This document shows, in pieces, positions 1 through 41,262 of a DNA stretch of 41,262 bases. The DNA is taken from positions 1 through 41,262 of the forward strand of contig JAOAPF010000482.1 of assembly GCA_025462755.1 (NCBI GenBank). The letters are read 5' to 3'. The notes under the pieces were generated by a model. It searched no databases and had not been told where the DNA came from. It saw only the letters and a list, made by a program, of their open reading frames with translations. This stretch comes from Edaphobacter sp. GTDB taxonomy: Bacteria > Acidobacteriota > Terriglobia > Terriglobales > Acidobacteriaceae. Both the position numbers and the translations under genes were made by a program. Every line of letters begins with the position of its first letter. Position 1 is the stretch's first letter.

Positions 1-173
1 AGGTGAAGACGGAGTTGGGGGATTATCGGGGGTACTATGCGAATGTTCGGGATGCGATCAATGGAGTGGCGAAGCTGGCTGTTACGCCGGAGGATGGGTA
101 TCGGACGGTGAGGCTGCTGGAGATGGCTCGGGAGAGTTGGGCGGAAGGGCGGACTTTGAAGGTGGAGTTCTAG
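1..173 (+). CDS. Gfo/Idh/MocA family oxidoreductase, C-terminal fragment (cut by window edge)
   Basis: The reading frame is open from the left edge to the TAG at 171-173 and gives about 56 residues. The visible part has the pattern of the C-terminal end of Gfo/Idh/MocA oxidoreductases: a Gly-Tyr-Tyr segment, an AINGVAKLAVTPED stretch, and a final helix LLEMARESWAEGRTL followed by a short strand. Members are NAD(P)-dependent sugar or inositol dehydrogenases, and this end contributes to the alpha/beta C-terminal domain. The N-terminal Rossmann domain lies outside the window, so neither substrate nor cofactor can be judged. The neighbour on its right is encoded on the other strand and ends 8 bases away, so the two are convergent. 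Confidence 0.7.
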   Translation, partial: VKTELGDYRGYYANVRDAINGVAKLAVTPEDGYRTVRLLEMARESWAEGRTLKVEF

Positions 174-180
174 GTATCAC

Positions 181-957
181 TCAGATTTTGCCCCATTCGT
201 AGGAAAGACCTGGAGAACAGCCGAAGTCGGTTATCTTGACCTGCACCGTCCCGCTTTGTTTTTGCCCCGTATGAGGAATCAGGCTGAAACGAATCGTCCC
301 TTTGTCGTCCGACCGAATGATGAGGTCGTTTGTCGTCTCTGAAACGGCCCGGTAATGCACATCGCTGTTCGGCGTATATCCCGAGCCAGAGATATAGGCC
401 AATTCGAATTTTGATGTGAGCCGCACCGCATGCAGAGTACAGCTCTTGTCTTTTGATTCGATGGGGTCGGGCACCAGCATTGTCTTCAGCTCGATATTAG
501 GTGCGATAAAAGCGATCCTTGATGGCTCTCCCCTCCTCGGTTGAATAATGAATTCGATGGGGTCATTTGGCTTTTCGCTCGAGCCACACTGATAGGGTTG
601 TGTTCCCGCACACATCAGGATGCCGTCCTTTCCAACAGAGATTCCGCCCAGTGGGGAATCAGGCTTTTCCGCGGTGACTGGCCATACAATTTCTTTGAAT
701 AGTGTGTTCTCCGGGACACCCTTTACAAAGATGTGGTACTGAACGACTAGATCGTCACCTGATTTTCCGGTGCGGGAAATCTCTCGCGCTTCGATCGAAA
801 TGCCTGCGGTCGGCGGCTGTTCAAATGCGACCTGAATGTCCATCATGTGCTGGACATATTTTGCGAGATCTTCTTTTGTCGGAGCAGAATTCTGAGCGTG
901 TGTAAACCCAGAGAGCAAGAACAGGGACAGAGTGGTCAGGAGATTGGCCGTTTTCAT
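181..957 (-). CDS. Secreted protein of unknown function
   Basis: This is a 258-residue protein that I do not recognise. Residues 1-21 form a clear Sec signal peptide (Lys at position 2, then a Leu-rich core, ending THA-Q), so the protein is probably periplasmic or secreted. The mature part is mainly predicted beta-strand, with Cys residues around 115 and 123 (a CAGTQPYQC loop), a third near 172 and one near the C-terminus, which could form disulfides outside the cytoplasm. There are no obvious catalytic motifs and no further membrane segments. It lies just downstream of araD on the same strand, with a 21-base gap, so co-transcription is possible. Its codons are visibly less G+C-biased than those of araD or argJ, which may mean recent acquisition or weak selection. 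It may well be a lineage-restricted protein. Confidence 0.7.
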   Translation of the reverse strand: MKTANLLTTLSLFLLSGFTHAQNSAPTKEDLAKYVQHMMDIQVAFEQPPTAGISIEAREISRTGKSGDDLVVQYHIFVKGVPENTLFKEIVWPVTAEKPDSPLGGISVGKDGILMCAGTQPYQCGSSEKPNDPIEFIIQPRRGEPSRIAFIAPNIELKTMLVPDPIESKDKSCTLHAVRLTSKFELAYISGSGYTPNSDVHYRAVSETTNDLIIRSDDKGTIRFSLIPHTGQKQSGTVQVKITDFGCSPGLSYEWGKI

Positions 958-978
958 CTGAGCGAAATACTACATCAC

Positions 979-1674
979 CTATTGGCCGTAGGTGGCTTTG
1001 GCTCCGTGTTTTCGGAAGTAGTGGCGGTCGAGGAGCGATTGGGAGACGCCGGGGCATTCTGCGCTGAGGGTCAGAGTGTTGTAGGCCATTTTGGCTACAG
1101 CTTCGAGGACTACGGCGTTGTGGGCGGCGTCGTGAGGGGTGGGGCCCCAGCAGAAGGGGGCGTGGCCGTGGACGAGGCAGGCGGGGACGGCGAGAGGGTC
1201 GATTTTGTGTTGATGGAAGTGATTGACGATGGCCAGGCCGGTCTCGTGGACGTAGCGGCCGGCGATGGCCTCATCTTTCAGGGGCGGAGTACATGGGACT
1301 GCTCCGTAGAAGTAGTCGGCGTGGGTGGTGCCGAGGGCGGGGATGGCGAGGCCGGCCTGGGCGAAGCTGGTGGCGAACTCGGAGTGAGTGTGGACGACGG
1401 CGCCGATGGAGGGGAACTCGCGGTAGAGGAGGGTGTGGGTGTCGAGGTCGGACGAAGGTTTGAGCTTGCCGTCGATGATCTTGCCGTGGAGATCGGTGAC
1501 GACCATGAATTCGGGGACGAGTTCGTCGTAGTCGACGCCGGAGGGCTTGATGACGATGAGGCCCTGGTCGCGGTCGATGCCGCTGGCGTTACCGAAGGTG
1601 TAGAGGACGAGGCCGCGCTTGACGAGTTCGAGGTTGGCTTCGAGGACCTGGGTGCGAAGTTCTTTGAGCAGCAT
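979..1674 (-). CDS. araD: L-ribulose-5-phosphate 4-epimerase
   Basis: This cytoplasmic zinc enzyme converts L-ribulose 5-phosphate to D-xylulose 5-phosphate in pentose use. It belongs to the class II aldolase/AraD fold. At 231 residues it has the length of E. coli AraD, and the key residues fall at the same numbers: Asp76, the zinc ligands His95 and His97 in the HTHS motif, His171 in VHGHAPF, and Tyr229 near the end. The N-terminal GNASG motif (28-32) and the KPSG motif (43-46) that contact phosphate are present. The ATG at 1674 is preceded by GGAG at a good distance. No araA or araB is in the window. The gene is divergent from argJ across 63 bases. Family paralogues (UlaF, SgbE) act on the same phosphate, so a role in another pentose or ascorbate route is possible. 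Confidence 0.93.
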   Translation of the reverse strand: MLLKELRTQVLEANLELVKRGLVLYTFGNASGIDRDQGLIVIKPSGVDYDELVPEFMVVTDLHGKIIDGKLKPSSDLDTHTLLYREFPSIGAVVHTHSEFATSFAQAGLAIPALGTTHADYFYGAVPCTPPLKDEAIAGRYVHETGLAIVNHFHQHKIDPLAVPACLVHGHAPFCWGPTPHDAAHNAVVLEAVAKMAYNTLTLSAECPGVSQSLLDRHYFRKHGAKATYGQ

Positions 1675-1737
1675 GGGGTTCTCCGGTAAAGGCTAGGGTA
1701 AACGTTTTTAGGAGTTGTAGCTTGTAAAGTAAAGGTT

Positions 1738-2982
1738 ATGCAGATTGATGAGACAGCGAAGATCGTGGGGTTGCCGAAGGGGTTTGTCTGGGGCGCGGTG
1801 AAGGCGGGGATCAAAGCTAGCGGCAAGCTGGATCTGGCGGCTGCTGTTGCGGCCAAGGGCACGAAAGGCGCGGCGATGTTTACGAAGAACCAGGTTGTCG
1901 CGGCGCCGGTGACGGTAGGGCGGAGGCACCTGACGGCTACAGGCGGGCGCGTGGCTGCGGTGCTGGTGAATGCGGGGAATGCGAACTGCGCGACCGGGCA
2001 GCCGGGGATCGATGCGTGTGTGAAGACGTGTGCGGCGGCGGCGCAGAGCTTTGGCTGCATCTTTGATGAGGTGTTCCCTTCCTCGACCGGGATTATCGGC
2101 GTGCCATTTCCCAGTGACAAGGTGATTGCTGCACTGCCTGAGCTGAAGGCTGGGCTTGGAGATACGCCGGCGCATGCGGAGATGTTTGCGCGGGCGATCA
2201 TGACGACCGATACGAAGATGAAGGTAGCTCAGGCGGCGGTGGATATTGAAGGAGTGCTGGGGGAGAAGCTTCAGGTGGTGCGGATATGGGGCGCGGCCAA
2301 GGGTGCGGGTATGATTCATCCGCAGCTTGGGCCTCCGCATGCCACGATGCTGGTGTATCTGTTTACCGATGTGGTGGCGGGGAGCGAGGAGTTGGGCGAC
2401 TTGCTGGGGCCGGCGGTGGAGAGGAGTTTTAATTCTATCTCGATCGATGGGGATACTTCGACGAACGATACGGTGTTGCTGCTCGCGAGTGGGGGGAGCG
2501 GGGTGAAGCTGAATGCGCGGAGCGGCGAGGCATTTGCGGAGGCGCTGCGGGCGGTTTGCGGGTCGCTGGCGTATCAGATTGTCGATGATGGCGAGGGGGT
2601 AGGGCATGTGGTAACGCTGCATGTGACCGGAGCGCGGACGGAGGCGGAGGCGAAGCAGGTGGCGAAGTCAATTGCGCATTCGCCGTTGTGCAAGACGGCC
2701 TGGTCTAGTGGGGACCCGAACTGGGGAAGATTGCTGGCGGCGGCTGGGTATAGCGGGGTGGCGTTTGATCCTGCGCTGGTGAATATTGCGATTGGAGAGC
2801 AGCCGGTGTTTGAGCTTGGGTTGCGGTCGCCTTCGTTTGATGAGGCGGCGGCGCATGCTGCGATGATGGCGCGGGATTACACGATTACGCTGGATCTTGG
2901 GCTGGGTAGGGCGGAGTGTCGATTTCTTACCTGCGATTTGACGGAAGAGTATGTGCGGATTAATGCGGCTTATTCGACTTAG
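1738..2982 (+). CDS. argJ: Bifunctional ornithine acetyltransferase / N-acetylglutamate synthase (ArgJ)
   Basis: ArgJ transfers acetyl from N-acetylornithine to glutamate in the cyclic arginine pathway, and some members also use acetyl-CoA. The precursor cleaves itself into alpha and beta chains, and the new N-terminal Thr of the beta chain is the nucleophile. Here the cleavage site is the Ala-Thr in HATML, with Thr203. The protein is 414 residues, close to the family norm. Supporting blocks are AAMFTKN (about 45), VNAGNANCATG (about 77-87), SSTGIIG (about 119), KGAGMI (about 189), GDTSTNDT (about 239-246) and DPNWGR (about 328). The stretch between GMIHP and ATML is about four residues longer than the common form (see findings). 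No other arg gene is nearby. An AAAGG just upstream of the ATG supports this start. Confidence 0.95.
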   Translation: MQIDETAKIVGLPKGFVWGAVKAGIKASGKLDLAAAVAAKGTKGAAMFTKNQVVAAPVTVGRRHLTATGGRVAAVLVNAGNANCATGQPGIDACVKTCAAAAQSFGCIFDEVFPSSTGIIGVPFPSDKVIAALPELKAGLGDTPAHAEMFARAIMTTDTKMKVAQAAVDIEGVLGEKLQVVRIWGAAKGAGMIHPQLGPPHATMLVYLFTDVVAGSEELGDLLGPAVERSFNSISIDGDTSTNDTVLLLASGGSGVKLNARSGEAFAEALRAVCGSLAYQIVDDGEGVGHVVTLHVTGARTEAEAKQVAKSIAHSPLCKTAWSSGDPNWGRLLAAAGYSGVAFDPALVNIAIGEQPVFELGLRSPSFDEAAAHAAMMARDYTITLDLGLGRAECRFLTCDLTEEYVRINAAYST

Positions 2983-2991
2983 GAAACGCTA

Positions 2992-3113
2992 GTGTCCTGC
3001 CGGACGGGCCGACTACGCGTCGCGCGGCCACTTCGTGGCGTGTGTACCGGACAGGGTGATGCTGGCGGCTTGGGGCCTCGCGTTGCTCGGCGCTTGCTTT
3101 CGCCCGTGGACAC
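2992..3113. repeat. Structured palindromic intergenic element
   Basis: The argJ-aceE gap contains nested inverted repeats. GTGTCC (2992-2997) pairs with GGACAC (3108-3113) as the outer arms. CCTGCCGG (2996-3003) pairs with CCGGACAGG (3047-3055) with one bulged A. An inner hairpin GCCAC-TTC-GTGGC spans 3027-3039. Between them lies G+C-rich sequence. This looks like a REP/BIME-type dispersed element of the kind common in acidobacterial intergenic DNA, but copy number cannot be counted from one window. It lies after argJ and could also limit read-through into aceE. Confidence 0.5.
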
Positions 3114-3145
3114 AGTTCTGCGCTAGATGACGTTTTCGCGTAAGC

Positions 3146-3161
3146 CTTATATCGTTATAAG
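3146..3161. promoter_or_regulatory. Operator-like palindrome upstream of aceE
   Basis: CTTATA-TCGT-TATAAG is a perfect 6-base inverted repeat with a 4-base centre, ending 68 bases before the preferred aceE start at 3230. Its A+T-rich arms stand out from the G+C-rich surroundings. It does not match the E. coli PdhR operator. It may bind a dimeric regulator or overlap a promoter. No regulator is encoded next to it. Confidence 0.35.
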
Positions 3162-3229
3162 TGCGATCGATGGCGCTGCCCGGTGGTGATCCTGCAGCGA
3201 TCTCTGGAACTGGAGTATTGACGAAGATT

Positions 3230-5908
3230 ATGACGACGAAACTGGATGAAGCGGCCAAGCAGGACTTCAAAGCTGAGGTATCGGAGTGGATTGAGGCGTT
3301 TGACGACGTCGTTGCACACGACTGGGAGCAGGGCGCGGAGCTACTGACTGCGTTGCGACGGCGGGCGCGTGAGGCGGGGGTACCGACTCCAAGCGATCTG
3401 ACAACGCCGTATCAGAATACGATTCCGAAGCACGATGAGGTGCCGTATCCGGGCGATAGGAAGCTGGAGAAACGAGTGGAGTCGCTGCTGCGCTGGAATG
3501 CGATGGCAATGGTGCATGGGCAGAACAAGAAAGATCCGGGGATTGGCGGGCACATCTCGACGTACTCGTCGCTGGCTACGCTGCTGGAGGTTGGGTTCAA
3601 TCATTTCTTCAGGGCGAAATATCCCGGAGCTGACGGACAGGATCAGCCAGGAGATTTTATTTACTTCCAGGGGCATGCTTCGCCAGGGGTGTATGCGCGG
3701 GCTTATCTGGAGGGGCGGTTTGATGAAGACCGGCTGAAGAACTTTCGCCATGAGCTGCGGGACACCCCGGGACTGTCGTCGTATCCGCACCCTTGGCTGA
3801 TGCCGGATTTCTGGAACTTTCCGACGGTGTCGATGGGGATCGGGCCGTTGAATGCGATCTATCAGGCGCGGTTCATGCGGTACCTGGAGAATCGCGGGCT
3901 GATACCGGCGACGGAGCGCAAGGTGTGGGCGTTCGTTGGCGACGGCGAGACGGACGAAGTCGATTCGCTGGGTGCGATCTCGCTGGGTGCGCGGGAGAAG
4001 CTGGACAACCTCATCTTTGTTGTAAATTGCAATCTTCAAAGACTTGACGGCCCGGTGCGCGGGAACAAGCGGATTATCGACGAGTTAGAAGGTGTCTTCC
4101 GCGGCGCGGGATGGAACGTTATTAAGGTGATCTGGGGCTCGGATTGGGATGCGCTGTTTGAGCGCGACCATACGGGGCTGCTGTTGCGGCGGATGGAGGA
4201 GTGCGTTGATGGCGACTTCCAGACATTCAAGGCGAAGGACGGCGCGTTTCTTCGGAAGCACTTCTTCGGGAAGTACCCGGAGCTGCTGGAGCTGGTGAAG
4301 GACAAGACCGATGACGAGTTGTTGCGGCTGCATCGCGGCGGACATGATCCGGCGAAGATTTACAACGCGTACAAGCGGGCGATGGAGCATAAGGGCGGGC
4401 CGACGGTGATCCTGGCCAAGACGGTGAAGGGTTATGGGATGGGGACGTCGCAGGCTCGCAATGCGACGCATAACGAGAAGAAGCTGACGGATGAGGGTCT
4501 TGCGGCGTTTGTGAAGCAGTTCGATATTCCGATTCCGGAGCAGGCGGCGAAGGATGGGTCGTTCTACCGACCCGCGGCCGATGCGCCGGAGTTGCAGTAC
4601 ATGCAGGAGCGGCGCAGCGAGCTGGGCGGGTATATGCCGAAGCGCGAGGTGAAGAAGCTGGAGTTTACGGCTCCGGCCTTGAGCACCTTTGGCGAGTGGC
4701 TTCGCGGATCGAACAATCGCGCGGTTTCTACCACGATGGGTTTTGTCAGCATTCTGCGGCACCTGATGAAGGATCCTGCGATCGGAAAGCTGATTGTGCC
4801 GATTGTGCCGGATGAGGGGCGCACGTTTGGGTTGGAGTCGGCGATCAAGCAGGTGGGCATCTACGCTCCGGAGGGACAGAAGTATGAGCCGCACGACAAG
4901 GACATGCTGCTGAGCTATCGCGAGGAGCAGGATGGACAGATTCTTGAGGAGGGGATTACCGAGGCAGGGTCGATGGCTTCGTTTACGGCGGCGGGCACGG
5001 CCTATGTGAACTACAAGGTGCCGACGATTCCCTTCTACATGTACTACTCGATGTTCGGATTTCAGCGCATCGGGGATATGGTTTGGGCGTTTGCGGATTC
5101 GCGCGGCAAGGGCTTCCTGATGGGTGGAACTGCTGGACGCACGACAATGCTTGGCGAAGGACTGCAGCATCAGGATGGGCATAGTTTCGTGCTGTCCAGC
5201 ACGGTGCCTACGTGCTTGAGTTACGACCCGGCATATGTCTATGAGCTGGCCGTGGTGGTGCAGGATGGGATTCGCAGGATGTATGAGAACGGCGAGGACA
5301 TCTTCTACTACATCACGATGTACAACGAGGACTATGCCATGCCGGCGATTCCGGAGGGCGTGGAAGAGGGCATTCTGCGCGGGATGTACAAGCTGAAGGC
5401 GGCGGCCGGCGAGGCTACGGTGCAGTTGTTTGGCAGCGGAACGATTTTGAACGAGGTGCTGCGCGCGCAGGAGATTCTGGCTTCGAAGTATGGCGTGCAT
5501 GCCGATGTTTGGAGCGTGACCAGCTATACGGAGTTGCGGCGGGATGCTCTGGCGGTGGAGAGGTGGAACCGGCTGCATCCGGCGGAGAAGGAGAAGGTGC
5601 CGTATCTACTGACGGCACTGGGCGATGCGAAGGGGCCGATTATTGCAGCTAGCGACTACATGAAGTCGATGCCGGATTCGCTTTCTCCCTGGCTGCCTTC
5701 GCGGCTGATCGCGCTGGGGACGGATGGTTTTGGGCGGAGCGATAACCGCGAACATCTGCGGAGCCACTTTGAGGTGAATGCGGAGTCAATCGTGGGAGCT
5801 ACGTTGTCAAAGCTGGCGCGTGAGGGTAAGTTCAAAGCGAAGGCTGCACAGAAGGCGATGGATGAGCTGGGGCTGAATGTGGACGCGGCGGATCCGGCGA
5901 AGACTTAG
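3230..5908 (+). CDS. aceE: Pyruvate dehydrogenase E1 component, homodimeric type
   Basis: AceE is the thiamine-diphosphate-dependent E1 of the pyruvate dehydrogenase complex. It decarboxylates pyruvate and passes the acetyl group to the lipoyl domain of E2. From the ATG at 3230 the protein has 892 residues, near the 887 of E. coli AceE. The frame stays open up to a GTG at 3161, but the extra 23 residues do not look like the family. Seen in sequence: NTPY-like segment TPYQNTIP, GGHISTYSS, FQGHASPGVYARAYLEGR, the ThDP motif starting at FVGDGETDE and ending at VNCNLQRLDGPVRGN, and in the second half the EEGITEAGS and GTAGRTTMLGEGLQHQDGHS blocks. E2 (aceF) and E3 (lpd) are not in the window. A strong intrinsic terminator follows at 5935, so aceE seems to be transcribed alone. 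Confidence 0.96.
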   Translation: MTTKLDEAAKQDFKAEVSEWIEAFDDVVAHDWEQGAELLTALRRRAREAGVPTPSDLTTPYQNTIPKHDEVPYPGDRKLEKRVESLLRWNAMAMVHGQNKKDPGIGGHISTYSSLATLLEVGFNHFFRAKYPGADGQDQPGDFIYFQGHASPGVYARAYLEGRFDEDRLKNFRHELRDTPGLSSYPHPWLMPDFWNFPTVSMGIGPLNAIYQARFMRYLENRGLIPATERKVWAFVGDGETDEVDSLGAISLGAREKLDNLIFVVNCNLQRLDGPVRGNKRIIDELEGVFRGAGWNVIKVIWGSDWDALFERDHTGLLLRRMEECVDGDFQTFKAKDGAFLRKHFFGKYPELLELVKDKTDDELLRLHRGGHDPAKIYNAYKRAMEHKGGPTVILAKTVKGYGMGTSQARNATHNEKKLTDEGLAAFVKQFDIPIPEQAAKDGSFYRPAADAPELQYMQERRSELGGYMPKREVKKLEFTAPALSTFGEWLRGSNNRAVSTTMGFVSILRHLMKDPAIGKLIVPIVPDEGRTFGLESAIKQVGIYAPEGQKYEPHDKDMLLSYREEQDGQILEEGITEAGSMASFTAAGTAYVNYKVPTIPFYMYYSMFGFQRIGDMVWAFADSRGKGFLMGGTAGRTTMLGEGLQHQDGHSFVLSSTVPTCLSYDPAYVYELAVVVQDGIRRMYENGEDIFYYITMYNEDYAMPAIPEGVEEGILRGMYKLKAAAGEATVQLFGSGTILNEVLRAQEILASKYGVHADVWSVTSYTELRRDALAVERWNRLHPAEKEKVPYLLTALGDAKGPIIAASDYMKSMPDSLSPWLPSRLIALGTDGFGRSDNREHLRSHFEVNAESIVGATLSKLAREGKFKAKAAQKAMDELGLNVDAADPAKT

Positions 5909-5934
5909 TTCGATTCGGCGTTCGGGTTGAAGTG

Positions 5935-5968
5935 GAGAGGGTTCCTTTTGGAGGGACCCTCTCTTTTT
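5935..5968 (+). terminator. Intrinsic terminator of aceE
   Basis: An 11-base stem, GAGAGGGTTCC (5935-5945) with GGGACCCTCTC (5953-5963) and one G-U pair, encloses the 7-base loop TTTTGGA. TTTTT (5964-5968) follows at once. This is a textbook rho-independent terminator 26 bases after the aceE stop. Confidence 0.88.
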
Positions 5969-5980
5969 GCAAATGGCAAG

Positions 5981-6910
5981 ATGGAGGGCTGGTTGAGCGA
6001 GACGGGGATGTACGAGAATCCGCTGGTGCCCAATGCGAAGTTGCGGCAGATGTTTGTTGCGATGGCCGAGGCGAGAGTGCTGGATGAGCATGTTGCCGGG
6101 GGGCAGCGGCGGGCCAAAGGGTCTAACGGGGCGAAGAGGATTAAGGGGATTAAAGGGCGCCGGAGGCTGGATTCGATCCGGGGGCAGGAGGCTTGCCGGG
6201 TAAGCACGGCGATTGATCTGGGGCCGGGCGATCTGGTGAGCGACTCGCAGGTGGGGGTGGTGATGGATCTGCTGGCTGGCGCAAAGGTCAGTTCCCTGCT
6301 GAAGCATGTGGCTGAGATTGGCGCTTGGAAAAGTGGTTCCGGGAAAAATGGTTCCGGGAACATTGCTAAGGGAGTGAAGCTGGGTGGAACTTCGGGACGG
6401 CTGCTGCCGTGGGTTGACGATGCCGGCGAGCGGTTGCGAATGGCAATGGGTGCGGCGCTCTCGTTCAAGGCCTTCGGGCGCGCGAATGTGGTGGTCGCTT
6501 ACGTTCGTCATGGGACCCTCGGCGAGGGTGTTTGGCGGAAGGTGCTCGAGCTTGCGGGGAAGCTGGAGCTGCCTTTGATCTTTGTGGTTCTGCCTGCGGG
6601 GAGAGGCGGAAAACGGGATGGGAAGACGAAGCTGAGCGCGAGGACGGCGCGTTGGGGGGTGCCTGGGATTCCTGTCGATGCAGGTGATGCGGTGGCGGTG
6701 TATCGGGTGGCGCAGGAGTCGCTGGGGAGGACTCGGGCTGGAGATGGGCCCGTGGTGATTGAATGTGTGGCTCATGGCGGGAAAGGCGCGACGAGCGATC
6801 CTCTGGTTCAGATGAAGGAGTTTCTGCTCGGCCGCAAGGTGTGCACGAAGGCGTGGCTGGAGAGCGCAGGCAAGGGGTTGCGGAAGAGGATCGCAGCGGC
6901 AAGGCAGTGA
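5981..6910 (+). CDS. E1-alpha-like protein lacking the ThDP-binding motif (probable pseudoenzyme)
   Basis: From the ATG at 5981 this gives 309 residues. The frame is open from 5927, but that start lies before the aceE terminator. The layout resembles the alpha subunit of 2-oxo acid or acetoin dehydrogenase E1: LRQMFVAMAEARVLDE near the N-terminus, GQEA at 68-71 followed by a PGDLVSDS segment, GERLRMAMGAALSFK before the core, and a GEGVWRKVLELAGKLELPLIFVV helix-strand unit. In active enzymes this unit starts with GDG and ends in NN, which hold Mg-ThDP. Here those places read RHG (176-178) and LPA (204-206), and the GGSMH phosphate loop is absent. Lys/Gly-rich inserts occur at about residues 47-62 and 113-125. 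The frame is intact, so it is not a simple pseudogene. No E1-beta gene is present. A regulatory or scaffold role is only a guess. Confidence 0.6.
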   Translation: MEGWLSETGMYENPLVPNAKLRQMFVAMAEARVLDEHVAGGQRRAKGSNGAKRIKGIKGRRRLDSIRGQEACRVSTAIDLGPGDLVSDSQVGVVMDLLAGAKVSSLLKHVAEIGAWKSGSGKNGSGNIAKGVKLGGTSGRLLPWVDDAGERLRMAMGAALSFKAFGRANVVVAYVRHGTLGEGVWRKVLELAGKLELPLIFVVLPAGRGGKRDGKTKLSARTARWGVPGIPVDAGDAVAVYRVAQESLGRTRAGDGPVVIECVAHGGKGATSDPLVQMKEFLLGRKVCTKAWLESAGKGLRKRIAAARQ

Positions 6911-7002
6911 ATCCTTCGACTTAGGGGAGCTTCTTTTGTAACTGCGAGTGGAGGGCTTTCCGCGATTACACTGGAAGCTGCTGTTTAGCTACAGATATTG
7001 AG

Positions 7003-8946
7003 GTGCGAGTGCGGATCAGGGGTTTTCTCTCTTCTGCGGTGCTGATTTTTTGCGCCGCTTCGACTGCTTTTGGGCAGACGCCAACCACTCCTCCTCCACC
7101 CCCATCGGCGCCGGTGCCGACCCCTAGTCCGGCTGATAAGAATCAGCAGTATCCGCCTTACGCGCAGAAGCCGCAGCCACAGCAGCAGACTCAACCACAG
7201 GTGCCTCCGCAGGCCCCGCCTCCGGCTCTTCCAGCGCCGGAGGAGAAAGGGCCGCCGGTGGTGCCTCCGGCGCAGCCGACTCCGGAGGCTCCGTTCGTGG
7301 GCTATGGGCCGTATGCGCCTAAGGCAACGAGGCCCCCGATCGACTGGCTGGGTTCGGTCTACCTCCCGGTGGACAGCTGGATGTACCCGGCGTTGACGAG
7401 GCTGTACGGGATGGGATTCGTCGACTCGATGTTTCTGGGGATGCGTCCTTACACGCGGCGGAGTGTGCTGCACATGCTGTTGAAGTCGAAGGATGCGATT
7501 ATCAACAGCGACAATGAGCAGGCGCAGGACATTTTCGCGAAGATGCTGAGGGAGTTGAGCGCGGAGGTTCCGAGCGGCAATGTTGACCGCGGTCTGGTGT
7601 ATGGGCTGGACTCGTCGTATACGCGGTTTCTCGGGATCGGCGGCCCGGTTCTGACAGATAGCTATCATTTGGGACAGACGATCAACAACGACTATGGACG
7701 GCCGTACCAGACGGGCTTCAACGCGATTGCAGGAGCGTCGACAACCGAGGAGTGGGGACCGTTTTCGTTGTATGTGAGGGGAGAGTACCAGCATGCTCCG
7801 TCGGCAACCGGATACTCGGTTCCGCTGGCGACCCAACTATCGCTGATTGACGAGATCGAATACACCGGTCCCCAGGCTACGATTCCTGTGGGGCCGATTG
7901 CGGCGCAAAATCCGTTTCGGCTGGTGGAGGCTTACGCTTCTTTTCATCTGCTGGGGCACGAGATCTCGGGCGGCAAGAGCGACGCATGGCTTGGACCGGG
8001 AACGGGCTCTTCGATGGCGTGGTCGAATAACGCAGAGAATATCTATTCGCTCCGCATCAATCGCGTGGAGCCGTTGTATATCCCTTTCGTGTCGAAGGTG
8101 AGTGGGCCGCTTCGGTATGACTTTTTTGTTGGCAGCCTGAAGGGGCATAACGTTCCGAGATCACCGTGGGTTCATGCCGAGATATTTTCTTTCCGACCGA
8201 CGGATAACTTTGAGTTTGCCTTTGAGCGAACCGTCATCTGGGGCGGTGAGGGCCATGTTCCGGTTACGCTGCACTCATTTTTCCGCAGCTTCTTCAGTGT
8301 GAGCGATACGGTTGGCGATGAGAAGACCTCCCGTGAGGATCCTGGCGCGCGATTCAGCGATTTCAGTTTCTCCTACCGGCTGCCTAAGATGCGCAAGTAC
8401 GTGACGTTCTACGCGGATGCGATTTCGCATGATGATGTGACGCCGATCAGCGCACCGCGGCGAGCGTCTTACCGGACCGGGCTGTTTGTCTCACAGATTC
8501 CCAAGCTGAACCGTCTGGATTTCAGAGTTGAGGCCGTGTCGACGGACCCGGGAGTTGGGCCAGCCCACAACGGCCAGTTTGCTTATTGGGAGATTATTCA
8601 GCGGCAGGGGTACACGAACAAGGGCAACATCATGGCTGACTGGATTGGCCGCGAGGCCAAGGGCGGTCAGGCGTGGTTGACGTATCACCTGTCGGGCAAC
8701 GAGTGGGTTCAACTGGAGTATCTGAATAAGAAGACGCCGTTCAACTTCATTCCCGGAGGAACGACGCAGAACCAGTTCACGGGCAGCGTGGTGAAGCGGT
8801 TTGGCAAAGATGTCCAGCTGAAGGCGTGGGTGCAATACGAAGGATGGAAGGCGCCGATCTACAAGGATGGGCTGCAGAAAAATACTTCGGTAGCGGTGGA
8901 TCTGACGTGGTATCCGAAGTTGCACAACTATCCAGAAATCCGTTAG
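7003..8946 (+). CDS. Wzi-family capsule assembly outer-membrane protein
   Basis: This 647-residue protein has a signal peptide (about 1-24, ending AFG-Q), then about 75 residues rich in Pro and Gln that probably span the periplasm flexibly, then a Wzi-like region. The core begins SVYLPVDSWMYPALTRLYGMG (segments no longer than the family signature) and continues in alternating aromatic strands such as GPFSLYVRGEYQH, YDFFVGSLKGH and WVQLEYLNKK, as in an outer-membrane beta-barrel. E. coli Wzi binds group 1 capsule at the cell surface, and many bacteria with Wza/Wzc systems carry homologues. Here it sits at the edge of the EPS locus (uxs, ugd, Wzc, Wza). The start is GTG, with a second in-frame GTG 6 bases on. 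The start is uncertain by a few codons. The Pro-rich N-terminal arm is longer than in E. coli Wzi. Confidence 0.8.
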   Translation: MRVRIRGFLSSAVLIFCAASTAFGQTPTTPPPPPSAPVPTPSPADKNQQYPPYAQKPQPQQQTQPQVPPQAPPPALPAPEEKGPPVVPPAQPTPEAPFVGYGPYAPKATRPPIDWLGSVYLPVDSWMYPALTRLYGMGFVDSMFLGMRPYTRRSVLHMLLKSKDAIINSDNEQAQDIFAKMLRELSAEVPSGNVDRGLVYGLDSSYTRFLGIGGPVLTDSYHLGQTINNDYGRPYQTGFNAIAGASTTEEWGPFSLYVRGEYQHAPSATGYSVPLATQLSLIDEIEYTGPQATIPVGPIAAQNPFRLVEAYASFHLLGHEISGGKSDAWLGPGTGSSMAWSNNAENIYSLRINRVEPLYIPFVSKVSGPLRYDFFVGSLKGHNVPRSPWVHAEIFSFRPTDNFEFAFERTVIWGGEGHVPVTLHSFFRSFFSVSDTVGDEKTSREDPGARFSDFSFSYRLPKMRKYVTFYADAISHDDVTPISAPRRASYRTGLFVSQIPKLNRLDFRVEAVSTDPGVGPAHNGQFAYWEIIQRQGYTNKGNIMADWIGREAKGGQAWLTYHLSGNEWVQLEYLNKKTPFNFIPGGTTQNQFTGSVVKRFGKDVQLKAWVQYEGWKAPIYKDGLQKNTSVAVDLTWYPKLHNYPEIR

Positions 8947-9027
8947 AGGTCAGCGTGCAGGTCTAGCTCTCGGCGCGGGGGCTACAGAGGCTGCTGAGAC
9001 AATGAGACGAAACAAAAGCGTACCTGA

Positions 9028-9079
9028 GCGGCTGAAGCCGCGTTGCGAACGGAGGACTTTCGGCGCGGCTGAAGCCGTG
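9028..9079. repeat. Pair of GGCTGAAGCC hairpins
   Basis: Two similar hairpins lie 22 bases apart: GCGGC-TGAA-GCCGC at 9028-9041 and CGCGGC-TGAA-GCCGTG at 9064-9079, the second with one G-U pair. They lie between two convergent genes, the Wzi-like gene (+) and uxs (-). No T-run follows, so they look more like dispersed intergenic palindromes than intrinsic terminators, although either function is possible. Confidence 0.5.
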
Positions 9080-9128
9080 CCCTTAAGCGAAACGGACTCT
9101 TCCGCACCCTATATGGTCCTTTGTGTTT

Positions 9129-9157
9129 ACCGATCTACTGTATTCACCGATCTACTG
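9129..9157. repeat. Short direct repeat at the 3' end of uxs
   Basis: ACCGATCTACTG occurs at 9129-9140 and again at 9146-9157, with a 5-base spacer. The second copy overlaps the stop codon of the minus-strand uxs gene (9152-9154). The 17-base period suggests a small local duplication. Confidence 0.7.
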
Positions 9158-10090
9158 GGCGGATGCCTTGAAGTATTCGAGGGATTTTTCGAGACCGTGA
9201 CGCAGTTTGATCTTTGGTTCCCAGCCTAGCAACTGTTTCGCCTTGGTGATGTCGGGACGGCGGCGGGTGGGATCGTCCTGCGGGAGCGGCTTGAAGATGA
9301 TCTCGGTGCCGGCGCCGGTGACGGCAAGCACCTCGCGAGCGCACTCGAGGATGGTCCATTCATCGGGATTGCCGATGTTGACGGGGAGATGTTCGTCCGA
9401 GCCGGAGAGGCGCAGGATGCCTTCAATGAGATCGGAGACATAGCAGAAGCTGCGTGTCTGAGACCCGTCGCCGTAGATGGTGAGCGGTTTTCCTTGCAGG
9501 GCCTGCATCATGAAATTCGAGATGACGCGTCCGTCGTTGGGCTGGAGCCTAGGGCCATAGGTGTTGAAGATGCGGACGAGGTGGGTATCGACGTTGTAGT
9601 AGCGGTGATAGGCCATGACGGCGGCCTCAGAGAAGCGCTTGGCTTCGTCGTAGACGGAACGCAGGCCGATGGGATTGACGTGGCCCCAGTAGGTCTCGAC
9701 CTGAGGATGCACCTCCGGGTCGCCGTAGCACTCTGAGGTGGAGGCGTGAAGAAATCCGGCGCCATATTTGCGAGCGACCTCGAGGACATTGATGGTTCCT
9801 GCGGAGCCTACGAGGAGGGTTTCGGGACCGAGACGGGTGTAATCGATGGGGCTGGCGGGAGAGGCGAAGTTGAAGACCAAATCGACTTTGCCGGGGTCAA
9901 AGGGCTGGGTGATGTCCTGTTCGAGGAAGCGGAAGCGGCTTTCGCGCTCGAGATGGCTGAGGTTGGCTAGTCTGCCGGTGCTCAGGTTATCAACGCCGAT
10001 GACCGAATCTCCCGCAGCAAGCAAAGCGTCACAAAGGTGAGAGCCGAGGAAGCCGGCGGCTCCTGTGACAAGAATGTTTCGAGACATCAT
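9152..10090 (-). CDS. UDP-glucuronate decarboxylase (UDP-xylose synthase), extended SDR
   Basis: The enzyme oxidises and decarboxylates UDP-glucuronate to UDP-xylose with bound NAD. At 312 residues it has the length of bacterial UXS. It has the NAD-binding GAAGFLG (10-16), ASPASP (76-81), the STSECYGDP block (117-125), the catalytic pair Tyr147 and Lys151 in [19 protein letters not shown] and the Arg-containing [23 protein letters not shown] and YDEAKR are the usual way to tell UXS from other NAD-dependent epimerases. Its substrate is made by the ugd product encoded just upstream on the same strand, which supports the call. An AAAGG lies upstream of the ATG at 10090, and a second ATG follows at once. 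A role in feeding xylose, or the 4-keto intermediate, to the EPS is inferred. Confidence 0.88.
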
Positions 10091-10193
10091 TTACTACCTT
10101 TCTTCCGCTGAATCCTCTGTCCCTTTCCACTTGTTTCGGCGGAATGAGCAGCAAAGTGCAAAGCTATTGCCGGTGAGTCCGCGAACGCAGGAA

Positions 10194-11609
10194 CTAGCTG
10201 GCGGACGATAGCGAAGCGACGTCCCGCACAGGATATGCGGCGGCCCGCCCAATACTTAGATAAGTAAATCCGTGTTTGACCATGATATCGGGATCGTAGA
10301 GGTTGCGACCGTCGATGATGATGGGATAACGAAGCGTCTGGTTGAGCCGGTTAAGGTCGAGATTGGCGAATTCTGCCCAGTCGGTGAGGATGAGCAGCGC
10401 ATCGGCGTCCTTCGCGGCAGCGTAGGCATCGTCTACGTAACAAAGATTGGGCCCGGCGGGAAGCTCTTCCTTGGTGCGCCTGGCCGCTGCCGGGTCGTAG
10501 GCGGCGATGGAGCAGTTCTCGGCGAGCAGCATTTCGACAACATCGATGGCGGGTGATTCGCGAATGTCATCGGTCTCTCCCTTGAAGGCGAGGCCGAGTA
10601 CGCCGAGGCGTTTGCCGCGGAGTGTCCATAGGGCGGAGCGGACTTTATTGAGGAAACGCCTCTTCTGCTGGCTGTTGATCTTTTCTACTTCGGTGAGGAG
10701 ACTGAAGTCGATGCCCAATTGCTCGGCTACGGAACGGAAGGCGGCCACGTCCTTGGGAAAGCAGGAGCCGCCGTAGCCGATACCCGGCCGAAGAAATCTG
10801 GGGCCGATGCGGCTATCGAGGCCCATGCCGCGCGCCACCTGCTCCACGTTGGCGTTGGTGGCTTCGCAGAGGTTTGAGACGGCGTTGATGAAGGAGATCT
10901 TCATCGCCAGGAAAGCGTTGGAGGCGTGCTTGATGATCTCAGCGCTCTTGGTGGAGGTCAGCAGAAGAGGAGGCGGCTGGTTGACGTTGTGGAAGCCGAC
11001 GATAGCGCCGCTTCGGTTGTAGTAGTCGCCGGTTGTGAGAGGAAGGTAGATTCGGGTGAGGATCGCCGCGGCGCGTTCACTGTCGGCACCGACGACGATG
11101 CGGTCGGGATGAAGGAAGTCGGTAACGGCAGTTCCTTCGCGAAGGAACTCGGGGTTGGAGACGACGTCGAAGAGGTGGCGGGCTACGCCGTTGCGCTCCA
11201 TCGAACGGGTAACCCATTCGTTGGTGTAGACGGGCACCGTGCTTTTTTCGACGATGACTTTATAGCTGGTGATCGAACGGGCTATCTCGCAGGCGACGGC
11301 TTCGACGTAGGAGAGATCGGCATCACCGGCTTCGCTTTGCGGAGTTCCTACGGCGATGAAGATGGCTTCACACTCGCGGGTGGCCTCGGCAAGGTCGGTC
11401 ATGAAGCGGACGCTGGTGTTGCGGTACTTCTCGAGGAGTTCGGGAAGATAGTTCTCGTGGATGAGCGAGTCGCCGGCCTGAAGAGCGGCAACCTTGCGCT
11501 CGTCATTGTCGACACAGATGACGCTGTGGCCCATTTCCGCAAAGCAGACGGCAGCGACCAAACCCACGTATCCCGACCCAACAACGGCAATTTTGATGTT
11601 TTCACTCAT
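10194..11609 (-). CDS. ugd: UDP-glucose 6-dehydrogenase
   Basis: Ugd oxidises UDP-glucose twice with NAD to give UDP-glucuronate, the precursor of acidic polysaccharides and the substrate for the uxs product downstream. The 471-residue protein has the N-terminal Rossmann motif GSGYVGL (11-17), GTPQ at 88-91, EKSTVPV (121-127), NPEFLREGTA (152-161), the central NAFLAMKISFINAV helix (231-244), the catalytic Cys283 in GYGGSCFPKD, and a second Rossmann half with LGLAFKGETDDIRESP. Compared with the usual form, about 20 extra residues (about 193-215, containing HNVNQPPP) sit before the central domain. The gene is divergent from the Wzc-type kinase across 154 bases. In other bacteria Ugd is a substrate of such kinases, so phosphorylation is a reasonable inference. 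Confidence 0.95.
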   Translation of the reverse strand: MSENIKIAVVGSGYVGLVAAVCFAEMGHSVICVDNDERKVAALQAGDSLIHENYLPELLEKYRNTSVRFMTDLAEATRECEAIFIAVGTPQSEAGDADLSYVEAVACEIARSITSYKVIVEKSTVPVYTNEWVTRSMERNGVARHLFDVVSNPEFLREGTAVTDFLHPDRIVVGADSERAAAILTRIYLPLTTGDYYNRSGAIVGFHNVNQPPPLLLTSTKSAEIIKHASNAFLAMKISFINAVSNLCEATNANVEQVARGMGLDSRIGPRFLRPGIGYGGSCFPKDVAAFRSVAEQLGIDFSLLTEVEKINSQQKRRFLNKVRSALWTLRGKRLGVLGLAFKGETDDIRESPAIDVVEMLLAENCSIAAYDPAAARRTKEELPAGPNLCYVDDAYAAAKDADALLILTDWAEFANLDLNRLNQTLRYPIIIDGRNLYDPDIMVKHGFTYLSIGRAAAYPVRDVASLSSAS

Positions 11610-11763
11610 AGGGCTGTCGTGTTATTCCTCTCAGTTGAGGATAACCGAAGGCAGGAAGAATCGAGCGGACTATAGCAGCAATCGGCGCTCTTTTGAAACC
11701 GTTACGGCTACGTGTTCATCTAATCACTCTCCGGAAAGGCGCGGTCGGGTAGACTAAGGGGTA

Positions 11764-14019
11764 ATGGGTTCCGAAAATACGCAGCCGCCGCTCGTGGGTG
11801 TTCCGGATACGAGCCAAAATAAGTTCAGTACAACGGTTACAGATACGACGTTGTCTGAAGCTCTGATTGTTCTTCGGAAACGGCGCTGGGTTCTGATCAT
11901 TGCCGTCCTTGTGGGACTGGCGTATGGGATCTTCAAGGCAGAGTCTCAACCGAGACTGTACGACTCGTATGGGCGTATCCAGGTACGGTCGGGCTCGTCG
12001 AATGAATACCGGGTGAGTGCAGTAGGAGATTACGGCGGCGATGCAGGTTCGAAGCTGCTGACCGAGATCGAAATCATCAAGAGCGATTCCCTGATGTTGA
12101 GAGTGTGTCGCGAGATGGATCTGTCGAACAACGCAGACTTTCTCGAGGTGAAGGGGCCGGTTCCGCACTCGTCACTGGATGATGGGGAGACGCGACAGGA
12201 TACGGTCCACCGCCTGCAGAGCAATCTGCGCGTCACCCTGGTTCCCAAGACCGATATTATTCGCATCAGCTACAGCAGTTTGAGTCCCAAGATGTCCGCG
12301 GACATCGTCAACCAGGTTATCTCCGACTACATTCAGCGCAGCTATCAGACTCGATTCGAGTCCTCGCGACGGGTCTCCGACTTTCTTTCCACCACCCTGG
12401 AGGGCCTGAAGCAAGAGGTGGAGACATCGCAAGAGCAGATGATGGATTTGCAGAAGCGGTTAGGCATTCTGGGGTTCGATCCGAATCGCAATCAGATCAA
12501 CAACTCGCTCGACGATCTTTCCCGAGCGGTAGGCACGGCGAAGTTAGCGCGAATTATTGCAGAGGCTCGCTACCGCGTTGTGAGCGGAATGGATCCGGAC
12601 ACGATTGAAGGGACGATTGAACTGACTCCGGGGACGGCGCCGGGGGTGTTGAATCAGCTGCGAGGACAGCTTGCCGGAGTGAGGGCGAACTACGCGCAGC
12701 TGGAATCGTCGCTCGGGCCGAACCATCCCCAGGCGAAGGCGCTGAAGGCGCAGATCGATGAGCTGGTGAAAGAGAGAGACGCCGAGCAGAACCGGCTGCT
12801 GATCCAGGCGAAACAGAACTACGTCGTCGCGCGGGCCAATGAAGATCAGACGACCGCCGCCCTGGAGGCTCAGAAGGCGGACGCTTATAAATTGCGCGAT
12901 CAGCTGGTGGAATATTCGCTGCGTCAACGCGAGTTTGAAGCGAACCGGAACCTGTATGACAGCCTGCAGCAACGTCTGCGGACCGCGAGCGTCCAGTCCG
13001 GGCTGGAATCGCTGGAGATCGATGTTGTCGACAAGGCACTACCACCGGCGAACCCTGTGTTGCGGCCGCAGTCGACGATGATTATGACTGCGCTGGCCTT
13101 CAGCCTGCTGACCGGCATTGTGATCGCCTTCCTGATGGAGAGCCTGGACACCGGGTTGCGGAGCATCGCGGAGATCGAGAGCATCACGGAACTGCCGTCG
13201 CTGGCAATTATTCCGCGGGCGCGGCGATCTTCGGCGGATCAGGCCGGCACGCTGACAACGGCGCAACGGAATATCGGCATTCTGACCCAGCCGAAGTCGC
13301 AGTTCGCCGAAGCTTTCCGATCGCTGCGCACATCCCTTCTGTTATCGACTGCCGGGCACCCGCCGAAATTCATTGTGCTTACGAGTGCGACACCGTCGGA
13401 AGGCAAGACTACGGCGGCCAGCAACCTGGCGGCGATTCTCGCGCAACGAGACACGCGGGTTCTGTTGATCGACGGAGACCTTCGTCGGCCTAACATTCAT
13501 CACCGGTTCGGGTTGAACGGCAAGATTGGCCTGACGACGGTGCTGACCGGAGCGACGAAGCTGGAAGAGACCGTACAGGGAGTGCCTGAGATTCCGAATC
13601 TCGACATTCTGCCGAGTGGACCGGTTCCACCTTTTCCGACCGAGATGTTGAGTTCCGGGGCTATGGACGCGATCCTCAGGCGCTGCGGAGAGCTTTACGA
13701 TTACGTTGTTATCGACTCCCCGCCGATTCTCTCGGTTACCGACGGTGTAATTCTTGCGCGCCAGGCGGATGCCGTGGTGCTGGTCGTGCGTCACGGCAAG
13801 TCGAGTAAACATGTGGTGCGACGGGCGAGGGATATTTTGCTGCGCTCGGGTGCGGGCATTACCGGGATTGTGCTGAACGCTGTCGACCTGAACTCGCCCG
13901 AATATTACGGGTATTACGGGTACTCAGGTTACTCGTACTCGAGTGTAGATTCCGAAAGCTGGGAATCGCAGAAGCCCTCCCGTAACGACGCGCGGGAATC
14001 CGGGGAGAGTGAGCGATGA
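11764..14019 (+). CDS. Polysaccharide co-polymerase / tyrosine autokinase, Wzc (BY-kinase) type
   Basis: This inner-membrane protein controls chain length and export in Wzy-type polysaccharide synthesis and phosphorylates its own C-terminal tyrosines. The 751-residue form carries both parts in one chain. It has a Wzz-type N-terminus with TM1 around residues 43-60, a long periplasmic coiled-coil-rich region (about 65-435) and TM2 at about 437-460. Then follows the cytoplasmic kinase: Walker A SEGKTT with Lys548, Walker A-prime IDGD (Asp570, Asp572), Walker B VVIDSPP with Asp651, and a tail with a Tyr cluster at 714-725 (YYGYYGYSGYSY). Its stop overlaps the start of the Wza-type gene by 4 bases (ATGA), which implies translational coupling. 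The matching phosphatase is probably the CpsB homologue at 24809. Confidence 0.93.
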   Translation: MGSENTQPPLVGVPDTSQNKFSTTVTDTTLSEALIVLRKRRWVLIIAVLVGLAYGIFKAESQPRLYDSYGRIQVRSGSSNEYRVSAVGDYGGDAGSKLLTEIEIIKSDSLMLRVCREMDLSNNADFLEVKGPVPHSSLDDGETRQDTVHRLQSNLRVTLVPKTDIIRISYSSLSPKMSADIVNQVISDYIQRSYQTRFESSRRVSDFLSTTLEGLKQEVETSQEQMMDLQKRLGILGFDPNRNQINNSLDDLSRAVGTAKLARIIAEARYRVVSGMDPDTIEGTIELTPGTAPGVLNQLRGQLAGVRANYAQLESSLGPNHPQAKALKAQIDELVKERDAEQNRLLIQAKQNYVVARANEDQTTAALEAQKADAYKLRDQLVEYSLRQREFEANRNLYDSLQQRLRTASVQSGLESLEIDVVDKALPPANPVLRPQSTMIMTALAFSLLTGIVIAFLMESLDTGLRSIAEIESITELPSLAIIPRARRSSADQAGTLTTAQRNIGILTQPKSQFAEAFRSLRTSLLLSTAGHPPKFIVLTSATPSEGKTTAASNLAAILAQRDTRVLLIDGDLRRPNIHHRFGLNGKIGLTTVLTGATKLEETVQGVPEIPNLDILPSGPVPPFPTEMLSSGAMDAILRRCGELYDYVVIDSPPILSVTDGVILARQADAVVLVVRHGKSSKHVVRRARDILLRSGAGITGIVLNAVDLNSPEYYGYYGYSGYSYSSVDSESWESQKPSRNDARESGESER

Positions 14020-15098
14020 CACAGAGACACGATAATCTGCCGCGTGGCAGGGCGGCAGAGGGCAGGTTGCGGATTAACCGCCGCTACGGGTGGCTGATCT
14101 TTGCCATGCTTCTGGTGATGGCTTTATCCGGCTCTGCGATGGCTCAGTTCAGCGGACCCTCGCTTGGGATATCGACGCCGGTGAATCCGCCGGTGACGAT
14201 AACGACCGATCCGGCGATCCTGTATCCGCCTAATCGCGATGTGTATCTGTGGCACGACGATCTCATTACGATTCGCCTCTTCGAAAGCACGGAATATGGT
14301 CCTACAGTGCGTGTCGGGCTCGATGGCACGATTCAACTTCCACTCATCGGCAGCGTGCAGGTAGAGGGGCTCACGCTGCATCAGGCTCAAAGCTTGATTG
14401 CGCAGAGGCTCATCAGCGCCGGAATGTATCGTGATCCCCAGGTGACGATACAGATTACGGAATCGCCAAATCAGACAGCCACGGTGATCGGAGAGTTGCA
14501 CGGAATTGTGGCGATCATCGGGGAGAGACGGCTATACGATGTATTGTCCGCGGTGGGCACTGGCGGCGGATTTTCGTCGACGTCTACCACTGTCGTGTTG
14601 GGAGGAGGCGGACTTCCGACGACGGCAAGTCATATTATTACGATCAATCGTCCGGGCGTTGCCCAGCCTATTGTCGTCGACCTGGGAACCGATCCCATGA
14701 AGAGCGCTGAGGCGAATATACCGATCTTTCCTCGGGACACGATCGTTGTTCCGCGGGTGGGAGTGATCTATCTGCTTGGAGCGTTCAAGAATCAGGGCGC
14801 GATCCCGCTGACGCAAAATTCACCCATGACTCTGATGAAGGTGGCTGCGCTTACCGGCGGCTCCGGCTTTGAAGGCAAGCAGGGGGATCTGCGGATTATT
14901 CGTTCCATCGGGACCACTCGTGAGGTGATTCGCGTCGATCTTAATAAGGTGGTTAAGGGGCAAGCACCGGACCCTGTGCTGCAAGCGGAGGATATTGTCT
15001 TCCTGCCCAGCAGTTCAATGAAGGCAGCGATCAAAAACGGGGGAATCGCTACCTTGCTGGGGATTGTGTCGGTTCTTCTCTTTGCCGTTCAAGCATAG
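14016..15098 (+). CDS. Polysaccharide export protein, Wza/OPX type
   Basis: The 360-residue protein has a signal peptide or anchor (about 24-44, ending SAMA-Q), then a poly-export domain (about 70-155, with LWHDDLITIRLFE and VGLDGTIQLPLIGSVQVEGLT) followed by SLBB-like beta-grasp segments (GVIYLLGAFKNQGAIPL near 250 and the RDTIVVPRVG stretch). It ends in a hydrophobic helix (about 340-358) that could be the outer-membrane segment or an anchor. Wza-type proteins form the exit channel for polysaccharide. Unlike E. coli Wza there is no lipobox Cys at the cleavage site, so it is probably not a lipoprotein. It overlaps the kinase gene by 4 bases. A 14-base palindrome lies just after its stop. Confidence 0.88.
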   Translation: MTQRHDNLPRGRAAEGRLRINRRYGWLIFAMLLVMALSGSAMAQFSGPSLGISTPVNPPVTITTDPAILYPPNRDVYLWHDDLITIRLFESTEYGPTVRVGLDGTIQLPLIGSVQVEGLTLHQAQSLIAQRLISAGMYRDPQVTIQITESPNQTATVIGELHGIVAIIGERRLYDVLSAVGTGGGFSSTSTTVVLGGGGLPTTASHIITINRPGVAQPIVVDLGTDPMKSAEANIPIFPRDTIVVPRVGVIYLLGAFKNQGAIPLTQNSPMTLMKVAALTGGSGFEGKQGDLRIIRSIGTTREVIRVDLNKVVKGQAPDPVLQAEDIVFLPSSSMKAAIKNGGIATLLGIVSVLLFAVQA

Positions 15099-15104
15099 CC
15101 GGGG

Positions 15105-15118
15105 CGGCTCATGAGCCG
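15105..15118. terminator. Palindrome after the Wza-type gene, possible terminator
   Basis: CGGCTCATGAGCCG is a perfect 14-base palindrome 6 bases after the stop, in G+C-rich flanks. No T-run follows, so intrinsic termination is doubtful. It may instead be an attenuator or processing hairpin between the export pair and the glycosyltransferases. Confidence 0.3.
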
Positions 15119-15157
15119 GCGCGGGGGCTTAGAGGTACGCACGAGGCCCGACAAGAT

Positions 15158-16414
15158 ATGGTTTTACCGTCGTCAGAGATGGGAAGCAGATTGAAGAACA
15201 AAGTCAGGCTGGCTTACCTGGTGAGTCATCCCATTCAGTACCAGGCACCAATGCTGCGCCGGATCGCTCAGGAGCCGGACATCGACCTGACTGTCTTGTT
15301 CGGCTCGGATTTTTCTGTTCGCGACTACAAGGACGAGGGGTTTGGGGTGGGGGTGAAGTGGGACGTGCCTCTGCTGGATGGGTATCTTCACGAATTCTTG
15401 CCTGTGCTTCGGGATAGCTCGAGTCCAGGCGCATGGAGCCCCTTGAACTATGGCATCTTCAGCCGACTGCGCGGAAGCAGAGGCGTGGCCGGGTTTGATG
15501 TTCTGTGGGTGCATGGGTACTCATCGGTGAATACGATTCAGGCGATGCTGGCGGCGAAGGCGCTGGGCATCCCGGTGCTGGTCCGGGCAGAGCCCTGGCT
15601 TGGGGATCGCGAGCGCGGTGGGCCGAGGTTGCTGGCAAAGCGGCTGTTCTTCAAGGTGCTGCGGAGGCTGATCGATGGGGCACTGCCGATCGGGACGCTG
15701 AATGCAGCGTATTGGCGTCATTATCTGGGCGAGGATTTCCCGCTTCACCAGATGCCTTATGCGGTGGACAACCAGTATTTTCGAAGCCGCTGTCTGGAGG
15801 CTCGCGAGGGACGCGCGGCTTTGCGGAATGAGTTGGGGCTGGACTCCGCGCGGCCAGTGATTTTGTTTGCGTCGAAGCTACAGAGCCGCAAGCGATGCGC
15901 GGACCTGTTGGCCGCTTATATAAATCTGTCGCCGGGGCCTGGGGAGGAGCCACATCCTTATCTTGTCATCGTTGGCGATGGCGAGGAGCGGGCGCCTCTG
16001 GAGAGGCAGGCGGCGGAGAGCGGGCTTGAGGGAGTTCGCTTCTGCGGGTTCAGGAATCAATCGGAGCTGCCGAGGTTTTTCGACATGGCGACGGTGTTCG
16101 TTCTGCCGTCGCGGCATGAGCCCTGGGGGCTGATTGTCAATGAGGTGATGAATGCAGGGCGGGCCGTGGTGGTCTCTGACGATGTGGGATGTCAGCCCGA
16201 TCTGGTGGAGGACGGGGTCGAGGGTTGTGTCTTTCGAGCCGGCGATGTCGCGGCGTTGACCCATGCTTTACGAAAAGTGCTCGCGACACCCGAGACCGCA
16301 GTGGCGATGGGACAACGTGCTCTGGAGAAGATAGAGAGTTGGAATTTCGAAGAGGATGTTCGCGGCCTGAGACGCGCCATTGCGCAGGTCACACGAAAGA
16401 TAACGGCAGAATGA
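15158..16414 (+). CDS. Glycosyltransferase family 4
   Basis: The 418-residue protein has the two-Rossmann GT-B fold. The N-terminal acceptor half opens with VRLAYLVSHPIQYQAPMLRR, a signature of a GT4 subgroup common in EPS clusters. The C-terminal nucleotide-sugar half has LFASKLQSRKRC, LVIVGDGEER and the EX7E motif in EPWGLIVNE (Glu321 and Glu329), followed by GRAVVVSDDVG. Retaining transfer of one sugar from an NDP-sugar to the growing repeat unit is expected in the cytoplasm or at the membrane face. Donor and linkage cannot be read from the sequence. An in-frame ATG at 15179 is an equally good start. It is co-directional with the Wzc and Wza genes and the next two genes. Confidence 0.88.
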   Translation: MVLPSSEMGSRLKNKVRLAYLVSHPIQYQAPMLRRIAQEPDIDLTVLFGSDFSVRDYKDEGFGVGVKWDVPLLDGYLHEFLPVLRDSSSPGAWSPLNYGIFSRLRGSRGVAGFDVLWVHGYSSVNTIQAMLAAKALGIPVLVRAEPWLGDRERGGPRLLAKRLFFKVLRRLIDGALPIGTLNAAYWRHYLGEDFPLHQMPYAVDNQYFRSRCLEAREGRAALRNELGLDSARPVILFASKLQSRKRCADLLAAYINLSPGPGEEPHPYLVIVGDGEERAPLERQAAESGLEGVRFCGFRNQSELPRFFDMATVFVLPSRHEPWGLIVNEVMNAGRAVVVSDDVGCQPDLVEDGVEGCVFRAGDVAALTHALRKVLATPETAVAMGQRALEKIESWNFEEDVRGLRRAIAQVTRKITAE

Positions 16415-16484
16415 CAACTCAGTTGCATTACCTTATGGAGTGCAAATCCTGCCTGATATTCTGAGAGTCGATGAGCAAAAACCG

Positions 16485-17660
16485 ATGAGGATTCTTCACA
16501 TTATCGGAACGCTGGACCCCGCTGCGGGCGGTCCCACGGAGTCGGTGAGGGTCTTGCTGAGTTATGGCCCGATCGGCTATACGGGGGAGGTTGTCACGCT
16601 CGATGATCCATCCGCGCCCTATCTGAACGATATCGGATTTCCGGTGCACGCACTGGGTCCGACGAACACCAAGTACGGATTTAATTCGAGACTGCTGCCG
16701 TGGCTGAGAGATAACCGTCATCGTTTTGATGGGGTCGTGGTGAACGGGTTATGGCAGTACTGCGGGTACGCGGCCTGGCGCACGCTGGCAGGAAATACGC
16801 CCTATGTTGTGTTTACCCATGGCATGCTTGATCCTTACTTCAAACATGCGTTTCCGCTGAAACATATAAAGAAATGGCTCTACTGGGTGCCGGCGGAGTA
16901 CTGGATTCTGCGCGGCGCTTATCGTGTACTGTTTACGTCGAAGGCTGAGAAGCGGCTGGCTGAGCAGAGCTTTTGGATGCATCGCTGGAATGCCTATGTC
17001 GTTCCGTATGGCGCGAGCGGGCCGACAGGCGATCCCGACGTGCAGATGCGGGCTTTCTTTGCGAAGTGTCCTGAGGCGAAGGGCAAGCGGTACCTTTTAT
17101 TTCTTGGCCGCATCCATCGCAAAAAAGGGTGCGATCTTCTGATCGATGCGTTTGCAAAGGTTGCTGCGACCGACCCTGATCTCTATCTGGTGATGGCCGG
17201 TCCTGACCAACAGTTGTGGAGCGCGAAGCTGAAGGCAACGGCCGCGGCTGCAGGGATCGGACATCGCGTCTTCTGGCCGGGGATGGTTATCGGCGACGCG
17301 AAATGGGGAGCCTTCTTTGGATCCGAAGCATTCATCCTGCCTTCGCATCAGGAGAACTTCGGGATTGCCGTGGCGGAGGCTCTGGCCTGCGGGAAGCCTG
17401 TTTTGCTTGCGGACAAGGTGAATATCGCGGAAGATATCGCGGAGGACGGCGCGGGGCTGATGGAGCTGGATACAGCAGAGGGTACGTTGCGGCTGCTGCA
17501 GCGGTGGATCGCCATGACGGTTGAAGAGCGGGAGCATATGGCGCATCTTGCGTATCAATGTTTCCACCGGCGGTACGATATGCGAGAGAATGCAAAGGCG
17601 ATCATCCGGTTGTTTGGAACCGCTACTGTCCTTACTCCCACCGCGGTGGATTCCGAATAG
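16485..17660 (+). CDS. Glycosyltransferase family 4
   Basis: I start this gene at the ATG at 16485 (MRILHIIGTLDPAAGG), which gives 391 residues and the normal GT4 opening. The frame extends upstream to a GTG at 16440, but those 15 residues do not fit the family. The acceptor half has the Gly-rich loop DPAAGGPTESVR and FTHGMLDPYFK. The donor half has YLLFLGRIHRKKGCDLLIDAF, LVMAGPD and the EX7E motif ENFGIAVAE (Glu290 and Glu298), then ACGKPVLL. This is typical of WbaZ- or WcaI-like EPS glycosyltransferases that work beside a WcaF acetyltransferase, as here. The specific sugar is unknown. The next gene begins 11 bases after its stop. Confidence 0.88.
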   Translation: MRILHIIGTLDPAAGGPTESVRVLLSYGPIGYTGEVVTLDDPSAPYLNDIGFPVHALGPTNTKYGFNSRLLPWLRDNRHRFDGVVVNGLWQYCGYAAWRTLAGNTPYVVFTHGMLDPYFKHAFPLKHIKKWLYWVPAEYWILRGAYRVLFTSKAEKRLAEQSFWMHRWNAYVVPYGASGPTGDPDVQMRAFFAKCPEAKGKRYLLFLGRIHRKKGCDLLIDAFAKVAATDPDLYLVMAGPDQQLWSAKLKATAAAAGIGHRVFWPGMVIGDAKWGAFFGSEAFILPSHQENFGIAVAEALACGKPVLLADKVNIAEDIAEDGAGLMELDTAEGTLRLLQRWIAMTVEEREHMAHLAYQCFHRRYDMRENAKAIIRLFGTATVLTPTAVDSE

Positions 17661-17671
17661 GTGCTGCGTCA

Positions 17672-18283
17672 ATGGCAAAGCAGATTCATTACAACGCGGC
17701 GGAGCACATCTCGGCGGACACTGCGGCTGATCCATACCTTCGGCCTGCGTTTTCGTTTCGCGACCGGCTGCGGCGGCTGAACTGGAACATCTGCTGGACC
17801 TTGTTGTATAGAACGTCACCGAGACCGTTACATTCCTGGAGATCGTTTCTTCTGCGTCTGTTTGGGGCGACGATGGGGGCGAATTGCCACTTCTATCCGC
17901 GATCGAAGGTGTGGGCGCCGTGGAATTTGATCTGTGCGGATCAGGTGACGGCGGGAGATGGTGCGGAGATTTACAATCCTGCACCGGTTACGCTGGGATC
18001 GCATGCGATTTTGTCGCAGGACGCTTATGTGTGTGCAGCAACGCACGACTATGACGATCCGGCATTTCCGCTGATCGCCTATGCGATGAATATTGGCGCG
18101 TATGCCTGGGTGTGTGCGCGCGCATCGGTTGCCCCTGGGGTGAACATGGGCGAGGGTGCGGTGCTTGGGCTTGGGTCGGTGGCGACGCGGAGCCTGGAGG
18201 CGTGGACGGTGTATGCGGGGGTGCCGGCCGTCAAGGTCAAGGAGAGACGGCGGTTCGACATTGGCGCGGCGATCAGAACGTAA
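17672..18283 (+). CDS. WcaF-type colanic-acid-like acetyltransferase (left-handed beta-helix)
   Basis: From the ATG at 17672 the protein has 203 residues. The frame extends to 17558, but that part overlaps the preceding glycosyltransferase gene and looks unrelated to the family. Residues from about 70 on form imperfect hexapeptide repeats (MGANCHFYPRSKVWAPWNL, TLGSHAILSQDAYVCAATHDY, GEGAVLGLGSVATRSL) ending with AGVPAVKVKERRRF. This is the trimeric left-handed beta-helix of acyl-CoA-dependent acetyltransferases, with the His in ATHDYDDP as likely catalytic base. WcaF-type members O-acetylate EPS repeat units. The gene is the last of the co-directional set and faces the receiver gene across 75 bases. 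Confidence 0.85.
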   Translation: MAKQIHYNAAEHISADTAADPYLRPAFSFRDRLRRLNWNICWTLLYRTSPRPLHSWRSFLLRLFGATMGANCHFYPRSKVWAPWNLICADQVTAGDGAEIYNPAPVTLGSHAILSQDAYVCAATHDYDDPAFPLIAYAMNIGAYAWVCARASVAPGVNMGEGAVLGLGSVATRSLEAWTVYAGVPAVKVKERRRFDIGAAIRT

Positions 18284-18316
18284 TACGATTGCGGGGAGGA
18301 CTGGGATAAAGCTGAA

Positions 18317-18334
18317 GCGGGAACGAAGTCCCGC
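18317..18334. terminator. Hairpin between convergent genes
   Basis: GCGGGA (18317-18322) and TCCCGC (18329-18334) form a 6-base stem around ACGAAG. On the plus strand it is followed by the pyrimidine run CTCCTTGTTT. It lies between the acetyltransferase (+) and the receiver gene (-), as expected for a terminator serving one or both. Confidence 0.45.
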
Positions 18335-18358
18335 CTCCTTGTTTCAGTCCAGCAAGAA

Positions 18359-18742
18359 CTAGCCGCGTAGCTTTGCCAGAAGATCGGTTGGATGGACTGG
18401 CTTGGCGAGGATTTCGAATTCGTGACCCTGCGTGCGGGCCTTTTCAAGCAGATCCGCGGTCGCAGCCTGGCCTGAAAAGAGAAGGATTTTGCACTTTGGA
18501 AGTTTGTTGCGTGTAATGATTGCGGCTTCGATACCGGTCATGCCGGTCATGATGACGTCACTGATGAGCATGTCGGGCTGGAAGCTCTCGAGCGACTCGA
18601 CGGCCTTTTCTCCGCTGAACACCGCGCGTGCCTCAAAGCCCGCTTGATTCAGGATGATTGCGAGAGTATTGGCAATTACCTGCTCGTCATCGGCGACGAG
18701 TACCCTGGGTTTTGATGAGGCTGAAGTAGTTGGATCTGCCAT
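18359..18742 (-). CDS. Single-domain response regulator (receiver only)
   Basis: From the ATG at 18742 the protein has 127 residues. The frame also offers a TTG 15 bases upstream. Almost the whole chain is one CheY-like receiver: the acidic pair Asp18-Asp19 in VADDEQ, the phosphoacceptor Asp62 in LISDVIM, Ser90 in LLFSGQ and Lys114 in LAKPVHP. There is no output domain, so it must act by protein contact, as CheY or Spo0F do, or pass phosphate onward. No histidine kinase is in the window. It is divergent from the ABC transporter operon across a 167-base gap with one near-palindromic site, so its target could be the transporter or the EPS locus, but no link is shown. Confidence 0.9.
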   Translation of the reverse strand: MADPTTSASSKPRVLVADDEQVIANTLAIILNQAGFEARAVFSGEKAVESLESFQPDMLISDVIMTGMTGIEAAIITRNKLPKCKILLFSGQAATADLLEKARTQGHEFEILAKPVHPTDLLAKLRG

Positions 18743-18785
18743 TCTGAAGGTCCCCAAAATTTGAAGGTCAAAGTTCAGTGATAAA

Positions 18786-18798
18786 TGTAACGTTTACA
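18786..18798. promoter_or_regulatory. Palindromic site in divergent promoter region
   Basis: TGTAA-CGT-TTACA lies between the receiver gene (-) and the ABC operon (+). It is one base short of the 14-base LacI/GalR-type consensus with arms TGTAAA and TTTACA. It could be an operator for one or both genes. The match may also be chance, as the arms are only five bases. Confidence 0.3.
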
Positions 18799-18909
18799 GG
18801 CATCGGTTTGGTGTTTTGTCCTACACAGTAATGATACGCTGACCGCAGATAGGTTGACGGACAACCTTCACAATTCACAGAGAACGCATACTGTACTACA
18901 AAATTTCTT

Positions 18910-20262
18910 ATGCAGCCAGCCATCATACGCGCCGAACGCGTCGAGAAATACTACGCGCAGCCGAGCGAGAACCGCATTCAGGTGATCTCGCCGACGGATC
19001 TCTCCATTACCGCGGGAGAGATTGTGGCGCTGCTGGGGCCCTCAGGCTCGGGAAAGTCTACGCTTCTGCGCATGCTGACTGGCTTGTCTGTGCCTTCGGC
19101 GGGCCAGGTGTACTGGCACGAAAAGCCGATTGCAACGGCCAACGTGAATGTCTCCATCGTGTTCCAGAGTTTTGCACTGTTTCCGTGGCTTAGCGTTCTG
19201 GAAAACGTTGAGGCGCCGCTGAAGGCGCGCGGCATGGAGCCGACGGAGAGGCGCAAGCGGAGCCTGAAGATTCTGGATACGGTGGGCCTGGATGGCTTTC
19301 AAGCGGCTTATCCGAAGGAGTTGTCTGGTGGGATGCGGCAGCGGGTGGGTTTTGCGCGGGCGCTGGTAGTTGAGCCGGAGGTGCTGTTTATGGATGAGCC
19401 GTTCTCCGCGCTCGACGTGCTGACGGCGGAGAACCTGCGCAGCGAGCTGCTGGAGTTGTGGCAGAACAAGACGATTCCAACGCAGGCGATTTTTCTGGTC
19501 ACACACAATATAGAAGAGGCTGTGCTGCTGGCGGATCGGATCATTGTGCTTGGACGCAATCCCGGGCATGTGCGGACCGATTTTCGCGTGGCGATTCAGC
19601 ATCCGAGGGACCGCAAGGCAGCGGCGTTTACGCAACTGGTGGACTATATCTACAAAGTTCTGACGCAGCCGGATGCGCAACCGCCGGCGCTACCTCAGAC
19701 CGCCACTGGGAAGCGAGTTCGCGATCAGCGGCAGATGCATTACCAGATGCTTCCCCATGCGCGGCCAGGTGGCATCGCCGGGCTGCTGGAGCTGGTGCTG
19801 GACCACAACGGCAAGGACGACATTTACCGGTTGGCGGACGATCTGGCGTTTGAGATCGATGACCTGCTGCCGATCGTCGATGCGGCTCAGTTGCTGGGCT
19901 TTCTGAAGGTAACCGAAGGCGACGCGGAGATTACTCCGACTGGGGCTGAGTATGCCAATTCGGAGATTCTGCGGCAGAAGGAACTGTTTCGGAACGCGGC
20001 GATGAAAAATGTGCTGCTGCTGCGACAGATCGTGCGCGCGATTGAGTCCAAGAGCGACCGCAGCGTGCCGGAGGAGTTCTTCCACGATGTACTGGACGAA
20101 CAGTTCAGCGAGGAGGAGACGCTGCGCCAGTTGGAGACTGCAATCAACTGGGGGCGGTATGCGGAGCTGTTCGACTTCGATGCGTCGCGGCGGCGCTTTA
20201 TTCAGTCGGAGAAGCTGCATCATGAGGGAGAGGCCGCTTCGACTGCGGATATCGGCGCATGA
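18910..20262 (+). CDS. ABC transporter ATPase, nitrate/sulfonate/taurine-like, with C-terminal AAA-associated domain
   Basis: Residues 1-255 are a complete ABC ATPase: Walker A GPSGSGKST with Lys49, a Q-loop in VFQSFALFPWLSVLENV, the signature LSGGMRQRV (138-146), Walker B VLFMDEP with catalytic Glu163, and the switch His in LVTHNIEEA. The NitT/TauT/SsuB subclass is indicated by FALFPWLSVLENV and the RNPGHV turn. Residues from about 285 to 445 are an extra, mostly helical C-terminal region (PGGIAGLLELVLDHNGKDDIYRLADDL and on) like the AAA-associated domain fused to some ABC ATPases of this group, which resembles a winged-helix sensor. The substrate is unknown. The stop overlaps the permease start by 4 bases (ATGA). 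Confidence 0.88.
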   Translation: MQPAIIRAERVEKYYAQPSENRIQVISPTDLSITAGEIVALLGPSGSGKSTLLRMLTGLSVPSAGQVYWHEKPIATANVNVSIVFQSFALFPWLSVLENVEAPLKARGMEPTERRKRSLKILDTVGLDGFQAAYPKELSGGMRQRVGFARALVVEPEVLFMDEPFSALDVLTAENLRSELLELWQNKTIPTQAIFLVTHNIEEAVLLADRIIVLGRNPGHVRTDFRVAIQHPRDRKAAAFTQLVDYIYKVLTQPDAQPPALPQTATGKRVRDQRQMHYQMLPHARPGGIAGLLELVLDHNGKDDIYRLADDLAFEIDDLLPIVDAAQLLGFLKVTEGDAEITPTGAEYANSEILRQKELFRNAAMKNVLLLRQIVRAIESKSDRSVPEEFFHDVLDEQFSEEETLRQLETAINWGRYAELFDFDASRRRFIQSEKLHHEGEAASTADIGA

Positions 20263-22043
20263 TGCGGTTTCCGGAGAGCTTCAGTAATATTCCCGGACGA
20301 GAGACGCTGGCGCGCTCTCAGGTATTGCAGCGCACCTGGCCTTTTGTGCTGGACCTGTGCGTTGCCGGGATCGGGCTGGCCTGCTTTTATGGGGTGGTCT
20401 ACATTGCGAAGTACTGGTTTGGGGGAGCGCAGCCGGAGATTCTAATCTCGCAGAGTCCGCGGGCGCTTCCTCTGTATGCGTTCTATTCGATTGTCCGGAT
20501 TGGGCTCGCGTATCTGTTGAGTCTTGCGTTTGCGATTGGCTATGGATATGTGGCCGCTTACAACAAGCGGATTGAAGCACTAATGATTGCCGGGCTGGAT
20601 ATTCTGCAGTCGATTCCGGTGCTTAGTTTCTTGCCTGGTGTGATGCTGGCGATGGTGGCGCTGTTTCCTACGCGGCAGATTGGCGTGGAAATGGGTGCGA
20701 TTGTTCTGATCTTCACGGGCCAGGTGTGGAACATGGCGTTCAGCTTTTATTCCTCGATCAAGAGCATTCCGCGGGAGCTTTCTGAGGCTGCGAGCATCTA
20801 CCAATTTTCGCGATTGCAGCGGCTGGTACAGCTGGAGCTGCCCTACTCGGCGATTGGGTTGGTGTGGAACTCAATGGTCTCGGTTGCGGGCGGATGGTTT
20901 TTCCTGATGGCGTGCGAGATGTTCGTTCTGGGAACACGGGACTTTCGGCTGCCGGGGCTGGGTTCTTATCTGCAGACGGCGGCGGGTACGGGAAACTATG
21001 TAGCGATTACGTGGGGCTTGCTGACCATGATTGCGATTATTGTGGCGACCGATCAGCTGATCTGGAGGCCGGTGATTGCGTGGAGCGATAAGTTCAAGTT
21101 TGAGCAGGTGGAGAGCGGGTCGCGGGTGCGTTCGCCGCTGCTGCATCTGCTGCAGCATTCGCGAGGGCTGCGCACGCTTCGTCGGCATACGGTCGAGCCG
21201 CTCGAGGAGGGGCTATACCGGCGGTTAGCGAAGGAGCGCAAAGAAGAACCGCAGCCGTCCACTGCTGGCAAGAAGGTGACAGTGACGCGTGGGAGAGCTT
21301 CGGTTTGGCTTAGGGGGATGATTCTGGCCGTGCTTGCGGTGGCGGTACTTTATGCAGCGTGGCAGGCGTTGACTCTCTTGCGCGAGGTGCATGGATCGCA
21401 GTTTGCCGAGATTATGAAGGGGGCGCTGGCGACTTTTTTGCGAGTGAATGTGGCTCTTGTGCTTGCAGCGGCGTGGACGATTCCGGCGGGGGTGGCGATC
21501 GGTTTTCATCCGCGTCTGGCGCGTATTGCTCAGCCGATTGCTCAGATTGCGGCGTCGGTTCCGGCTACCGCGCTGTTCCCTGTTCTTCTGCTCGCGCTGG
21601 TGCGAATTGGCGGTGGGATGGGGATTGGCTCGATTGCCCTGATGTTGCTGGGGGCGCAGTGGTACATCCTTTTCAATGTGATTGCGGGCGCTATGGCGAT
21701 TCCGTCTGATCTAAAGGAGGTCGCTACGCTATTCCATTTCACAACTCTACAGAGATGGAGGACGGTGATTCTGCCGGGGATTTTTCCGTTTTTGATTACG
21801 GGCATGGTGACGGCGTCGGGTGGGGCGTGGAATGCGAGCATTATCGCGGAATACTTTCGTCTCAAGAACCAGACGCTGCAGACAACGGGACTGGGAGCGG
21901 TTATCAGCGCCGCAACCGATAGCGGACAGTTTCAGATTTTGCTGATGGCGACGATTGTGATGGCGACGATGGTGGTGACGATCAATCGGCTGGTGTGGCG
22001 GCCGCTGTATCGAATGGCGGAGACGCGGTACAAGCTGGAGTAG
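20259..22043 (+). CDS. ABC transporter permease, two fused BPD_transp_1 domains
   Basis: At 594 residues this is about twice the length of a usual NitT/TauT permease. Two homologous halves of about six membrane segments each are joined by a charged linker at about 275-350. Each half carries an EAA-type cytoplasmic loop that docks the ATPase: SEAASIYQFSRLQRL ending ELP (175-195) and KEVATLFHFTTLQRW ending ILP (486-506). Both have lost the usual Gly of the motif. A fused pair gives a fixed heterodimeric channel with the ATPase encoded just before. No periplasmic binding protein gene is in the window, so it either lies elsewhere or is not needed. Direction (import or export) is inferred from the family only. 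The gene ends 3 bases from the convergent AI-2E-like gene. Confidence 0.87.
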   Translation: MMRFPESFSNIPGRETLARSQVLQRTWPFVLDLCVAGIGLACFYGVVYIAKYWFGGAQPEILISQSPRALPLYAFYSIVRIGLAYLLSLAFAIGYGYVAAYNKRIEALMIAGLDILQSIPVLSFLPGVMLAMVALFPTRQIGVEMGAIVLIFTGQVWNMAFSFYSSIKSIPRELSEAASIYQFSRLQRLVQLELPYSAIGLVWNSMVSVAGGWFFLMACEMFVLGTRDFRLPGLGSYLQTAAGTGNYVAITWGLLTMIAIIVATDQLIWRPVIAWSDKFKFEQVESGSRVRSPLLHLLQHSRGLRTLRRHTVEPLEEGLYRRLAKERKEEPQPSTAGKKVTVTRGRASVWLRGMILAVLAVAVLYAAWQALTLLREVHGSQFAEIMKGALATFLRVNVALVLAAAWTIPAGVAIGFHPRLARIAQPIAQIAASVPATALFPVLLLALVRIGGGMGIGSIALMLLGAQWYILFNVIAGAMAIPSDLKEVATLFHFTTLQRWRTVILPGIFPFLITGMVTASGGAWNASIIAEYFRLKNQTLQTTGLGAVISAATDSGQFQILLMATIVMATMVVTINRLVWRPLYRMAETRYKLE

Positions 22044-22046
22044 GCG

Positions 22047-22535
22047 CTATCGGCGATTGGAGAGCGCGGGCTTCCAGAATGCGAAGACGACTGCGAGTAG
22101 AGGCGGGGCGATCAGGACTCCCCAGAACGGGATGATGATGCCGAGAACGATTGGGCCGAAGAAGGCTGCCCACCAGGGGATCTTCGTGGTGCGGTGCAGG
22201 ACGTAGGGGCCGATGACGAGGCCTTCGAGGATGACGATCAGACCGTAGAGGCCAAGGACAAGGCCGAGGCGCCACCAGTCGTCGTCGTTGGCGGTAACGG
22301 CTACGGAGATCACGGGGCCGATGAGGGCGATCATGCCGCCGAAGGTTGGGATGATTTGCAAGAGGCCGCCAAGAATCGCCCAGAAAGGCGCCCATGGGAC
22401 GCGGATCAGTTCAAGGCCAATGAACCAGAGAACGCCTACGATGAGCGCATCGAGGGTGGCCGCACGCCACCAGTTGACGAGCGCGCTGCCGGCGGTTTTT
22501 AGATGGCCGCCTGCGTTGCTGTTTCTAAGGTCCAT
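22047..22535 (-). CDS. Short AI-2E/YhhQ-like (PF01594-type) membrane protein
   Basis: The 162-residue protein has about four or five hydrophobic segments, starting near residues 29-43, 49-70, 88-105 and 120-150. The order WAILGGLLQIIPTFGGMIALIGPVI, then VILEGLVIGPYVLHRTTKIPWW, then a closing GVLIAPPLLAVVF recalls the C-terminal half of AI-2E family transporters, where a P-x-G-G loop, an E-x-x-V-I-x-P motif and a final A-P-P-L-A motif occur in that order. Full members have about 340 residues, so this is roughly half size. It may be a truncated paralogue or a small family of its own. The start ATG and frame are intact. The call is from the motif order alone and is moderate. Confidence 0.55.
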   Translation of the reverse strand: MDLRNSNAGGHLKTAGSALVNWWRAATLDALIVGVLWFIGLELIRVPWAPFWAILGGLLQIIPTFGGMIALIGPVISVAVTANDDDWWRLGLVLGLYGLIVILEGLVIGPYVLHRTTKIPWWAAFFGPIVLGIIIPFWGVLIAPPLLAVVFAFWKPALSNRR

Positions 22536-22678
22536 ACCAACCTGACTGTGCTGTGCCGCATCACACCTGCTGGGACAGAACTATAACGCAAAGAACAAAA
22601 ACCACAACGTAAAGTACTGGTTTCGAGACGGACACGCGTTTCGGGGTGGCTCGACGCGCGATTTGACGTGAACGGAGA

Positions 22679-24016
22679 ATGATTGAGATGGCTGTAATGA
22701 TGCAGGCCTTCTATTGGGATGCGCCAATCAAGGAACAAAAAGAGGGTGAGTGGTGGAATTATCTTTCGGAGAAGACGCCGGAGTTGGCTGCAGCGGGCAT
22801 CAACGCATTGTGGCTGCCGCCGATCTGCAAGGGCGCTGAGGCTCGGTCGCCGGGCTATGATCCGTACGATTATTTCGATCTGGGTGATTTTGACCAGAAG
22901 GGCGCGACGAAGACGTTGTACGGGAATCGCAAGGAGTTGGAGAGCCTGATCGGGAAGCTGCGCGAACATAAGATCGGCGCGTATGCGGACATGGTGATCA
23001 ATCACAACTCCGGGGCGGATGAAGAAGAGGTCAACCCGATCGATGGGCAGAGGCGCTGGACGAAGTTCAATCCCAAGTCAGGCAAATTTCCGCGGGACTG
23101 GAACTGCTTTCATCCGTCGCGCTATGAACGCGTGATGATCGAGGGCGAGAATTTTGCCGGTTTCCCCCATCTGTGTCACCGCAACCCGCGCGTGTATGCG
23201 GCGATGTTTGACTATGCGCGCATGGTTATCGAAGAGCTGGGGTTTGACGGCTTTCGCTTCGACTTTGCGAAGGGCTTTGGGGCATGGATGATCGGGCTGC
23301 TGGCGAAATATCGCTATGAGCGCGACGGCAAGGAGTTCACGCCGTTTGTGGTCGGCGAGTATTGGTCCGGCCCCGAGGATATCGGCGAATGGCTGGATGG
23401 CGTCCGCGCTGTGACTGACAACCAGATCGCTGCGTTTGATTTTCCGCTGCGCTACAAACTGAAAGATATGTGCGACACACTCGGGTACGATCTGCGGAAC
23501 CTGACAGCGGACGGCTCGGTGGTATCGAAGCGGCCATTCAATGCGGTGACCTTTGTCGATAACCACGATATGGCTGGAAATGAGATCGTCAACGACAAGA
23601 ATCTCGCGTACTCCTTCATTCTGATGAACGAGGGTTATCCGTGCATTTACTGGTACGACTACTACAACCTGGGTCTGGCGCGGAAGAGGACGCCAAATGG
23701 CATCGACGCTTTGATTGATGCGCACCACAAGTACGCTGATGGCGACGCGTGTATTCTTCATGCCGATCCGGATCTCTACATCATGCAGCGGAGCGGGCTG
23801 GACGGTCGGCCGGGATGCATCTATGTGCTGAACAATCTGGGTGACAAGTGGTCGGGGACTTCGGTGAAGACAAAATGGATCAATCAGAAATTCAAACCGG
23901 TGGCGTGGGATGGGCATGATACGGCGCATCCAGATGAACGGACCACCGACCAGGAGGGGAATGCCGAATTCCCTGCCCCGCCGCGGGGATATGCGGTATA
24001 TGCGCCGATTTCGTGA
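22679..24016 (+). CDS. Cytoplasmic alpha-amylase (GH13)
   Basis: The 445-residue protein is a GH13 retaining alpha-glucanase with an (alpha/beta)8 barrel. The four conserved regions are visible: DMVINH (104-109), GFRFDFAKG with nucleophile Asp195, VVGEYW with acid/base Glu227, and FVDNHD with Asp297. A C-terminal beta domain follows. It has no signal peptide: the first strand starts at once with MMQAFYWD, as in intracellular maltopentaose- or maltohexaose-forming amylases. It probably acts on glycogen or imported maltodextrin. An ATG at 22688 has better spacing (10 bases) from GGAG than the one at 22679, so the true protein may be three residues shorter. No other glycogen gene is nearby. Confidence 0.93.
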   Translation: MIEMAVMMQAFYWDAPIKEQKEGEWWNYLSEKTPELAAAGINALWLPPICKGAEARSPGYDPYDYFDLGDFDQKGATKTLYGNRKELESLIGKLREHKIGAYADMVINHNSGADEEEVNPIDGQRRWTKFNPKSGKFPRDWNCFHPSRYERVMIEGENFAGFPHLCHRNPRVYAAMFDYARMVIEELGFDGFRFDFAKGFGAWMIGLLAKYRYERDGKEFTPFVVGEYWSGPEDIGEWLDGVRAVTDNQIAAFDFPLRYKLKDMCDTLGYDLRNLTADGSVVSKRPFNAVTFVDNHDMAGNEIVNDKNLAYSFILMNEGYPCIYWYDYYNLGLARKRTPNGIDALIDAHHKYADGDACILHADPDLYIMQRSGLDGRPGCIYVLNNLGDKWSGTSVKTKWINQKFKPVAWDGHDTAHPDERTTDQEGNAEFPAPPRGYAVYAPIS

Positions 24017-24066
24017 CGCTTCAACTTGGGCCATTCAGCTAATTTTCGGATGGTATTCTTAACATT

Positions 24067-24765
24067 ATGAAGTTTGGCGTACTCGTCTTTCCCGGTTCGA
24101 ACTGCGACCACGACACTCATCATGTTGTGGATGCGATTGCGCGGCAGCCTGTGACGTATTTGTGGCATGCGTCGGAGGATCTGCAGGGCTGCGATGCGAT
24201 TCTGGTTCCCGGTGGGTTCGCCTATGGGGACTATCTGCGGACGGGGGCGATTGCGAAGTTTGCGCCTGTGATGCAGTCGGTTGCGAAGTTTGCCAAGGGC
24301 GGCGGGCTTGTGCTGGGAATCTGCAACGGGTTTCAGATTTTGTGCGAGGCTGGGCTGCTGCCTGGCGCGCTGATGCGGAATGCAAGCCAGAACTACATCT
24401 GCAAGCAGACGTTTTTGCGTACCGAGACGGTCGATTCTCCTTTTACACACGGACTCACGCGTGGACAGGTGTTGCAGATGCCGATTGGTCACATGGAAGG
24501 CAACTACTTCTGTGATGCGGAGACGCTGGCCGCGCTGAAGGCTGAGGACCGCATCGCGTTTCGCTACGCCACGCCGGAAGGTGAAGTGACGGCGAAGTCG
24601 AATCCGAATGGGTCGCTCGAAAGTATTGCCGGCGTCCTGAACGAGGAGCGCAACGTTCTGGGGATGATGCCGCATCCGGACCGGTCGAGCGAGGCGCTGC
24701 TGGGCTCGGCGGATGGCCTGCTGTTGTTCCAGGCTATGGCGGAGTCGCTGGCGGCGGCTCGGTAG
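24067..24765 (+). CDS. purQ: Phosphoribosylformylglycinamidine synthase, glutaminase subunit PurQ
   Basis: PurQ hydrolyses glutamine and passes ammonia to PurL in the fourth step of purine synthesis, in a complex with PurS. It is a class I glutamine amidotransferase of 232 residues, the usual length for the small-subunit type. Seen are FPGSNCD (8-14), [12 protein letters not shown] (47-58), the nucleophile Cys86 in LGICNGFQ, and the catalytic His203 with nearby acidic residues in [10 protein letters not shown]. The small PurQ implies separate purS and purL genes, which are not in the window. The ATG at 24067 is the only sensible start, since the fold begins at residue 2. Confidence 0.95.
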
Positions 24766-24808
24766 ATACGGCGGCTGATGCAGGCTCGGTGGTAACCTTG
24801 ACTACGCG

Positions 24809-25615
24809 ATGATTGATATTCACCATCACCTTCTGTGGGGCATGGACGATGGTGCTTCGAACGTCGAAGCCTCGATCGAAATGGCGAAGGTTGCCGCCGC
24901 CGATGGGATCTCGCACATCGTCTGTTCGCCGCATGCCAACAGCAGGTACGCCTACGAACCCCGGGTGATCGCGGAGAAGATTGCCGAGTTGCAGCGCTTG
25001 TTGGATCGTGAGGCGATCACCGTGAAGCTGGGCCGGGGGTGCGACTTCCACATGTCGTATGAGAATATTCAGGAGGCCAAGCTTGATCCGGCGAAGTTCA
25101 GCATCAACGGGTTGGGTTACCTGCTGGTCGAGATCCCTGACTATGGAATATCGCGTGGCCTTACGGACATTTTTTACCAGCTGCAACTGGCCGGATTGAC
25201 GCCAATTCTGACGCATCCGGAGCGCAATCCAACGCTGCAGAGCGATCAACCGCGGATGATGGACTGGTTGCGGGGCGGAGTGCTGGTTCAGGTGACGGCG
25301 GGTTCTGTAGTGGGCCGTATGGGGAGACATGCTGAGCGCATGGCGCATGATCTGCTGGCGAACCGCTGGGTGCACTTTCTTGCGACCGATGCTCACAACA
25401 CAACGTCGCGCCCGCCAAAGATGCATGAGGCGTTCGATGTCGTCGCGAAGAAGTATGGGCCCGACTATGCGCATCTTCTGTGCGTCTCGAATCCGTTGGC
25501 AGCTTTTATGGGCAAGCCGCTGCAGTCGCAACCGGAACCGCTCAATCTCTATGAACAGTTCAAAGAGAAGAGCTGGTGGCAGCGAGTGACAGGGCAGTAT
25601 TTTTCGCGGGACTAA
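24809..25615 (+). CDS. Tyrosine-protein phosphatase, PHP type (CpsB/YwqE family)
   Basis: These manganese-dependent PHP-fold phosphatases remove phosphate from the Tyr cluster of bacterial capsule kinases. The 268-residue protein begins with the metal motif MIDIHHHLLWGMDDGA, and has CSPH (39-42 region), LTHPERN (about 134), and ATDAHN (about 194) as further metal-ligand blocks, all in family order. It lacks a signal peptide, so it is cytoplasmic, where the kinase tail is. The natural partner is the Wzc-type kinase at 11764, about 11 kb away, although in Gram-positives the two are usually adjacent. Its stop overlaps that of the convergent SDR gene by 4 bases. Confidence 0.88.
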   Translation: MIDIHHHLLWGMDDGASNVEASIEMAKVAAADGISHIVCSPHANSRYAYEPRVIAEKIAELQRLLDREAITVKLGRGCDFHMSYENIQEAKLDPAKFSINGLGYLLVEIPDYGISRGLTDIFYQLQLAGLTPILTHPERNPTLQSDQPRMMDWLRGGVLVQVTAGSVVGRMGRHAERMAHDLLANRWVHFLATDAHNTTSRPPKMHEAFDVVAKKYGPDYAHLLCVSNPLAAFMGKPLQSQPEPLNLYEQFKEKSWWQRVTGQYFSRD

Positions 25616-26340
25616 AGCCCGAGGCCGCCATCTACGGCGAGAACCTGGCCGGTGATGAAGTGGGGAGCGGTGGCGAAGAAGATCGCTGCGGCGGCTACGT
25701 CGTGTGCTGTGCCGTTGCGCTGCATCGGCGTCTTGCGCGCGAAGTGCTCGTAGGCTTCCTCTATTTCGCCCTGGACGATCATGCCGGGAGCGATGCAGTT
25801 GACGCTGATCTCGGGTGCCCAGGCTTTGGCCATTGTTTTCGAGAGCATGTGCAGCGCGGCCTTGGAGGTGCAGTAGTGGCCGTGGGTGGCCCAGGGATGC
25901 AGCCCGCCGAGAGAGCCGATGTTGAGGATGCGTCCCTTCGCCGCACGAAGGTATGGGTACGCGGCCTTGGCCATGAGAAAAGGGGCTCGGGTGTTGGTGG
26001 CGAACATCTCGTCCCATTGCTCGACCGAGATATCTTCGAGAGCTTCGGATTCGAAGATGCCGGCGTTATTGACAAGCAGGTCCAGCTGGCCGAACTCTTC
26101 GATGACCGATGCTATCGTCTGTTGGATGCTTTCCGGATCGCGCAGATCGCAGCGGACTGCGAGCGCATCGACATCGTGGGCGGCCACCGCGCGAACCGTC
26201 TGCTCGGCCTCGGGCTGGGAGGCGAGATAGGTGATGGCCACGCTTGCTCCGCGTTCTGCCAGTACCAGGGCTATGGCACGGCCGATACGTTTGGCCGCTC
26301 CGGTGACGAGCACGGTCTTTCCCTTGAGCAGCTTGTCCAT
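25612..26340 (-). CDS. SDR family oxidoreductase (pteridine-reductase/FabG-like)
   Basis: The 242-residue classical short-chain dehydrogenase has the NAD(P) motif TGAAKRIGRAIA (13-24), NNAG (91-94), catalytic Ser143 in NIGSLGG, Tyr156 and Lys160 in HYCTSK, and PGMI after the sixth strand. The AAKRIGRAIA form of the first motif is typical of pteridine reductase (PTR1/FolM)-like members and some FabG-like proteins. The Arg in that motif would favour NADPH. The substrate cannot be fixed from sequence. It starts 20 bases after the stop of the secreted Pro/Gln-rich protein gene on the same strand, so they may be co-transcribed, but no functional link is evident. Confidence 0.87.
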   Translation of the reverse strand: MDKLLKGKTVLVTGAAKRIGRAIALVLAERGASVAITYLASQPEAEQTVRAVAAHDVDALAVRCDLRDPESIQQTIASVIEEFGQLDLLVNNAGIFESEALEDISVEQWDEMFATNTRAPFLMAKAAYPYLRAAKGRILNIGSLGGLHPWATHGHYCTSKAALHMLSKTMAKAWAPEISVNCIAPGMIVQGEIEEAYEHFARKTPMQRNGTAHDVAAAAIFFATAPHFITGQVLAVDGGLGL

Positions 26341-26360
26341 AGATGTGAATCGCGAGCCGT

Positions 26361-26954
26361 TTACTGTTTTGGTGTGCTGTCTGACTGGGGAGGCTGCTGT
26401 GGAGTTGTCTGGGGATTTGACTGTGGATTCGTCTGGGGCGGAGGAGCAGGTGTTGCCGGTTTGGCTGCCGGTTTCGTTGACCGGATGGGCTCCTGAACAC
26501 CTGGTTTTCTGGTGGCGGCCTTACCCTGGTTGTCCTGATAGGACGAGATTTGCTCCTGCGGGTGAACCATGGATACGGTGATCTCCCGGTTTGGTTCGGT
26601 CACCTCATAGGCTTCCGCGTAGGTGGCGAAGCCGGTGGCGATGACCTGCACGCGAACGGTGCTTCCGGTGGGGATAACGTCGATGATGGCCTTGCCCTCG
26701 GGATCAGTCTTAACCTCGAGGTTGCCCTGATCCTTGCCGTCCATCGTCGCGTCGAAGATGACGGCGGCGTTGCTGATGGGCTTGCCATTGAACTTTTTCA
26801 GGACCGTCACCTGGATGCGGGACGTGGCCGGCGGCGCTTTGTATTTGCGGCCATGTTTCGGCGGGTCATCCTGCGCCATGGCGGGCAGGCAGAAGAGCGG
26901 GACGATGCAGAGGAAAAGGGCGAGTTGAAACCACAGGATGCGGCGTAACGGCAT
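26361..26954 (-). CDS. Secreted protein with one carboxypeptidase-regulatory-like domain and Pro/Gln-rich tail
   Basis: The 197-residue protein has a signal peptide (about 1-27, ending AMA-Q). Residues about 45-130 look like a single beta-sandwich of the carboxypeptidase-regulatory type (ITVSM end, SNAAVIFDATM, KTDPEGKAIIDVIPTGSTVRVQV, GFATYAEAYEV), a domain often seen in acidobacterial outer-membrane proteins. The last 45 or so residues are low-complexity Pro, Gln, Asn and Thr. No enzyme motif is visible. It is divergent from groES across 331 bases that contain the groES control region. The domain call rests on pattern only and the cellular role is unknown. Confidence 0.72.
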   Translation of the reverse strand: MPLRRILWFQLALFLCIVPLFCLPAMAQDDPPKHGRKYKAPPATSRIQVTVLKKFNGKPISNAAVIFDATMDGKDQGNLEVKTDPEGKAIIDVIPTGSTVRVQVIATGFATYAEAYEVTEPNREITVSMVHPQEQISSYQDNQGKAATRKPGVQEPIRSTKPAAKPATPAPPPQTNPQSNPQTTPQQPPQSDSTPKQ

Positions 26955-27058
26955 GGAAACATTCTACGACTTTTTTTGACAGGAGTTAGCGGCGCGAGCG
27001 CAACGGAACCGGGGTGGCGGGGCTTGCGTGACTTTCACTCAGATTTAACAATTTGGAT

Positions 27059-27087
27059 TTGACACGAGGGTTCGACCTGACTATTGT
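27059..27087 (+). promoter_or_regulatory. Sigma70-like promoter of groES-groEL
   Basis: TTGACA at 27059-27064 is a perfect -35 box. TATTGT at 27082-27087 is a four-of-six -10 box after a 17-base spacer. The expected start of transcription, about 27094, falls inside the CIRCE element, so HrcA binding would block the polymerase. The distance from there to the groES ATG is about 190 bases. Confidence 0.72.
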
Positions 27088-27113
27088 TAGCAATCGAGAG
27101 GCTTGAGTGCTAA
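27087..27113 (+). promoter_or_regulatory. CIRCE operator (HrcA binding site)
   Basis: TTAGCAATC (27087-27095), a 9-base spacer, and GAGTGCTAA (27105-27113) match the CIRCE consensus (arms TTAGCACTC and GAGTGCTAA, 9 apart) at all but one arm position: A for C at the seventh base of the left arm. HrcA represses groESL and dnaK operons through this site and is released on heat shock. hrcA itself is not in the window. Confidence 0.93.
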
Positions 27114-27200
27114 TCAGGCTGCGGGCGGTGAGTTTGCACGACGAGGCTCCTGCAAGTGGCGGCGGTTGGCCAACTTCCTCCAACTTCTTTGTGGCAGGTT

Positions 27201-27257
27201 CCGGCGATGTTGCCGGGGCTGGTCGCGCAATACAACGCGGACGGAAACCCCGTTCGC
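27201..27257 (+). other. Structured 5' leader of groES
   Basis: Two hairpins can be drawn in the long leader: CCGGC-GATGTT-GCCGG (27201-27216) and GCGGACGG-AAACC-CCGTTCGC (27237-27257, one G-U pair). The second ends 12 bases before the AAGGAG Shine-Dalgarno (27270-27275), which itself looks unpaired. An RNA-stability or translational role is possible but not shown. Confidence 0.4.
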
Positions 27258-27285
27258 CACAAATCGTATAAGGAGATGCAAAGCA

Positions 27286-27585
27286 ATGGCGACAACTTCG
27301 TTTACACCGCTGCACGACCGGATTCTGGTCCGGCGCATTGAAGAAGGCGAGAGCAAAATAGGCGGCATCATCATCCCGGATTCGGCGAAAGAAAAGCCGC
27401 AGCAGGGCGAGGTCCTCTCGGTTGGCAAGGGCAAATCGAACGATGAAGGCAAGGTATTCCCCCTCGACGTGAAGGCTGGCGACAACATTCTGTTTGGCAA
27501 GTACTCGGGCACAGAGATCAAGCTGGATGGCGAAGAGCTGTTGATCATGCGTGAAGAAGAAGTCCTGGGCATCCTCAAGAAGTAG
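27286..27585 (+). CDS. groES: Co-chaperonin GroES
   Basis: GroES is the heptameric lid of the GroEL folding chamber. From the ATG at 27286 it has 99 residues, the family length. AAGGAG at 27270-27275 lies a suitable distance upstream. The frame is open much further upstream (to 27103), but that sequence is the CIRCE-controlled leader and not coding. The fold starts with [17 protein letters not shown], has the mobile loop around [17 protein letters not shown] with the GroEL-binding hydrophobic [12 protein letters not shown], and ends in EEVLGILKK. It is the first gene of the groES-groEL operon under the CIRCE/sigma70 control region described separately. Confidence 0.97.
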
Positions 27586-27638
27586 GCACTTCGTGCCGTA
27601 TACCGCGGCTTCGCCGCATAATCGGCGCTTCGGGCGCC
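27585..27638 (+). repeat. Three tandem TTC(G)-loop hairpins between groES and groEL
   Basis: GGCAC-TTC-GTGCC (27585-27597), GCGGC-TTC-GCCGC (27605-27617) and GGCGC-TTCGG-GCGCC (27624-27638) follow each other with gaps of 7 and 6 bases. The first overlaps the last base of the groES stop codon. None is followed by a T-run, so read-through into groEL is expected. They could be RNA processing or stability elements, or remnants of dispersed palindromes. Confidence 0.65.
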
Positions 27639-27667
27639 TCGTTACAAACACTTTCGCCGGCATTTGA

Positions 27668-29362
<1,695 letters not shown>

Positions 29363-29388
29363 TCTGACCGTTTTGCAGAAAAAAGTGG

Positions 29389-29412
29389 AGCCCCGGCTAA
29401 GTCCGGGGCTTT
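29389..29412 (+). terminator. Intrinsic terminator of groEL
   Basis: AGCCCCGG (29389-29396) and CCGGGGCT (29403-29410) form a perfect 8-base stem around CTAAGT, followed by TTTGCTGTTTA, a moderately T-rich tail. It begins 27 bases after the groEL stop. Confidence 0.8.
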
Positions 29413-29599
29413 GCTGTTTAATGGGCGTTTTTTAGGGGAGTTTTGGAAAAAGTGAGTGTTTTTGGATGGTTTTTTGTGATGATTCTGTGGTGAATTGCGT
29501 GGTGAATCGTGGTGAATTGATGGTCATTTTTCGGGGGCTAAAAACATGCCACTTCATTGAAATTTTTCTGTGGAAAAGTCGGGGAGGGAGAAGCGAAAA

Positions 29600-29687
29600 G
29601 CAGATCCTCCCGCTGCGCGGAAGGATGACAACAAAAAGCAACAGCAGAGGCATGTACAACAGCAGATCCCCTCCGGGATGACAACAA
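29600..29687. repeat. Two REP-like palindromes with shared flanks in a 440-base gene-free stretch
   Basis: The stretch from 29363 to 29802 has no gene that I can support beyond the groEL terminator. In it two copies of a GCAGATCC...GGATGACAACAA unit occur at 29600-29634 and 29662-29687. Each is a hairpin: ATCCTCCCGC with GCGGAAGGAT (one mismatch, 3-base loop), and ATCCC with GGGAT (4-base loop). Shared flanks with different cores suggest a dispersed palindromic family. The preceding part (29466-29520) is a degenerate GTGGTGAAT-type repeat. Confidence 0.62.
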
Positions 29688-29802
29688 GAAAGGCAAAGAC
29701 GCAGCGAAGACAAACTGACGGCTCGAAGGCAAGGTTCATGCGGGATTTTCGCGGATGTGGAGTGAAGCGGTTTAGGATGGCTGGTGTTGGGAGGTGATGT
29801 GC

Positions 29803-30897
29803 ATGGGGTTATCTCGGCGGGAGTTTTCGAAGTTGGGGGCGATGGGGCTGGCGGGGCGGATGCTGCCGCCGGTGGGTGCTGAAGCGCAAGGCGATGATCG
29901 GAGGGTGGGGTACGCAGTGATTGGGCTGGGACGAATTGCGGACCATTTTCTGCGCGGGGTCCAGCAAAGTTCGAAGTCGAAGATTACCGGGCTGGTGAGC
30001 GGGCATCGCGATAAGGCAGAGCGGATCGCGGCGCAATATGGTGTGCCGAAGAGCTCGATCTATAGCTACGATGACATGGACAAGTTTCGGGACAATAAGA
30101 CGATCGATGCTGTGTACGTCGCGCTGCCGAACAGCATGCATGCGGAGTATACGATACGGTCGGCGAAGGCAGGCAAGCATGTGTTGTGCGAGAAGCCGAT
30201 GTCGATTTCGGTGAGCGAGGCTGAGGCGATGATTGCGGCATGCAAAGCCGCAAATGTGAAGCTAATGATTGCGTACCGTCTGCACTATGAACCAACTACG
30301 CTCAAGGCGATTCGAATGATTCGCGAAGGCACTGTGGGTACGGTGCAGTCGATCATCAGTACCAACGGTTTCAATATTAAACAGGGGGAGTGGCGAACGA
30401 ACAAAGCGCTGGCAGGAGGGGGACCGCTGCTGGACATGGGGATCTACTCGCTGAATGCGGCGCGGTATCTTACCGGCGAGGAGCCGGTGAGTTTCAAGGC
30501 TTACAACTCCACGATTGACCACGATGGGCGCTTTGACACGGTGGAGGAGAACACGTCGTGGACGATGAAGTTTCCCTCAGGCATACTGGCAAGCTGCTCC
30601 ACGAGCTACGGGGCGAGCATGCCAGGCTTTTATCGTGTGTACGGATCGAAGGGCTGGCTGGAGGTTGGTTCGTTCGGTTATCAGGGCATCCGGCTGCAGG
30701 CCAGCTACCAGAGCGGGGCGAGTGGAGGTCCGAATACCGAGATCGATGAGACGAACCAGGAGAAAGACCCGATGCAGTTCACGCGGGAGGCGGATCATCT
30801 TTCGGAGTGTGTGCTGCGGAACCAGACGCCGAGGTCGTCGGGCGAGGAAGGGCTGCGGGATATGGAGTACATCGAGAAGATTTATGCTTCGGCTTAG
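29803..30897 (+). CDS. Tat-exported Gfo/Idh/MocA oxidoreductase (glucose-fructose-oxidoreductase-like)
   Basis: I start at the ATG at 29803, 8 bases after GGGAGG (29789-29794). GTG and ATG at 29794 and 29797 are too close to that site. The protein then has 364 residues. A twin-arginine signal (SRREFSKLGAMGLAG) and a cleavage region ending AEAQG indicate export in folded form with cofactor. The NAD(P) motif VIGLGRIADHF is near residue 41. The EKP dehydrogenase motif occurs in HVLCEKPMS, and the second domain has IGxxG-like GGPLLDMGIYSLNAARYLTGE. Such proteins in Zymomonas carry bound NADP and interconvert sugars in the periplasm. Here the substrate is unknown. A fragment of a cousin lies at position 1. 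Confidence 0.88.
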   Translation: MGLSRREFSKLGAMGLAGRMLPPVGAEAQGDDRRVGYAVIGLGRIADHFLRGVQQSSKSKITGLVSGHRDKAERIAAQYGVPKSSIYSYDDMDKFRDNKTIDAVYVALPNSMHAEYTIRSAKAGKHVLCEKPMSISVSEAEAMIAACKAANVKLMIAYRLHYEPTTLKAIRMIREGTVGTVQSIISTNGFNIKQGEWRTNKALAGGGPLLDMGIYSLNAARYLTGEEPVSFKAYNSTIDHDGRFDTVEENTSWTMKFPSGILASCSTSYGASMPGFYRVYGSKGWLEVGSFGYQGIRLQASYQSGASGGPNTEIDETNQEKDPMQFTREADHLSECVLRNQTPRSSGEEGLRDMEYIEKIYASA

Positions 30898-30950
30898 CCT
30901 TTTGGCGCGGGCAAAGAGGAAAAGGGGTCGCGCGTAGCGCGAATACCCCC

Positions 30951-30975
30951 TCCTTCGTGATGAGACTACGAAGGA
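30951..30975. repeat. Hairpin downstream of the oxidoreductase
   Basis: TCCTTCGT (30951-30958) and ACGAAGGA (30968-30975) form a perfect 8-base stem with a 9-base loop, 54 bases after the stop of the Gfo/Idh/MocA gene. There is no T-run, so this is more likely a REP-like palindrome than an intrinsic terminator. Confidence 0.5.
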
Positions 30976-31113
30976 TAGGGCACCCGGTGTCGTTGGATAC
31001 CCGCGCCTTTTGCTGCCTTGCTCATTTCCTCAGCCATGCAATGTTGGTTCGTGTTGCGAAGTGTGAGGCTGGCGACGCGATCATGACGAGGCCGGGTGAT
31101 TCTAGAGAAAAAT

Positions 31114-31143
31114 GACGGCATCTTCCGTTGGGAAGATGCCGTC
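31114..31143 (-). terminator. Intrinsic terminator of the VWA-domain gene
   Basis: GACGGCATCTTCC (31114-31126) and GGAAGATGCCGTC (31131-31143) make a perfect 13-base stem with a 4-base loop. Read on the minus strand it is followed by ATTTTTCT, the expected U-tract, and it starts 27 bases after the stop of the VWA gene. Confidence 0.88.
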
Positions 31144-31169
31144 GTGGTTATGGTGCTTGAAGTGGATGC

Positions 31170-32129
31170 TTATTGCAGAACAATCGTTCCGGGACGAACC
31201 TGGGTGGGGTGGTTGACTTTGGTTTTGGGAAGGTCGGTGGAGAGTTTGAGCGAGACCATTTTTTTGTTGCCTTCGACCGGGAAGGTGGCGACGTAGGTTT
31301 CGCCGAGAGCGTTCTGGAATTGCTTGAGGAATGGGATGAGGGAGACGGGATTGCCGGTGCCCTGATAGTAGGCTTGGCCGCCGGTTTCCTGCGCGACCTG
31401 GAGGAGATAACTCTGGCCGCTGAAGCTGCCGCGGCCCCGGCGGAAGCCTGCGTCGCCGTAGTAGATGGAGTAGACGGGAACACCGGAGCGCTGGGCGTCA
31501 GCGATGGCTGATTGGACGTAGGGACTGTCCTGATTGGTGATATTGGTGCTGCCGTTGTAAGGGTCGACACCGTTGGTGATCATGAGAACGATACGGGCCT
31601 TGTGGGTGGGCTGCTGTGAGCGTGGACCGGGCTGATTCTCGGCGTTGGAAGGCCAGTTCTTGACGAAGTCGGAGAGGCAGAAGTAGGGGCTGGCGCTCGC
31701 GCCTGGCAGGCCCATGGGCAGGCGGAGGCTCTTGGCGGCAGCGGCGTGGTCTGCGGTAAAGCCGGGCATGTCGTTAGCAGAGACGACACGGCCGTTCTGC
31801 ATGAAGCCGACGTAGACTTCGGTTCCCTGAGGCAGGCTGGTGATGAAGGAGCGGAGGTTATTGAGTTCGCCGCCAATGCTCGTGCGGAGGCCGTCGTCGA
31901 TGAGGAGGGCAACCTGAGCGCCGTTAGGCGGAACGTGGGCCAGATTGAGGAGATTGGTGGGCCGGTTGTCGATTTTGGCGGTGACGTCTTTTGCGGTGGG
32001 AGAGACGGGAGTCTTGGAGTCGAACTCGACCAGAGCCTGGGTGGGAGTGGGGCCCTCCTGTTGCGAAAAAGCAGTGATGCCTGGGAGGGCGAGTGCGAAG
32101 AGTGTCAGTGCGAAGATGCGTTTTGTCAT
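31170..32129 (-). CDS. Secreted VWFA-related protein (acidobacterial type)
   Basis: The 319-residue protein has a signal peptide (about 1-22, ending AFS-Q) and a von Willebrand A-like alpha/beta domain: VALLIDDGLRTS (about 73-84), ELNNLRSFITSLPQGTEVYVGFM, IVLMITNGVDP (about 180) and VPVYSIYYGDAG. The first loop is DDGLRTS rather than the DxSxS of a canonical metal site, so metal-dependent adhesion is uncertain. Multiple members of this secreted family occur in acidobacterial genomes. The role is unknown. It has its own strong terminator. It lies 157 bases after the stop of the TonB-dependent receptor gene on the same strand, so it may be in the same unit, but the gap is large. Confidence 0.82.
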   Translation of the reverse strand: MTKRIFALTLFALALPGITAFSQQEGPTPTQALVEFDSKTPVSPTAKDVTAKIDNRPTNLLNLAHVPPNGAQVALLIDDGLRTSIGGELNNLRSFITSLPQGTEVYVGFMQNGRVVSANDMPGFTADHAAAAKSLRLPMGLPGASASPYFCLSDFVKNWPSNAENQPGPRSQQPTHKARIVLMITNGVDPYNGSTNITNQDSPYVQSAIADAQRSGVPVYSIYYGDAGFRRGRGSFSGQSYLLQVAQETGGQAYYQGTGNPVSLIPFLKQFQNALGETYVATFPVEGNKKMVSLKLSTDLPKTKVNHPTQVRPGTIVLQ

Positions 32130-32286
32130 TTGGCGTCATACCTTCCTTCTGTTGGATTAGACGCAGGAGAACGGTACAGCGATGCGGCCGCGAAACCGCA
32201 TGTTACAGAAAAAAGACAGGATTGGAAGGGATTTCCGAATGCCCTCGGTTAAACACGAGATGTGGAGTTTTGATGCGGAGACTGGG

Positions 32287-34713
32287 TTAGTCGCCGCCGA
32301 TTCGAAACTTCATCCCGGCGCGAATGGTGAAGGGTAGGCCCGGATAGCCGATGGGGCCGATGTGTTGCTGGCCGAGAAGATTGTCGAGCTGGGTGAAGAG
32401 AGTGATGCGGCTGGTGGCGGTGAAGATGATGTTCAAGTCGAGTTTGGCGTAGGCGAAGTCGAGATCGCGATTGGGTAGGAGGAGGGTGTTGCCGTGGTTG
32501 CGGTCGTTGTTGAGTTGGTAGGTGGAGTCGTCGCTACGGCTGGCAAGAGCGCCCTTGATGGCGGCGGAGAGGCGGCTGGAAGTGAATTCGGCGGCGAAGA
32601 AGCCGGTGCTGGGCGGGCGACGGAAGGGGCGTTGGCCGATGAGAGGAGAGAGGGCTCCGATGGGGATGCCGGGGAGGTTGGGATTGAAGGCGGGAGTGAC
32701 GGTGTCGGATGCGAAGGATTGGAGGACGATGGAGGCGAGATAGGTGTAGCCGCCGCGGAGGAAGAGGTGGTTGAGGGGCCGGTACTGGAGTTCGGTTTCG
32801 AGGCCCTGGGTGCGGTAGGCGAGCGAGTTGAGTGAGGCCGGCGGGAGTTGGGTGGCGATGCTGGCGGGGATGTTGAAGTAGTGTTCGAGGCCAGGGGCGC
32901 CGATGAACTCGAGTTGATGGTTGAACTGGTTGTGGAAGTAGCCGGCTTTTAGGATGAGCTTCTGGTTGAGGATGTTCTGGTCAACGGCGAAGTCGTAGGT
33001 GCGGGAACGCTCGGCGGTGATGGGCAGGATGTTGAAGGCGACGTTGCCGGTTTGCCGGAGGAGCGTGGAGAGGCTGGTGAGTTGGGCGATGAGGGATGGC
33101 TCTTGGACGCCGGTGGCTGCGTTGGCGCGGAGGAGGGTGCCATGGAATGGCTTTGCGCCGGGGCGAACGGCGTCGTAGGTGAGGCCGACGCGTGGGTTTC
33201 CGGCGATGCCGTAGATTTCGTTGTTTTCGACGGCGCCGCCAAACGAGTAGAAGAGGCGATGTTTGATGTCGCCCTGGATTTGAAGAGTGTAGAGATAGTT
33301 GCTGCGCTTGATGATCTGGTTGATGGATGTGGCGGGGTTGAGCAGGCGGCCGCGTTCGTTTTCGTAATGGAAGCTGAAGAGGGCGGCGATGCGCTTGGGG
33401 AAGGTGTAGTCGGATTGGTAGGTGAACTCGTCGCGGTTGGAGACGGCGTCGTAGGTCGGAAGGATGAAGGCGGCCTGGCCGGTCGCGGTGTAGCCGTTGG
33501 CTCCGCGGAGAGTGATGGGATTGCCGTAGTAGGCGGTTTGGGGGATGCCGTTGGTGATGGTAGTGACGGGTTGGCCGGTGGGGGTGAACTGCTGGACTTG
33601 TTCGCGTTTTCGAGTGACGCCGTAGCGGGCGAGGTTGTGCCAGTTCCCTGCTAATACGTTTTCGACGGTGAGGTTGGAGTAGATGTCCTGGTCGGCTTGC
33701 TTTCCAGAGGAGGAGATGCCATAGATGTCGTGGGCGCTGGGGAGGTCGGTGGCGGAGTTGGTGTTGCGGAGGGTGAACCGGGCTGTGGTGTTGGTGAGGA
33801 TGCTGTAGCCGATGTTGGCGACTTCGTTGGTGGTGTGGTAGCGGTCGAGCGGGAGGGCGTTGGAGGTGTCGAGGCGGCTGAAGGCGGTGAGATAGTCGAG
33901 GCGTTTGAATGCGCCGGAGAGGATGGCTTCGTTGCGATAGGTGTAGAAGTTGCCGCCGTCGCCGGTGTAGTTGAGGACCGGGCGGAGGGCGCTGCTGCGG
34001 GTGGTGGCGAGGTTGACTATGCCTGCTTCGGCGCCAGTGCCGTATAGGGCGCTGTTGGCTCCGCGGTAGAGTTCGGGGCCGGTGAGGGCGGTCGTCGAGA
34101 CGGGGCTGTAGTTGAAGTAGCCGCCGATGTCTTCGGAGGCGACGTTGTCGGCGAGGACTTTGTTGGCGTCTGGGCCGCCGCCGCGGATGAAGAGAGTGAC
34201 GGCACCGCCAGCCTGGCCGGTTTGTACGACGTTGGTGCCGGGGGATTGGCGGAGGTCGTTGGTGATGCCGATTTGTGTGGCTAGAGCGGATTGCAGGATG
34301 AGGGTGACGGCGGAGGGGATCTGCTGGATAGGTGTGGGAATCCCGGTGGCTGTGACGGCGAGTTGTGGGTTTACGGTGGTGTATTGCATGACGATGTTGC
34401 GGGTGATGACGGCGGTGCGCCCGCCATAGAAGTCCTGACCGATGCTGGGAGTGTAGGGGGCGGCGGAGGTGAGGAGAAGGAAGCGGCCGCCGGCGGAGCT
34501 GCGGATTTCGTAGGTGCCGTCCATTTGGGTGAAGGCGAAGGCGGCGACCCCTTTGCCCTGGATGAGTTGGACTCTGGCGTTGCCGAGGGGCACGCCGAAG
34601 GGAGTGGTGACAGTGCCTCGGACGACGACGGCTTTTGCTGGAAAAGTGAAGAGGGCCGCGGCGACGAGGGTGAGGAGATGCAGCGTCGCTTTGCGGTGGT
34701 GCGGGTTGCTCAT
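32287..34713 (-). CDS. TonB-dependent outer-membrane receptor with carboxypeptidase-regulatory-like N-terminus
   Basis: I start at the ATG at 34713, which gives 808 residues opening with a signal peptide (MSNPHHRKATLHLLTL, ending AKA-V). The frame runs on to 34953, but those 80 residues have no signal or family likeness. Residues about 30-115 form a carboxypeptidase-regulatory-like beta domain (VVVRGTVTTPFGVPLGNARVQL). The plug domain at about 125-250 has TGIPTPIQQIPSAVTLI, LFIRGGGPDANKVLADNV and NSALYGTGAEAGIVNLAT, followed by a long beta-barrel of alternating aromatic strands. Such receptors import siderophores, cobalamin or oligosaccharides with TonB-ExbBD energy. The ligand is not readable. 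The chain ends in GGD rather than the usual aromatic residue. Confidence 0.88.
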   Translation of the reverse strand: MSNPHHRKATLHLLTLVAAALFTFPAKAVVVRGTVTTPFGVPLGNARVQLIQGKGVAAFAFTQMDGTYEIRSSAGGRFLLLTSAAPYTPSIGQDFYGGRTAVITRNIVMQYTTVNPQLAVTATGIPTPIQQIPSAVTLILQSALATQIGITNDLRQSPGTNVVQTGQAGGAVTLFIRGGGPDANKVLADNVASEDIGGYFNYSPVSTTALTGPELYRGANSALYGTGAEAGIVNLATTRSSALRPVLNYTGDGGNFYTYRNEAILSGAFKRLDYLTAFSRLDTSNALPLDRYHTTNEVANIGYSILTNTTARFTLRNTNSATDLPSAHDIYGISSSGKQADQDIYSNLTVENVLAGNWHNLARYGVTRKREQVQQFTPTGQPVTTITNGIPQTAYYGNPITLRGANGYTATGQAAFILPTYDAVSNRDEFTYQSDYTFPKRIAALFSFHYENERGRLLNPATSINQIIKRSNYLYTLQIQGDIKHRLFYSFGGAVENNEIYGIAGNPRVGLTYDAVRPGAKPFHGTLLRANAATGVQEPSLIAQLTSLSTLLRQTGNVAFNILPITAERSRTYDFAVDQNILNQKLILKAGYFHNQFNHQLEFIGAPGLEHYFNIPASIATQLPPASLNSLAYRTQGLETELQYRPLNHLFLRGGYTYLASIVLQSFASDTVTPAFNPNLPGIPIGALSPLIGQRPFRRPPSTGFFAAEFTSSRLSAAIKGALASRSDDSTYQLNNDRNHGNTLLLPNRDLDFAYAKLDLNIIFTATSRITLFTQLDNLLGQQHIGPIGYPGLPFTIRAGMKFRIGGD

Positions 34714-34990
34714 GGGTTCGATTGTAAGGGGTTGAAGGCCGTAGAGAAGTTGAGCGAGTTTGAGCTTATCGGTCTTCCAGATGATTCGGGCCGGGGAAAA
34801 AGTTCGCGCGAGGGAAAGCTTACTTATTCGATGAAACAGGGAGGAATGGGTACCGAGCAAAAGCAATGGCATGAAACGTTTGGGCCGAAAAGTACGCGCA
34901 CTCATGGTGCGTCGAGGGCGTCGGGATCCTTGCTGCGGCCAGCATGACGGCAAGAAGGGGTAGGTGCGACGACAACGGCGTGTCGCGCGC

Positions 34991-35959
34991 TCAGGGGATG
35001 AGGAGGAGTTTGCCGGTAGTCTTGCGGGATTCCAGGTCGCGATGGGCGTGTGCGGCGTCGGTGAGGGGGTAAATGTGTTCTAGACGAAGTTTGAGGGTGC
35101 CGTCGGCTACTGCGTCGAAGACATTTTTTGCGCGGGCTTTGAGTTCGGCTTCTGTAGCGATGTAGTCCTTCAGCGTGGGGCGGGTGACGTAGAGGGAGCC
35201 CATGGTGGAGAGACGGATGAGATCGAAGGGTGGAACGGCTCCGCTGGCTCCGCCGAAGAGAACGACCATGCCGCGAGGACGGAGGCATTGGAGAGATTGC
35301 TCGAATGTGGTTTTGCCGACGGAGTCGTAGACGACTGGGAGGCCGCGGCCTGAGGTCAGTTCTTTGACTTTCGCGGCGAAGTCCTCTTTGGTGTAGAAGA
35401 TGATCTCGTCGGCACCGGCGGCGCGGGCGAGGACGGCTTTTTCTTCGGTGGAGACGGTGGTGAAGACGCGGGCCCCGAGGGCCTTGGCCATTTGGATGAA
35501 GAGGAGGCCGGTACCGCCTGCTCCGGCGTGGATGAGGATTTCGTCGCCGCGCTGGACGGGGTAGGCGGAGTGAAGGAGGTAGTGGGCAGTCATGCCTTGA
35601 AGGATGGCTGCGGCGGCCTGCTGGAAGCTGACACCTTTGGGGATCGGGACCAGGCGGGTGGCGGGGGCGACGGCGAGTTGCGCGTAGGTTCCGGGGACGA
35701 GACACCAGGCTACGCGATCGCCCGCCTTGACTGTGGTGACGTCGGGAGCAGTGGCGACGACGATGCCGGCGGCCTCCTGCCCGAGGGTGTAGGGCAGCTT
35801 GGCGGGGTAGCGGCCTTCGCGGAAGTAGGTATCGATGAAGTTGACGCCGGAGGCCTCGATGCGGATGAGGGCCTCGCCGGGGGCGGGGGTTGGAGTGGGA
35901 AGATCGCGGAGGGTGAGGACGTCGGCGGAGCCGGTGGTGAGGATCTGGATGGCTTGCAT
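34991..35959 (-). CDS. NADPH:quinone oxidoreductase, Qor-type MDR family
   Basis: From the ATG at 35959 (MQAIQILTTGSADVL) the protein has 322 residues, close to the 327 of E. coli Qor. The longer frame to 35992 adds 11 unlikely residues. The GroES-like N-terminal fold has SGVNFIDTYFREGRYP (about 45-60) and LGQEAAGIV, and the nucleotide fold has HAGAGGTGLLFIQMAKALGARVF. The zinc ligands of alcohol dehydrogenases are absent (RYPAKLPYTLGQEAAG in their place), so this is a zinc-free quinone reductase. It reduces quinones with one electron per NADPH in Qor and may protect against electrophiles. It stands alone between the TonB receptor and a small membrane protein. Confidence 0.9.
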   Translation of the reverse strand: MQAIQILTTGSADVLTLRDLPTPTPAPGEALIRIEASGVNFIDTYFREGRYPAKLPYTLGQEAAGIVVATAPDVTTVKAGDRVAWCLVPGTYAQLAVAPATRLVPIPKGVSFQQAAAAILQGMTAHYLLHSAYPVQRGDEILIHAGAGGTGLLFIQMAKALGARVFTTVSTEEKAVLARAAGADEIIFYTKEDFAAKVKELTSGRGLPVVYDSVGKTTFEQSLQCLRPRGMVVLFGGASGAVPPFDLIRLSTMGSLYVTRPTLKDYIATEAELKARAKNVFDAVADGTLKLRLEHIYPLTDAAHAHRDLESRKTTGKLLLIP

Positions 35960-36026
35960 GGTCGTGGATGACAGGGTACAACACCGGGGCAATGGGTGTG
36001 GAGATCTGCCACCATCGGGTCGGGGG

Positions 36027-36254
36027 TCAGTCTGAAATCGACGAGCGAATCTTTTTGAAGGTAACGATGAAGGCTCCTATGCCTACCGCAATACCTACCG
36101 CGAATCCCACGATGATAAGAAAGTCGAGTCCAAGTGCCAGCCTCGACGTTACCAAGAAAACGATGGCAAAAGCGACCAATGCAGCCAAGGCAGCTACGCC
36201 TAATGCCAAAAGCGTCGCTGGAGTGAAATCGGCTATTGCGTCGCTGACTCGCAT
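36027..36254 (-). CDS. Small membrane protein, unknown
   Basis: From the ATG at 36254 this predicts 75 residues. The frame could also start at TTG 36263. Two long hydrophobic helices (about 11-38 and 44-65), rich in Ala, Leu, Ile and Gly and separated by a short SRLALG turn, are followed by a basic tail KKIRSS. The layout is that of a two-pass inner-membrane protein. I recognise no family. The composition is consistent with a real protein and the frame is not opposed by another gene on either strand, which supports it. It is a small orphan that could be lineage-specific. Confidence 0.58.
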   Translation of the reverse strand: MRVSDAIADFTPATLLALGVAALAALVAFAIVFLVTSRLALGLDFLIIVGFAVGIAVGIGAFIVTFKKIRSSISD

Positions 36255-36482
36255 ATTGAGCAAATCTTATGCCGACTGTGATAGCTAGTAAAGAAAAGTC
36301 TGACGAAAGCCAAACATCACGGTGGAACGGTGCTCCGGTTCGGCAAAATGTGGAGATTGATCGATTCTGAAGCTTGTGTGTGCTTGGTTCATCTAAAATT
36401 GAGATATCAGATGCGAGATGCGGTCAACGCGTGCTCGTCATCGACGGTTTTACTATTTCAAGAAGGAACCTAGGACGACATT

Positions 36483-37502
36483 ATGCCGAACCATCAACCC
36501 TTGCCGATCGCAATTTATTATGAGCAGCCGAACTGGTTCAAGCCGTTGTTTGCGGAGCTGGATCGGCGCGGGACCAACTATGTGAAGCTCGATGCGGTGG
36601 AGCATAGCTATGGGCCGGGAGATAAGCCGGAGGAGAAGTATGCTCTGGTGCTGAACAAGATGAGCCCTTCGGCGTGGAACCGTGGGCATGGCGATCAGAT
36701 TTTTTATACGTTGGGATTTCTGGAGCACCTGGAGAGCCGCGGCGTTCGCGTGGTGAATGGGGTGAAGGCGTATCGGAGTGAGCTGTCGAAGGCGACGCAG
36801 CTTGCGATGCTTGAGGGCTTGGGGCTGGGGTATCCGAAGGCACGGGTGATTCATCGGGCTTCGCAGGCTAGCGCTGTGGCTGAGGGGCTGCGCTTCCCTG
36901 TTGTGGTGAAGCCGAATATTGGCGGGAGTGGCAGTGGGGTGGTGAAGTTCAATACAAAGGAACATCTGGCCGAGGCTTCGGCGACGGAGAATGGCCTGGT
37001 GCTGGGGATGGATTCGACCGGGCTGGTGCAGGAGTTTGTTCCGGCGCGGGGATCGCATATCGTTCGCGTTGAGGTGCTGGACGGGAGGTATTTGTACGCG
37101 ATCAAGATACATATTACGGGCGAGACGTTTGATCTATGCCCGGCGGATATCTGCAAGACGCCGCTGGGTGTGGAGTTGAATCGTGCGGCTTGCCCGGTGG
37201 ATGCTCCGAAGACCGGTTTGACGGTGGAGGCGTTCGATACTCCGCCTGAGGTGATCGAAGAGGTGGAACGGTTGATGGCTGCGGCGGGGATTGAGGTTGG
37301 CGGCGTGGAATTTATGGTGGATGACCGCGATGGGCAGCGGATGTATTACGACATCAATGCGCTGTCGAACTTCGTGGCCGATGGGCAGAAGGTTGTGGGG
37401 TTCGATCCGTTTGCGAAGCTGGCGGACTGGCTGGAGGCTGAGGCGAAGATTGTCAATGATCGCCGGGCAGAGGTACAGGAGCTGGCGGGGGTAGGGCGCT
37501 AA
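36483..37502 (+). CDS. ATP-grasp ligase (RimK/glutathione-synthetase-like)
   Basis: The 339-residue protein looks like an ATP-grasp amino-acid or peptide ligase. Features are a pre-ATP-grasp Rossmann region (1-110), AKARVIHR, the flexible ATP loop FPVVVKPNIGGSGSGVVKF (about 140-157, the central ATP-binding Lys in VVKPN), the QEFVPARGSHIVRVEVLDGRYLYAI strand unit with Arg, and the Mg motif YYDINALSNF (about 295). The EVGGVEF block precedes it. Such enzymes form an acyl-phosphate and join it to an amine or thiol, as in RimK, GshB, LysX and natural-product ligases. Substrates cannot be read. It abuts the flavin monooxygenase gene, TAA followed directly by ATG, so the two are almost surely one operon. 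Confidence 0.82.
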   Translation: MPNHQPLPIAIYYEQPNWFKPLFAELDRRGTNYVKLDAVEHSYGPGDKPEEKYALVLNKMSPSAWNRGHGDQIFYTLGFLEHLESRGVRVVNGVKAYRSELSKATQLAMLEGLGLGYPKARVIHRASQASAVAEGLRFPVVVKPNIGGSGSGVVKFNTKEHLAEASATENGLVLGMDSTGLVQEFVPARGSHIVRVEVLDGRYLYAIKIHITGETFDLCPADICKTPLGVELNRAACPVDAPKTGLTVEAFDTPPEVIEEVERLMAAAGIEVGGVEFMVDDRDGQRMYYDINALSNFVADGQKVVGFDPFAKLADWLEAEAKIVNDRRAEVQELAGVGR

Positions 37503-38534
37503 ATGCGATACGGATTCTGGTTGCCGGTGTTCGGCGGATGGCTGCGCAATGTGGACAACGAGCGGATGGAGGCGAGCTGGGAGTATGTTCGCGACCTGAC
37601 ACGGCGAGCGGAGAAGATTGGCTACGATCTGACGCTGATCGCTGAGCTGAATCTGAACGACATCAAGGGTGTGGAGGCTCCTTCGCTGGATGCGTGGTCG
37701 ACGACTGCGGCGCTGGCTGCGGTGACGGAGAAGCTGGAACTGATGGTTGCGGTGCGGCCTACATTTCATAACCCGGCGCTGTTGGCGAAACAAGCGGCTT
37801 CTATCGATGTGATGTCGCATGGGCGGTTGACGCTGAATGTAGTTTCGAGCTGGTGGAAGGATGAGGCTACGAAGTACGGGGTTCATTTCGATGAGCATGA
37901 TGACCGGTATGCGCGGACTTCGGAGTGGCTGGATGTTGTGGATGGATGCTGGAAGCAGCAAGGGTTTTCGTTCAAGGGCCACTACTACGATGTGCGGGAG
38001 AATGTGCTTTCGCCGAAGCCGGTGAGCAAGCCACGGCCGACGCTGTATGCGGGTGGAGAGTCGGAGACGGCGAAGAATCTGATTGCGGCGAAGTGCGATG
38101 CTTACCTGATGCATGGCGATGCTCCGGAGGCAGTGGGGGCGAAGATCGCCGATATGCGGGAGAGGCGCGAGAGGCTTGGGCTGGGGCCGATGGCGTTTGG
38201 CGTGGCGGGGTATGCGATTGTGCGGGACTCCGAGGCTGAGGCGCTGCGCGAGGTGGAGCGGATTACGGATGTGAAGCAGTCGGCGCGCGGGTATGCGAAC
38301 TATGAGCAGTGGGTGACGGGTTCGCAACTGGAGACGAAGGTTTCGCTTAAAGACTATTCGGTGTCGAACCGCGGACTGCGGAGCGGGTTTGTGGGGACTC
38401 CGGAGCAGGTGGCGGAACGGATGGAGGAGTTTACCGCTGTGGGGGTGGATCTCGTGCTTCTGCAGTCGAGTCCGCAGGCGGAGGAGATGGAGCGGTTTGG
38501 GGCGCAAGTGATTCGGACTGGGGCTGCGGTTTAG
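37503..38534 (+). CDS. LLM-class flavin-dependent monooxygenase (SsuD/RutA-like)
   Basis: The 343-residue protein has the TIM-barrel layout of the luciferase-like superfamily. It begins MRYGFWLPVFGGWL, and contains LELMVAVRPTFHNPALLAKQAASIDVMSHGRLTLNVVSSWWKDEATKYG (the core FMN-side strand 3-5 region), YDVRENVLSPKPVSKPRPTLYAGGESETAKNLIA, and VGTPEQVAERMEEF near the C-terminus. Close relatives are FMNH2-dependent alkanesulfonate (SsuD) and pyrimidine (RutA) monooxygenases. They need a separate flavin reductase, and none is in the window. It starts at the base after the ATP-grasp stop. Substrate unknown; a sulfonate, amide or N-containing molecule handled by the ligase is an inference. Confidence 0.87.
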   Translation: MRYGFWLPVFGGWLRNVDNERMEASWEYVRDLTRRAEKIGYDLTLIAELNLNDIKGVEAPSLDAWSTTAALAAVTEKLELMVAVRPTFHNPALLAKQAASIDVMSHGRLTLNVVSSWWKDEATKYGVHFDEHDDRYARTSEWLDVVDGCWKQQGFSFKGHYYDVRENVLSPKPVSKPRPTLYAGGESETAKNLIAAKCDAYLMHGDAPEAVGAKIADMRERRERLGLGPMAFGVAGYAIVRDSEAEALREVERITDVKQSARGYANYEQWVTGSQLETKVSLKDYSVSNRGLRSGFVGTPEQVAERMEEFTAVGVDLVLLQSSPQAEEMERFGAQVIRTGAAV

Positions 38535-38675
38535 TCGTGGCGAGTTACTGCGCTTTGCAGCCACTGGTTTTACGTATGCGGAACCGCCCTTACTTTAGGT
38601 GGTGAGTATCTGCGCGGTTAATTTCTTGGCTTGCGTTGTGGATGGATGGCGCGGAAGGGTGAGTTATTCTTTGCC

Positions 38676-39533
38676 ATGCTCCTTCCTTTCCGTTTTCTTT
38701 TACTGACGCTGGTTTTCGTGTGCAGCGCGTTCGCGCAGAATAACCCTGAGTGGACGACGAATCATGCGCCATTTCGCGTGATCGGCAATGTGTACTACGT
38801 TGGCAGTAAGGATCTAGCTTCCTATCTGATCACTACGCCCCAGGGGCTCATCCTGATCAACAGCAATCTGACGAGCAGCGTTCCCTTGATCAGGAAAAAT
38901 GTGGAGGCGCTCGGGTTCCACTTCAACGATGTGAAGATTCTGTTGATCAGCCATGGTCACTGGGATCATGCTGCTGGGAGTGCTCAGATCAAGCGATTGA
39001 CCGGGGCAAAGTATATGGTGATGGACGCCGATGTTTCGGTGGTGGAGTCGGGTGGAAAGGATGATTTTCAGTATGGGGCGGAGGAACGCAGCCACTTTCC
39101 GGCGACGAAGGTTGAGCGTGTGCTGCATGACGGAGATGAGGTGAAGCTGGGCGGAGTTGTCCTTGTCTCTCATAAAACGCCGGGGCATACGAAGGGCTGC
39201 ACGACGTGGACGATGAAAGTGCGTGAGGATAGCAAAACTTACAACGTCGTCATTGTAGGGAGTCCGAATGTGAATACGGGATACAAGCTGGTGGGGAATA
39301 CCACTTATCCGACCATCGCGCAGGATTATGAGCTGACGTTTCGGACCCTGAAGGCGTTGCCTTGCGATGTGTTTCTTGGAGCACATGGCAGCTACTTCGG
39401 GATGGAGGCAAAGTTTCCCCGGATGAAAGCAGGTGGGGCGAATCCGTTTGTCGATCCGGAGGGATACAGGAGCTACGTGGCGGAGCGGGAGCAGGCATTT
39501 CGTGCGGAGTTGGCGAAACAGTCGGGTAGTTAA
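38676..39533 (+). CDS. Subclass B3 metallo-beta-lactamase-family protein
   Basis: From the ATG at 38676 the protein has 285 residues, with signal peptide 1-20 (ending AFA-Q). The frame extends upstream to 38631, but the extra 15 residues do not look like a signal. The B3 zinc set is present: HGHWDH at 93-98 (His93, His95, Asp97, His98), His171 in TPGHTKGCTTW, and His237 in LGAHGSYF. The YPTIAQDYELTFRTLKALPCDVFLGAHGS stretch is characteristic of B3, including environmental (LRA- and BJP-like) enzymes. Hydrolysis of beta-lactams is likely but not proven, since relatives hydrolyse other lactams or esters. No regulator or mobile gene is adjacent. Confidence 0.85.
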   Translation: MLLPFRFLLLTLVFVCSAFAQNNPEWTTNHAPFRVIGNVYYVGSKDLASYLITTPQGLILINSNLTSSVPLIRKNVEALGFHFNDVKILLISHGHWDHAAGSAQIKRLTGAKYMVMDADVSVVESGGKDDFQYGAEERSHFPATKVERVLHDGDEVKLGGVVLVSHKTPGHTKGCTTWTMKVREDSKTYNVVIVGSPNVNTGYKLVGNTTYPTIAQDYELTFRTLKALPCDVFLGAHGSYFGMEAKFPRMKAGGANPFVDPEGYRSYVAEREQAFRAELAKQSGS

Positions 39534-39695
39534 CACAACCGTGGAGAGCCTGATCAGGTGGCAACTTCAATTTTAAGGTGCTGGTTGCGGCGCAGATTTG
39601 TCTTTTGTCCGCTGAAACGGAGTGTTAGTCTTGTGCATCTTTGGGGAGACGGGTTCTCGGAGAGATCACGCTACCAAGATTTGGCGAGGCACAGA

Positions 39696-40301
39696 TTGAG
39701 CGAACGGTATCGAAGATGGCCTGTAGGACGCGGGTTGTTCGTGCTGGGTGTATTGCTTCTGGCTGGCGGCTGCCACACTGGGCAGAAGAGTGGGGACGCT
39801 ACTCTGCTGGAACGGATTTCAAGTGCAAGGCGAAGGCACACGTGGGTAGCGCCCAAGCCGGGCGAACTTGCGGAAAAAGGCAAGGCGGCAATCGTAACGG
39901 AGTGTGAGAAGCAATCCTATGACACCGCTCGCAAGGGGCTGATTGTGAGCGAAATCGGATTGCATGAGGACGTCTTTGTGCTGCGGGACCGCATTTCTTA
40001 CGCCGGAGTGGGGTACGGGTTGGATGAAGCGCAGAGGCTGGAGGAGTTGTTGCGGGCGGAGGCTAAGGTCGGGGGTCGCCCGGCGGAGCAGGCGAATTGC
40101 ATCGAGGCGTTTGCGGAACACCTGGAGACGTTGAGCGATCCGCTGGTGGAGGCAGACGAGCGGCGGAAAGAGCTGGATTCCTCGGCGTTTAATGACGCGG
40201 CCAAGGAAGCTCAGGAACAGGCCGATAAAAAGCTGCGGGAGGCTGACAGATCAACCGAGCAGAAGGCGCGGCCAGCTGAGTCAGTGCCGCAAAATTACTG
40301 A
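39696..40301 (+). CDS. Putative lipoprotein of unknown function
   Basis: I propose the TTG at 39696, 6 bases after GAGG (39686-39689), as start. This gives 201 residues with a short basic N-terminus, a hydrophobic run and the lipobox LLAGGC (Cys at about 26), so a lipoprotein is likely. The frame extends to a GTG at 39558, but then 46 extra residues precede the signal, which is unlikely. After the Cys the chain is rich in Glu, Lys and Arg, with helical stretches (DEAQRLEELLRAEAKVGG, EADERRKELDSSAFNDAAKEAQEQADKK) and a single Cys pair region (TECEKQ, QANCIEAF). No family is recognised. The C-terminal third is predicted coiled coil. The MBL gene lies upstream with a 162-base gap. Confidence 0.62.
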   Translation: MSERYRRWPVGRGLFVLGVLLLAGGCHTGQKSGDATLLERISSARRRHTWVAPKPGELAEKGKAAIVTECEKQSYDTARKGLIVSEIGLHEDVFVLRDRISYAGVGYGLDEAQRLEELLRAEAKVGGRPAEQANCIEAFAEHLETLSDPLVEADERRKELDSSAFNDAAKEAQEQADKKLREADRSTEQKARPAESVPQNY

Positions 40302-41262
40302 GTGAGGCTCTCTTCCGAGCGCAGACGGATGATTCGGTCGACCGCATAGGGTGCGCGGTGGGACGCGGTGTAGAAGTGCCGCACCTGGAGTTCGCCGAGC
40401 AGACCGATGCCCATGATCTGAATGCCCGCGAGAATCAGGACGCCGGCGATGACGAAGAGCGGCCCATGAAGCGACATGATGTGCTGGCCGGTCATGACCT
40501 TAAGGATCAGGAGCCAGACAGCCATGCCGGCGCCCGTGAACATGCCGAGGGCGCCGAGGGTGCCAAAGAAGTGCAACGGGCGCGTCATGTAACGGAGCAG
40601 GAAGCGGATGGTGAGCAGATCAAAGAAGACACGGAAGGTGCGGGAGATGCCGTAGTGGGACTTCCCTGCTGTGCGGGCGGGGTTGGAGATGGGGATCTCG
40701 CAGATGCTGGCGCCATACCAGGAGGCGAGCGCGGGGATGAAGCGGTGCATCTCGCCGTAGAGCGGAATGTTCTGGATGACCTCGCGCCGATAGGCCTTGA
40801 AAGTGGTGCCGAAGTCGTGGATATCTACGTCGCTGAGGATGGCCATGATGCGGTTGGCGATGTGTGAAGGCAAGCGGCGAAGGAGGAAGTTGTCACCGCG
40901 ATGCTCGCGCCAGCCGCTGACAACGTCATAGCCCTCCTCTAGCTTGGCAAGGAAGTTGGGGACCTCGTCGGGGTCGTGCTGGAGATCGCCATCCATAGCG
41001 AGGATGAAGTCTCCCTGAGAGTGGTCGAAGCCGGCGGCGAGGGCGGAGGTCTGGCCGAAGTTGCGGCGGAGCTTGATGACGAGAACGCGGCTGTCTTCGG
41101 CGGCGATCTGTTCAAGCAGGCGGTAGGTCCGGTCGCGGGAACCATCGTCGACGAAGACCAGTTCGAAGGATTCGCCGACCTGCTCCATAACCGCCTTGAG
41201 ACGGTCGTAGAGGGTGGTGACGTTCTCTTCTTCATTATGGAAAGGAACGACGATGGAATATT
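40295..41262 (-). CDS. GT2 polyprenyl-phosphate glycosyltransferase (DPM1/GtrB-like), 5' end outside window
   Basis: The frame continues off the right edge; the last bases encode YSIVVPFHNEEENVTTLYDRL. The catalytic GT-A part then has VFVDDGSRD, the metal-binding AMDGDLQHDPDEV (the DxD-like motif), GWREHRGDN and a FGTTFKAYRREV segment. The C-terminus has two membrane helices (FGTLGALGMFTGAGMAVWLL and FVIAGVLILAGIQIMGIGLL) and then a cytoplasmic end, the layout of GtrB and YkcC-type proteins. These transfer a sugar to undecaprenyl phosphate for later use outside. At least 322 residues are visible. It could serve O-antigen or lipid modification; the sugar is unknown. It overlaps the lipoprotein gene's stop (40301) by 7 bases, tail to tail. 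Confidence 0.9.
   Translation of the reverse strand, partial: YSIVVPFHNEEENVTTLYDRLKAVMEQVGESFELVFVDDGSRDRTYRLLEQIAAEDSRVLVIKLRRNFGQTSALAAGFDHSQGDFILAMDGDLQHDPDEVPNFLAKLEEGYDVVSGWREHRGDNFLLRRLPSHIANRIMAILSDVDIHDFGTTFKAYRREVIQNIPLYGEMHRFIPALASWYGASICEIPISNPARTAGKSHYGISRTFRVFFDLLTIRFLLRYMTRPLHFFGTLGALGMFTGAGMAVWLLILKVMTGQHIMSLHGPLFVIAGVLILAGIQIMGIGLLGELQVRHFYTASHRAPYAVDRIIRLRSEESLTQ

Follow-up and report, generated by a model that had tools for sequence, protein, structure and literature searches.

What does a gene do that resembles the E1-alpha subunit of pyruvate dehydrogenase (PDH), lacks the ThDP motif and stands directly 3' of aceE? This question is raised by the window, i.e. the whole stretch of 41,262 nucleotides that was analysed. 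The frame of this gene, referred to below as X, is uninterrupted over 309 codons at 5981–6910, as the earlier note had read it. Its start is probably to be moved from ATG 5981 (309 aa) to TTG 5993 (305 aa), because GGAGG precedes TTG 5993 and no Shine-Dalgarno was found at the distance tested from ATG 5981. The same TTG and GGAGG occur in the related loci L031–L036. The locus is organised as follows.

1738–2982, plus strand: argJ, left border of the ancestral slot (neighbourhood comparison, gene name checked).
3161–5908, plus strand: aceE, homodimeric pyruvate dehydrogenase E1 (1300 bits to TIGR00759, cut-off 860; start approximate).
5934–5968, plus strand: hairpin and T-run between aceE and X (fold, conservation of the arm core).
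5983–5987, plus strand: probable Shine-Dalgarno GGAGG, 5 nt 5' of TTG 5993, also in L031–L036.
5993–6910, plus strand: gene X, an orphan, motif-less E1-alpha; 305 aa from TTG 5993, 309 aa if ATG 5981.
7003–8946, plus strand: Wzi-like capsule assembly gene, right border of the slot (neighbourhood comparison, gene name checked).

The only Pfam match of X is PF00676 E1_dh (48.5 bits, E 7.7e-13), above the gathering score of 22. With TIGR03181, the profile of PDH E1-alpha, X reaches 67.9 bits against an equivalog cut-off of 411 and is thus E1-alpha-like yet far from a regular member of the family. This cut-off is strict for the group, since the intact locus L111 itself gives only 307 bits. The TIGR03181 scores fall in step, from L111 (307 bits) to L109 (273), L122 (96) and the X of the window (68). 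Profile comparison, a check proposed in the earlier note, thus places X on the E1-alpha side. The AlphaFold model of X, built from 38 orthologues, has a pLDDT of 88.4 and a pTM of 0.88. All of the best 50 Foldseek rows are E1-alpha with a probability of 1.00; with VIA-align the first 36 rows are E1-alpha, and single-chain 2-oxo-acid E1 enzymes come next, at Z 21 or lower. The best solved match is the E1-alpha 1w88_A (Z 26.3, rmsd 2.7 over 260 residues). The helix-strand layout of E1-alpha that the earlier note had recognised is therefore found again in the predicted fold, and a match to a different fold, which that note had named as a refutation, is absent from these best rows.

Within X the retained and the altered elements are the following.

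6110–6166, plus strand: Gly/Lys-rich stretch, with 12 residues absent from the nearest relative L031; a low-confidence part of the model.
6182–6193, plus strand: GQEA, retained E1-alpha signature, residues 64–67 in TTG numbering.
6344–6391, plus strand: second Gly/Ser/Lys-rich stretch, also a low-confidence part of the model.
6506–6514, plus strand: RHG where the ThDP motif has G-D/E-G (motif alignment).
6593–6598, plus strand: PA where the ThDP motif has NN (motif alignment).
6674–6736, plus strand: retained core VDAGDAVAVYRVAQESLGRTR, residues 228–248 of X.

These elements agree with the first reading of the gene: the GQEA region is kept, GDG...NN is replaced by RHG...LPA (LPA being PA plus the preceding residue), the phosphate loop is gone and Gly/Lys-rich inserts are present, both at the least confident spots of the model. 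In the place of the YRWYGHS loop of most intact relatives the window has AHGGKG. The loop histidine of E1-alpha corresponds to H271-alpha in PMC2663715, and we matched it to the YRWYGHS loop by our own alignment.

Across 118 loci compared, the ThDP motif is present in 27 and missing in 91; the latter will be referred to as "orphans", a class defined by this very motif test. The motif was checked on fixed model columns, since a pattern with E/Q at one position misses even intact motifs, this group having another residue there; the row of a fused E1, off register by one column, was excluded from all counts. In a comparison made with L109 excluded, 45 columns conserved at 90% or more in the intact forms drop below 60% in both orphan sets. 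The ThDP motif is among these columns, as are the loop, the HRD histidine and the HE pair in the tunnel helix. The orphans have likewise not kept the tunnel glutamate or the ligands of metal and diphosphate, and the active-site loop and its histidine are replaced or deleted in the alignment of the window X and the orphans. The C-terminal tail of intact E1-alpha is missing in the aligned orphans, L109 excepted. X itself has neither HRD histidine nor loop histidine, neither GDG..NN nor phosphate loop.

What remains is a strand-helix element, VD..D..A.YRV..E...R.R. V228, D229, D232, R238, E242 and R248 are identical in 91/91 orphans, an invariance that is partly ascertainment, as the orphans outside the genus of the window were found by a core-weighted profile; this bias is smaller within the genus, where all 36 relatives have an orthologue. 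R238 is present in 17 of the 27 intact forms and in all 91 orphans. L122, a divergent orphan in an argJ-X-Wzi locus, has a predicted order of helices and strands similar to that of X (pLDDT 86.7).

We traced the origin of X by searching 150 genomes of the family with a profile and by reading the neighbourhoods fetched around the matches. X is not universal in the family: in five of the 150 genomes the profile found nothing, and many others have as their best match what resembles an ordinary, longer E1-alpha. Four arrangements of the slot that begins with argJ occur: argJ-E1alpha-E1beta, its motif intact (L111, L112, L113, L115, L116 and L184, in other genera); argJ-X-Wzi without an adjoining aceE; argJ-X-aceE-Wzi; and argJ-aceE-X-Wzi, as in the window. 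E1-beta adjoins 26 of the 27 intact loci, the exception (L172) lying at a contig end. Beside orphans it was found in 0/53 cases among L108–L187, and no E1-beta match appeared in the 37 stretches L031–L067. None of the 37 genomes of the window genus has a close E1-beta: the best matches have at most 50% identity and are mostly fused E1. On this comparison of gene order and motif, X is a retired pdhA whose pdhB was lost, because intact alpha-beta pairs occupy the same argJ slot and the state of the motif tracks E1-beta. In six genomes of the family we observed a motif-less X (L125 in G075, L136 in G148, L139 in G138, L138 in G163, L185 in G188 and L186 in G157) and, elsewhere in the genome, an intact E1 alpha-beta pair (L177, L178, L173, L180, L181 and L182 for these same genomes).

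The number of orphanings differs between trees. The X tree (95 rows, trait columns omitted) requires three changes, all forced by starred branches; a 46-row tree requires five, two of them forced. The ArgJ tree (56 rows, midpoint root) requires two changes, of which one is forced, and places the intact group within the orphans. The AU test does not reject a single orphan clade (p 0.166 with L109, 0.305 without L109), and long branches meet there. One locus, L109 of G122, looks like a recently orphaned alpha: it has DEG..NN and the loop SRGHGHA, no adjoining E1-beta, and an aceE elsewhere in the genome. Of its congeners, G173 (L111) has an intact alpha-beta pair and aceE, and G196 (L184) an intact pair and no aceE. 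The genus of L109, L111 and L184 offers a natural test case for the replacement of E1 alpha-beta by AceE.

We then considered whether X is conserved. Among the 60 relatives searched, an X orthologue is present in 36/36 sampled congeners, always with an open frame; the matches in relatives of other families (18 of 24) are all weak (E 2.4e-16 or worse), i.e. at the level of a generic E1-alpha. A search with the single X protein returned one locus, in Acidobacteriaceae bacterium KBS 89, the nearest named relative. The 36 congeners and KBS 89 make up the 37-locus set L031–L067. All 37 frames are open over 243–362 aa without internal stop, the stops flagged within matches at G017 and G360 being terminal stop codons. 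The gene aceE lies 5' of X in all 37 loci, the gap being at most 260 nt in 36 of them and some 1.5 kb in L055. Of the 37 stretches, 26 contain argJ and 34 the Wzi-like gene. Identity to the window copy ranges over 32–74% for X and 72–91% for aceE.

The dN/dS, by the simple Nei-Gojobori method, lies between 0.097 and 0.271 in 48/48 close orphan pairs; these pairs overlap and are not independent, and their synonymous sites are often near saturation. Between the window and KBS 89 it is 0.171 for X and 0.078 for aceE, and nine same-pair values for aceE range from 0.027 to 0.122 (pair L041–L044 left out). Amino-acid sites change about 3 to 8 times faster in X than in aceE. For pairs from other genera, compared over stop-to-stop frames with non-coding ends, dN/dS is 0.21–0.28 in six, 0.39 for L114–L118 and 0.49 for L121–L132. 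The freshly orphaned gene of G122 compared with the intact gene of G173, a pair outside the 48, gives 0.087. A neutral relic would have a dN/dS near 1 and the observed values are far below; as judged from these substitution patterns, X is under purifying selection and not decaying. The check suggested in the earlier note, conservation with neighbours together with dN/dS, thus speaks for function: aceE adjoins X across the genus and dN/dS is well below 1. The same note had linked orthologues with an intact motif to decay of this copy. Such orthologues do exist, in the same argJ slot of other genera, but the inference of decay fails because the intact forms occur with E1-beta whereas the motif-less form is widespread and selected. 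Its main proposal, a retained non-catalytic derivative of E1-alpha, is in keeping with the motif loss, the conserved neighbours and the purifying selection.

Is X then linked to AceE? In the aceE-X order, that of the window genus, L056, L057 and L060 have a start candidate of X that overlaps the stop of aceE. In the X-aceE order L154 has a 4-nt overlap of the two genes, and 27, 32 and 39 nt separate them in L138, L141 and L146; the nearest candidates in L185–L187 are 51–67 nt away, and in L110 more than 700 nt. Such arrangements suggest that joint expression of X and aceE is under selection, and it is because aceE adjoins X in two opposite orders, sometimes overlapping, that we prefer to read X as a non-catalytic accessory protein of PDH. 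The proposal of the earlier note that X binds or regulates PDH is, on gene neighbourhood, plausible. AceE as the sole partner is doubtful, because eight X-bearing genomes have no aceE (best TIGR00759 matches at most 49 bits) and aceE is outside the fetched stretch in 35/53 orphans of L108–L187, many of these genomes carrying it elsewhere. The X locus was read in six of the eight (G068, G143, G183, G202, G181 and G161), and X is known by profile match only in G062 and G141; completeness is 79–84% for G062, G141 and G181 and 98–100% for the other five. A common partner such as E2, E3 or a fused E1, or an independent role for X, is possible.

The hairpin followed by a T-run that had been noticed between aceE and X is real. 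The case for it rests on its strong fold and on conservation, because a simple terminator scan is near shuffle level (2 sites against 1.4 +/- 1.4 in shuffles). The core of one arm, GAGGGTTCC or a close form, is present in 22/38 junctions, the others having unrelated hairpins or none. The strict palindrome GAGGGTTCC-(3-8)-GGAACCCTC occurs once per genome (both strands) in 12 of the 37 genomes of the genus, in all 12 at the aceE-X junction, and the reversed control gave zero matches; the stem of the window is a variant that does not match the strict form. The stem core GAGGGTTCC / GGAACCCTC, seen at 5934–5968 of the window and in the junctions of L031–L050 and L052, is nearly locus-specific. In L041, L043, L044, L049 and L050, read by eye, the stem is kept and the T-run is gone. 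Because the stem is nearly locus-specific and persists where the T-run is lost, it may act in regulation or bind a protein, and so be more than a plain terminator. The earlier note held that X needs its own promoter or read-through. A scan of 5600–7200 found no sigma-70-like promoter, so that read-through into X would be at least as likely as a promoter of its own.

In the genome of the window (88% complete) we looked for an E1-beta elsewhere. The candidate, a stand-alone Transket_pyr protein, was rejected as one half of a transketolase-type enzyme whose N-terminal half adjoins it. PF00676 has three matches in this genome: X, the alpha half of a fused E1 (C338, 735 aa) and a short match (C497) within a 966-aa frame that also holds Transket_pyr. 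At L073 (G000:C471, 530–2436) two adjoining genes resemble the two halves of a transketolase-type enzyme, the N-terminal one (first) assigned by eye and the C-terminal one by NCBIfam match, and a frame labelled by eye as enolase-superfamily-like lies 3' of them. L074 (G000:C338, 1045–3252, minus strand) is the fused E1-alpha/E1-beta of 735 aa, with a GEG..DNG motif; long frames like it are found in many genomes of the family.

With the origin, motif loss, predicted fold, purifying selection and neighbourhood of X established, X probably does a new, non-catalytic job, as judged from its evolution, because partner and catalytic centre are lost yet selection preserves the gene. The ancestral argJ-pdhA-pdhB slot lost pdhB, and AceE presumably now supplies the PDH activity in most lineages. 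The leftover alpha shed its ThDP/Mg motif, HRD histidine and C-terminal tail, as well as the loop with its histidine, but kept the domain fold and the single element VD..D..A.YRV..E...R.R. X may now act with AceE (in assembly, in stability or in the control of activity), and its amount would be set by how much aceE transcript reads through the junction hairpin. We regard it as evenly balanced whether X, a retired E1-alpha, now serves a 2-oxo-acid dehydrogenase complex as a non-catalytic subunit that binds other proteins; in the lineage of the window AceE would be the most likely partner. The eight genomes with X and no aceE, the faster change of X than of aceE, the lack of any match in some genomes of the family and the six genomes that also have a separate intact alpha-beta pair count against this reading. 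A wider claim would be tentative: that the PDH of Acidobacteriaceae has an additional undescribed non-catalytic subunit, a former E1-alpha kept after the loss of E1-beta and the takeover by AceE as a regulator or assembly factor, binding via the invariant helix VD..D..A.YRV..E...R, the conversion apparently taking place afresh in at least one genus (L109 beside L111 and L184).

Retention of X in genomes devoid of aceE, the position of aceE elsewhere in many orphans and the divergence of ThDP pocket, tunnel-glutamate helix and C-terminal tail altogether would also fit a protein that has left PDH, its fold recruited elsewhere (e.g. as a homomeric scaffold or an allosteric metabolite binder) and its place near aceE being only a mark of the old pdhA slot. 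Two opposite aceE orders, overlapping or tight, are hard to explain by a meaningless neighbourhood, and we consider this departure from PDH possible though somewhat doubtful. That X is a slowly decaying, functionless pdhA relic is unlikely: its faster evolution relative to aceE, its absence from some genomes of the family, the apparently recent orphaning of L109 and the values of 0.39 and 0.49 in pairs of other genera, whose frames include non-coding ends, go in this direction, but dN/dS is far below 1 in all 48 close orphan pairs, all 37 frames are open and six residues are invariant. Least probable is a still catalytic alpha with a borrowed beta subunit or another cofactor. The retained fold speaks for it, but X has not kept the tunnel glutamate, the histidines of HRD and the loop or the ligands of metal and diphosphate, the genus has no close E1-beta, and the stand-alone Transket_pyr protein belongs to a transketolase-type pair.

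Compared with known systems, X shares with PDH E1-alpha (TIGR03181 / PF00676; 1w85, 1w88) the fold over residues 11–305, GQEA, the VDG.D..A.Y helix and the gene slot, and differs from it by the absence of GDG..NN, of the HRD and loop histidines, of the C-terminal tail and of an E1-beta partner. By these comparisons X is E1-alpha-derived, but it should not be classed among the working PDH E1-alpha subunits. AceE (TIGR00759), its neighbour, is a homodimeric E1 and the presumed functional replacement of E1 alpha-beta; it is a complete single-chain E1, whereas X has no TIGR00759 match (threshold E 10). The nearest works-like analogy is E3BP/PX of eukaryotic PDH. E3BP is derived from E2 and retains E3 in the eukaryotic complex. 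Its gene, that of a PDH component with changed function and a kept binding role, is a case of gene neofunctionalization in PMC10156792; X is bacterial and comes from E1-alpha, and its binding is putative. None of the papers listed by our literature search describes an E1-alpha-derived non-catalytic protein in Acidobacteria. The fold and ancestry of X are thus known, and its conserved, non-catalytic, partnerless form is undescribed as far as the literature was searched.

At one argJ slot in one bacterial family, the evolution of a working enzyme subunit into a conserved non-enzyme can therefore be followed through intact, freshly orphaned and long-retired forms that exist next to one another. 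Motif-less E1-alpha genes can be expected to be annotated as working PDH subunits and so to mislead metabolic models. Should X bind PDH, these bacteria would have an unrecognised component in a central metabolic complex; if it does not, the E1-alpha fold would have been recruited for something else.
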